A stretch of 64,000 bases of DNA from Chionoecetes opilio. Lineage: Eukaryota > Arthropoda > Malacostraca > Decapoda > Majidae. The stretch covers positions 1-64,000 of the forward strand of contig JACEEZ010019805.1 of the NCBI GenBank assembly GCA_016584305.1, written 5' to 3'. The translations under genes and the position numbers were made by a program. This document shows, one piece after another, positions 1-64,000 of the stretch; the first letter of the stretch is position 1; every line of letters begins with the position of its first letter. Below the pieces are notes generated by a model that saw only the letters and a list, made by a program, of their open reading frames with translations, did not search any database and was not told where the DNA came from.

Positions 1-844
1 GGGCCTGTTTGGCCCGATTGATCCTCGGAAAGAATCCAGATACGATTTTTTACTGATTTTACTTTATATTTTTCATCATCTTGCGATTTTTATAAGGGGG
101 GCCTTGACGGGTTTATTTACGTCATTTGTTCCCGCGTGAATAAGACAGGGTAAAAAGGAGGAGGAGGAGGAGGAGGAGGAGGAGGAGGAAAAAAAGGGAA
201 AGAGAAAGAGAAAGAGAAAGGGAAGAGGAAGAGGGGAGGAGGAGGGGGAGGGGGAGGGGGGATCGAAAAGGAGGTAGTAAAAAGTTTAAAGGGGAAGTAT
301 TGTCTTCAAATTTTTCTTTTCTTTATCTAGAATTTTAAAGGGAGTCAAGGGCCCCTCCCCTCCTCCTCCTCCTCTCCTCCTCCTCCTTTTTTCTTTTTCC
401 CTTAATTATTTCTTTTTTCGTTCAGGCCCCTTTCCCCCTTTATCCATTTTTTCCTCCTTTCTTTTTTCCCTTTCTCCTTTTCCTTTATTCTTATTCGTCT
501 TTTTGTTATTGCTCTTTTTCTTTCTATTTTTTTTTTCGCTTTGCCCTTTTTATTAAACCACCCCTGCGAAAAGGGGGCCCAAGCGCCAAAAGGAAAAAAA
601 GGGAAAATCGCTAATAAGTCATCCTAGGCGTGCATCAATTTTTCCCGCACTTTATAAACATATTTTGTGTGTCCCTTATTTAGTCACTTCGCAAAGCCGC
701 CCTCCGGCGGGTTTTTTTGGGTAGCTCCCGGGAGGGATTGGGGGCCTTCGGCCCACCACCTGTGTTTTTTGGTCCTTTGGCCCACCAAACATGGGACTCT
801 CCAATAGCCCCTTTAATTTCCTGAAATATGGATGTAGAAATGTT
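1..844. other. Anonymous low-complexity stretch
   Basis: No credible gene. It holds a purine tract built on GGA and GGGAAAGA words (about 146-262), a complementary-looking TCC tract (about 352-390) and T-rich spacers. Reading frames through it are compositional. Confidence 0.6.
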
Positions 845-1790
845 GATTCCCCACCCATCACCACCCAACCCATAAACCCCCCACCCATCACCACCCATTC
901 CACACCCCCCCCTTTTTCCCACCCATTCCCCACACCCCCACCCATTCACCACCCATACCACACCCCCACCCATTCACTCCCCCAAACCCCATCCCCCCCC
1001 ACCCATCACTTACCCATACCCCACCCCCCCCATTCACCACCCAACCAAAACCCCCCCACCCACACCACCCAACCACACCCCCCCCCCATTCACACCCATT
1101 ACCCACAACCCCACCCATCCCCCCCAAACCCCACACCCACACCCATTACCACCCTTTTACCCACACCCCCCACCCATTCACCAACCAACCCCCCCCCCCC
1201 ACCCACATCCCCCCAAACCCCTCACCCCCAACCCACACACCAACCCACACCCCCCACCCACACCCCCCTTTCCCAAACCAAAACCCCCACACCCCCAACC
1301 CACACACCCACCCAACCACCCAACCACCCCCCACCCACACCCCCCAACCCACACCACACCCCCACCCCACACCCCCACCCACACCACCCATTACCCACCC
1401 ACACACCCAACTCACCCAACCCCACCCCCCCCACCACACCCCCCCATACCCACACCCACACCCATCACTCCCCCATCCCCATCACCCCCCCCCCACCCAC
1501 CCACCCTTTACCCATCACCACCACCCTTTAAATCCCATTACCCATCCCCCCCCCACCCATTACTCACCCTTTACCCATCAAAACAAAAACCCCATTCACT
1601 CCCCCCATTCCCCCATCACCCCCCCCACCCATCACTCCCCCTTTACCCATCCCCACACAACCTTTAAACCCCCCCTTCCCCATCACCCCCCACATTCCCT
1701 CACCCCAATCACCCCCACCCTTTCACTACCCATCACCCCCCCCTACCCATCCCCACCCATTCACTCACCATACCCTCCCCCAAACATCAA
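845..1790. repeat. C-rich minisatellite based on CCCACCCATCACC
   Basis: Nearly 950 bases made of drifting copies of CCCACCCATCACC/CCCATTC with variable C runs. No fixed period survives, and the long P/H/T-rich frames on + and G/W-rich frames on - are artefacts of composition. The irregular C-run lengths suggest either rapid slippage or poor base calling in homopolymers. Confidence 0.8.
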
Positions 1791-2416
1791 GGCTCCTCAA
1801 TTCTGCAACCCACTTTTGTTTTCCACAATTCTCGCTAATAGGTGCTAAAAAAAAAAAAAAAATGATGGGCATTCATAAGGGGTTTGACTTCCCCGGTCAA
1901 CCTGTTTCCCAAAAATGCCATAGGGTTTTTTTGCCCCACGGGGGGCGGACCTAAACCACCACACCCCAACGACAGACAGACAGACAGCGACGACACATTT
2001 CGCTTATATATTATGAACATCAAATTTTTTATCTCGTTAAAGACTACATTTTTTTATTTTTTAAATTTTATATGATTTTTGATTTTTGTTTTGTTAAATA
2101 GTAAAGGGGTTTTTTAAATGAGGAATTACAGGGTGTGAAAGCACGAAATACTTTTTTAATCTTTAAAAAATTTGTATAGACTAGTAAATTTATACATAAC
2201 AATATAATAAACGCATCAATTTAGAGGCTGATTCTTTTTAATTATGATGAAAAGATTTTAGGTTGAAATGAAAAATAACGTTTTGGTGCAATAAAATTTA
2301 AATTCTTTGCTAAGCTGCACTGGGGCCCCACCCGGGGGGGTGGGTGGAAAGAGGTGGACGATGCCGTGCGCCGACGAAGAATTCCCCTGTCCTCCCGCCC
2401 TCTACCCCTTCCTTCG
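1791..2416. other. Anonymous stretch with poly-A and CAGA words
   Basis: Contains an A16 run at 1847-1862, a short (ACAG)n patch near 1974-1987 and AT-rich sequence. I see no gene. Confidence 0.5.
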
Positions 2417-2478
2417 TGTCTCTCTCTCTCTCTCTCTCTCTCCTTCTCTCCCTCTCTCTCTCTCTCTCTCTCCTCTCT
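2417..2478. repeat. (CT)n microsatellite
   Basis: Imperfect CT dinucleotide tract, the first of many in the window. Confidence 0.9.
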
Positions 2479-5364
2479 CATTTTCACAACACATAGTCTG
2501 AAGAGTGCTTAGGCTCTATATTACCTTGATTTTTAAGCTTTGTCGGCCATGGTAAACACAAGTATTTCGATCTGCTTGTCAAGTTAGATGTTTTGGTTTA
2601 GACAAAAGCCCCGTCCAACACTGTTGTCTCATGACGCGCGCTGTCGTAAACAGTGGTGGTGTTGAAAATCGAGGTTCGCGCACTTGCCTCAGCTGTTTCA
2701 GCCAGCCGATTGGCCATGGACGTGCGTGCGTGTTGAGGCAAGATGCCACAGAGGGTGTTCCGAGCCCGCAATAATATGTAATCTACACGGTATGTATCAA
2801 ACTACCAGATAATATTTAGGGGGAAAAACTGAACAGAACATCATCTCACGACGACTATACTCGTGTCATGAATACCAAAATATTATTTTTTTTGTACATA
2901 TTGGCCTATAGCGCCTGTAGGGCAGTGAACTTTAGGGATGGGAAGGTAGGCCCTGCAGTTTCACTTTAGGGGGCGTGATGGTTGGCCCTCGCCCACCGTG
3001 GTTTATGGCGCAGGCAATGAATTTTTTTATAGTGACCGCCTTGTGATTAGAGGATCATGCCGCACCCCCTAGGTCCTCCCATGCACTCGCAGTCGAAGGT
3101 AGAGTTAATAAAGCCAGGGCACGTGTGTTCTTAGGCCACTCGACGGTGCAGAAAGAGAAAGATGTATAAGTGGATTATCGGTATCACTCGGAGAGATCGA
3201 ACGGGTCTCGAGAGCACCAACTCTAATACCGCCCGGCGCCTCCTCAAAGTTACGTAAAACTATACCTAGAATATAAAAATAATGAGAGCAAAGCGAAATA
3301 ATGCCAATGCAAATTGGTATCTCCACTTTTTTTATCAAACATTGTTATTCCTGTAATTTTTGCTTGCATTGCATTTTCAATTACCTGTCTCGGTATCAGC
3401 ACACTTTTGCTATTATGATGGCAATGCACACGCCCTAATGAAAAAAATAAGTAGGTGGGTCAAACATGCAATGAACATAAAACTGATGAAGGAGTAGTCT
3501 CGCTTTCCCCCGCCATGGCGTGAAGCAACCGCATCTGGACGCTAAGCGTGGGCCTTCAATACCAGCCACCTGCCTCTTGCCTCTCTGCATGAGGGGCACA
3601 GTTTGGACGGGGCTCTTAACAAGTAAAAAATAAAACATGCATGAGTAAACATTAGTAATTTTGCATGCAACAATATTAGAAAAAAAAACCAGCCCGTTGT
3701 AGACAATCTTGCTTTCATTCTTGTCATCCTGGTCCACGTAACATTCAGCGACCAGCCTCCCAAACCTAACAACAACCCCTACCCTCAACACTCAGAGGGA
3801 AGCAGTCATTGATGCTGAAGCTTATCACAGTACAGATAATACCTGTTAAGGCTGGAAGTGAAATAATGCCAAGAGTGCCTCGATAACCATCACGCTCGTG
3901 TCACGCCAAGTCGCGTCACTGCGTGGTAAGGGAAAATTGATGTGTAATCCTTGATATAAATCTGTTCATTGTGGAATTAATTTGAAAACATAGCCTTGGT
4001 TTCCTTTGATCATTATAAAAAGAGATAAAGGTTTACATTGGCCCCCCGGTGTTTGACAATGCTAGGGGCTGGAATGGGGGCGGCAAACGTGTGTACGGAA
4101 GTACGTTTCAGGGCGAAGGTGTGGCAGGGCAGGCAGGGCAGGGATGGAGTCGCTGGACTGGGGGACACCACATGTGTACCGGAAGTACGTTTTCAGGGCG
4201 GAAGGTTGGGCAGGGCAGGGATGGAGTAAGCTGGTAGACAGACTACCGTAGACTGATCACGGGCGGCGCGGGCCGCAGCGATGTGGGCGGTGGGGTGCTT
4301 CTTTGCTCTGCCACCAGCGGTCATTGGTTTAGTTTTCTTTTATCTGTCTCCTTATCCCAGACCAACCCACCATCTCAAAAATATAAAAAAAAATACGCTC
4401 GTTTTATCGGGTATTGCTGGTTATTATTAGTTCAACGGGGTTCACTGTAGTTATCCTGAAAAACCAGATGTAAGGTTAAAGGATTAATGGGCCCGGAAAA
4501 TTATGAGCAAAGGACATCCAACTGTCACGCGGTGGTTAGAGCCCTATTTTCCTTTTTTTAAAATTCCCGTACGTATTAGCCTTTTATTACTCAGCTCAGG
4601 TCACAGGTACTACAGTGAACTACCCCAATGAACTATAATGAAACCGCGCAATACTCCACTCGTTACATTATTGACATGATCGAACGGTATGGGATAGGCG
4701 GACGATTAGGTCGCTACACCTGTACTTCCTCGCCTCGGCTCAACCCTGCCGTCTCGTAGGGAATCTCATGTTCGTCATTGTAGCTCGGCAGCTTCCTTAG
4801 TGAAATGATGGGGACATGCCGGAAAAAAAAAAATAAAAGCACCCAAAAAATTTTTCAGGCACTCTACAGCGCCTAGCTATTGATTTTGAGAGGGGAGGGA
4901 CAAATTGATCCCATCACTCAGATGGCTATAAGGAACGCTTCTTCATTATTTTGACATTTCCGCATGTGGAAATTAGGGGTAATGGTGTTTTTTTAAAGAA
5001 TAGTCAATAAGGATAATGTTTATTGGATGCAAGTTATCTATTATGATTATTTAATAACTCGAAAAAATATTCCAATATGTTGGCTGTCAAAAAATAAACA
5101 TAAATTCAATATTTTTTATTCGACTTAAACTCACCTGCGGACTCGGAAATGCCATGTAGTTTATTAGCAGAACACGATTGAAAACATACTTCCTTGAATT
5201 CAAAAATGACAGTGGTTAATCTACTGACGGTGCATTATGGAAAAATAACGATCATTAAGCTCAGTATACAACAATCATGTTCTTCTGTTACAGCTGCAGG
5301 AATGCCATGTTCTTGTTAAGCACCAGTAATCACAAGCAGGTATGATCATAATTGTAATTTTGTC
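2479..5364. other. Anonymous stretch
   Basis: No recognisable protein on either strand; all frames are under 120 codons without family motifs. The only structure I can point to is the GC-rich tandem pair at 4091-4228. Confidence 0.45.
4091..4228. repeat. Two-copy GC-rich tandem repeat
   Basis: Unit 1 (4091-4150) and unit 2 (about 4174-4228) share GTGTAC.GGAAGTACGTT followed by TCAGGGCG.AAGG and a GGCAGGGCAGGGATGGAGT tail. The copies differ by small indels. The spacer between them contains ACACCACATGT. Confidence 0.7.
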
Positions 5365-6905
5365 GTCTACTTCTCACATTTGCAAGCGGCACAGTCGGTG
5401 GCATTTTCCAGCTGGCTTTCTTGCCATGAACATTCCCGCAACAACTGCCAGCACTTTTGCTAGGCACACTTCACAAGTTCACTTACAGCCTTTGCCTGCC
5501 GCCGGCCTGCGAGCTCCAGACAGGAACCCAGGACTTTGTTTCTTTCTGCATCCAGTGTCAAACCGCAGCCTTCAGCAGTTGGTGTCTGTTGTTGGGCCTG
5601 GTGACAGGTTGTCCAGATGCCAGCCTGTACAATGCTACGCTTGGTGTGCTGCAGCAGGGCCTGTTGAGTTGGGGGAATGGTCTCATCGTTCTGTTTTTCT
5701 GGCAGAAACAGTTCCTTTCTTGCTTCATTCACCGACAACAGAGGGCTGGTCTTGTCATAGATAACGACTGTGAAAGTTCCAGCATCTGGAACTCCTGGCA
5801 ATCCACGGTTGATTTGTGCATGGGATGTTCTACCGATGAAAGTTGAAGGCATCTGTTCTGTGACTGCGGTATAGGCCACCCCACCATGACTTCCCAAACC
5901 GACTTTTTTCCCCTTTTCCAAAGAAAGAAGAAGGTCGTATCACCACCCTGTGAAGCTTGTGAACACTGGTAGCGCTGTGGAATCTCTTTGCCCCCAGGTT
6001 ACCTACAGATGGCATTGATGTGTAGGAAAAAGGAAGTCTTGCACTGCCGAAGGCGACCCAGATTGTTCAGCCGATGGATACTTGCTGGCTAACGAAAGTG
6101 ATACTTCCCGATGACGGGATGACATAGAACGTCCAGTATCCACGGTTGCGTACCAAGCATGTGGTGCATCCACTCCTAGGGGCATCTTGTAGATGGTACC
6201 ACAATTCTTGTGTCTGCCTCTTCGTGGTCAAATGGCGGCATCGAGTGGTCAGTGCCACTGCAGAACTGACAGAGGCCTCCAGATGTTGCCAAAGCCTGCT
6301 TTCCGTCTGGGAAGGTTTAGTGGATACAATCTTCCTCTGATAGGAACGGGAAAGAAGCCCCCTTTCTACCTTGTTTGTGGGGTTTCACGCAGGAAATAGG
6401 GCCAATTGCCTGGACCTTGGTATGGCCTGCCACCTTCCTTCGTTTACACCCTTCCCCCGTTTCTCTCTGGTTGATTCTTTTGATACTGTTGCCAGTTACC
6501 TGTCCCATACCACATCTACTCTCAAGAGGTTTCCAGTTGGCCTCAGATGTGGGGATAACACAAACCACTCCACTTCATAATCGTCAAATGTAGTGATGCC
6601 ATCACTGGGAGGAGGTGTACCACAGCAGCACCATCGAGCACGATAACATTCAAATGAGCCAGAGGGTTCTTCTTGATCTTACTGGGCCAGAATGTGGTGA
6701 GATCGCCCCGGACTTCTTCCCTTGTCGCAGCTTCCTCTTTCAGCCAAAGAAGGAGGGTTATGGGTGATTCTCATGCTTGAAGAAGGTGTCCAGGTCCCCT
6801 CACGGTGCTGTGGGACTATGTAGGACGGGAAAAGAGGGCCACGTCATCCTTCAAGCATAGGACACTTGTCCGAACCTGCTTACTCTTCGTCTTTGGTGTT
6901 GTTGG
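5365..6905 (-). pseudogene. Decayed transposon protein, PIN/FEN1-like motif family
   Basis: Read on the minus strand through several frameshifts, this follows an invertebrate multi-copy protein family in order. The pieces are a KNPLAHLNVIVLDGAAVVH stretch (about 6680-6610), a TTFDDYE continuation, an SIKRINQRETGEG-KRRKV stretch (about 6500-6450), FPFLSE near 6330, a degenerate DTD-type segment near 6130, a fossil of the HA.TGCDT..F.GKG box near 5960-5900, and the C-terminal PPTQQALLQHTKRSI plus Cys-rich tail (about 5690-5370). It is the same superfamily as the gene at 53.26-58.05 kb but a different subfamily, and only the C-terminal half is present. I recognise the motif set, not a named gene. 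Role in transposition is inferred. Non-functional as read. Confidence 0.7.
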
Positions 6906-7554
6906 TGTTGAACATTGTTGCATCCTTAAAAGTACATTTACGCAGTAATTTTATGGTTCATACATGTAAGCCTAAATCCATTTTAATAGAACGGTTGTCC
7001 TGGTTTAAAAATTTGAAAAGTTGATGATCTTGAAGTTAAGAAGGGATGAAAAAAAAAAAAACAATACTAGTGGATGTATTGCATAACGGAATATTTCTTT
7101 GCATTTAAAGGCGAATCTTGATTTCATCAAGATTTTTCCTAAGTGGAAAATTAGGCCGTTATCAACAAAGAATGGTTCATTTAGAGGCCCTTTGAGAATT
7201 GGGATCGTGTCTCCCCTCTTTCAAAATTCATAGCCTAGGACCCTTGTAGAATGCCGAACAAAATTTGGTTGCTTGACTTTTATCCGCATGTCCCACATCC
7301 TCTTGAAATCTGAGTCCTTTAGCGGCCGGACTATGCCGTTGTGGTTCAGCCAGCGCCACCGAATTATCTGCATAAGAATAAGAAGTTAGATCCACCACCA
7401 TAACCATCATCCATATAAGTATAAACTTGACCCATCAGTCACTATTACGTATACACGTGCCTCCTGATATACTAAAACACAAGACCTATTCCAAAACACT
7501 GCACCAAAAATTTTTCATTAAATCTGAAAAAGATTATCCAAATAAAAATGATTC
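6906..7554. other. Anonymous stretch
   Basis: AT-rich, with an A13 run near 7050. I see no gene or repeat. Confidence 0.4.
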
Positions 7555-7692
7555 TGTGTGACTGTGTGTGTTGTGTGTTTGTGTGTGTGTGTGTCGTGTG
7601 TGTGTGTGTGTGGTGTGGTGTGTGTAATGTGTGTGTGTGTTGTGTGTGTGTGTGTCGAAGTCGTGTGTGGTGTGTGTGTGTGTGTGTGCCCT
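7555..7692. repeat. (GT)n microsatellite
   Basis: Interrupted GT tract with TGTGTGGTGTG variants. The V/C-rich and H/T-rich frames here are artefacts. Confidence 0.9.
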
Positions 7693-8907
7693 AAGTGTGT
7701 TGCCTTGTGTGAATGCCGTCTTCATGAAATAGTGTTTGCGTATTGCCTCGGCTCGCAGCCCCCCTAACCATCACAGTCATAAGAATATAAGGAAGTACTA
7801 GAGCCCGAGAGACCTACACGTGGTTGTTCTTATTACTTAATTCACTACCAACACAACTTACCATCCCCATCTATGAAAATTTCATTCACAGACGGCATAG
7901 ACAATGTCTAGCCTTCTTTCAGAAACTCCCATGGACTCCGCACTAACTACCCGATGACTGAGTCTTTCCAATAAATCTACTCCCCGAATTTTACAAAAAC
8001 CAATTCTCCCATTTTTTTTTTTATTTATGGTTTTTCCAACTTTAAATCCGATTTTTACTTGTTCAAACCTTATTTACTACCATAAGAAATTTTTCCTACA
8101 TTTACATTCATACTCCATCTTATTGTATCCCTTTATCCACTTAAATACGATCTATCAGATCACCCCATTCCTTCATCTCTCCGAGCTAGTGTAAATGGTA
8201 ATAGCTTCAATCCTCTTGCTCATAACTAAAGATAGCATCCCATGTAATCATTTTGGCATCCTTCTCTGCACTGATTATACAACAAGGCTATAGCATACTG
8301 TAATATGGAGACCAAAACTGGAACCGCATAGTTAGGTGAGGCCCCTGACTGAGCCAGATAAAGCTTTAGAAGAACCTCAGACTTCTACTTTTTCACACCC
8401 TGGAAATTATCCTAACACTCTATTAGCGCCGATTTCTACGAGCCTCAAATACATTGTTTCCTAGGACGAGATCTGGAGTTTACCCGCACACCCGACTCCT
8501 TCTCCCCCCTTCTAGATCTCTGATCATCTTCATCATCTTCCTGTAACAATCAAAAAACAAACTGTAAAAATACGAGGCAAAACCTCTTAAAGTGGTTATC
8601 ATCAGCACTCTCAAGCAGTTTAGTTAAAGCTATCCAAAATTATAATTTTGACACTGATATACCTGTATCATATAATTAGTATTTAAAATTTCTTTTTGTT
8701 TGTTTTGAAAATAATACTTAGTAACTCACCTTGATAATCATATTTACAATAAACAAATCGTTGTCTTAATCCGATTCAATGTCGTTCTCCATTGACTTGG
8801 TGAAGGTTGGCAAACTTGGTGGGTGGCCGTCTCTCTTGGTGTGAAAAGAGGTCTTTTGATTATTTAATGTACGGGTCTTTATTGTATCAATGAAAGCCAA
8901 CAAATAT
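7693..8907. other. Anonymous stretch
   Basis: No gene, repeat or RNA signal recognised on either strand. Confidence 0.4.
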
Positions 8908-10710
8908 TTTAAGGCTTACCACCGAGTATATTTGCAACCTTCAAGGGAATAGGCGCATTCATACTTTTTTTGTGGGAGTGTCGTGTCACTGAGTGTTGAA
9001 CAACTTTGGGAGAAACTTCTTTTACTGGCATCAAACCTGACTGAAAGAGTGGGTTGCATCCACTGTAGGCCATCCGAATATAGTACCCTTCCTTGTATGA
9101 CTGGGTGGAAGACAAAACATACGGACTTTCTATGAAGGAAGCAGGACCAATTGTTGGATCTACGATTCACAACATGCTTCTTTAACACGCCTATGTCAAA
9201 AAGTCTGCTAGGGATCCTCACAACTGGATATGGGAAGAAAGTTTGCACCTGAATAATTTTGCAGTAGGACTCAAAGTCGTAGATGCTTACTTTACGGATA
9301 AAATTTTCCTTTCACTATTGCCAAAAAGCACTTCGCCTGGTAGGCAAGAGTTGGCCTGGCATGTAGGGTAAGACATGTTGTATGTCCGTTAATCGTCCAC
9401 TGGCACTTCATGAAGGATTATGAAGGCATGATATTTATTATTTTGTTTTGGCTCCACAGTGTCACTAAACACAATTAAATGTTGAAAGCATTTCGACCAT
9501 AGCACTCCAGGAAATCCATTTCTTGAGACAGCTGGTGATTTCAACAGAGGCCACGCCTACCCGTAACCTCGTCCCACACAACATTGTTGATTTATTTTTT
9601 CTTTATGTTGTGAATACAAAAGTTATACCATCCCACAACTTGCGGTGGTAGTATGCAACACTTGTGGAGAGGTTGGGAATGGGAATAGTTCTGCTGGGAG
9701 GTCTATTGCAAAAAAAAATAACAACAAACATTCTCATTGTGTTTCTTTCTTTCCTTCATTTAATCGTGTCCCTGATGCTTTATTTGTGCTGCTTTAAACC
9801 TGGTCGGTAAGTATTGCTTTGGTAGTTCGGTTGGTGCAGAATTGATGGGAACGTGGTCAATTTTATCACATGTGCTGCCAGGTTGTTGACTTTGGTGGTT
9901 GAAAAAGCAATGGTAAATTCTATTTGTGAATGTCTTGCGGTAAATAATTTGAGTCACTTTTCGATTATCTGGGGTGACTGGCAGACATCCATTCTTCATA
10001 AGGACTTATATAGCTTAGGAGATGGTCAAGTTGCACTCCACGTACCGCCTGTGAGGAGTTCTGGCTGGCTGTAGTGGTCTCGTCACTGTCTGCAGTTGAT
10101 GATGTGATCTCATAACACATCGCGCTTTATCGCACGAATTTTTCTGGGTTCATGACGTCCGCGTTGATCCAGCAAAGGAACATGGGTGGAAGTTGTTTTA
10201 CCTATTGCAAACATAAACTCGTTTCTGGTAATCCCGGAAAATTGATGCAAAGGCTTGTCTACACACTGGAAAAGTTTCACTCTGGTAAACAAAGCCACTG
10301 TAGGATAGCATGAACTCGCGATCCGTGTGTTTCCAGGATGTCAGCAGGGTTCTTGCTAGGGTCCGGTGTCTCTTCACGTCTTACCTTTGTTGAACGAGCT
10401 TCTGGATTTTTAAGCAGTCTGTTGGCTTCATAGGTAGCCAGTTGCCCAGAAACATCACTGAAAAGTGACTTCTCTATTACAGGCAGGGGGTCGCTTTGTT
10501 AAAACAGCCATCACGACAAGGAGTTCCAATTTGGTCTACTTTCTACACGCCCCCGTCTTGACACTCACGTATTCTTCTCCGAATTTCTACTTGGCTTTAG
10601 CTTATATAATTCTGAACCAATTAGATGGTATAACACTTTTTTTTTTTCTGCCCGTCTTCTGAGACGTGTAGCCTCCTACTTTCTATATCCTCGTGAATAG
10701 CACCCGCCAT
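8908..10710 (-). pseudogene. DUF7869-type protein, indel-riddled version
   Basis: Minus-strand counterpart of the gene at 14.64-16.14 kb, beginning at the ATG whose complement is 10708-10710. The same blocks can be followed, including the initial basic region, the D.RGRHEP motif near 10160-10140, the CDK/CSTCD-like region near 9870, and IGVLKKHVVNRR near 9200-9160. Every block is broken by extra single bases. It extends about 250 bases beyond the block shared with the other copy, into a C-terminal segment (9158-8908) that the other copy lacks. Whether the breaks are biological or sequencing error is unresolved. Confidence 0.6.
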
Positions 10711-12741
10711 TCGCTCGGAAAGTCAAGGGGTGGTGGTGATAATTTTCAACGCCTACTCTGCCCTTTGTATCCCGTCTGCTTTTTATGCTATTTTACAAGC
10801 TACCCTGAAATCTGGGCGCCAACTACTAGGGCAAAAACATTTTTTTGGATATTCAATAATTAAGGTATTCACGCTCAAGTTGTCAGCAGCCGGGTTTCTT
10901 ATACATGTAAGGTTAAGTTAAAATTAAGTGATAGTTTTTATTCAAATAAAAAAAAAAAACTAAATTCACTATAGCACATATTAAATACTACGGAGTAGGT
11001 AAATTTTAACACGTAGAGTTCAAAGCGACACGCACACCCTCACTGCCGCCTCAGCAGTTGCCTATTACCTTATTAATTGTCCACCCTTTAAGTAGCTCGT
11101 ATGGCCAGTACTTTTAACACAACAGGTTGTCGGGCAAAATATACAATTACCTGGACAACTCACTTCACCACCCACAGTCGCAATTTCAAGGTCACAAGAC
11201 GAAGAGAGAGAGCGAGAGAGATTTGCAGGGTGGGCGCCGCTGCATCACCATGGTACGGTCACAGTGCATGGACGCGGTGCCAAACCTTCACAATGGCTGT
11301 ATTATATTTTTGGGCCAGAGCGGCCTGGACCACCAGCACAATATCAAGAATCATCAGAATATCTAGAAATATACGTATATTTGTATATATGTTATTTAGT
11401 CAATTATCTGGATAAGACTATGCCGTGTAAATATAATGAGTTGGTACCGGAGAGTAGGAAACAGATGTGAAACAGGATAAGGAGGGAGGGGAAAGTGGGA
11501 ACGAAGGGAAAATGAGGAAGTCAAGGAATATAGTAACTAGATTATAGTTCGCTTCTCGCTCTCTCTCTCTCTCTCTCGCTCTCTCTCTCTCCTCTTCCTC
11601 TCTTCTCCCTTGCTCTCTCCTCTCTCCTCCTCTCTCTCCTCTTCTCTCTCTTCTCTTCTCAGGAGGGAAAAAAAAAAATGCAGGAGGGAGTGGGACGGAA
11701 GCACATAGCAGAGAGCTCCAGCAAGTAGAACAAGTCGGAGTAGGGAGGAAGAGTTGAGGAGGGATAACGAAAGAGAGCACAATATAAGCAACCAACTAAA
11801 TAGCTGGACAGCCGTCGAGAAAGCCAGCTGCAACAAGGTAACTATAGAATTTGGGAGGGAAGTCTATAGCGGGAAAAACCAGGAGTTAGTTTCGACCTTG
11901 GACAAAAAATCTATCTGCTTTCGTCCTCATATTTTTGTTTTGTGTACAATTACTTTTCCAACATAATGGCGTATTACCAAACAATTGTTTACTTAGCATA
12001 TGGGAGGGTTAAAAACGGTACTTAGATAATAGTATAATCATATACAATGCTTTTCATAACATGGCCTTTCCATATGACTCGAAGAATAAACACCGTAAAA
12101 TGTTGGACATTGCAGTACGACAGCTTTGGGTCGGCGTGGCACGCCCTGGACGGGGATCCTTAGCCATCTATGTCACTTCAAATGCCAATTTTACAAATGC
12201 CAATTAAACAATAAAATCTCAACAATAGTGTGACACTATGTTCTTTGTAATAATCTTTTGGATAATGGAAGTGTATACTAAGTGTTGTGTTAGAACTAAC
12301 CCCCTATGTATGGCAGATAACGAAACATCTACAAAACGGAACATTTATTCTGATATTTAACAAAATAGAGACGAAGTATGGCAAAACCGTATGGATGATC
12401 GAGATAGGCAACACTACTATGATCTATGGCTGTAGGCTGCAATAGCCTACAGCTATCCATCACTTTATGGTTGCTTTCTAGGAATCGAGGGAACATTGTG
12501 TGGAATTGGATAGCAATTTTTAACCCACTCCATGTCTTACTTCTCCTCTTTATTTTCCATCAGGGGGTGGTTAGCGCTTGGATCACCCTTGACGCAGCAG
12601 CGACTTCATTTGTTCTTATTCCTTCTTCCTTTTTCTATATAGTTATTTTTTTTGCTCTTTTTGTCTTAATTATTGTCTCTCACTTTCATGGTTTCTTTTG
12701 TCTCCTTTCTTAGTTTTCATTCAGTTTATATGCCTCGTTAC
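9159..12741. repeat. Duplicated block, longer version
   Basis: Aligns end to end with 14638-17831 in the same orientation, from TCTACGATTCACAACATG to GCCTCGTTAC. It is 3583 bases against 3194, although its CT tract (about 11556-11650) is shorter than the partner's, so the rest carries about 450 extra bases, mostly as single-base insertions. The part beyond the gene (10711-12741) has no further recognisable coding sequence. Confidence 0.85.
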
Positions 12742-12756
12742 ACTTAGAAGTGCACT

Positions 12757-13116
12757 ACGCAGGGATTGAAACGGAGCTGGGGCCTGATGACTGCTGCCTC
12801 CAGAAAGCGCAGCAAGGCTGCCGCACCACCCGACTTCCACAGAGCCTACACCAACACTAATTAGACCTCATAACACACACAGATAGATAGCCCGAGTAAC
12901 GGTTACCACTACTACTCTCGACCGCGGCGAGCTGTGGTTCAGTTCGGGTCCTGACAGTTAATGACCACTATCGGGATTTAAGGTACCAGGGTCACTGCTG
13001 CAGGAGGCATTGAAGTGTACGGCGTCCTACATGGAAAGTACACAATCCGCAGTGGATTGAACGGAGCTGGGCCTGATTGACTGCTGCCTCCCAAGAAAGC
13101 GCCAGGCAAGGCTGCG
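12757..13116. repeat. Direct repeat pair about 290 bases apart
   Basis: A roughly 75-base segment with the core GGAGCTGGGGCCTGATGACTG near 12770 recurs near 13055 as GGAGCTGGGCCTGATTGACTG, again followed by CTGCCTCC and an AAGAAAGCGC/GCAAGGCTGC stretch. The copies differ by small indels. Confidence 0.7.
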
Positions 13117-13353
13117 CACCACACACTGTGTTCACACCATTACAAAACACACATAACATGACCTATCTATCAAGCACTAAACCTACCCCCACAAACTAGT
13201 AGTAGTTAGCCATAGATTACAGCTTTCAACTTTCCTCACAAATTCCATGCAGTTTTTCTATATTGCATGGAATAGAAATTTCCTTCTCAGGCCTAAATTT
13301 CCTAAAAATAAGGAAATTTCCTTGCAAGCGGAAACACTGGTTCACTGTAACAT

Positions 13354-13617
13354 CAGGATTGCCAGATAGTTGGGCGGGTTTATGGCCAAATTAACTGATA
13401 AAAAAGTATTTACATTTTTATATTATGAGTATTTAACTACAATGTATTTAAATACTCATAAAAGTATTTAAATACTGTATTTAAATACTCATAAAAGTAT
13501 TTAAATACTGTATTTAAATACATGTCAACCAATGTATTTCTAAATACATTTCTAAATACACAAATGTATTTAAATACGTATTTAAATACAAATGTATTTA
13601 AATACTTCCCAGCTCTG
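13354..13617. repeat. GTATTTAAATAC array with hAT-like ends
   Basis: From about 13434 to 13606 the palindromic word GTATTTAAATAC recurs many times, alternating with ACTCATAAAA. The block ends at 13617 in a sequence whose complement starts CAGAGCTGGGAAGTA, and a CAGGATTGCCAGATAGT word lies at 13354. Both resemble hAT-type termini, but they do not match each other, so the element boundary is a guess. The array is firm. Confidence 0.5.
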
Positions 13618-13790
13618 ATCATTAGTCATCATTATAATCCCCATCAGTGTCATCACGCTAATACCCCCCCCGCGGCTCACCAACGGCTTTACATGAATAC
13701 TCACTGATGGACAAGCATTGGCAACATTGTTATTAGCAGCCACGGATGTATCAGGACGCGCCATTCACAACGCAACCCTACCATTCATAG

Positions 13791-13794
13791 CAAC

Positions 13795-13833
<39 letters not shown>

Positions 13834-13871
13834 TATGATAACAATAATAATAACAATAATACTAATAACAA
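13791..13871. repeat. (AAT)n microsatellite
   Basis: ATA/AAT trinucleotide tract with a few interruptions. Confidence 0.9.
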
Positions 13872-14124
13872 TCCATAGAGTGTAATTCCATTTTGAAGGA
13901 TGGAAATGATGGGAGGAAAAGAATGAACACCAATAAAGGAAATAATAAGATAAAACAATAGGAGTGGAAAAAATAGAAAAAATAGAATGAAATAAATATA
14001 ACAGCAAGGATATCAATGAAAATAATGAGAAGGAAGGAAGGATAAGATAGAACAAAGAAGGAAAAGACAAAATAATAGATGAACAGTTGAGGAAAAAAGG
14101 ATAGAAGCAAAGGAAAAAATAAAT

Positions 14125-14128
<4 letters not shown>

Positions 14129-14217
<89 letters not shown>
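14129..14217. repeat. (GA)n microsatellite
   Basis: Uninterrupted GA dinucleotides. Poly-(SL) frames on the minus strand are artefacts. Confidence 0.95.
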
Positions 14218-14220
<3 letters not shown>

Positions 14221-14457
14221 CATAATATCAATATTAGAATATTAGAATAGTAACACATAATCTTGTAAAGTATATATAAGTTCAATTAGCAGTGGAATAG
14301 AGAAATACAAAATTAGAATAGTAACCCATGTATGTATGTAGGTTCAGCTAGGAATAATCTACACATTCCCTATAGTCAAAGATAGTTCTCAGTAGTCCAG
14401 CTGAAGCTCCTGACTGTAAAACCTATAAGAACTCAACAATAATGTAAAAAAAAGAAG

Positions 14458-16142
<1,685 letters not shown>

Positions 16143-16556
16143 CGCTCGGAAAGTCAAGGGTGGTGGTGATAATTTTCAACGCCTACTCTGGCTGAAATCT
16201 GGCGCCAACTACTAGGCAAACATTTTTTTAGGATATTCAATAATTAAGTATTCACGCTCAAGTGTCAGCAGCCGGGTTTCTTATACCTTGTAAGGTTAAG
16301 TAAAATTATATTGATAGTTTTTATTCAAATAAAAAAAAAAACTAAATTCACTATTAGCATATTAAATACTACGGTTAAAATTTTTAAACCCGTAGAGTTC
16401 AAGCGACAGCACCTCACGCCGCTCAGCAGTTGCCTATTACCTTATTAATTGTCCACCCTTTAAGTAGCTCGTATTGCAGTACTTTTCACACAACAGGTGT
16501 CGGGCAAATATACATTACCTGACAACTCACTTCACCACCCACAGTCGCCTTTCAAG

Positions 16557-16589
<33 letters not shown>

Positions 16590-16901
16590 TGTTGCAGGGT
16601 GGGCGCGCTGTCATCACCATGGTAACGGTCACAGGGCATGGCCGCGGTGCCAAACCTTCACAATGGGAAGGTTTGGCAGAGCGGCCTGGCCAGGCACAAT
16701 ATCACGAATATCAGAATATCTAGAAATATACGTATATTTGTATATATGTATTTATTCAATTATCTGATAAGACTATGCCGTGTAATCTAATGAGGGTACC
16801 TGAGAGTAGGAAACAGATGTGACACAGGAAAGGAGGGAGGGAAAGTGGGAAGAAGGGAAAATGAGGAAGTCAAGGAATATAGTAACTAGATTATAAGTTC
16901 G

Positions 16902-16903
<2 letters not shown>

Positions 16904-16958
<55 letters not shown>

Positions 16959-16969
16959 CTCTCTCTCTC

Positions 16970-17060
<91 letters not shown>
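16904..17060. repeat. (CT)n microsatellite
   Basis: Long CT tract with a few TCC interruptions near 16950-16977. The partner tract in the other block version (about 11556-11650) is shorter and more interrupted. Confidence 0.95.
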
Positions 17061-17062
<2 letters not shown>

Positions 17063-17829
17063 GAGGAAAAAAATGCAGGGAGCACAGAGAGGAGTTTCGA
17101 CCTTGCAAATCTGCTTCCTTCCTAGGTATTTTTTGTACACTACTTTGTCCAACATAATGGCGTATTACCAACAATTTACTTATCGATATGGGAGTAAAAA
17201 TGTACTTAGATAATAGTATAATCATATTACAATGCTTCATAAACATGGCTTTCCAAAATGACTGAAGATAAACACCGTAATAATGTTGACATTGCAGTAC
17301 GACAGCTTGGGCCGGCGTGGCACGCCTGGACTGGGATCCTTAGCCATCTCTGTCACTCAAATGCCAATTTTTACAATGCCAATTAAATAAATTATCATGT
17401 GTGTAATAATCTTTGGATAATGGAAGTGTATACTAATGTTTTGTGTTAGAACTAACCCTATGTATGGACGAATACACTACAAAAGAACATTTATCTGATA
17501 GTTAACAAATGAGACGAAGATGGCAACCGTATGGCTGACGAGATAGGCTACACTACTATGATCTATGGCTGTTAGCTGCAATAGTCCTACAGCTATCCTC
17601 ACTTATTGTTGCTTCTAGGATAGAGGGAACAATTGTGGAATTGATAGCACTTTTAACTCCATTTCGGGGTGGTTGGCGCTTGGCCCCTTGACGCAGGCAG
17701 CCACTCATTTGTTCTTCTCTCCTTCTTCCTTTCTTATATAGTTATTTTTTTTGGTATTTTTGTCTTATTCTTTCTCTCACTTTATGTTCTTTTGTCTTCC
17801 TTTTATTTCATTCAGTTTTATGCCTCGTT

Positions 17830-17976
<147 letters not shown>

Positions 17977-18073
17977 CATCTTCATTATTTTCTATTCTTC
18001 TATTTTTATATTTTTATATTTTCTGTTTTTCTTATTCTTCTATTTCCTTATATTTTTATAACTTCTTTTTTTC

Positions 18074-18134
18074 TCCCTCCTCCTCCTCCTCCTCCTCCTC
18101 CTCCTCCTCCTCCTCCTCCTCCTCCTCCTCCTCC
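18074..18134. repeat. (CTC)n microsatellite
   Basis: Clean CTC trinucleotide run, read as poly-Ser in one frame. Confidence 0.9.
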
Positions 18135-18377
18135 TTCTTCCTCCTCTTTCTCCTCCTTTTTTCTTCTTTTTATTTATTTATCTGTTTTTTTTTGCTTCTT
18201 GACAATCTCTTCTCATGTCGAACCATTTTGATTATTTTCTTTACATATCTTTTTTTTTTACAATTTATATCAACCTTTTTTTTCTTCCATTATTTAAATT
18301 TTCTTTTTTGCTTTTCTGTGTACTTTTTTTGTTATCTCTCTTTGTTTTCTTTAATTTACGTTATATTAATCTTTTTT

Positions 18378-18379
<2 letters not shown>

Positions 18380-18447
<68 letters not shown>
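18380..18447. repeat. (CT)n microsatellite
   Basis: Pure CT dinucleotide run. Confidence 0.95.
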
Positions 18448-18448
<1 letters not shown>

Positions 18449-18484
18449 ACTTTCCTGTACAATTTTCTCTTCATTCATAATTTT

Positions 18485-18835
18485 TCTTGCCCCTCATCCC
18501 TCTTTTCCCCTCTCTTTCCTCTCTTTTTCCCTCCCTTTCCCATCTCTTTCCCCTCTCTTTCCATCTCTTCCCTACTCCCCCTCTCTTTCCCCTCTTTTCC
18601 CCTATTTATCTTCTCCTCTTTTCCCTCTCTTTCCCCTCTCTCCCCTCTCCTTTCCCTCTTTTCTCCCCTCTTCCCTCGCTTTCCCTCATCTCCCCTATTT
18701 CCCCTCTTTAACCTCTTTCCCCCTCTCCCTCTCTTTCCTCTCTTATCCTCTCTCTTTCCCACCTCTTTCCCCCATATTTTCCCCTCTTTCCCCATTATTT
18801 CCCCTCTTTCCCCTCTCCCACCACCCCCCCCCCCC
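18485..18835. repeat. CCCCTCTTTC polypyrimidine minisatellite
   Basis: Irregular repeats of CCCCTCTTTCC ending in a C-rich block. Long frames on both strands are compositional. Confidence 0.75.
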
Positions 18836-19121
18836 CTTGCAACACAATTCCCCTCTCCCTTACACCAATCTCCTTTCCCACAGTCTCCCCTTTGTTCCCC
18901 TCACTCTCCCCTCATTTACCCTTCCATTGTTATGCCTTCCATAGGTCTCGCCTGCCTTGGAGGGGAAAAATGGGAAAAAATCTCGCGGAAAAAAAAACTT
19001 TTCTTTTGGTATTTTCTTGGAAGGGAAAATTTTAGTAGTATTTTTACTTCTGTTTTTTTCTTTTCTTTGATTTTATGAATTGTGTTTTTGTGTCTATGTC
19101 TTTAGTTGTGTTTATTGTTAA

Positions 19122-19138
19122 TCTGTGTGTGTGTGTGC

Positions 19139-19218
<80 letters not shown>
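19122..19218. repeat. Compound (GT)n(GA)n microsatellite
   Basis: A GT tract passing directly into about 70 bases of GA. Confidence 0.95.
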
Positions 19219-19220
<2 letters not shown>

Positions 19221-19239
19221 CATCGATCTCCTATTTTTT

Positions 19240-19860
19240 TTCTCCTCGCAGGTCTGACCATCCTCTCGACTCAACAGTTTTTTCCCCACGCACTCACCGC
19301 TTCTCCCACTCACGCACTCTTTCTCCCACTCACTCACCTCTTCTCACGCACTCTCACTCTTTTCCCCCACACTCTCATATCTTCTCCCACACACTCTTTT
19401 ACCCCACGCACGCACCTCTTCTCCCACACTCTTCCCAACGCACTAACCTCTTCTAACGCACTCTAACACTTTATCCCCACTCAATTACGTACCTCTCGCA
19501 CTCTCACACTCTTCCCCACACTCTCATATCTTCTCCCACACACTCTTTTACCCCACGCACGCACCTCTTCTCCCACACTCTTCCCAACGCACTAACCTCT
19601 TCTAACGCACTCTAAAACACTTTATCCCCACTCAATCACGTACCTCTCGCACTCTCACACTCTTCCCCACACTCTCATATCTTCTCCCACACACTCTTTT
19701 ACCCCACGCACGCACCTCTTCTCCCACACTCTTCCCAACGCACTAACCTCTTCTAACGCACTCTAACACTTTATCCCTACTCAATCACGTACCTCCCGCA
19801 CTCTCACTCTTTCTCCCACGCACTCACCTCTTCTCCCACACTCTCACTCTCTTATCTCGA
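19240..19860. repeat. 150-bp minisatellite
   Basis: The landmark CTTCTCCCACACACTCTTTT recurs at 19381, 19530 and 19681, giving spacings of 149 and 151. Each unit itself consists of shorter CTCTTCTCCCACACTC-type words, so this is a higher-order repeat on a short pyrimidine-rich motif. Partial units flank the three full ones. Confidence 0.85.
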
Positions 19861-20458
19861 GCCTCACGCACTTCACAGCAGCAGAAAAACCGTCTGTGTT
19901 GTCCCGTTTTGAACCCTTCAGCACATTATATATTTCTTACTCGCGTTTAAATGATTATATTTGTTATAAGGAAAGGTTATATTCTTGTACCAAAGGGATA
20001 TTGCATTGTGAATTTGTAAATAGAAATAAAATATAAACTCGGCACGTATATAGAACAAATAAAAACTCAAATATAGCCGTGTCAATCTAAAGCAAGAGTG
20101 TTATGCTAGCAAGAAACCCTACAAAAAAAATCATCCCTGGCTAAACGCAAACAAGGTGGTCGATATGAAAACAAGGCGGGCGATATGAAAATACTCCCAT
20201 ATGTTTGTGATCGAATCCGCGCTCGCCAAATGCCTCCCTCGCTCGGTCCCCTACGCTTGGGTGACCTCGGTAAATAAGGGATCCAGGCTCGCTCGCTAGT
20301 CAGGTTGTCTCCTCCCGTGTGCGCCATCAGCGTCCATCTCAGAATTCCCCAGACGAATTCTTTTTTCTTATTTTGGAAGACAGACGGAGGGTAAAAGGGG
20401 GGGGGAGGAGGGAGGTATCTGTGAATAGAGGGAGCGTGGAAGCAATTTTAGAGCTAGA
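19861..20458. other. Anonymous stretch
   Basis: No gene recognised. AATAAA-type words near 20023 and 20060 are not attached to any coding sequence I can support. Confidence 0.4.
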
Positions 20459-20735
20459 CCCCAGTGTCCTCCCCCCTTCCTCCCCCCCATTAGACCCCTT
20501 CCCCCCTCCCCAAACCCCCTTCCCTCCCCTCCCACTACACCCCCAATGTCCTCCCCCTCCCCCCCTTCCTAATATACCCCCTTCATCCTCCCCCTTCCCT
20601 CTCCCACTAAACCCCTTTCCTTCCCCTCCCACTAGACCCTCTTCCTTCCCCTCCACTAAACCCCCTTCATCCTCCCCTTCCCCTCACTAAACCCCCTTCC
20701 TCCTCCCCCTTCCCTCTCCCTCTTCCCCACTAAAC
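20459..20735. repeat. CCCCCTTCC-rich minisatellite
   Basis: Repeats of CCCCTTCC/CCACTAAACC with a loose period of about 28-30. Proline-rich frames on + are artefacts. Confidence 0.7.
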
Positions 20736-20843
20736 CCGTATGCCTACCGCACAGGTGCAAGTGCGGTGCTTGTTGTAATGGAGATAGCTTTATTTTGCGC
20801 AAAAAAAAAAAAACAAAAAAAAAAAAAAAAGTATACTTTGTGG

Positions 20844-20992
20844 TTAATGTTAGGTTAGGTTTCATTACAACCTATAAGGTTAGGTTAGGTTTCATTAAAA
20901 CCTTTAAGGTTAGGTTAGGTTTCATTAAAACCTTTAAGGTTAGGTTAAGTTTCATTAAAACCTATAAGGTTAGGTTAGGTTTCATTATTACA
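20844..20992. repeat. 30-bp tandem repeat containing TTAGG
   Basis: About five units of AAGGTTAGGTTAGGTTTCAT plus TAAAACCT, flanked by poly-A on the left and by poly-T and poly-G runs on the right (to about 21016). The embedded GGTTAGGTTAGG is the arthropod telomere word. Confidence 0.85.
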
Positions 20993-21242
20993 TTTTTTTT
21001 TGGGGGGGGGGGGGGGTTGCGCAAAATAAAACTCTCCATTAGAACAAGCACCTATTGTAGGCCAAGAAAAAATAGGGAAATACTTTGGAACTCATCCTTC
21101 CGGCTTTGACTGAAATGAACTACCGCACTGTATTGTATGCTTATTGTACTTCACATCTGTAAAGGTTCCAGCGTGCGCTCAGCCTTGGTTAACCCACACG
21201 GCCGCTATGAAATATGAGGTGCCTCAAAAAATTCTAAGTCCA

Positions 21243-21653
21243 GTTAGGTTAGGTATACTTTGTGGTTAAGGTTAGGTTAGGTATACTTTGTGGTTAAGGT
21301 TAGGTATACTTTGTGGTTAAGGTTAGGTTAGGTTAGGTATACTTTGTGGTTAAGGTTAGGTTAGGTTAGGTTAGGTATACTTTGTGGTTAAGGTTAGGTT
21401 AGGTTAGGTATACCTTGTGGTTAAGGTTAGGTATACTTTGTGGTTAAGGTTAGGTTAGGTATACTTTGTGGTTAAGGTTAGGTTAGGTATACTTTGTGGT
21501 TAAGGTTAGGTTAGGTTAGGTATACTTTGTGGTTAAGGTTAGGTTAGGTTAGGTATACTTTGTGGTTAAGGTTAGGTTAGGTTAGGTATACTTTGTGGTT
21601 AAGGTTAGGTTAGGTTAGGTATACTTTGTGGTTAATGTTAGGTTAGGTTAGAT
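21243..21653. repeat. Interstitial TTAGG array with TATACTTTGTGGTTAAGG spacer
   Basis: Some 15 units, each one to four copies of TTAGG followed by TATACTTTGTGGTTAAGG. The number of TTAGG copies varies from unit to unit while the spacer is nearly constant. TTAGG is the ancestral arthropod telomere repeat; an internal array with a fixed spacer is a satellite, not a chromosome end. Confidence 0.9.
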
Positions 21654-22083
21654 TTTTACTTATAGTGACTTTGATGATTTTTTTGGGAGCCATAAATCAC
21701 TTATATTTGCTTCCCTCACCCAAAAACCCCGTATTCCCGCCAGTTCTCCAGGCTTGTTGGCTATAGGGGGAAGAAAAAAAAGATAGGGGTGAAGGACTTC
21801 TTCCAAAGTTTTACCAAAAATAGTTGGTGTTTCTGAAAACGACCGCGAAACTCTCGTCCATTATTACCAAAAGTTGTTTCGTAGTCTATATGAAACCATA
21901 GTCGTTTCGTACACTCAGCGCAGAGTTGAACTTGACTACTAGAGTTACGAAATGACACCAGGTATGTACGAAAATACTCAAAATCAGTGTACGAAACTAA
22001 CTACTTTCAATTCAATATACCAAATTAAGAAAGTTTTTTTGATTAGGCCAAAGGCTTTTGATTCATTTAAACTTCCTGTAATC

Positions 22084-22191
22084 CCCGTGAGTAGCTTCTA
22101 TGGACCACTGTGGCTCGCGCCGTACCCGTGGCCGTGGTGGTACGGGGCTGACGCCGTTATAGTGGACGAGAACTACGCGTTCGCTCTTTAG
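22084..22191 (+). CDS. Possible terminal exon, Trp/Tyr-rich
   Basis: The last part of a + frame, ending at a TAG at 22189-22191, reads FYGPLWLAPYPWPWWYGADA and then VIVDENYAFAL. It is GC-richer than its surroundings and is followed by an AATAAA at about 22317. The composition recalls short arthropod cuticle-type C-termini, but I cannot tie it to a family. The upstream part of the frame (from 21952) looks non-coding, and the putative acceptor near 22080-22090 is weak. Confidence 0.2.
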   Translation, partial: PVSSFYGPLWLAPYPWPWWYGADAVIVDENYAFAL

Positions 22192-22341
22192 GTCAGACAC
22201 ACACACTCGGGTGCTAACACTGCACTCTTAGCCTCTCTCGCTTTACCATATACACCACACCTGTCACTACACACCTGTACGGCCTCGCAACACACCTGTC
22301 GCCTGTGTATCACCGTAAATAAATGACTTAGGTCAGGCTTC

Positions 22342-22479
22342 TTAGGCATTGAGGGTGCATGTTTTCTTTTTTAATGTTTTTTTAACAAATAAAGGGCTAT
22401 ATATGTTCCATATTGTAGGATGTGCCTGAACTAAGTCAATCAGTAAGCTTTCCATCTCGTCTGTCCAGTCAGCAGGCAT
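22342..22479 (-). CDS. MADF-domain protein, N-terminal fragment
   Basis: Minus frame starting at the ATG complementary to 22477-22479: MPADWTDEMESLLIDLVQAH then PTIWN. The W...E.E.LI.LV...P.IWN pattern is the first helix of MADF (Myb/SANT-like) DNA-binding domains. The frame runs on 5' to 22536 without a stop. After PTIWN the sequence departs from the family, so this is a broken copy or the exon ends nearby. It lies about 230 bases inside an end of PIF/Harbinger type (22714), and PIF/Harbinger elements carry a MADF/Myb-like second protein, so a transposon origin is likely. Confidence 0.45.
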   Translation of the reverse strand: MPADWTDEMESLLIDLVQAHPTIWNIYSPLFVKKTLKKKTCTLNA

Positions 22480-22689
22480 GTTGATGTCTTTTTGAGTTTT
22501 AGAAGAAAATGATCTTGCAATAAATAATATAGTCATCCACTAATTTCGGTCCTTTATAACAGAAAACGTTTTTGCTCACTCAAATGACGAGCAAAAATAG
22601 CTTCGAAGTAGTTCTCTGTTTGCTCAACCAAACAGGCTTTCATCGAGCAAAATCCTCAAAACTGCTCAGTGAAATCTGCTCACTGAGCA

Positions 22690-22714
22690 GAATAGTGCCC
22701 GTGTAATAGCCGCT
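22690..22714. mobile_element. PIF/Harbinger-like terminus
   Basis: The complement of the end at 22714 reads AGCGGCTATTACACGGGCAC and is followed on + by TAA, matching the 3-base TTA/TAA target preference of PIF/Harbinger. It closely resembles the ends of the element at 43409-45264. The other end was not found. Confidence 0.5.
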
Positions 22715-23288
22715 TAAGACCCAAAATATCTCATGTAAACAACACTGTTGGGCGAGTATCTTGATGACAGCAATAGATGAGGCATTCTTCTATTGTGGGA
22801 TGCCTCATTTGGTGAAGGATAGCATTGTTTAACTGATTTTAGACGATATTTCTATTTACCTGATATATTTGGTCTCTCACGCCACCGCGCATGCGCAGTA
22901 GGGGCCTGGCAACCTTTTGTTATGGCAACCATTTGTATCGACACACCGCCAAGAGATTTTTTGACATTCAGTAGTTGACGAGTGATTTTCTGCCTTAAAT
23001 AAGCTGTATCAGTGGAATAAAAGGCAGAATAAGAGCAAGGAATGGCTTATGGAAGTATTAAAGTAATCGTCCAGACCATTTCATCATTCCTGATTTGATG
23101 TAGTTAAGAGTATAGCCATTATCGAGTGTATCAACAATATGTTGTCACTTCTTGCATCCAGTCAGCCGTTTTTTAATAATCCGCAATCAAAATCTGTAAA
23201 TTCCCCGAGCTTCGAAAACGCTCAACTGGCAGACGATGCGCCACGGCTCGGTGACGTAACAATAGAGAGGCTCCTCTTCCCGCACTGC

Positions 23289-23358
23289 TGTGTGTGTGTG
23301 TTGTAGTGTTTGTGTGTGTGTAGTAGTGTTTGTGTGTGTGTGTAGTAGTGTTTGTGTG

Positions 23359-23390
<32 letters not shown>

Positions 23391-23661
23391 CGTAGTAGTG
23401 TTTGTGTGTGTGTGTGTGTGTGTAGTAGTGTGTGTGTGTGTGTGTGTGTAGTAGTGTTTGTGTGTGTGTAGTAGTGTTTGTGTGTGTGTGTAGTAGTGTT
23501 TGTGTGTGTGTAGTACTGTTTGTTTGTGTGTAGTAGTGTTTGTGTGTGTGTGTGTAGTAGTGTTTGTGTGTGTGTGTAGTAGTGTTTGTGTGTGTGTGGT
23601 AGTGTTTGTGTGTGTGTGTGTGTAGTAGTGTTTGTGTGTGTGTGTGTGTGTGTGTGCAGTA

Positions 23662-23692
<31 letters not shown>

Positions 23693-23966
23693 GTAGTGTT
23701 TGTGTGTGTGCGTAGTAGTGCTTGTGTGTGTGTGTGTGTGTGTGTGTAGTAATGTTTGTGTGTGTGTGTAGTAGTGTTTGTGTGTGTGCGTAGTAGTGTT
23801 TGTGTGTGTGTAGTAGTGTTTGTGTTTGTGTGTGTGTGTAGTAGTGTTTGTGTTTGTGTGTGTGCGTAGTAGTGTTTGTGTGTGTGTGTGTGTGCGTAGT
23901 AGTGTGTGTGTGTGTGTGTAGTAGTGCTTGTGTGTGTGTGTAGTAGTGTTTGTGTGTGTGTAGTAG
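23289..23966. repeat. GTAGTAGTGTTTGTGTG minisatellite, left part
   Basis: Dozens of units of TAGTAGTGTT plus (TG)n of variable length. The array continues at 25663 after the solo LTR. The 263-codon Thr/His frame across it is an artefact. Confidence 0.95.
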
Positions 23967-25662
23967 TGTAATGCCCATTATTCGGGAGAGATAGTAGGAA
24001 AATTATTATTATAAAATTCCCGAGCTATGTCTTGTCAGTAGTTAATTTTTTCTCTTTGTTTCACGGGTGACTCATCGCCCTGCTTTCATTTCCGCCATAT
24101 TTTCTCATCATTTGTACTTCCTACGCGCCATTTTGTTTATCTTCTTTCGTTCTTTCACCCGCCATTTCTTTCCTCGGTCTTCCATTCCTCCCTCCCCGAC
24201 ATCCCGTATGCGAGGCAAGTTTCCGTGGAATAATTATTCTGCGATCAGTGATAACTAATGATGTCAGATCTTTTTATCTTTCCCCAGCTATCTGGTCAGA
24301 CCCAGTTTCACTCCCAGAATCTTAATGTCTTTCAAAATAATCCCCATCGTTATCGGTTATGGTTATACATGGACGTGTTAGTAAAGAGACACGCTAAAAT
24401 GAAAACCTACCAAATTTCTAGGCTTCATATTTCATACCCTCTCACTCTTAAAATGTGTTCGGACATTTGACGTGACCACAAATAATACCTTTCTCGGGTA
24501 TTAGACTAAGCATATTAAATTCTTCAGTATCAAAGTAACAGGTTTATATTATAAGCCACATGGTCTTATATACGCGAGTTTCATTATTTAAATAGTTATT
24601 TCGGGATTAAAAGTTACTCACTTGAGGTCACGTCTAAATCTTTCAAACAATTCCCCTTTTATGCCGAAGGCCATAATCTCAGGACGAGTCATTCGTCTCT
24701 TCGCTTCGTTGTAGGTAAGACCTTTGTACCTCGCTCCTGTGTTCTTTCTTCCTTAGTATATTATATCTATATATTTCTATATATATATATAGGTACAGTT
24801 CAGTGTCACTAATGCATAGAAGGTCTGCCCATCCTTATAAGTGTTATTAACGAAGATTCGTCTCTTCGCTTCGTTGTAGGCCGTTCGTGTCTTCTTCAAA
24901 GCCACATGGTCTGATGGAAACACACACAACTTCTTATCCTCACAGTTTCTCTACTAGATATCTATCTTCCATGTGTAATTTATAAATATTAAGTGGTATG
25001 TTACCTAAGTGTAGGGTAATTCACTGAATAGAAATTTTAGTGAGGAGAGTTATGCTCATAAGAGCTTTCTTTCATCACATAGGAAGAGTTCCTGTGTCAG
25101 GGTGTAAAGTTCCTTTTCTTACTTCCGAGTAGAGTTTTCTCGGTATGGTGTTAACCCTTATATGTTGGATATGATCTCAAGCAAGAGACATACTATGTCA
25201 CTATGAATAAATAGGATGTTATTTGCAAAGATAGTTTCTTGTGTTATTATAAAACCCAGGTGATTATTCTGTGTTAGGACAGTAATTCCCCACACTTCCA
25301 AAAGAGTTCAGCCTTACTCGATATAATTCCACGTACCATTCAGGACTACCAAGATCAATCTAATATTAATATTAATCAAACGTGCCCAGGGAGTAATCTA
25401 GTGAACTACTCGCCGGGGCTGGTGGCAGCAATTCCCTTTAACCTAAACCCTTATCCTTTCCCCTTAAATACATCCCCCTGTTAAGCACTCTCCGTAGTGA
25501 GAAGTGGTCAAACTATAATCATATAGTGAAGTCAGAAGACTAAGTTAAATTCTCCATTCAAGTTGTAATCTTTTATCAAATCATCCCCAAGTAATATCAT
25601 TCAAGTAACGTTGACCAGTTCTAAAACCCCCATATAAGTGACCCCCAATTTCTGTCAACACA
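23967..25662. mobile_element. Solo LTR (1696 bp) with GTAG duplication
   Basis: Begins TGTAATGCCC, ends GTCAACACA, and matches the three LTRs at 27.2-35.2 kb. GTAG stands immediately outside both ends (23963-23966 and 25663-25666) as a 4-base duplication of the minisatellite target, and the same array lies on both sides. It is 166-196 bases longer than the others because of an insertion at about 24714-24879 bracketed by two copies of ATTCGTCTCTTCGCTTCGTT. Confidence 0.9.
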
Positions 25663-25885
25663 GTAGTGTTTGTGTGTGTAGTAGTGTTTGTGTGTGTTGT
25701 GTGTGTGTGTGTAGTAGTGTTTGTGTGTGTGTGTGTGTGCGTAGTAGTGTTTGTGTGTGTGTGTGTGTAGTAGTGTGTTTGGGTGTGTGTGTAGTAGTGT
25801 TTGTGTGTGTAGTAGTGTTTGTGTGTGTGTAGTAGTGTTTGTGTGTGTGTGTGTAGAAGTGTTTGTGTGTGTAGTAGTGTTGAAC
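25663..25885. repeat. GTAGTAGTGTTTGTGTG minisatellite, right part
   Basis: Continuation of the array left of the solo LTR. Confidence 0.95.
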
Positions 25886-26332
25886 CTCAGCAGGCTCCGC
25901 TAACACCTGTTCATCCACCTCGTACTCTGGCTCAAACATATAGGGTTGGGCTCCCATCACAATCTGGTTCGTTTTCCTCATATACGCGATCAATGTCATT
26001 TAGTTCGGTCTCAGATTAAGCATCGTACTCTAGATCTATCAAAGCGACAGATTCACTGTCTGATACCTATGTACAATCGCTCATCATAACATTTGCCGAC
26101 AGGTCTCACAGAGGCAGACGAGTGTTGTTTACATTGGAGCGTCCCTTTTGTGACGTCATCAATAACATGCGTAGCCCTGTTGGAGGGAAGAACATTTTTT
26201 TCGCGCGCTTATTACAAAAGTCGTATTTTTACGGAAATAAGGCCTGGAAATAAATTATTTTTGGTGGATTAGGTGTTTTGAATGTACATTCAACATAATT
26301 AGGCAAAAAAAAATTGGGTCTGGACGATTACT

Positions 26333-27183
26333 TTAAGTACGCTAGATAGACGAGATTATATAAAAAGTGTTGAAATAAGGCTGGAAACGTGAAAATGAAG
26401 ACTCAAACTATACGCCTGAAAAATTTAAAGAACTTCAGAGAGCAAGAAGCAACAAGATGTGACAGGTTGGTGAGAGTAAATTTTTCTGTATTTTGTGATG
26501 GTTTAGCTGTGTCTATGCTATTTCTACCGTAGGTAACACTATACTCGCCACCTGCACTAATGTCGCCAGCCGCCATATATTACGAATTTTAGCATCACTA
26601 CAGACTTTTATGCGTCACTAAAGATGACACACAGTAGTTTATAATTATCATGACTGTATAATCTACCCTGTTTCAGCGTTGTTTCATGCTTTGTAGCTGC
26701 AAGTATAGATGGTTTCAAATTTCAGTACTCGTTTTTTACCGCTATTTTAGTCACTAAGACACAAAGACTGATAACGATACAACAGTGAAATCTTCTCTAC
26801 AGTGACACTATACTATTGCCTAAATATTGTTATGGTTTCATGCAAATATACTAAATACTGTTAAAATTATAAGGCTCTCAATGTGGACTTTTACACGGAA
26901 CAACTTATGCTAAGGTACTTTTTGAAGCACTATAAGTTTTTTCACCTTGCCGGGTTGCCGGAGGCGCGGACCAAAAACCTATTATCACTTTTTTGTTTTC
27001 TTTTTAGTGCTGGTATACCAGTAGGTATAATTTGTAAAGCGCAGTTTTTTACTTCTCCAATGGCAGCGACTCGGAGGGCGTGGGGGACACCGTGGGCTCT
27101 GCGCCCTTTTCATCGACGTGACTGGTTTTATTTCTTTTTCCCCCCTTCCGTTGGTCCGCCCATTGTTCATTACTCACTTCTCC
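26333..27183. other. Anonymous stretch
   Basis: No gene supported. The frame at 26883-27200 has no recognisable motifs. Confidence 0.4.
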
Positions 27184-28682
27184 TGACGACTATTCGGTGA
27201 CTAAGGATGGATATCCGCCGAATTATTCCACCTATCAAAATTTCCGACTTTTTGGTCTTGTCAGTAGTTAATTTTTTTCTCTTTGTTTCACGGGTGACTC
27301 ATCGCCTCTTCCGAAACCACCATTTTGTTTTTTTCTTTCCTTTTTCCGCCATTTTCTTCTTCCTTCTTTCCCTTCCCTCTCTCCCGACATCCCGTATGCG
27401 AGGCAAGTTTCCGTGGAATAATTATTCTGCGATCAGTGATAACTAATGATGTCAGATCTTTTTATCTTTCCCCAGCTATCTGGTCAGACCCAGTTTCACT
27501 CCCAGAATCTTAATGTCTTTCAAAATAATCCCCATCGTTATCGGTTATGGTTATACATGGACGTGTTAGTAAAGAGACACGCTAAAATGAAAACCTACCA
27601 AATTTCTAGGCTTCATATTTTATACCCTCTCACTCCTAAAATGTGTTCGGACATTTGACGGGTCCACAAATAATATCCTTTCTCGGGTATTAGACTAAGC
27701 ATATTAAATTCTTCAGTATCAAAGTAAACAGGTTTATATTATAAGCCACATGTTCTTATATACGCGAGTTTCTATTTAAATAGTTATTTCGGGATTAAAA
27801 GTTACTCACTTGAGGTCACGTCTAAATCTTTCAAACAATTCCCCTTTTTAGCCGCAGGCCATAATCCCAGGACGAGTCATTCGTCTCTCCGCTTCGTTGT
27901 AGGCCGTTCGTGTCTTCTCAAAGCCACATGGTCTGATGGAAACACAAACAACTGTTCTCCTCACATTTTTCTCTACTAGATATCTATCTTCCATGTGTAA
28001 TTTATAAATATTAAGAGGTATGTTACATAAGTGTAGGGTAATTCACTGAATAGAAATTCTAGTGAGGAGAGTTATGCTCATAAGAGCTTTCTTTCTCACA
28101 TAGGAAGAGTTCTGTGTCAGTAGGATCGAGTAGAGTTTTTCTGTCTAGGTTTTCGGTATGGTGTTAACCCTTATATGTTGGATATGATCTCAAGCAAGAG
28201 ACATACTATGTCACTATGAATAAATAGGATGTTATTTGCAAATATAGTTTCTGTGTTATTATAAAAACCCAGGTGATTATTCTTGTTAGGACAGTAATTC
28301 CCCACACTTCCAAAAGAGTTCCGCCTTACTCGATATAATTCCACGTACCATTCACGACTACCAAGATCAATCTAATATTAATATTAATCAAACGTGCCCA
28401 GGGAGTAATCTAGTGAACTACTCGCCGGGCTGGTGGCAGCAATTCCCTTTAACCTAAACCCTTATCCTTTCCCCTTAAATACATCCCCTGTTAAGCACTC
28501 TCCGTAGTGAGAAGTGGTCAAACTATAATCATATAGTGAAGTCAGAAGACTAAGTTAAATTCTCCATTCAAGTTGTAATCTTTTATCAAATCATCCCCAA
28601 GTAATATCATTCAAGTAACGTTGACCAGTTCTAAAACCCCCATACAAGTGACCCCCAATTTCTGTCAACACACTGGTGACTA
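27184..28682. mobile_element. LTR 1 of tandem LTR array, divergent 5' end
   Basis: From about 27258 to 28682 it is nearly identical to LTR 2 and LTR 3. The first roughly 70 bases are diverged (TGACGACTATTCGG against TGTAATGCCCATTATTCGG), so the true start is uncertain. A 70-codon + frame (27446-27658, MMSDLFIFPQLSGQ...) is also open in the solo LTR and in LTR 3. Confidence 0.8.
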
Positions 28683-30412
28683 AAGCGGTGGAATGTTATT
28701 TCCTACAAATAACAGCAACAGAATCTCACCTGGGAAAATAAATAGCAAGATAGTCAAATTTCAGTAAATTTTCATATAGTAATCGATCATTATAGTAGGC
28801 TCATTAGATCTCCCCCCTATAAACCAAACACCATACACACACATGAACCATGACCATGTGGGCGTGAGCTGTAAGAAGCAAGCCATCACAGCCAGCCACA
28901 GCCGCCCTTCGCCGCCGCCGCCGCCCTTCGCCGCCGCCGCCGCCCTTCGCCGCCACCCGCCCCATCGATGCCGCGCGCCTAGCCGCCACGCTCGCCTCAG
29001 CTATGCCGCCCTTCACCGCCATAGCCGCCGCCGCCGCCGCTCCTAGCCGCTGCAGCCGCCACGCCTAGCCGCCACACCATCCACACGCCTCGCAACCACC
29101 ACCATGGCAGAGAAAGGACGTGAAGCCTCGTCGGGAGGGAAGTCCTGGTTTTCCCTCGGCTTACCCGTCACCGACATGAGCTGCGCTGACAACACAGGTG
29201 CCAAGAACCTGTACATAATTGCCGTGCAGGGAATCAAGGGACGTCTGATGAATGCCTGTCCGCCGCCGCCGTGTCCTGCAACAACCAGCAGAACAACAGC
29301 GGTGACCAAACAGCTACGGAGACAGAGGATGCAGCGACACCGGCTCAGGAATGGACACACTCTTAGCTTCCAAGAACCTACAAGAGTTCCTGAAACGTTT
29401 TGAAGAGCTGAAGGCCATCAAGAAGTACCGGGCGTCAACAAGACCCATGATGTCACCCATCAACAACAAGATGGAAGAGTTCGGTATCCAATAGTGTTAA
29501 ATTAGAAAATCAAGGAAGAATTATTTTGAAACATGAACATTGAAAATTTATTTTTTTTATGAACATTGAAAATTTATTTTTATGAACTTGAAAGTTTAAT
29601 ACCTACTCTGGTTAGGGTAGTTGTAGCGTCACCCGGGTATTACTCTTGTGGAAATCAAATAGAAAAGTGTTAAATGAAAAACATTGACAAGGATTCAAAA
29701 CAAATTGAGGGTCAGTATGTTCGTAATATATCCAGGTAAGAGGTTGATTGGGATACCAGTCTCATGTGAATTCATTAACGGACTCAGTCTGGTTCGGTGA
29801 GTCTTCAAGGTATTTTAATTCAAGTTACAATCAACACGACCAGGTGTATTCAGGTGAAGATTAAGCGAAAAGTGTTAAATGTAAATTATTGAGTCAAAGG
29901 TGAGTGTAGTGTCAGACTAGATGAAACAATTTGGTCTAGGAGATTTCTCATGTCTAGAAGTCGGAGTGTCTGATTCTCACGGGCTAAGCCTGGTTCAGTG
30001 GGAGGAGTATTTTAATTCGAGATAGTAGTACTACGCTTCTCACTTTACAGTCAACCAGCTTGCGGTTGTGGCGGATATTTCAGGACTTGTTGGGCTCTTA
30101 TCATTTACCAGAGGCTAGCCGGCGTGCGCCTCTGGGATATCTCCCTGCACAGAGAATACTGGCACTGAGTCAAGGTTGACGGCCACGTCATTACCCAGGT
30201 ATCAGGTTGACTGGGATATTTCCTTTCATTGGATTTTCGTGTAATCTAAACACAAGCAGACCCCCGTTTTCAAAGAACAGAAGAATTTCCATTAAATTCA
30301 CTCTAAATTCGTCCCATACACACCTCCTCTTGACGCAGTTTTAAAAGGAAACATGATCCGTAAGTAGTTACTTTGATACCATAGAATTTAATTTTTCCGG
30401 AGAATAGACGCG
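28683..30412 (+). mobile_element. Internal region 1 of a non-autonomous LTR element
   Basis: The 1730 bases between LTR 1 and LTR 2 begin CTGGTGACTAAAGCGG, in the place and with the TGG start expected of a tRNA primer-binding site. There is no gag, protease, RT or integrase. It carries a GCC-rich leader (28907-29042) and a frameshifted copy of the chimeric uL14 ORF. Confidence 0.8.
29104..29494 (+). pseudogene. Chimeric uL14(RPL23)-fragment ORF, frameshifted copy
   Basis: Same as the ORF at 32372-32761, but with a 2-base insertion just after the KGRL codons (about 29249) and a lost C near 29307. The open frame drifts to an unrelated proline/arginine-rich tail ending at 29403. The original stop context (ATCCAATAG) survives at about 29494. 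As written it encodes only the first 48 or so residues of the chimera. Confidence 0.75.
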
Positions 30413-31939
30413 TGTAATGCCCATTATTCGGGAGAGATAGTAGGAAAATTATTATTATAAAATTCCCGAGCTATGTCTTGTCAGTAGTTAATTTTTTCTC
30501 TTTGTTTCACGGGTGACTCATCGCCTCTTCCGAAACCACCATTTTGTTTTTTCTTCTTTCCTTTTCCGCCATTTTCTTCCTTCTCTTTCCCTTCCTCTCT
30601 CCCCGACATCCGTATGCGATTNNNNNNNNNNNNNNNNNNNNNNNNNCCCCCGGCAATTTTCGTGGAATAAAATTATTCTGCGATCAGTGATAACTAATGA
30701 TGTCAGATCTTTTTATCTTTCCCCAGCTATCTGGTCAGACCCAGTTTCACTCCCAGAATCTTAATGTCTTTCAAAATAATCCCATCGTTATCGGTTTGGT
30801 TATACATGGACGTGGTTAGTAAAGAGACACGCTAAAATGAAAACCTACCAAAATTTTCTAGGCTTCATATTTTATACCCTCCACTCCTAAATGTGTTCGG
30901 ACATTTAAACGGGTCCACAAATAATACCTTTCTCGGGTATTAGACTAAGCATATTAAATTCTTCAGTATCAAAGTAAACAGGTTTATATTATAAGCCACA
31001 TGTTCTTATATACGCGAGTTTCATTATTTAAATAGTTATTTCGGGATTAAAAGTTACTCACTTGAGGTCACGTCTAAATCTTTCAAACAATTCCCCTTTT
31101 TATGCCGCAGGCCATAATCCCAGGACGAGTCATTCGTCTCTCCGCTTCGTTGTAGGCCGTTCGTGTCTTCTTCAAAGCCACATGGTCTGATGGAAACACA
31201 AACAACTGTTTCTCCTCACATTTTTCTCTACTAGATATCTATCTTCCATGTGTAATTTATAAATATTAAGAGGTATGTTACATAAGTGTAGGGTAATTCA
31301 CTGAATAGAAATTCTAGTGAGGAGAGTTATGCTCATAAGAGCTTTCTTTCATCACATAGGAAGAGTTCCTGTGTCGGGGTGTAACGTTCCTTTTCTTACT
31401 TCCGAGTAGAGTTTTCTCGGTATGGTGTTAACCCTTATATGTTGGATATGATCTCAAGCAAGAGACATACTATGTCACTATGAATAAATAGGATGTTATT
31501 TGCAAATATAGTTTCTTGTGTTATTATAAAACCCAGGTGATTATTCTGTGTTAGGACAGTAATTCCCCACACTTCCAAAAGAGTTCCGCCTTACTCGATA
31601 TAATTCCACGTACCATTCACGACTACCAAGATCAATCTAATATTAATATTAATCAAACGTGCCCAGGGAGTAATCTAGTGAACTACTCGCCGGGGCTGGT
31701 GGCAGCAATTCCCTTTAACCTAAACCCTTATCCTTTCCCCTTAAATACATCCCCCTGTTAAGCACTCTCCGTAGTGAGAAGTGGTCAAACTATAATCATA
31801 TAGTGAAGTCAGAAGACTAAGTTAAATTCTCCATTCAAGTTGTAATCTTTTATCAAATCATCCCCAAGTAATATCATTCAAGTAACGTTGACCAGTTCTA
31901 AAACCCCCATACAAGTGACCCCCAATTTCTGTCAACACA
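30413..31939. mobile_element. LTR 2, shared middle LTR, with assembly gap
   Basis: TG...CA boundaries, 1527 bases including 25 N at 30622-30646. It serves as the right LTR of the first unit and the left LTR of the second. Near the gap the sequence is locally degraded, and the 70-codon LTR frame is broken here only. Confidence 0.9.
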
Positions 31940-33679
31940 CTGGTGACTAAAGCGGTGGAATGTTATTTCCTACAAATAACAGCAACAGAATCTCACCTGG
32001 GAAAATAAATAGCAAGATAGTCAAATTTCAGTAAATTTTCATATAGTAATCGATCATTATAGTAGGCTCATTAGATCTCCCCCCCTATAAACCAAACACC
32101 ATACACACATGAACCATGACCATGTGGGCGTGAGCTGTAAGAAGCAAGCCATCACAGCCAGCCACAGCCGCCCTTCGCCGCCGCCGCCGCCCTTCGCCGC
32201 CGCCGCCGCCCTTCGCCGCCACGCCCGCCCCATCGATGCCGCGCGCCTAGCCGCCACGCTCGCCTCAGCTATGCCGCCCTTCACCGCCATAGCCGCCGCC
32301 GCCGCCGCTCCTAGCCGCTGCAGCCGCCACGCCTAGCCGCCACACCATCCACACGCCTCGCAACCACCACCATGGCAGAGAAAGGACGTGAAGCCTCGTC
32401 GGGAGGGAAGTCCTGGTTTTCCCTCGGCTTACCCGTCACCGACATGAGCTGCGCTGACAACACAGGTGCCAAGAACCTGTACATAATTGCCGTGCAGGGA
32501 ATCAAGGGACGTCTGAACTGCCTGTCCGCCGCCGCCGTGTCCTGCAACAACCAGCAGAACAACAGCGGTGACCCAAACAGCTACGGAGACAGAGGATGCA
32601 GCGACACCGGCTCAGGAATGGACACACTCTTAGCTTCCAAGAACCTACAAGAGTTCCTGAAACGTTTTGAAGAGCTGAAGGCCATCAAGAAGTACCGGGC
32701 GTCAACAAGACCCATGATGTCACCCATCAACAACAAGATGGAAGAGTTCGGTATCCAATAGTGTTAAATTAGAAAATCAAGGAAGAATTATTTTGAACAT
32801 GAACATTGAAAATTTATTTTTTTATGAACATTGAAAATTTATTTTTATGAACTTGAAAGTTTAATACCTACTCTGGTTAGGGTAGTTGTAGCGTCACCCG
32901 GGTATTACTCTTGTGGAAATCAAATAGAAAAGTGTTAAATGAAAAACATTGACAAGGATTCAAAACAAATTGAGGGTCAGTATGTTCGTAATATATCCAG
33001 GTAAGAGGTTGATTGGGATACCAGTCTCATGTGAATTTCATTAACGGACTCAGTCTGGTTCGGTGAGTCTTCAAGGTATTTTAATTCAAGTTACAATCAA
33101 CACGACCAGGTGTATTCAGGTGAAGATTAAGCGAAAAGTGTTAAATGTAAATTATTGAGTCAAAGGTGAGTGTAGTGTCAGACTAGATGAAACAATTTGG
33201 TCTAGGAGATTTCTCATGTCTAGAAGTCGGAGTGTCTGATTCTCACGGGCTAAGCCTGGTTCAGTGGGAGGAGTATTTTAATTCGAGATAGTAGTACTAC
33301 GCTTCTCACTTTACAGTCAACCAGCTTGCGGTGTGGCGGATATTTCAGGACTTGTTGGGCTCTTATCATTTACCAGAGGCTAGCCGGCGTGCGCCTCTGG
33401 GATATCTCCCTGCACAGAGAATACTGGCACTGAGTCAAGGTTGACGGCCACGTCATTACCCAGGTATCAGGTTGACTGGGATATTTCCTTTCATTGGATT
33501 TTCGTGTAATCTAAACACAAGCAGACCCCCCGTTTTCAAAGAACAGAAGAATTTCCATTAAATTCACTCTAAATTCGTCCCATACACACCTCCTCTTGAC
33601 GCAGTTTTAAAACGGAAACATGATCCGTAAGTAGTTACTTTGATACCATAGAATTTAATTTTTCCGGAGAATAGACGCG
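31940..33679 (+). mobile_element. Internal region 2 of a non-autonomous LTR element
   Basis: 1740 bases, near-identical to internal region 1, with the same primer-binding-site-like start and the GCC-rich leader (32165-32335). The 3' end before LTR 3 (GGAGAATAGACGCG) is a poor polypurine tract. A short upstream frame, 32109-32336, rich in Ala/Pro, precedes the main ORF and may be a uORF or just leader. Confidence 0.8.
32372..32761 (+). CDS. Chimeric protein: uL14 (RPL23) N-terminus fused to unknown tail
   Basis: A 129-residue ORF with a strong start context (ACCACCATGG). Residues 1-56 or so follow eukaryotic ribosomal protein uL14: [20 protein letters not shown], then [20 protein letters not shown] and RLN.LSAA. 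The full family member is about 140 residues, so roughly the first 40% is present, starting at the native start codon. The tail, from about residue 57, is Asn/Ser/Gly-rich and then [20 protein letters not shown] and a KAIKKYRAS stretch, which I do not recognise. It could be a gag remnant or captured host sequence. The ORF occupies the internal region of an LTR unit with no pol. Capture of a host mRNA by a retroelement is inferred. With the rRNA-binding body missing, it is unlikely to act as a ribosomal protein. Confidence 0.75.
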
Positions 33680-35179
33680 TGTAATGCCCATTATTCGGGA
33701 GAGATAGTAGGAAAATTATTATTATAAAATTCCCGAGCTATGTCTTGTCAGTAGTTAATTTTTTTCTCTTTGTTTCACGGGTGACTCATCGCCTCTTCCG
33801 AAACCACCATTTTGTTTTTTTCTTCTTTCCTTTTTCCGCCATTTTCTTCCTTCCTTCTTTCCCTTCCTCTCTCCCCGACATCCCGTATGCGAGGCAAGTT
33901 TCCGTGGAATAATTATTCTGCGATCAGTGATAACTAATGATGTCAGATCTTTTTATCTTTCCCCAGCTATCTGGTCAGACCCAGTTTCACTCCCAGAATC
34001 TTAATGTCTTTCAAAATAATCCCCATCGTTATCGGTTATGGTTATACATGGACGTGTTAGTAAAGAGACACGCTAAAATGAAAACCTACCAAATTTCTAG
34101 GCTTCATATTTTATACCCTCTCACTCCTAAAATGTGTTCGGACATTTGACGGGTCCACAAATAATACCTTTCTCGGGTATTAGACTAAGCATATTAAATT
34201 CTTCAGTATCAAAGTAAACAGGTTTATATTATAAGCCACATGTTCTTATATACGCGAGTTTCATTATTTAAATAGTTATTTCGGGATTAAAAGTTACTCA
34301 CTTGAGGTCACGTCTAAATCTTTCAAACAATTCCCCTTTTTATGCCGCAGGCCATAATCCCAGGACGAGTCATTCGTCTCTCCGCTTCGTTGTAGGCCGT
34401 TCGTGTCTTCTTCAAAGCCACATGGTCTGATGGAAACACAAACAACTGTTTCTCCTCACATTTTTCTCTACTAGATATCTATCTTCCATGTGTAATTTAT
34501 AAATATTAAGAGGTATGTTACATAAGTGTAGGGTAATTCACTGAATAGAAATTCTAGTGAGGAGAGTTATGCTCATAAGAGCTTTCTTTCTTCACATAGG
34601 AAGAGTTCCTGTGTCAGGGTGTAACGTTCCTTTTCTTACTTCCGAGTAGAGTTTTCTCGGTATGGTGTTAACCCTTATATGTTGGATATGATCTCAAGCA
34701 AGAGACATACTATGTCACTATGAATAAATAGGATGTTATTTGCAAATATAGTTTCTTGTGTTATTATAAAACCCAGGTGATTATTCTGTGTTAGGACAGT
34801 AATTCCCCACACTTCCAAAAGAGTTCCGCCTTACTCGATATAATTCCACGTACCATTCACGACTACCAAGATCAATCTAATATTAATATTAATCAAACGT
34901 GCCCAGGGAGTAATCTAGTGAACTACTCGCCGGGGCTGGTGGCAGCAATTCCCTTTAACCTAAACCCTTATCCTTTCCCCTTAAATACATCCCCCTGTTA
35001 AGCACTCTCCGTAGTGAGAAGTGGTCAAACTATAATCATATAGTGAAGTCAGAAGACTAAGTTAAATTCTCCATTCAAGTTGTAATCTTTTATCAAATCA
35101 TCCCCAAGTAATATCATTCAAGTAACGTTGACCAGTTCTAAAACCCCCATACAAGTGACCCCCAATTTCTGTCAACACA
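33680..35179. mobile_element. LTR 3 of tandem LTR array
   Basis: 1500 bases, TGTAATGCCC to GTCAACACA. The 70-codon frame (33937-34149) is intact. No convincing target duplication pairs its right flank with the left flank of LTR 1, consistent with the diverged or truncated left end. Confidence 0.9.
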
Positions 35180-35182
35180 CTA

Positions 35183-35345
35183 CCCCCTCCTCCCTCACCT
35201 CATGGTGACACCCCCTCTCGTCTCTCTACCCCCATACTCCCTCACCACGCGGTGACACCCCCCCTCGTCTCCCCACCCCACTACTCCCATCACGCGGTGA
35301 CACCACCCTCCCCCTTCTTCCTACCCCCCTACTCCCTAAACACGT
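35183..35345. repeat. C-rich minisatellite with CACGCGGTGACACCCCC
   Basis: Three to four units of about 55 bases, each with TACTCCCTCACCACGCGGTG followed by ACACCCCC and CTCGTCTC. It grades into C/T-rich sequence to about 35560. Confidence 0.75.
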
Positions 35346-35574
35346 GAAGATGCCACCCACCCCCTTGTAACAACACATATCCCCACCAACACCACAACGC
35401 CTTCTCCATCCCCAACCCTCCTCCCCCCCGTTTCCCCACCAACACCCCCTTCTTTATTACAACCCCCTCCCCCGTTTCCCCCCCTTCTCTATTACCAACA
35501 CGTACCCAACCCGGGTTTCTCCCATCTTTATCTTCCTTCTCCATCACCATGACAACATCCACCCACGTGTGAGG

Positions 35575-36159
35575 CTCTTAACGCTATCGTGGTACGTTCA
35601 TGGCACCGTCATGGCACAGTCGTGGTTATCGTAGCTCTATCGTGACGACAAAATGACCGTTGATTTTCCATTCGTGATGTAGTCTTACAGCTGTCATGAC
35701 TCCATCGTGACCATCTTACGACCATCATGACACATACGTACAGGAAGCGTGACATTGTTGTGAGGCTATCGTGGTCTGCGTTTATCGTGGTCAAATTAAA
35801 CGATAGCGTCAAAAATCAAATTGGTGGCGCTATCGTGGTTCGATTATGGAATGTGTGAACGGGGCTTAACGGTTTCTTATCGTCACGATAGACATAAGAC
35901 GATCACGGTAGTGTCACGAAGCTGCTACATAGATAACGATAGCGTCACGATAGACTTACGATTGCGCTGCGTTGGGTACAATCATCGGGGAGCTTCCCGA
36001 TTTTTTAGTGCACCCACTAACTTTTCGTGGCCTCGGCCGAGCGCGTCACGAGCGTCACGATCGGTCACGATGGACCCATAACCAGGACCATGACGGCGCT
36101 GCGCATTGCATTGTTGGCGCGTTCGTGGTTCGATTATGGAATGTGTGACGGGGGCTTAA
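35575..36159. repeat. CTATCGTGG-rich block with two Harbinger-like ends
   Basis: The words CTATCGTGG and GTCACGATAG recur throughout. The segment TTCGATTATGGAATGTGTGA occurs at about 35839 and 36129. Both times it is followed by ACGGGG or CGGGGG then GCT and TAA (35867-35869 and 36157-36159), which reads as two termini AGCCCC..TCACACATTCC with TAA targets. Matching left ends were not identified. Confidence 0.55.
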
Positions 36160-36232
36160 GGAGGAGTATCTCGGAGTATCTCGACAGAGACAGCTGATTG
36201 GCGGGCGAATACAATGACGTCATCCTCGATTA

Positions 36233-37132
36233 GGTGTCTTGCACGTGACGTCACAGCCCTTGTTGTGGCTGCGACAGGCACAGGAGATGCGAGCTCGAGA
36301 ACCAACAAATTCCACTTGCCGCCCGTGTTTGCCAGCTTATGGTCATTTTCCCCTACTAAATATATGTTTATAAGTATAGAAGATATACTGTCATCTTCGG
36401 AAATGTTTGTTCTATAATATCATCAAATAAAAAGCCGTAAAACACACTAAATAAATGCCATTATGAGACTCTCAAGAAATATGGATGAACTTAATATTCA
36501 CCAGCGCCAGCTCCCATTTAATATTTTGCGAGAAAAAGTTTTTACAGGGAGAATATCAATAGAAGCGGAATTTCATTAGCTTTCCATTGATATATCTCGT
36601 TTTCTGATAAATGAATTAGAACCATGCATAAATGAGCGTTAACTAAATAAATAACATCATGAAATCGGGTAATTTTTCCCGATTCATGAGGTTATTTATT
36701 TAGTTGACGCTAATTTATGCAAGCTGATAATTCATTTATCAGAAAACGAAATATATCAATGGAAAGTTAATGAAATTTGCTTCTATTGATGTTCTCTTTG
36801 TAAAAAGTTTTTTCACAAAATATTAAATGGCGAAGAGTTTAACTGAATATCAAGTTCATGCATATTTCTTGAGTCTCATAATGGCCTTTTATTAGTGTGT
36901 TTTACGGTTTGTTATTTGATAATATTATAGAACAAACATTTCCGAAGACAACAGTATTATCTTTTATACTGATAAACATATATTTGGTAGGGGAAAAGTA
37001 CCATAAGCTGGCAAACACGGGCGGCAAGTGGAGTTTGTTGGTCCTCCAGCTCGCTCCGACGGGCGGCATTTGGCTTGAAGACGGCGGCATTTGGCTTGAA
37101 GACGCTAGATCGTGACGTCAGTGCAAGACACC
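36233..37132. mobile_element. 900-bp foldback (MITE-like), Harbinger-type TSD
   Basis: Almost the whole element is an inverted repeat. The left arm (36233 to about 36670) and right arm (about 36684-37132) fold on a centre CGGGTAATTTTTCCCG. The outer ends are GGTGTCTTGCAC, each flanked by TTA (36230-36232 and 37133-37135), the PIF/Harbinger target pattern. The right arm has an extra tandem copy of GGCGGCATTTGGCTTGAAGA. No protein is encoded. Confidence 0.85.
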
Positions 37133-37289
37133 TTATACAGCAGTGATTTATATTATCTATTCAGATCTATCAGTCAATCACAAGGCTTCCACGAGATAAA
37201 TAGTGTTTACAAACATTACTCAGCTGATTACTCAGCTGGCATCTGTCTTGACACAACAAAGCGATGTGCCCTGTATAAAGTGATGAGGA

Positions 37290-37530
37290 AGGGTCCCTGA
37301 TTGACCAGAAATAAAGAATCTGGTGACAATAAGGCGCAGACATCCTGATTGACTTTTAATAAAGCATTCAGGTGCAATAATGGGCCAACCATCCTGATTA
37401 ACCTAACAATTCAGGGACAATAAGGGGCAGACATCATGGTTGACCATTTAATCATATACTTCAAGGGCGTTAAGAGGCAGACATTCTGAGTGACCTAATC
37501 GTATCATGCAGGGATAATGAGATCGGTACC
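37290..37530. repeat. 60-bp tandem repeat (CAGACATCCTGATTGACC)
   Basis: Four degenerate units with TTCAGGGACAATAAGGGGCA and GACATCCTGATTGACCTAA. The same unit reappears at 39110-39215. Confidence 0.75.
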
Positions 37531-37624
37531 TCTGGTACTCTTTTCTACCGAAATTCTCGTCCCGACACAACCGGGAACTCTTGCCGACGGTAATGGTTAG
37601 GTTAGTAGGATAGTAAGGGAAAGA

Positions 37625-38160
37625 TTACCGGAAAAAATGGACGAGGACTGCGCGGTCATTTTCTGAGACACTGACAAATTTTTCCTTGGGTAAAGTAGTG
37701 CTTTTGATAAAAAATGGACGAGGACTGCGCGGTAATTTTCTGAGACCGACAAATTTTCCTTGGGTAAATTTAGTGCTTTTGATAAAAATGGACGAGGACT
37801 GCGTGGTCATTTTCTGAGACACTGACTTTTCCTTGGGTAAAATTGTGTTTTGATAAAAAAAATAACGAGGGACTGCACGGTCATTTTCTGAGACACTGAC
37901 TAGATTTTCCTTGCCTAAAATTAGTGTTTTGGTAAAAAATGGACGAGGACTGCGCGGTCATTTATTGAGACACTGACTAGTTTTTCCTTGCCTGAAATTA
38001 GTGCTTTTGGTCAAAATGGACGAGACTGCGTGGTCATTTTCTGAGACACTGACTAGTTTTTCCTTGCCTAAAATTAGTGCTTTGGTCAAAATGGACGATG
38101 ACTGCGCGGTCATTTTCTGAGACACTGACTTTTTTGCCTTGCCTAAAAATAATGTTTTTT
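37625..38160. repeat. 76-bp tandem repeat (GGACGAGGACTGCGCGGTCA)
   Basis: Seven units of GGACGAGGACTGCGCGGTCA followed by TTTTCTGAGACACTGACTAG, TTTTTCCTTGCC and an AAATTAGTGCTTTTGGT stretch. A single related copy lies inside the Harbinger-like element at about 44104-44145, and reverse-complement fragments occur near 38415 and 44965. Confidence 0.9.
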
Positions 38161-38662
38161 CAGATGGATAGAACCAAATCTAACCTCTTAACGTGAGGGC
38201 TCCGCCCCCTCGACTTCCCGGCGAGATTATGAACCTCCTATATGGTTGGGGGCCTCTGGAAGGGGAGGTTGTGTCTGTATGAGTATTAGTCTCAGACAAC
38301 TATATCATTTCTACAATATGTATATAATTTTTAAAGGTTACGCGGAAGTGCTTTAATACTGTACAGTATACTAAACAAAAATTAATATAGAAAACGCATG
38401 TGGTAACGGCAGTTACCGCGCAGTTCTCGTCCATTATAACTGAAGCACCAACCGAGAAGTTTTGCCGACATGAAAGTTTTCGGCGAGTTCCACTTGTAAT
38501 AGGTGCAAATGGAAGAATAAAAGGTATTTCTTTACTGGACAAGTTTTTCGCTTGTCCCAAAACAATTTAAAACTACAGTTTAATACAATACATGGGCATT
38601 GGTTACGTAACATGCCAAAACCCTAGACATGCCCTTATATGAGATAAGTCTATATATTCAAT

Positions 38663-38997
38663 ATAAAAGTACCCAATCTATATATTTAAACAGCTTTTAC
38701 CCGTGTTTCTGAATCCAGCATTGAATATCGGGGGTTAGTTTAGCCGAGGTTAGTTTAGTGATGGGCATCACTAAACTAACCTCGGCTAAACTTTGATTGA
38801 ATATCGGGGGTAGTTTAGCCGCATCACTAAACTAACCTCGGCTAAACTAACCCCCGATATTCAATCAAAGTTTAGCCGAGGTTAGTTTAGTGATGCTCCA
38901 TCACTAAACTAACCTCGGCTAAACTAACCCCCGATATTCAATGCCTGGATTCAGAAACACGGGTAAAAGCTGTTTAAATATATAGATTCGGTACTTT
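38663..38997. repeat. Nested palindromes (GTTTAGCCGAGGTTAGTTTAG)
   Basis: The outer arms are CTATATATTTAAACAGCTTT plus TACCCGTGTTTCTGAATCCA and their inverse. Between them the segment TTAGTTTAGCCGAGGTTAGT alternates with its reverse complement at least five times, joined by ATTGAATATCGGGGG. The block can fold in several mutually exclusive ways. Confidence 0.85.
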
Positions 38998-39109
38998 TAT
39001 TTTAATATATAGACTTGGAACTGTCGCTTAATAGGAACTCTCGCCGACGTAAAAAAATGGAACATTCACCGACTGTGGCGAGTATTCCGTTGCGAAGACA
39101 ATTTCAGGT

Positions 39110-39215
39110 ACCATTAAAGGCTGGCAAACGTGACCTAACTACCATTCAGGGCCAATGAGGGTCAAGCGTCCTGAGTGACCTAACCATAGTGCAAGGTCAC
39201 TGAGGGGCAGGCATC
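39110..39215. repeat. 60-bp tandem repeat, second location
   Basis: Two units matching the 37290-37530 array (ACCATTCAGGGCCAATGAGG, then GTCAAGCGTCCTGAGTGACC). Confidence 0.65.
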
Positions 39216-39608
39216 AGAACAAAAGTTTCATTCTCAAAAACGTCCAAATTACGATAGTGAAACAACATTAATCTAGTCGTGGGATGCCAAACTCGCCTCG
39301 TCCACAACAATTCCGCTCAGGACTCCGCTAGTGGTCTAAAAAAACCGGTGCTGCCAAATAACGAACTAATATAACAAAAACACCCAAGGCAGTCCCTACG
39401 GCCGAAGCGGCCTCCCTACCGAGGCTTGTATCTCCACAACATTTGTAAACATACGCCGCTGCCGGCTACCAATAGGCTTATATTTCAATCCTTACCTCGG
39501 TGGTAACGTATATTAGGCATGATAAATGACGTTTTATTTATATATATGAGATACGCCGGTGTGGTGCTAAAAATGTCACACCTCAAAATAGGGGTCGGTA
39601 CCTTATTC

Positions 39609-40232
39609 ACCCTTCCTTTTCTAGTTTTCATAGCATAAATGGAGTTCGACATGGGTCAAAACAGGAACGCTAGTCTCTCATGATGATATTTCAGTGCGTG
39701 AACAGTAGTTATGAGAGTAGCATGTAACATGTAATGAGTATAACAGTAACATGAGAGAATAGTCTGTTTTGACCCATGTTTCCTGTTATAGCACTCTTCA
39801 AACAGCATTTATGATAGTGTTCTTGTTTTGACCATCTCTTTCTCATAGCATAAAGGCTGTTTGAAGAGTGCTATAACAGGAAACATGGGTCAAAACAAGA
39901 ACACTAGTCTCTCGTGTTGATATGTCTCATCTCGCTCATTATTCCACGTTATTTGCTCAGATAACTACTGTTTACTCACTGAAATGGTAAATATAACCTT
40001 TCTTTTATCTTTCTCATAGCAGAAATGCTGTTTGAAGAGTGTTATAACAGGAAACATGGGTCAAAACAGGAACTGTTCTCTCATGTTGATATATCTCATC
40101 TCACTCATTATTCCACGTTATTTGCTCAGATAACTACTGTTCACTCACTGAAATATCAACATGAGAGACTAGTGTTCCTGTTTTGACCCATGTCGAACTC
40201 CATTTATGCTATGAGAAAGAGAAAAGGAAGGG
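39609..40232. repeat. Nested inverted repeats (ACATGGGTCAAAACAGGAAC)
   Basis: The outer arms run from ACCCTTCCTTTTCT at 39609 to its inverse at 40232, through CATAGCATAAATGGAGTTCG. Inside, a segment with GCTGTTTGAAGAGTG..ATAACAGG and ACATGGGTCAAAACA occurs in both orientations (about 39757-39815, 39850-39905 and 40025-40075). Two direct copies of TCATTATTCCACGTTATTTG follow it. Confidence 0.8.
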
Positions 40233-40400
40233 TTTGGGAATTAGATTGATAGGATGACTTGAATTGTTACACTCCTAAATATAAATTAAAAACACTGGTG
40301 CTTGAATTAAACTCACAACTGAAAAAGAGAATTAAATTAAGGGACAACTTGAAATTAACTAACTACCACTAAAAATATTTACCTGGTGGTAGTTAGTCAA

Positions 40401-40771
40401 TCAATCATCGGGGGCATACGCCGAGGGGCGCGTCACCTCGCCCACCCTACGACGCCACTCCCGGGGGTCACCACGCGCGAGTTCCCATGCAGGCTCCTTT
40501 CCCATACCAAGCAGCTCTCGACAAGAAACATCAACTTGCCCCAGCCACGAGCCTTGTGGGCACCCCCTTGGCCTCCTCCACGCCGGATTGTCTCTTACAG
40601 ATACAACCCGATGGAAAGGATCGGTTTCAGGTAGCGTGCCACATGCCCATATAGCCGAAGTTGGCGCTGACGGACTATGCAGGTAATAAGCCTTGATTCA
40701 GTCTCACGGTGCAATCGCTGATTTGACACGTAATCATCCCAGCGATACCCCATGATTCTGCGAAGACACTT
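40401..40771 (-). pseudogene. RTE-like LINE, 3' end of the RT reading frame
   Basis: Minus-strand continuation of the RT at 42353-43304, resuming at KCLRRIMGYRWDDYVSNQRL and passing RQRQLRLYGHVARY. After a one-base frame change near 40640 it gives DNPAWRRPRG and a C-terminal WRRRVGEVTRPSAYAPDD, with a stop complementary to 40401-40403. The Y/RLYGHVAR and W-rich basic tail are typical of RTE-type ORF2 C-termini. Just 3' of the stop is a short GATTGATTGAC tail. Confidence 0.85.
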
Positions 40772-42352
40772 CCCAGCAAACACAAAGACGGAGGGCCTCC
40801 GGAGGCCCTCCGTATGTCTTATCGGCGGCTCGACGGAAGTGTACGACGTAGGGCCGCTGGGAATTTGCTCAGAGGCTCACCGGCGGGCCGCTCCCAGCGG
40901 CCCGCCGTAGGGCATATGACCATTTGCCGCTGTTATATTAACTGATTGAGGAATATTTATGGTTATACTCTCTAAGTATATTGCAGATATAGTAATGTTT
41001 TAAGGGGTGTTGCACAACCCATTAGCCGATTAATAGACTAATGGGCTGTTCAACACTTATAAAAACATTACTATATAATGCAATATGCTTAGAAAATTTA
41101 ACCAGAAATATTCCTGTGTCGTTATCCAGTAATACGATGAAAAGGAGATTGCTAGGATCATAATTGCTACGGACATTGTTTATTTCATAAGTACAAAAAC
41201 ATTTTCGTTATTGAGTTTACATGCTGGTGTACGTGGAACACTGAACGGCGTGAACAGCCATGTAGAAGGATATAGGTTGCGGCGAACAACATAACCACAT
41301 CCACCCACTGGTACGTTTTCCAAGTAACTGATTATTTTCACTCAGACACAGCGCCAGGCGCCGTCAAGGAATTCCTAAAAAAACGTGTCGTACTGCAATT
41401 ATTTATATTATTCAGTCTATTTCGATATAATGAAGGAGCGAAAACATATTATAACTAAGTTCTCGTTATGTTATCGACTGGTTAAGTGTGACAATTTAGG
41501 CCTTTTGTGGGTTTTAAACCCTTTGTAATGGCTATCGTACGTCTGGCAGCTTAGTACATTGATAGCTGGGAAAAGATTTCAAATAATATTCTATTCTAAA
41601 TCATGATATTATTCATATGTTAACTCCATCATCTACATATTCCTTATTAGGTGTACCGTTGAGTATTAATATGTGTTGATAATATGTTGGAAGTTATCGA
41701 AATAAGGGAAAATATGACCTTGTGTTATTCCGTAATAATCTTCGCCGCGGTTAATCAAGTGTTATTTTTATATGATACTAGCTACACACACAGACTAACT
41801 GATAACCTTTTTCCATGTAAACTCCTTCCTATGTACGTATCTCATCTTTATTTCTATGTATCTCTGGGTGTTCCTGATAAAGCTGGAAATATTTGAAATA
41901 AACTGATATATGATCATTTCTATAAACTATTATAAAAACTTTTATAACAATCTTTAATAGCTTGAACAGGCCTAATACTAGTGATGGTACCGATATTGAG
42001 ATACTATGTATATTACTGAGTTAATATATATAATATGAAATGAATATTTCCCACTTACAAATACGTACCAGCGCCCAGCGGGCCTCCGGAGAATTGACGT
42101 CAAGTTGCCACTGCTTGTCACTACTGATGTAATACTACATCAAGATAATCATATAACTGTTGTTTCAAAATTTTTACACATAGAAATATTAAATTCTTGA
42201 AATTCTGTACATTAATTTTCAACATAGTAAATTATCCCGTCTGAAAATACACCAGCGGGCCTCCGGAGGGCTGACGGAGGTAAATTTGCCGCCGGTGGCC
42301 GCCGTTCGCCGCTCTACGGCCTACGTCGGCCCGCCGGTGATGGTTAGCTGGG
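40772..42352. mobile_element. 1.58-kb CCCAGC...GCTGGG element inside the LINE
   Basis: The left end is CCCAGCAAACACAAAG; the complement of the right end is CCCAGCTAACCATCACCGG. TT stands outside both ends (40770-40771 and 42353-42354). Removing 40772-42352 plus one TT rejoins LINE codons ...AFGN|KCLRR... in frame. Subterminal GC-rich blocks with GGGCCTCCGGAGG-type palindromes flank an AT-rich core, which contains an inverted repeat at about 40971-41094. There is no transposase; the longest frame (41684-41896) is unrecognisable. The superfamily is uncertain. Confidence 0.8.
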
Positions 42353-43304
42353 TTATTACCAAAGGCATTGATTCGTCTCTTCAAGTCACTATTTAGTGTC
42401 CATGTCTCACAACCATAGAGTAAGACAGGGATCACAAGCGATTTGAAGATCCGGATCTTTGTCCTCCTGCACAGGTACCGACAACGCCAAATACTCCCGC
42501 TGAGCGAGTCCATAACACCGTGGGCTATGCCAATCCGCCGTAAGACTTCTTGACGTGACCCGCCGTCATTATGGACTGCGCTACCAAGGTATGTAAAACT
42601 TTCCAAGATCTCAATGTCCTCGCCACACACATGAACACATGAACAGACTGTACTGCTTCATCTAGTAAGTCTCCAAACACCTGGACCTTGGTCTTGAGCC
42701 AGGAGACCTCAAGTCCCAAAGGCTTTGCCTCCTCGTGCAGCGCCTCGAGAGCAATCACCAGGACCTCCAGCGACTCAGCAAAGATTACTGCATCATCGGC
42801 AAAAACAAGATCAGTGAGTGATCTTGGTGTTGCCGACGGATGCTCCACAATCACTTTGATCTACAACCTTGTCCAATACCCAGTCCATACAAGTGTTGAA
42901 AAGTGATGGGGCAAGGACGCACCCTTGCCTGACTCCTGTATTCACAGGAAAGAAGCTGGATACACCTGCCCCACACTTCACAGCACTCGCAGTCCCAGAA
43001 TACAGACCAGTTATCAAACCAATAGTCCTTGCAGGAATCCCTCGAAGTCGCAGAAGATCCCAGAGTGACTCACGATGCACTGAGTCTAACGCCTTCTTGA
43101 GATCAACATAGGCTGCAAGCATCCCCTGTCGAAATTCACGTCAGCGTTCCACCAGGACACGAAGCGCTAGGATACGGTCCGTTGTTGACTTACCAGGCGT
43201 GAACCCAGACCGCTGAGGTCTCTGATGCTTCACCAGATGACTACGAATCCGTGTCAGCAATAGATGGGCAAGCACCTTGCCTGGTACGCTGGTAGTTAGT
43301 GGCT
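42353..43304 (-). pseudogene. RTE-like LINE reverse transcriptase, 5'-truncated and interrupted
   Basis: Minus strand. It starts within the RT domain (SVPGKVLAHLLLTRIRSHLV region, about 43300-43220) and carries RT motif A in AYVDLKKALDSVHRESLWDL, motif B in GVRQGCVLAPSLFNTCMDWV, the catalytic box LVFADDAVIFAES (F/YADD), motif D near LEVSWLKTKVQVF, and FTYLGSAVHNDG (motif E). Frame changes sit near 43125, at a 4-base TCAC insertion near 42817, and at an 8-base TTCATGTG duplication near 42635. The endonuclease is missing, as in a 5'-truncated insertion. At LKRRINAFGN it is cut by the CCCAGC element and resumes at 40771. RT activity is lost in this copy. Confidence 0.9.
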
Positions 43305-43768
43305 GTCCAAATAATGTCACCCAGCTAAAACCTTTTTATTTAGATCTCAATAAGCTAGGAGCACTGTAATGGATTAACTGCCAGGCTCCTGCAAAAGTTG
43401 TTAACTTAAGCGGCTATCACACGATGCGTTTCGTCGGACTGTTTCGTCGAACTTGCCATTTGGTTGGACTGTTTGGTCGAACTTCAAGGGTCATTTCACC
43501 GAACATGTTCGATGAAATGTTTTTGTGAAATTATACAAAATGTTGCACATTTCGTCGAACATACTCTGGGGTCAAAATAAGTCTATACTTTTTCTGTAAG
43601 TTATAAATGGCGTTAGCAATTATTATGCATTGAAATGAACACCATCATATAATACATTACAGAAAAATTAATACAGATCAGTCTGTATTATATATGTGAT
43701 AGATTTTCAGAAATATGAAGCTGATTTGATGTGTTTACAATTTGCGGTAGAATGATTACTAGTAGAAT

Positions 43769-43984
43769 ATGAGATCTGAGAAGTATAACGAGGAGAGAAT
43801 GGAAATGAAGCGTGTGGTTTTCACTGAAATGGGATATGAAAGGAATGAGGTGGTTGCAAGGGCAGGAAGAGAATGGATGTTATTGCTGCTGGCCCGCTGG
43901 GACTGTGTGATGACTGGTGAGACAAGGGGACGGATGATTGAGACAGTGAAAGAGTTTGGAGAGAATGTGGTGTATGAGAAATAG
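43769..43984 (+). CDS. Unrecognised 71-residue frame inside Harbinger-like element
   Basis: A short, charged frame (MRSEKYNEERMEMKRVVFTE... to ...FGENVVYEK). The complementary frame is also open over the same span. No domain is recognised, and it may be chance or the relic of an element protein. Confidence 0.2.
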   Translation: MRSEKYNEERMEMKRVVFTEMGYERNEVVARAGREWMLLLLARWDCVMTGETRGRMIETVKEFGENVVYEK

Positions 43985-44160
43985 AATATAGAACTGCATG
44001 CTTGCATGTGGTTTTGTTTTGTTCAGTTTACCTTTTGTGTGGGTTTTTTTTCTACAGGAGCAGCCAGTTCAAAGGCCACCTGTAATATCAAGATCAGGTA
44101 AAATGGACGAGGACTGCGCAGTCCTTTTCTGAGACACTGACTACATATGGTATTATTTTA

Positions 44161-44643
44161 CACTAGGACCGAAATTCCTTACACAATTGGGCGTGTGGTT
44201 TCTGTATACCTTAATTATTGGATTCTAGGAAACATTCTCTCTATGAGCTTCCGTCGCAAATCATTACTTGTGGAGATAAAACCATGCTGTTCATAGGGAA
44301 GCGAGACAAGTGTTTACCTTCCGCCTCACTCTTCTTCCTCTTGTGACCTGCATCGCCTCTGTTCTTCCCTTGCCGCGGACACTTTTTAATGAGGATTTGG
44401 CTTTAGTTAGGAGGTTAAAGCGTGGGATTAGGTTAGGTTAGGTTAGATTAGTGAGTCTAAAGGTGGGGTTAGGTTAGTTAAATTTTCATATCTCATATAC
44501 ACTCCTTCCTATTAAGTACGTCTTATATCTCCGAAAGTAGTGATTTGCGACGGAATTAAGTTCATAGAGAGAATGTTTCTTAGAATCTATTAAGGTGAAC
44601 AGAAACCATACTCCCATTTGTGTAGGGAATTTCGGTTCTACTG
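44161..44643. mobile_element. Tc1/mariner-like MITE (483 bp)
   Basis: The left end is CACTAGGACCGAAATTCC and the complement of the right end is CAGTAGAACCGAAATTCC. TA stands outside each end (44159-44160 and 44644-44645). The inverted homology extends inward over about 100 bases (GTTTCTGT..ACCTTAAT; CATTCTCTCTATGA). CAGT-type ends with TA targets are the Tc1/mariner pattern. It is nested in the Harbinger-like element. Confidence 0.8.
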
Positions 44644-45515
44644 TAAACATTTACCCTACATTTACCTAGCCAAAAATTGGTGGTTTTTCAGATGGAGATA
44701 TTTTTATTTTCCGGAAACCTGTGGCGGGCGGGCCCGCCCGCCTGCCACACACAGGTTTCGGTGGCCACAGGTGACACTCAGCGTGACAGTGGCGGGCCTG
44801 CCCACCCGCCACTCGATATTGGGCTCTGCCAAGCGATGCTGGGATGAAATTATTACCCTAACCTAACCGAACCTAACCTTCTAACGGGAGGGGCTCCGTC
44901 CCCTTCGACCCCCTGACGAGAATATTAACCTAATCGAAACTTAACCAGCGGTAGCGACCGCTCAGTTCTCGTCCACTATAACCTATTTAGCCCACATGAA
45001 CGCGTCTTCATCTGTCGCTGTTCTCTTCTAACAATCACCTCCTCCCTTTTCATCACCAGTAGCTACGTATCTATATGCCCCTAAAGTTAAAGCAGTAACA
45101 ACAAATCTTCGTGCCTCCCGCTGTCATCGCTTCATCTTTGTTTGTTATGGTTGGGTGAAACGGTTGGCCCAACCGTGTGCTAGCTGTGTTGTCAAACAGG
45201 TCAAGCCAAATGCCTGTTTGGTTCGACGAAACAATCCGACGAAACGCCTCGTGTGATACCCGCTTTAGCTGGTGACGTCTATAGATGCTTGAAGACATGG
45301 TGTTTTGTAGACAATATGGCGGGCGCCGTGGTAACCTTCTCGATGTATCAAGTCGAATCATGGAACGGGATATTGGGTTTTTAGTAACCCATACTCTCCA
45401 TGAATATTATTTACAATATTTACACGAGAACACTCATGGTGTCTCTAAATGTGTATAAAGAGCAAAGTAGCGATGAACTGCTCCTCTTGGCGGTGTCTGA
45501 CTGAATGGGGGTAGG

Positions 45516-45538
45516 GATCCGATCCGATCCGATCCGAT
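45516..45538. repeat. (GATCC)n tail at LINE 3' end
   Basis: About five GATCC units. On the minus strand they follow the end of the LINE ORF2 (stop at 45648-45650) after about 110 bases of 3' sequence, as expected of a microsatellite-tailed non-LTR element. Confidence 0.6.
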
Positions 45539-45647
45539 GGTGTTTGGGGTATAATGCCTTGTCAACGGCACCCCTGCGTTGGTTTTCTGCAACTTTATTT
45601 CTTTATTTTTCTTGTGGTGTTACTGCTGGGTGTTCTGTTCTTTCAAC

Positions 45648-48518
45648 CTATTTCCTCTCTTCTTCCAAAAGTTGAACAAGACATCTCTGGTGTATTCTAT
45701 TTCTTGTGGGTTTTCGAATTTGAATAATATGTTTCCCATTATTTCATTTATATTTTCATTATATGGCTGCTGTAATTTTTGTAATTTACTTCTATCCCTA
45801 TTGTAGCCCGGGCATTATAGTAGAAAGTGTTCTAGGTCTTCATTCTGTACCCCACACACTGGGCACTTTGTGTCGCCATCTGTGTGTCTCCTTCTGTCCT
45901 GCAGTTCTAGGCTGTTTGTTCTGAGTGTAAAGAGTAATATTGACTCTGGCCTATTATCATACATTTTTTCCATTCCTCCCATTTGTTTCTTATATTCTCT
46001 ATATATAACCAGGCTTGATTTTCTCTCTATTTCTTCCTTCCACTGCTTTGTATCCCATGCCTCTATCTTCTTATTAAATTTCTCTCTTTTCATTCTTCCC
46101 AATTCCTCAAGACTACTTCCAATTTCCATCATATATGACTTGCAATTTTTCATCCATTTATCTTTTTGATCATCTTTTGTCTCCTCCCTTACTCTTCTTA
46201 TCAATTCATTTCTTTCTTCCTTCATCACTCCATTGACATATTTGGACACCTTGCCTTCATGATTCTTGTCTTGACCAGAGATGCTCCTATTTCCCCTCTC
46301 ATGCCTGCCAGTGTTGCATAGCCTCTTGCTCCCAGAATTGTCCTGTGCACTGTGTTTTCTATTCTGTGTAATTTTTCCATCTCCTCTTTGTTGTAATTTA
46401 TTACTCCTGCTCCATGTAATATAGATGATAATGCTACTGACTTCCAATAGGTTTTTCCAACCAGTAGTCTGTTGCAGCTCTTCAATATTATGCTATACGT
46501 CATGTTTGCTAATTTTCTTGCCTTGTTAATGCAGTTTTTCTTATGGTTCTTAAAACAGTTCTTGTTGTTGTTTAGTTCCACTCCCAGGTACTTTATTTGG
46601 TCCACTACCTGCACGCCTTCTATTTCTGTTATTTCTTCTTTAACGTTACACAGTATGAAGTTACTTTTCTCCTTATTTAGCTCCAGCTTATTCTTCACTA
46701 ATTTGCCTCAATGCTGTCAGGTTTCTTCTGGCTTCTTCCAACGACTCTGATAGTTGTAGTCCATCATCAGCAAAAAATAGGGTATTTAGTCTTATTCTTT
46801 CATCTTTGTATCCTAATCCATTTTCTTCCACTTTCTTTATGATCATGTAGGTTAGCATTTTGAAAAGTGTGGTTGACCCTGTACAGCCTTGTCTAATGCC
46901 ACTGCTTATTTCTATCTCTATTTCTTTATCCTTCCTTATCTTGATTTTTGTTTTATCTGTTTCATATATATTTTTCACACATTCTATTATCCTGCTGTCA
47001 ATTTTATATTTCATTAATGTAGCGATTAACTTCTCTCGTTTCACTGAATCATAGGCCTTTCTGAAGTCAATCGCGGCCACAAATAACTGTGTTTTGTGTT
47101 TGTATGCGTTGTTGATGCAGTGTTGTAGTAAATATAGGTTGTCCTCCAGTCTCCTTCCCTTTGTAAATCCTGCTTGCTCTTCTTTGTCCTCTCCATTAAG
47201 CTTTATGTGTTCTTCCAGCTTTTCTTTCAAAATTTTCATACACAGCTTATACATTTGGCTTGTCAGAGCTATGGGTCTTAAATCGTTCACTTTTGGTTTA
47301 CTCTTCTTTGGGATCAATACTGTATTTGATTCTTTCCAACTTTCTGGTATTTTCCCACTATTTAGTATTTTATTAAAACATTTCTTTAAGTTGTCTCTAC
47401 AAATCTTGCTGTTACTCAATGCTTTTACTAGCTCTGGTTTGATCTTGTCAGGTCCTGCTGCTTTACCATTTTGTTATGCTTTTTATATGCTTAACTATAT
47501 CCTCTTCACATATTTCCGTTAATTTCATTTTTTTACAATTGCTTTTTACTGTGTATGCCATATCCATGTGTTCTCTCAGTATGTTCTGTACGTCATCTTC
47601 CTCTTCCTCCATTAGTCTTTCATACCTTTTCCCTTTTTTTTCATTTCAGGGCCATCTGTATTTTGTTTTCATTTAGGTTTAATACTCTCCCAAATATCAA
47701 TTTCTTTTGCCTTTTTTGTTACCTCTTTATCTTCTGTTTGGTTTTTTTCCTTTTCCCCTTTTAAATTTTATTAGTTCTCCCCGAGTTTAAAACCCTGGAT
47801 TTCTGTTTTCTCTAAAATTTTACGGTTGTCCTCCTTTTTGCCGGGTTTTAAAAATTCTCAGTTTTTTTCAATTTTGGTACTTTTTTTTTTTACCCTGGTT
47901 TTCTCTCCCATAATATCTTCCCCTTTCTTTGCCCAAATAGGTTCCCCTTGTCTGTTTAGTACCTTCCTATTCTTTATTTCCCTCTGGAAATTTTTTTTGT
48001 AATCCATGGTGGTCCTTTTTTTCCTTTTCTAGTCTCTCCTTTCTTGTTAAAAAAATCCCTTTTAAATTTTTTGGGCAGCAATTCCCTTTTATAATTTCTT
48101 CTAATTTCCCTATTTATGTCCTGTTTTGTAAAAATTATTTTCTTTTCTTCCCTTAAAAAATATCAATAAGGGAAATTTTTCGTCTTTTTTTATAGTATTC
48201 CCCTTTCTCTCCCTCCAGTTTCCTCTCTCCCCTTCTCCGAAAACAGTTGGACTTGGAACATGTTTTGATCCCATATAAACAGGGTTTTTCTTTTTCCCAC
48301 TATTTCCATAACAACATATTTCTCATATAGCTTTTCATTTATCATTGCGTAATCTATTACGCTACTTTTTCCTCCACTTTCCCAGGTATATGTTCCTTTA
48401 CACGCTATATCATTGTTAAGGAGTATTAGTCCAAAATCTTCCATCCAGTTGATCACCATATTTCCTCCTTCATCTAACTTCTGTGATCCCAGGAATCCCA
48501 CATGACTATTAAAGTCTC
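45648..48518 (-). pseudogene. LINE ORF2, 3' part: endonuclease end, RT and zinc finger
   Basis: Minus strand. It opens with DFNSHVGFLGSQKLDEGGNM and TYTWESGGKSSVIDYAM, the C-terminal half of an APE-type endonuclease (about 48510-48290). A poor, homopolymer-rich stretch follows (48.2-47.45 kb). The RT has NDLRPIALTSQMYKL (motif 2-type), motif A in VAAIDFRKAYDSVKREKLIA, motif B in SSGIRQGCTGSTTLFKMLTY, the catalytic box LFFADDGLQLSES and KYLGVELN. The C-terminus carries CPVCGVQNEDLEHFLL with a following Cys (a CCHC-like finger) and ends at a stop complementary to 45648-45650. Several frame changes (about 46690 and 46280). It joins the 59.5-61.9 kb segments across two insertions. A Jockey/CR1-like group is plausible; I would not name the clade. 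Confidence 0.88.
48514..48518. other. Target-site duplication GTCTC, left copy
   Basis: Five bases directly left of the BEL/Pao LTR. The matching GTCTC is at 59516-59520. It lies in the LINE codons for the GDFN motif. Confidence 0.9.
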
Positions 48519-49106
48519 TGTGCCGAGTGTATATGCAAACACCAGTATCCCGTAGCACATTTATTCATCCAAATCGCTTCGATCTGCAAGCATAGGGTAT
48601 GGACTAACAAGCAGTCGAGAACACCGAACATAACACTTAACAAGTATGAATCACTAGTCAAAGATCCACAAATTATTAACTACCATAAACTTAAACAACA
48701 CTTGCCTCTAGAACTCACATATTACCAAAATCACCTATACTTAGTACACCAACCAAAATAACAAGTGCAACAAACAATAAGAATAATAAGCACAGAAAAT
48801 GAACAAATACTCACAACACTAGCTCCTCTCGTTTGCACGAATACCTCGGCGGTCGGTAACAGCCAGTAATCCTTCGTCACTAAGGAAATCCATGAAGTAG
48901 GGAAGGGGGCGTGGAGACACCCACAAGTCCTGTCTACACCCCCTTATGTCCGTTTCCACCAAAACCAGATGTAAGAGTGAGCCACACTCTCCTTGACACC
49001 GGCCAGGTCAAGTGTTCCAATAATGGCCACGTCACTAGACACGACGAACGCGAAGCGCCAGGCTCCTCGCAAACAAACGAGATGAATCATATCACCTAGT
49101 GATACA
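48519..49106 (-). mobile_element. BEL/Pao element, 3' LTR
   Basis: 588 bases from TGTGCCGAGTGTATATGCAA to CACCTAGTGATACA as seen on +. It is near-identical to 58928-59515. Because the coding region runs on the minus strand, this is the 3' LTR. Confidence 0.9.
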
Positions 49107-49429
49107 CTCCGCCACACAACCCAAGAAAATACAACAAAAAATACAACGAAGTGCGCCCTAATGCACAATACAATAAACGTACCTTACACAATGCAATAAC
49201 CCTGCCAAACACCAATATAAAAACAATATAATAATAACTTAACTACTTAAACACAATATAAAAATAGCTTACACCAAATAATAAGCTTGTGGTTTACCCA
49301 AAAATATTAAACAAAAAGGACAAGTCTAAAACTCCCTAACTATTGCTCTTCCACAGGAATCAGCACAACAAGCTGTGAACAGAGCAACACATTATTTTGT
49401 CAGCTTCCCCCCCAAGTGCACGCCAGCTC

Positions 49430-49580
49430 TTGAAAATTTTGTACCTTAACTTAACATTCCTCACAACGCCATCACGGCCCGGGGTTTGCTTCTATGACTC
49501 GAGACAATCTCCACACGCCCCTGACAGCGTTGCTATCTTGAATCAGTACTATAATCCCCTACTTTGACTTTCCCTCTTTG
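49430..49580 (-). pseudogene. BEL/Pao pol C-terminus (DUF5641-like)
   Basis: One minus frame reads TPGRDGVVRNVKLRYKIFKS then W. PGRDGVVR.V is the hallmark of the C-terminal domain downstream of integrase in BEL/Pao polyproteins. Only this short piece survives. Its position beside the 3' LTR is right, but integrase itself is missing between it and the RT. Confidence 0.65.
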
Positions 49581-49899
49581 AAGCGTGCCACTTCGTACGC
49601 AACAATAGTCCGGGGAATTAATCGCGTTGCCACTGTTCAGTGGGTTTCCTGGGAAAGGGTTCATCCCACCTATCGAACCCTTAATCACTGTTCCGCGCCG
49701 TGCCCTCAACCTGACTGACTAGTTCTCTCATATTATCTTAGCCTTTAGAGTAACAGGTAATATCAAGCCTAACGGGTCGTAAATTAAAGATGTTTGGCTT
49801 AATATCTTTCCTACGCGTCAAGGTTGAAGGGGAGTTATTGTCACCGTCCTCAGGCCCTCATGTCGGGTTTCACATCGTATCTTCCTCGTTTTACGAGAA

Positions 49900-50900
49900 A
49901 AGTTTATTTTAATCTTATATAGGAACAGGTCTTTCTTAGGCTCCCATTGCAACCAAATACCGTCTCTCGATCTGAATCCAGTAATACACACTATCATGAT
50001 TGATATTTCCACTCACAATCCAATGTTTTTTTGTGGAACCCCCCAATGCTTTAGAACTGTCTCCAAGTTTTTTCATATCCCCAAATTTAATCTCTTCCCC
50101 ACTTTCAGTAGAGAAGAGTAGGTTCATCCACATAGGAGTCCCTGTTTATGATTTGTTTTCACCTTTGGGAACTCTTCTTTAAAACATTTCTGCCGTTTTT
50201 CTCATTGCTAGCGTGGCAATAGCTCCACTACAGTTGTCTCCGAAAGTAAGGGATGTTAGTATAATATAACGTTTCGGGTTTCCCTTTTTCCGGTTTCATA
50301 TCCCGCCATACAAATCTATAAGTGAGCTGGTCGATGTTGCCCAGTGTCACAGAATGATACATTTTCCCAACGTCTCCTGCGGCTGCTACCTGACCCGGGC
50401 CGAATCTAAGTAACACTCCACAAAGTTTGTAACGATGAAAAAAAAAATACTATTTTTAAAACGCATTGTTAAAAACCATGCGGAGGGTTGGGGAAACGTA
50501 TATTCTGGTTTTAAGGTATTTCATGGTGATGAAGGTATTTGAACGGGACCTTTATAAGATTGTATCTCCTCCTACTGAGTTTCCTAGCAATGTCCCTATC
50601 TTTCATATCAATTTCACTCTGATCCTTTGTGTATATCAGGACCCAGTTTCCTCAGCCTAACCTCGCAAGACTTCATCCGGGCAATAGCCACACTTATATT
50701 GTTTTTGAACTCTCTGGGATCCTTCAGCCATGGATAACTAGACACCCACTCCCGTTTCTCCACATTAAATCTTAATCCAGTTTCAATCAAGGCTAATTCT
50801 CTTTCATCCTTTTGTTCTTCAACTCATCCTTTACATTAACTAATAACTGATTCCGCTTGGAATTGACCCGCGATAGGACGGGTCCTGATGGTAATATGAC
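49900..50900 (-). pseudogene. BEL/Pao reverse transcriptase fragment
   Basis: Minus strand. LLRFGPGQVAAAGDVGKMYH (about 50415-50355) is RT motif A of the Pao type, followed by DQLTYRFVWRD. Further on, after frame breaks, SYVD (about 50140) sits where the YVDD catalytic box should be but continues E-P rather than D, then GGFHKK..W.VSGN. The catalytic aspartate pair is therefore not intact in this reading. The frame upstream (50.9-50.45 kb) corresponds to the linker into RT. Confidence 0.75.
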
Positions 50901-50949
50901 TCACAGTACCACAAGTCTGGGGAAAAGAGGGGTGTGAGCCACGTATACA

Positions 50950-51500
50950 GTACCAAATGTGTTCCTTAATAACTGTAATTTACCCTTTGTTTGCACCACC
51001 TCAGTAAGAGCTCACAAAAAATCAACGCCAATCAGAATGTCAACATGCCCAGCAGACCTCCTTACATCTTCAGCTAAGATGCCTTCAATCACTGATGCTA
51101 TACTAGATATTTCAAGCTTCTCAATATTAGTGAAATTTCTCAATTCCTATTGCCCTTAATTCCACTGTGTTACCATCCTTATCCTCAAGAGGAATTACCC
51201 AAATTTCCTTGTAAGAAAACTCTCCTTGGCATTTTTCCAATCTTTACCATCGTCATAGTGATATTTCTCCCCTTTATGCCAAGTTCACGCACCCTTTGCT
51301 GGCGTAGAGGGTACATCTGAGCCCGATTCATACAGAATTGACATAGGTCGCCCACTGCAATGTGCTTTACCTATCGCTAACAAAGTCCTGTTCCCCCTTT
51401 CAGCTATAGATGTTGAACGTGTCATAGTTTTGACTCAAGGCATCATGCAGTAAAGGGTGATGGAATCTTGTGCATGCCCGCCAATTGGACTTTCACCCCC
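50950..51500 (-). pseudogene. BEL/Pao aspartic protease-like region
   Basis: Minus-strand frame with TLLAIGKAHCSGRPMSILYE followed by SGSD (about 51400-51310), matching the DUF1758-type retropepsin start, where a DSG triad is expected. Here the aspartate is read as Glu (ESG), which would remove the catalytic residue. Downstream reading is interrupted by stops. Short upstream blocks connect to gag. Confidence 0.6.
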
Positions 51501-51529
51501 GCACTGCGTACCATAACCACAGTTCCGTG

Positions 51530-52640
51530 CCTGTGACTACCTCCAATACAATTGAAACAATATACCCCTGGATTTGACTGCCCCAAGCCTCGCTGCCCTT
51601 GTTTAATGCCTTGAATCCCGTCACATTCGTATATTTGTGTCCATCAGCATTATGCAGCCAGCATTTTTATCCATAGATTTGGTTCTGTGCCGATTTTCCT
51701 CACAGCCTCAGTCAAATTTACTATTAGTTTCTCAAATTCGCGGTTCTTGTTATCTTGGTTATTTGGATATTCTTAATAGTGTCCTCAATTTAGATCACTT
51801 CATTTCTCTCCGAAACACCCGTTAAGCAATTGACCCTTCTTAGTGACAGTATACACCTAAAATTAGAGTCCATGTATTCTAGAGCTTGTTTCTCTCTCAA
51901 TGGGAATTCCAACAATGCTGGGAACCCGGCTGTCAGTTCGAGATAGTTCACCAATTTCATGACCCATTCTCTTTTCTGTAATGCCCGGCAAGATTCTCTC
52001 TACCATGCTCACGACATGAGCAGTATTCATTTCCGATTGCAGGTTTACTCTTTTTAAGTCTAACAACACTGCTACACCTTCCCCGCCATTTTGATGAACC
52101 CTTTATTGTCTCCTTCACTCAATGACTTCAGTGCTTTCAATTCACTAATCACCACATCAACGATCTTCCGGGATTACCATATTGATCATCAAGACGCTTA
52201 AACATTGAGTCGTAGTCGTTATCGCACCCCGCTATGCACTTTAGAGCGTCGTCACTGATACACTGTTTTAATGCAAAGGGGTCCTTGCCATAATGCTTTT
52301 CTATGATGCGGATAAAATCGTCTTTAAAGCCTGGATAATCTTTATATTTCCAGTAAATTTTGGGGGTTCTAATGCCTTACTTTGACTTTCATTTTTAAAT
52401 CTCACTTTTCCTTGCATTTATCCAGTCTGTAAATCTTGCTCAAAACAATCCTTCACGTCAAAATTTTAACACCAGAGATATACTGTTTTCCACCCTCTAT
52501 TACAAATTTCATCCCGTCAGCAAATTCCACATATCCATTATGAATAGTCCCCTAACTCCCCTTAAAGGCGTCACTCACCTCACCGTAAGTTTCCTTCCCC
52601 ATTTCAATAGGATCCTGCCTATCGACACAATTCGTAAACA
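51530..52640 (-). pseudogene. BEL/Pao gag, main part (DUF1759-like)
   Basis: Minus strand, continuing from the N-terminal piece at 58822-58904. MFTNCVDRQDP opens the block. The characteristic part is GKDPFALKQCISDDALKCIA then GCDNDYDSMFKRLDDQYGNP (about 52300-52165), the DUF1759-type pattern of Pao gag. MLLDLKRVNLQSEMNTAHVV follows (about 52069-52010). A zinc-knuckle-like C.NC....H segment lies near 51560-51530. Multiple stops and frame changes are present. Confidence 0.75.
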
Positions 52641-53263
52641 TAGTCTAGGGAGGGTCACTTAGGGCGATTCGCTTCACATTAGGTGAAGAAGTATTTGAGG
52701 GTCTTATCCCAAGCATTTTTTGCCGCTGAATCCGAAAATCGTAGTTGGGTCACTCGTTAGCGGTAAGTTTTTGCGCAATTTGCAATTTGGCAATTTGGCA
52801 ATAAAATTGGCAATTACAAATTGTAGAATGAGAACCAGACGTCCCTAGAGACCTCGTTTTGGACTCAAATTGAAGCTTATTAGAGTGCATAAAATGTTAT
52901 TTAGATTTGTGGTTGTTCTGTTCGCATTACTGAACTATAATGGAAATTAGAGATAAGTGGAAAAAAAATGGAAAAAAAATATAAAAGGAATAATTTTGGC
53001 CTTAATTTCACATCAAAAGTCATGAAATCCAAAATGAAAATGAAAAAAATGAAATATCTGTTTCTCATAGGGGCCACTACCGTCTGATTAATAGAAAATG
53101 GTAACTTTTCCCCTGACTGTCCCCTCATGGTCGTATTTTATGACATACGGTAATGAAATTTCGCAAATAAATGAAAAATTTCATTGGCTATAATTTTAGA
53201 AATTAGCTATAACCCGTAAATAAATAAATTCAATTATTATATCGCAAATTTTCCTTTCCCCAG

Positions 53264-56200
53264 GTCTCGCAATAAAATCGTGTGTCATTTGCGGTGCAAC
53301 TAACGGAGATGGGGTCCTTCGACCTCGGACGCCCAAGGAGGATGTTCGGAGTATGCTGGCCAAGTGGGCTTCGAAAAGGCGAATTCGTAGAGGCCCACAG
53401 GGGGTTTCCTCTAGAAGGGACGTTTGGTCGTGTCACCGACAGTGCATTGCTAAATCCCAGCCCCAAAATTCGCGAGGCAGTACGGAGATGAGCAACAGGA
53501 CCTTGCGGCGGAGGCCGCCCACCCGGACCTTCAAGGTAAAGAAGAATTTTTTTTTTTTTTTTTTGCAAAAAAATTTCTTTCGACATGAAAATATTGCTTG
53601 ATTATGGTCTAGTGATTCAAGGATAGGGAGCGCTAAGTGCGTGGCACTGATTTCCGGATAAAACGTCGCAGATGATGATAAAATCTAACTCGCAGTGCGA
53701 GGAGTGGAAAGCGTGGGCCGCTTGGCCGCGAGGGTTTTTTAAGCTAATAAACATTCTTTGAATACTTTTAAATTTGATGTTTCGAGAAATATCTTATTTG
53801 CTATAATTATTTTCATGCATAGGATTCCTGAAAGTATTTTTCCCTTTGGTAGTTTTCCATTACATTCCCGACTAAATAATAAAAGCTTTTATCCATCTCT
53901 ACTTCTAGGCCTGCCACCCCCCCCGCCGCCTCGAGTCCCCCGCCGCGCCAGCGCTCCTTTTTCCCCGGGAAGGGAAATGCTTTTTCTGCGGTGATGGAGA
54001 CAAGCCAAATGAAGTCCTGCAACGGGTGAGCACGACCTGGAGTGCCAATCGAATCATTGAGGCGGTCCACAAGGGAAAACGAATTCTGAGGGGAAAAATC
54101 CAGCTTCCTCCCGACCTCGACGTCCTGGCTGCCCGACGTGATGTACCATAAGGGCTGCTGGAGCATTCATGTCGTCAACAAGTTGCGGACAGTGGCCTCC
54201 AATTCAACAAGAGCCAGAAGATCGCTCCGTGATCGATTCGTGGAAGAGGTTAGCGAGAAGCTGGAGAGTGGAGTGGTTCTCTCGATGGGAGAAATAGACA
54301 GCATCAAGGAGCAGCATGGTGTTGGCCGCTCACGCTGGCGGATAAAGGAACTCCTCCCCAAACCATGGTCCATGGCGTGGAGTTCACCCAAGCCCAAGAA
54401 CCCTCGCAAACCCCGAACTGGTTCATCTGGCGGAGGCAAGGAAAGAGGCCCTGACAAACCCATCGGACAATCGAGGACTTCAAGCTTGCTACACTCCTGA
54501 AAGCTGCCAAATCCTGCGTGAAGAAACCCTCAAAAAAACCGAACTAGAATTCGAAGGAGACATGGCCAACTTTAACCTTCCTCCCCTCGTCAAGAGTTTC
54601 GCGACCTGGGTCGTCGGTGGAGCTGGAAGAAACAACCCGCGAACGGAAAAGGGAGCCTCGATCGTCGGACAAGTCCTCATGACAAACATCTTGAGTGCAA
54701 AGCAGGCTGCGACGAGCACCCAAGCTTCCCGAACCCGAGAGGACCCCTCTCCAGGTGGCGACGGCGCTGGCCATTCATCAGGAGACGCGGAGCAAAGCAA
54801 TATTAAGATTTTTCCACGGTGGGGGCTGGCTATCTCATACTCCTCTTCTCCGCCTCGAGGCATCGCTTGCCCGAACGGTGCTCAGCGCTGGAGGGGCGAG
54901 ATGGAGTTTTTCATCCCGCGCCGCCTCGAGAAGGCCTTCTCGTTCACTTGCCATCGACAACATCGATTTCCAAGAAGACACAGTAGACGGGAAGGGCACC
55001 TTCCACGGCACGGTTAGCGTTGCCTTACAGCCCGGCCCATCTTCTCCGTCAGAGCTGGACCCCCTAAAGTTTCATTCTGACGCTGCTGAACCCCTCCTCC
55101 TTCCATTTACGAGGTAAAGCCCCTGTCCCATAAACCGCTCGCTTAAGCCGAAGCTTCCCCCGCTCTCTTTCGAGAAACCTCGCCTCGAGAGCGCTGAGAA
55201 CTCCAAGGACAAGGACACTCTCGTCCTACTCTCCTTCGGCACGTTTGCCCTGAAAAGACCTCCCGCGGAGCATGCCCAGCGGGTCAGCCTCAACCCGACT
55301 CGAGGATTTTTCCGCCTGTCCCACCGACGACAATCTGCACCTTGCCCATTCTCGCTCTCCAGGCCAGAGTACTCGTCAATATTCACCATGATGACAGAAA
55401 TGGAGAAAATTCAACAAGCGCTGAACGGCGATGGGGCCCCGGTGCTTGTTGCTGCCGACATGGCGCTCTTCTCAAAGCTCCTGGAGATCAAGTTGAACTT
55501 GAAGAAGGAAAACGGATCGCCGCCTTGGCGACCTACACGTCGTAAATAGCCATGCTGCGGTGCATCGGGGGTTTTCCTGGGGGGAGCGCTTCGACGAGGT
55601 GCTCCACGAGTCGGGGGTGTAGGGAAACCCGCCACAGTCCGGCAGATTTTTGGCCGGAAACCACGTCAACCCGGAATTGAGGCACACATAATCCTCACAA
55701 GTGCACTCCTAGCTCTCAAGTTCTCTTCCGGGACAATGGAGAGCGCCGAAGAATTCGCCGCCCCAGGAGTTGGGCAGAGGATGGAAGACTGGATTCCTTC
55801 AAGAAAGCCCTCGAGATCCTTGCCCCAAGCTGCAGATCCTGAGGTCAGCGGGTTTCAGAACACAGTCCCTTGAGCAAGTTCTCCATGACGTACGTCCAAG
55901 ATGGTCCTCCTGCTTTTGAACTACACAAGGGCTGTGGCGGACAGGAGACTGGGCGCTGCACCTGAAGACGTTGGAGGAGTTCGGACCGTTCTTCTTTGCC
56001 ATGAATTGAAGCTCCTACGCCCGGTTCGTCCCGGTTTAACGTGGCCATGATGCAGGACCTCCGCCTCAAGAATCCAAGAGCGTGGACGTACTTGGAGAAA
56101 CACTGGGTCGTCCGTAGTCGTTGGTACCTTCACGTCCCTTGGCTGCGACCATGCTTGGAACAGGTGAATCGGACTCGAAAGGTGACGGTGGGCTTGTAGG

Positions 56201-58050
56201 GATCACGAAAAATCCCTCGACGAGGACCAAGTTCTTCTTGATCCAAGACGAAAATCTTGGCAATCAAGGCCAAATCATTCGGAAGTTCTGCTACGGCATC
56301 AAAGCACCACAAGGACAGCCCGCGGTCACGAAGAAGCACACGAGATGACCAAAGAGGTTGCTGGTCTTCTTCGCCGCATAACCCCTTCACTCGCGAGAAA
56401 ACCCAACTCACCACCGTCCTTTCCCGCAAGGTTGTTCCAGATAAGATGGTGGGCGCACTGACAAGAATCGAGGAGACTGGCAAGGAAGCTCTCTTGAAGT
56501 ACGAAAGGGGAAGGATCAGGGCTGCGCAGCAAAGTCCATGGGAGGTCCTGCATCGTCAGCCTACCAATACATTCAAAACGCTGGGCAAGAAAGCCAAAGT
56601 TTCAAACGGAGGGAAGCAGGTGATTGTCACGGGATCCTCAGACTTCACTCGCGCCCCGCTGCTCGCCCTCCAACTCGACAGCAGTCTGGACCCTTTGCAC
56701 CATCATCTCCAACTATGAGCTCTCCCTGTTCCCTCTTGCCCTCTTTGACGACCAAGCCACCCGCGGGTCACGACAAAAAGTGCCCTTCTCAGGGTTCTGG
56801 AGAAGATGAACGCGGCGGTCTCCACGGCCTCGCAAACCCCTTCATCCTCCCCGCGTGCTTTTTTCCTCGACGGGATGGCTATCCTTCAGCAGCACCCCGT
56901 TTCCGGCTCAGCAAACTTTAAGACCTGGTTGGATCCCTCCTGCAGAGAGTTGCCCAACTGGGTGTTGGCTACGGGGAGCTGCACCTTGTCTTTGACAGGT
57001 ACGACATCGGCGCGTCCCTCAAAGACAAGACGAGGGAACAGCGAGCCCGAGGTGGAGGATACGATATCGACATCCCCCAAACAGCGACGAGGGTCAAAGC
57101 TGGAATGACCATGGCTAACATCTTGTCCACCAAAAGCAACAAGACTGCTAGACCTCTCTCATTGCCTCCCCAAAACCAGCACCATTCATGGGGATTACGC
57201 GTCGTCTGCGCGTGGCGTGACAAAGCCGTGGGAACTTCTGGACCGGACGGAGCCAAGTTCGCTTCAGAACAAGAGGAAGCGACACTAAGATGATATATCA
57301 TCTCTCCATGCTCGACAAAGATGTGGAGGCAACCGTAGTTTCTCCGGACACTGACGTCCTCGTCCTCCTCCTCCGACACTTCCCCCAAAATACATCCCAA
57401 CACGTGCCTCCAGCTTGGCAAGACACTTTCAACGTTCAGCTCATCCACGATGGGAAATGGGCTCTCACGCGGATGTGATCACGTCCTTCCATGCTCTGAC
57501 TGGTTGCGACACCACTTGCGCCCCCCTTCAGGAAAGGCAAGTTTCAAGCTTGGCCTGTGTTCCAGGCGGCCGACCAGGCAACCCTCGACGCTTTGGGTAC
57601 ACTCCGAAGCCCTGGTCCCCCTGACGCAAGAGAGCCTGGACGTGCTGTGCCGATTCGTGAGCAGAATTTACGGATTACCTGCCCCTGCCGCAGGCGAGGG
57701 TGGACGGCACTTCAGAAGAAAAGGTTGGAGCAGCACTGGCCCCTTTCCCACAGTCAACGCCACCACCCAGCAAAATTATGCGAGCCCAGCTACAGGCCGT
57801 CGTCTGGGACGGGGCTGTGAAGAAGGAGTTGGTGACCCTCGACCCGACCAAGTACGGCTACGGACCAAACCTGGCGCCTATCCCTTCCAAACCCTGCCTC
57901 CCGCCCCCAAATATCATGGATGGGATGCAGTGCGGATGCAAGACGAACTGCTCGACCAATCGCTGCCGCTGTCAACGCCTGCAGACTCCTTGTTCGGAGC
58001 TTTGCGATTGCTCCCCGAGATGTGCATCAACGACGAGGAAGATGGCATGA
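53264..58050 (+). pseudogene. Large transposon protein with Zn fingers and PIN/FEN1-like motifs
   Basis: At least two exons on +: 53264-53535 (acceptor TTTCCCCAG, donor AAG|GTAAAG) and from 53909 (acceptor CTACTTCTAG). In order: CVIC (53281); CFFCGDGD (53978) with YHKGCW (54145), a zinc-finger pair; PPLVKSFATWVVGG (54580); TPLQVATALAIHQETRSKAI (54750); DNIDFQEDTVDGKGTFHGT (54958-55013); GDWALHLKTLEEFGPFFFAM (55948); GITKNPSTRTKFF (56198); AFFLDGMAILQQ (56852); FDRYDIGASLKDKTREQR (57000); an EADTKMIYHL segment with SPDTDVLVLLL (57275-57372); FHALTGCDTT (57487); and a Cys-rich tail C.CK..CS..RC.C (57927-58040). The DG/FD.Y..S.K..TR..R, E-ADT, DTDV and GCD order parallels XPG/FEN1 nucleases; that is inference. 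At least eight frameshifts as read. Confidence 0.8.
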
Positions 58051-58210
58051 GGACGTCGATGGCGTAGACGACTAGATATTCGATTTTTTTCAACTTGTGA
58101 AACGCTCGCTATCGCAAGTAAGGGATTTTTGGTTTTTCTAATTGTTTTTTTTCCAAAAATACGCGGAGGAGACTCGGTTTCGTTTTTTGAAATTTTGTGT
58201 TCTGGATTAA

Positions 58211-58819
58211 TACTCGGGTCACTTCGGGCGGAAAAAAGGCTTTCGCTTCACCTTAGGTGAAGGAAGTATTTGAGGGTCCTTATCCTAAGCATTTTTCAGT
58301 TGAAATACCCTGTTCTACGCAATAATTTGTACCCACCCTTGCAAAAAATTCGTTAATTAAATGTGTCCTACGAACAATTGTTTGTTTTTTTTACTTTTTT
58401 TACTAATTAAAATTTAGTTTTTAATTATTAAGAACTCAGGCTTTAAGGCCAAAATTATTCCTTTTTTTTTTTTCCCAATTTTTTTTCCACTTATCTCTAA
58501 TTTCCATTATAGATCAGTAATCCGAACAGATACAACCACGGAGTACTCAATAACAATTTTATGCACTCTTATAAGCTTCAATTTGAGTCCAAAACGAGGT
58601 CTCTACGACGTCCCGGGTTTTCATTCTACAATTTGTAATTACCATTTTATTGCCAATTGCCAAATTTCAAATTGCGCGAAAACTTACCGCTAACGAGTGA
58701 CCCAACTACGATTTTTTTGGATTCAGCGGCCCCAAAATGCTTAGGATAAGACCCTCAAATACTTTTCCCTTCACCTAAGGTGAAGCGAAAGCCTTTTTCC
58801 GCCCTAAGTTGACCCGACT
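58211..58819. repeat. 609-bp unit with both ends of the long-TIR family
   Basis: A direct-orientation copy of the terminus (TACTCGGGTCACTTCGGGCG, continuing through GTGAAGGAAGTATTTGAGGG to about 58297) sits just after the gene and faces the true right terminus at 58819. The pair brackets 609 bases like a small internally deleted element. Either such a MITE inserted at the right end, or the transposon has a duplicated subterminal region. Confidence 0.7.
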
Positions 58820-58821
58820 AT

Positions 58822-58904
58822 CATCTTCCGTGTAACTTTGCCTTTTTGCAATCCCACGTTTTTTTGCGAAGGGCCGCCAGCTGCTCATCCTTAGTCCCCG
58901 TCAT
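58822..58904 (-). pseudogene. BEL/Pao gag N-terminus
   Basis: The minus-strand ATG is complementary to 58902-58904, 24 bases inside the 5' LTR. It reads MTGTKDEQLAALRKK, then after a one-base shift RGIAKGKVTRKM, the L..LR.KRG..KG..TR pattern of BEL/Pao gag starts. The reading is cut by the long-TIR transposon and resumes with FTNCVD at about 52638. Confidence 0.75.
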
Positions 58905-58927
58905 CTCGTCGGGAGTGTTATCGAAAA

Positions 58928-59515
58928 TGTGCCCGAGTTTTATATGCAAACCCAGTATCCCGTAGCACATTTATTCATCCAAATCGCTTCGATCTGCAGC
59001 ATAGGGTAAGGACTAAAAAGCAGTCGAGAACACCGAACATAAAAACTTAACAAGTATGAATCACTAGTCAAAGATACACAAATTATTAACTACCATAAAC
59101 TTAAACAACACTTGCCTCTAGAACTCACATATTACCAAAATCACCTATACTTAGTAACACCAACCAAAATAACAAATGCAACAAACAATAAGATAATAAG
59201 CAAGAAAATGAACAAATCTCACAACACTAGCTCCTCTTTGTTTGCACGAATACCTCGGCGTCGGTAACAGCCAGTAATCCTTCGTCACTAAGGAAATCCA
59301 TGAAGTAGGGAAGGGGGCGTGGAGACACCCACAAGTCCTGTCTACACCCCTTATGTCCGTTTCCACCCAAAACCAGATGTAAGAGTGAGCCACACTCTCC
59401 TTGACACCGGCCGGGTCAAGTGTTCCAATAATGGCCACGTCACTAGACACAACGAACCCCGAAGCGCCAGGCTCCTCGAAAACAAACGAGATGAATCATA
59501 TCACCTAGTGATACA
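58928..59515 (-). mobile_element. BEL/Pao element, 5' LTR
   Basis: 588 bases, same boundaries as 48519-49106. The right flank is GTCTC (59516-59520). No clear tRNA primer-binding site starting TGG follows it on the minus strand. Confidence 0.9.
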
Positions 59516-59725
59516 GTCTCCAATAACCATAAATCTAACCATAAATCTTTCGTCTTCGTATTACAAATGGAAACCATACCCTTTAACTGTACATATTGCA
59601 TGTAGTATATCTTTATTTTTGCTTTCACTTCTTGTAATTTCTATGTCATCCTCTTTCCTAGTTAGAATCATTAGACCTCCTCCTTTTTTCTCCTTTTCAT
59701 CTCTCATACTACTAACGTACCTTAA
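59516..59725 (-). pseudogene. LINE ORF2, middle endonuclease segment
   Basis: Between the BEL element and the TTAA element, the minus strand reads RYVSSMRDEKEKKGGGLMIL, then a DIEITRSESKNKDIL-type stretch, and ends MVIGD exactly at the BEL junction. KKGGG and the following hydrophobic strand are expected in the middle of an APE-type LINE endonuclease. The terminal GD pairs with FNSHVG at 48513 to complete the GDFN motif. Confidence 0.8.
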
Positions 59726-60724
59726 GGGGACACCACACAGGTGATGCCAACATTTCCCAGGCTGCTTTTAGAGCCAAAATCTTATCTCCATCGTGTGTTT
59801 CGTGAGCGTTTACATTATCTGACCAAGTTTCATAACTATTGAATTTTTTTTTTTTTTTTTTATATGGAAATCTACTTAAAATCGAAAAATTCATTGTTTG
59901 ATAAGATTTTTATTAGTTATAGCTTATGATTATTATTTAGTTATTGATATTGATTTTTATAGTTAGCTTAGGGTATTTTGTAAACATTTCAACAATAAAG
60001 TTACGAAGGGAAATTCTCCAATCACTCCGAAAAAGGTTGAAAGTGCCACTCTGAAAATATGTAATATCTAGAATATGAAAAATCTATAAAAAGAAAAATT
60101 CAAGAAATTCCGCCTGTCATTGTAATCAAAATCCGCTGCGTGCTTTTACACTTATGTCTGCAAGTATAAAGTGTGCAAATTTTGAGATCTGTATTACAAA
60201 AATGGCAGAAGGAGTAGGCCGTGAAATAAAAAAAAAACGTGTTCTGAAAAAACTACGAATATACCTTATCTTATTCAATGTCAAGTTACTTTAATCTAAC
60301 TTCTTTTTTATCCATTGTCTAATGTATTGACGTGATTGAAAACGTTCGTATACATTCCTATTTCATGGGAAAATATATTTTTAAATTTATACAAATAATT
60401 ATGATGCTGATGCGGTCGCCAGGATGGGATGCGGGGGGGGGGGAGGGTAGCATCGGTGGGCCAGAGAATGGGTAATATGGCTCATATTTGCGTTTCAGAG
60501 CTACTACGTTGTAGTTCTAGACCAAAAGAACAATTTTACAAATAATTATGATGGTGATGCGGCATCCAGGATGGGACGCTGGGGAGGGGTAGCATTGGAA
60601 AAAGAAGAATAAAAAAATAAAAAATACTATGTTGTAGTTCTAGGCCAAAGGAACATTTTTTGCACAAAATTAATGTAAAATGTCAAAATTGAGTGATTCT
60701 GGTCCTCAGTTGTGTGGTGTCCCC
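59726..60724. mobile_element. TTAA-flanked 999-bp MITE
   Basis: The ends GGGGACACCACACA and, at the right, TGTGTGGTGTCCCC are perfect inverses, with TTAA outside each (59722-59725 and 60725-60728). Removing the element with one TTAA rejoins the LINE endonuclease codons ISDHLR|YVSSMRD in frame. Inside there are two related AT-rich segments with GGATGGGA.GC.GGG and TACTA.GTTGTAGTTCTAG (about 60420-60520 and 60566-60645). No coding sequence. Confidence 0.92.
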
Positions 60725-60890
60725 TTAAATGATCTGATATTCTAATTTTGTCCACCTTTAGTTGAGTCTCAGTAAGGCACATTATTGAATTCTTATCTAT
60801 AAGACTTTCAACCTCAGATATTTTCACATTTGTTAGTCCTTGTATATTTAAACATTTTATTTGTATACACCTACTTGTCTCTTTAGTCAT
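60725..60890 (-). pseudogene. LINE ORF2, N-terminal endonuclease segment
   Basis: The minus-strand start is placed at the ATG complementary to 60888-60890: MTKETSRCIQIKCLNIQGLT, then KISEVESLI, IMCLTETQL and KVDKIRISDHL. The N-IQG and LTET motifs are the first two catalytic strands of the APE-type endonuclease (N and E residues present). It runs into the TTAA element and continues at 59725. Confidence 0.85.
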
Positions 60891-60944
60891 TAACTCCTTT
60901 CCTTTATATTTTCGTTTCTCTTCTCCTGTCTTACTTCTCAAATT

Positions 60945-61890
60945 TTTTTGTTATATGAATCTTCACTCTTAATATAGAATCCAGTTTCTCCGGCATCCCT
61001 TTTTCTCTTCAACTCCTCTCTGAGTTCCTTGTCTTTCTCTCTCTGCGCTCTTGTTAGGTCTGGCGCAATAATCACCCTTCTAAGCTCCTCTAATCGTGCG
61101 TTTCTGAGGTTTCTTGCATTCTTCACTATCTCCCACTTTACCTTTGCACTTTTGAGTTTCACCAATAAAGGTTTTGGTCATCTCTGTCCTGCACCGATTC
61201 TGTCAATCCCCAACCTTGCCATCTCTTCTATATCCCCTTGTAATTGTACTCCAACACCTTCCTTGATGGTTGCTTCACAAAACTCTCTATCGTGCTCCTC
61301 TCTTTGTTGTAGTGTATCTCCTTCAGCCTCGATCACACTATACATTACCAAGTTTGTTGCTCTCTGTCTTTTATTGTCTTCTTCTCTCACAACCAGAGTT
61401 ATCTCCTCCTACATCTCCGTAAGGATTTCTGTCTTCACTATTTCTTTTGTTTCCTTAACCATATCTTCTCTTAGTTCCTCCCATTTACTTTCCCAGCAAC
61501 TAATCTGTACATGCAGTTTTTTATTTTCCTGCACCAGTGTTTTCATTCTATCCAGTAAGTTTCTTACTTCTCCTCTACAGGGTGCACAGAACCATTGCTG
61601 TTCTTTGGCCGCTTTTTTTTTTTAATGCTTTATGGCCTTATCCACACAAACCCTTTCCCTCGCATCCAGCATGGAACCAGAAGGCTACATTTGGTCACAC
61701 TGTAGTCCATTATTTTCCCTCCCCTCACCTCCTTCTTACATCTGCTATACCATTCTGGTTCTTCCTCCTCTGCTCCGCTGGTATCCTCTTGTCTTCCTCG
61801 TGTGTTTACTATATTGACAAGCAGCTGATTGCCCCGATGATCACACCTCCTTCTTACACCACTAGTACAACTCAATTTGTCTGCCATCAA
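60945..61890 (-). pseudogene. LINE ORF1: zinc/PHD-like, coiled coil and RRM-like region
   Basis: Minus strand upstream of ORF2. It opens near 61890 (MMADKLSCTSG...), with a Cys-rich stretch ending WFCAPC (about 61600-61580) as in PHD-type fingers of LINE ORF1 proteins. A heptad-rich EVRNLLDRMKTLVQENKKLH coiled coil follows (about 61575-61460). Then comes an RRM-like half, ATNLVMYSVIEAEGD...RLG (61360-61200), and a C-terminal domain with LLVKLKSAKVKWEIVKNARN and DLTRAQREKDKELREEL (61165-60990). Such ORF1 proteins bind element RNA. Frame changes near 61630, 61410 and 61180. Confidence 0.75.
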
Positions 61891-62760
61891 TAATCAAAAT
61901 ATAAGAAGTTATAAAAATATCTGTGGAAATTTGTATCGCAAACATATATTTAATGTGAGTCTTACGTAGTCAAAAACCCATGTTCTATCTCATCCCGACA
62001 CAATACCCCAGCTAATCAACTAACTAGGATACTTATCGGTGGATAGTGGATTGAATCGCTGTAGGCTTATATCAACACTGCCTGTTCCTGTAATCCGATG
62101 TGGTCGCCGGGATCGAGGCCGCCCGTGAATGACGAAGGTGGAGGCGTAGTTGTTATCGGTTGGCGTCAAGGAAGCTATTCAGTCTTAATAGACGCGGCGA
62201 AATATTCAGTGTGTGGTATTTTAACACGTCCTATTGTTTTATCACTTATATGTACAAAATGAACGTATGTACAAATCTCTTCATTATAATCAGAGAAGAG
62301 ATATTAATGCTGTGGGAGCTGGAAGTGTACTCATATACAAGCACGTGTATTATATGTTACTCCCGCAAGGGACTGGAATGAACTAACTTTCCATGAGTGG
62401 GCGGCTGCGATCGCCGCACAAATCCTACCTACACGTGTCAATCGTTGGTGGTGGCGAGGTGCACCCCTACCAATACCTGCCACGTATACACGCAGGATAG
62501 GAACAAATATTTGACGACTACTAATAGCCAGCCGCTCCAATCAAGGTGCTAGTTATAAGGTGCAAATGCTTATTATTACTGGGAATGCTCAATTATTCTA
62601 TGCCAGTATCTATCATTTACCTAAATTACCTTAAATAGTTTCCCATGACCATTATAATTATATATATGCATCCCTATACGCATCCCTTAGATGAGCGGAC
62701 AATAACTTCTCCACTAGGGGGGGGGGGGGGGGGGGGGGGGGGGGAAACAAACCACCCACT
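61891..62760. other. Anonymous stretch with 28-G run
   Basis: No gene recognised. It includes G28 at 62717-62744, beyond which the BEL fragment begins. The run marks a likely low-quality or chimeric join. Confidence 0.45.
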
Positions 62761-63019
62761 CTCCCAAATTATGAAGGTGGTTGGTGGATAATTTCCAACA
62801 ACTGGGGTCGGCGAAAACTGAAGTTCCGCTTCTTCTCCACGACTAGACAGGCCACATAGCGCCGGAACATTTGGATAGTGTTTTCGGCACTCTGGTCTTT
62901 GGCTATTTTTAACTTAATAGCCCTGATAGAGGTACAAGTGAGTATGCAGATATATATTTGATCGGGGGAGACTTTCTCCTGATGTTATAATACCCCCCAG
63001 TATAGTCCTCACCATTGAC

Positions 63020-63920
63020 CTCAATTGGTTTTAGGATCTCTTTATCAGCGGGAAGTTCAGGGGACCTAGATAGGAGACTAGTCTACCTTCAGATCTATTA
63101 AATTTAATGATAGATTTTAGGTAATATTTGACTGCCTGTCTATCATGATGTATCCAAAAATTACACCTGATATCGGCTAATATTGTAGCCACTCCGCCAT
63201 GTAATGAGTTCCTATGATATTGTTCCACCAATAAGTTAGTAAGATGATGGCGTTTGGGAATTAGTATGGGATGGCAGGTGGTATTTGGAAGATCAGCTTT
63301 CAAATTTTGTCCTCGACACCTAATTATGCCTTCATGATCAAGGTACAGACCTAATAATTTGATCAATTTGTTCCTTTGGGGGCTGGCTGAGGCCAAGAGC
63401 AGATATTCCTCAGGAAATACCTACTTCTGTATTGTTCTGACCCAAAACTTCAAAGGATCAGAGCTATCCCTTTTAATGGATTGGAAGACTAAATTAGTAT
63501 CTTAATTAGTTTTGCTCAGTAAGGAAACCTTTCATGTCTATCACAGGATCTGGTATCAATTCAGGTTCCCCTGTTATATCTACAGATATATCTGGCTGAG
63601 TGGAAGCCTGTATAGGCATATTATTACACTCTTTCAGCCAGGTAGGGCCTTTAAACCATAATCCTGTGTTCAATTTGAGGTTATTATCTCCTTGCAACAC
63701 ATTATTATTAGGATTATCATTAGTGGTGATGTATTGATTATGAACTGGAATACCACTTTCCTCTACTACCCACTAATTGGTGTGGGCAAGAAAGTGGTTT
63801 TCCCAAATTTTTGGGAATTAATAGGGGCTGTGCATGACTAGGAATACTCTCCTCCTGTTCAGCTTTGTGAGTATGTGGGATGGGTCCCATTATTACCTTA
63901 CCACCAGCACTAGTGAACAT
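63020..63920 (-). pseudogene. BEL/Pao pol fragment with integrase zinc-binding domain
   Basis: The best part is the minus frame from 63396: LLGLYLDHEGIIRCRGQNLK, PILIPKRHHLTNLLVEQYHR, NSLHGGVATILADIRCNFWI, then a degenerate C..C position read as IIKFNR. This is the H2C2 zinc-binding domain and preceding linker typical of BEL/Pao integrase. Upstream on the minus strand (63700-63506), LNTGLWFKGPTWLKE is the W..GP.WL motif between RNase H and integrase. The catalytic integrase core downstream is missing below about 63030. It is a separate copy from the 48.5-59.5 kb element and may continue beyond base 64000. Confidence 0.75.
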
Positions 63921-64000
63921 GGAGACGTTATGTATATTGATGACCTTCCTTAGGTAACGCCCGAAATAATCAGCTTCCTAATGATATTGGAAGGGACCAT

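Follow-up and report, generated by a model that had tools for sequence, protein, structure and literature searches.

A long-TIR transposon family in Chionoecetes opilio whose protein is predicted to join a DDE-type transposase to a FEN1/EXO1-like nuclease

The element and its copies

The window (the whole stretch of 64,000 nucleotides that was analysed) contains an element bounded by terminal inverted repeats (TIRs) at 52646-53005 on the forward strand and 58442-58820 on the reverse strand, each about 360-380 bp long. The initial annotation had recognised these inverted termini, and they hold, with the limits of the element moved from 52642 and 58819 to about 52646 and 58820. In other copies the left repeat starts with TAGTAGGGTCACTTAGGGCG and the right one ends with GTGACCCGACTA; comparison of the fetched copies gives the termini as TAGTAGGGTCAC...GTGACCCGACTA. 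The right TIR is followed by the target duplication TCA (58821-58823), seen in the window and in fetched copies. Its left counterpart is incomplete in the window copy (tc, 52644-52645) and reads TCA in copy L011, which has the same flanks.

When the left TIR was searched against its own genome (1.94 Gb, 20,818 contigs), with 40 out of 1645 first-look candidates scored, at least 41 matches were obtained: the window itself, 39 with 96-97% identity, and a single short one with 80%. For analysis of the ends 20 copies (L011-L030) were fetched, and both ends are present in 18; the other two are L015, which enters N, and L028, which has no matched right end. A perfect 3-bp target duplication, varied in sequence, flanks 17 of the 18 two-ended copies, while in L027 the duplication matches over 2 bp only. 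The short duplication described earlier is thus a 3-bp one in the family, the left side of the window copy being the part that falls short. L011, which lies on a different contig, has both flanks in common with the window copy and TCA on either side; it is either a second assembly of the window insertion or the other allele at that locus.

Two copies are full-length (L011, 6131 bp; L023, 6094 bp), and the remaining 18 are internally deleted, as far as they are readable. Substitution divergence from L011 ranges from 1.97 to 8.25% among the 19 other copies and lies within 1.97-2.58% for 14 of them; this low divergence is consistent with fairly recent activity of the element. The locus is a frame-broken copy of a long-TIR DNA transposon family that is abundant in its own genome, and the expectation that genomic copies would show matching TIRs around the gene was confirmed, together with their 3-bp duplications.

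Near the right end, and directed towards it, lies a further, internal copy of the terminus in inverted orientation (58210-58295, forward strand); it comprises the terminal 88 bp or so and gives a unit of about 0.6 kb (58210-58820) with an end pair of its own. The inner terminus reads TACTCGGGTCACTTCGGGCG in several copies, and an inverted match is present at this place in 16 of the 20 fetched copies, as counted from the copy alignments. It is deleted in L018 and L029 and unreadable in L015; L016 has no inverted match there, though its alignment spans the place. In a search for free-standing units of this kind, the inner segment recurred at 95-97% identity in at least 39 places other than that in the window (40 of 1519 first-look candidates scored), and a comparison of coordinates, short of a systematic count, places several of these next to the coding region of an element. 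We know of no inner terminus of this kind at the right end of AcademX elements.

Frames adjoining the left end (51863-52376, reverse strand) look by eye like retroelement gag/protease, so the element may sit in an older retrotransposon. Elsewhere in the window, an open frame of 261 residues (46688-47473, reverse strand) has by eye the look of a LINE reverse transcriptase, and a further reverse-strand frame at 14389-15078, with FSDNCGGQNKN...MPGHSCLPGDSAFG, runs into a simple-repeat tail and is possibly, by the look of its translation, another transposase-like protein. Tandem arrays rich in GGTTAGGTTAGG lie inside the contig at 20845-20987 and 21243-21651; we take them to resemble the arthropod telomere repeat.

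The encoded protein

All coding features are on the forward strand. The first coding stretch (53275-53535) contains a Cys/His zinc-finger-like motif (CVIC...CHRQC, by eye) and is followed by a putative intron (GTAAAG...TTCTAG, 53536-53908), whose GT...AG borders are read from the sequence alone. The main coding region extends from 53909 to 58075, ending in the stop TAG at 58073-58075, and occupies several frames in the window copy. It begins with a second zinc-finger-like motif (CFFCG...YHKGCW, 53978-54161, by eye) and closes with a Cys-rich, CXC-like motif (CGCKTNCSTNRCRC...CSELCDC, 57931-58023), which Pfam matches to TCR below threshold (E 0.79). The N-terminal zinc fingers for DNA recognition that had been proposed are present as Cys/His motifs, and the recognition role goes beyond these. 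The coding region of L011 and L023 is likewise split over frames. Unbroken stretches are found in L031, an internally deleted copy whose 781-residue frame spans the DDE glutamate region, the nuclease and the Cys-rich C-terminus, and in L035, with 597 residues that include the first two D motifs; since these two frames overlap, together they allow the part of the protein beyond the second CxxC to be read with no correction of the sequence.

It had been stated that no DDE transposase is recognisable. We find, on the contrary, conserved D, D and E motifs upstream of the nuclease, in the same order across distant families in the alignment. The first candidate aspartate (DNID, 54956-54967) is present in all seven covering rows, the second (AADMALF, 55457-55459) in 9 of 10, and the candidate glutamate (ALEQ, 56158-56160) in 8 of 10, the exceptions being rows without the region concerned. 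In the structure matches of a low-confidence model of this region, the top seven rows and 25 of the 50 overall are DDE transposases or RAG1; Hermes is also among them, at 6-8% identity over the aligned part. Four of the 14 rows scanned have a below-threshold Pfam match to DUF6589, the best with E 0.003; such matches cover residues 465-660 of L058 and 54-152 of L031, and they suggest that transposases may make up the DUF6589 family. An RNase H-like, DDE-type transposase fold around the three acidic residues is a weaker prediction here than the fold of the nuclease.

The nuclease domain (56869-57510) shows the motif order LDGMA, FDRYD..SLKDKTREQR, EEADT, PDTD and ALTGCD, with LDG at 56869, FD at 56994, EEAD at 57273-57283, PDTD at 57347-57355 and TGCD at 57508. 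The acidic positions of FEN-type enzymes are kept in 15/16 to 17/17 of the covering rows, as is the Lys/Arg pair that follows the second aspartate; on visual inspection these rows form about six related groups. We take this pair to be equivalent to K93 and R100 of FEN1. By sequence alone the region has no convincing match among PDB chains or Pfam, the Pfam scan of 17 rows yielding no credible family and one chance-level match, so the nuclease assignment is carried by fold comparison. Its predicted structure matches the PIN-like FEN1/EXO1 fold. VIA ranks EXO1 and FEN1 (12-17% identity) ahead of Xrn, and Foldseek places the RNA exonucleases Xrn1/Xrn2 first, followed by flap endonucleases and EXO1. 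Because the acidic positions are conserved and this fold is predicted, the motif order is not attributable to chance. A FEN1/EXO1-like domain is the best-supported predicted fold of the protein, in agreement with the initial annotation, which had also described a single large coding region with these motifs in this order; that region is frameshifted.

Protein searches of the own genome returned at least 147 matches to the nuclease region (140 of 4935 candidates scored), at least 126 to the DDE region (121 of 4436) and at least 108 when the distant nuclease of L033 served as query (106 of 10599), which indicates that several families coexist in this genome. Of four loci chosen by their DDE region and read on downstream, three (L033, L034, L037) have the nuclease after it; sequences that had entered the nuclease alignment through their nuclease are left out of this count. 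In the fourth, L036, a reverse-transcriptase-like frame follows the DDE region, and no nuclease frame was seen within the fetched 4.3 kb. L033 lies between TIRs of about 295 bp (88% identity) and L037 between perfect 25-bp repeats; target duplications were not clear in either copy. Several distant relatives in this genome have long open frames, among L033, which is near full length with one in-frame TGA, L034, L036, L037 and L042-L060. No relatives of the element were found in the viral contigs searched. The family is presumably widespread in invertebrates.

Possible roles of the two domains

We consider it probable, and hold with some assurance, that this is a long-TIR transposon of the AcademX lineage whose single protein is predicted to combine a DDE transposase with a FEN1/EXO1-like nuclease, flanked by Cys-rich ends that presumably bind DNA. 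Because of the family features we favour cut-and-paste by the DDE centre: the zinc-finger and CXC modules would bind the TIRs, the DDE centre would cut the element ends and join them to the target with a 3-bp stagger, and the FEN1-like domain could cleave 5' ends or flaps, on the non-transferred strand or at target joints. A more demanding version seems to us a tentative possibility: within one polypeptide, a DDE centre would carry out strand transfer, an obligatory FEN1/EXO1-like centre would trim the 5' ends into shape and determine the 3-bp stagger, and the 0.6-kb unit would serve as a usable third, inner end. The nuclease could also be an accessory outside the transposition reaction, clearing host repair intermediates or RNA, or promoting replication-linked amplification. 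The leading position of Xrn1/Xrn2 in Foldseek, the absence of a nuclease frame from the stretch of L036 fetched, and the various accessory nucleases of other DDE elements in the available part of the Kolobok study (PMC9587614) agree with such a role. Against it stand the VIA order, the nuclease following the DDE region in the other three DDE-picked loci, and the single frame of L031 that joins glutamate region, nuclease and C-terminus; the different duplication lengths of nuclease- and helicase-encoding Academ lineages, as far as the available account goes, likewise hint at a role in the reaction. We regard the accessory role as rather doubtful.

The element is unlikely to rely on the nuclease as its only enzyme. 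A reading in which the FEN1-like domain acts as the transposase, a PIN nuclease moving the element without a working DDE centre, draws on its fold being the best supported and the DDE model being weak. Set against this are the D, D, E motifs conserved in order across distant families, on account of which we rejected a PIN domain as the only enzyme, and the DDE transposases and RAG1 that head the structure matches; FEN-type enzymes hydrolyse DNA, and we know of no strand transfer by them. This explanation appears very improbable. The earlier proposal, in so far as it makes the nuclease the transposase, is not supported, given the DDE-type region in the same protein; the initial annotation had itself named a DDE-type domain as a contrary finding, though the fold of that region comes from a low-confidence model. 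A superfamily separate from Academ, with DDE and FEN1-like domains combined independently, would be compatible with the subthreshold DUF6589 matches and the lack of a credible Pfam family for the nuclease, and the likeness to Academ is one of descriptions rather than of Academ sequences; domain set, duplication length and element length all agree with the available descriptions of AcademX and Academ, and we think independent combination unlikely.

Relation to described transposons

The Academ superfamily and its AcademX lineage are credited to Kapitonov and Jurka 2010 and Kojima 2020. In the available parts of the literature, Academ is cited as a superfamily dating from 2010 (PMC4455052) and listed under the DDE/D superfamilies with a mean length of 5565 bp in bivalves (PMC10294476), similar to that of the window element. 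Target duplications are described as 3 or 4 bp in AcademX and 9 or 10 bp in AcademH, tied to the encoded nuclease or helicase (PMC10045372, in part). This description of AcademX alters the earlier view that the family had no established class. Among the matches listed by a literature search, no text joined Academ, XPG and transposase.

The EXO1/FEN1/XPG-type 5' nucleases, to which, as far as we know, the XPG-type nuclease of AcademX also belongs, share with the window element the predicted fold, the acidic residues and the Lys/Arg pair; EXO1 and FEN1 differ in that the window nuclease sits inside a transposase. The Hermes (hAT) transposase, to our knowledge, has no FEN1-like domain. KolobokP, E and D are described, in the part of the source available, as lineages of DDD/E transposons with accessory nucleases, of folds other than that of the window element (His-Me finger, lambda-exonuclease-like, DnaQ-like), and the nuclease of KolobokP, unlike ours, is a separate protein (PMC9587614).

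What looked like a new class of transposon is probably a family of one already described, and the fusion of a FEN1/EXO1-like nuclease to a DDE-type transposase gains structural support. The many related loci in this genome, in several families and some with long open frames, would make it a good test bed for the role of the accessory nuclease, including whether it sets the length of the target duplication. AcademH belongs to the same superfamily and also has an accessory enzyme, but in the available description this is a helicase and goes with 9-10-bp duplications instead of 3-bp ones; none of the Pfam matches for the protein pieces scanned belonged to a helicase family. AcademX encodes a nuclease and makes 3-4-bp duplications, and the window element does likewise (3 bp, predicted nuclease) in a comparison by partial description only; TIRs bracketing the gene and conserved D, D and E residues are also shared. 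The element is therefore probably not a new kind of transposon and, by description rather than sequence comparison, likely a new family of the already described AcademX lineage.
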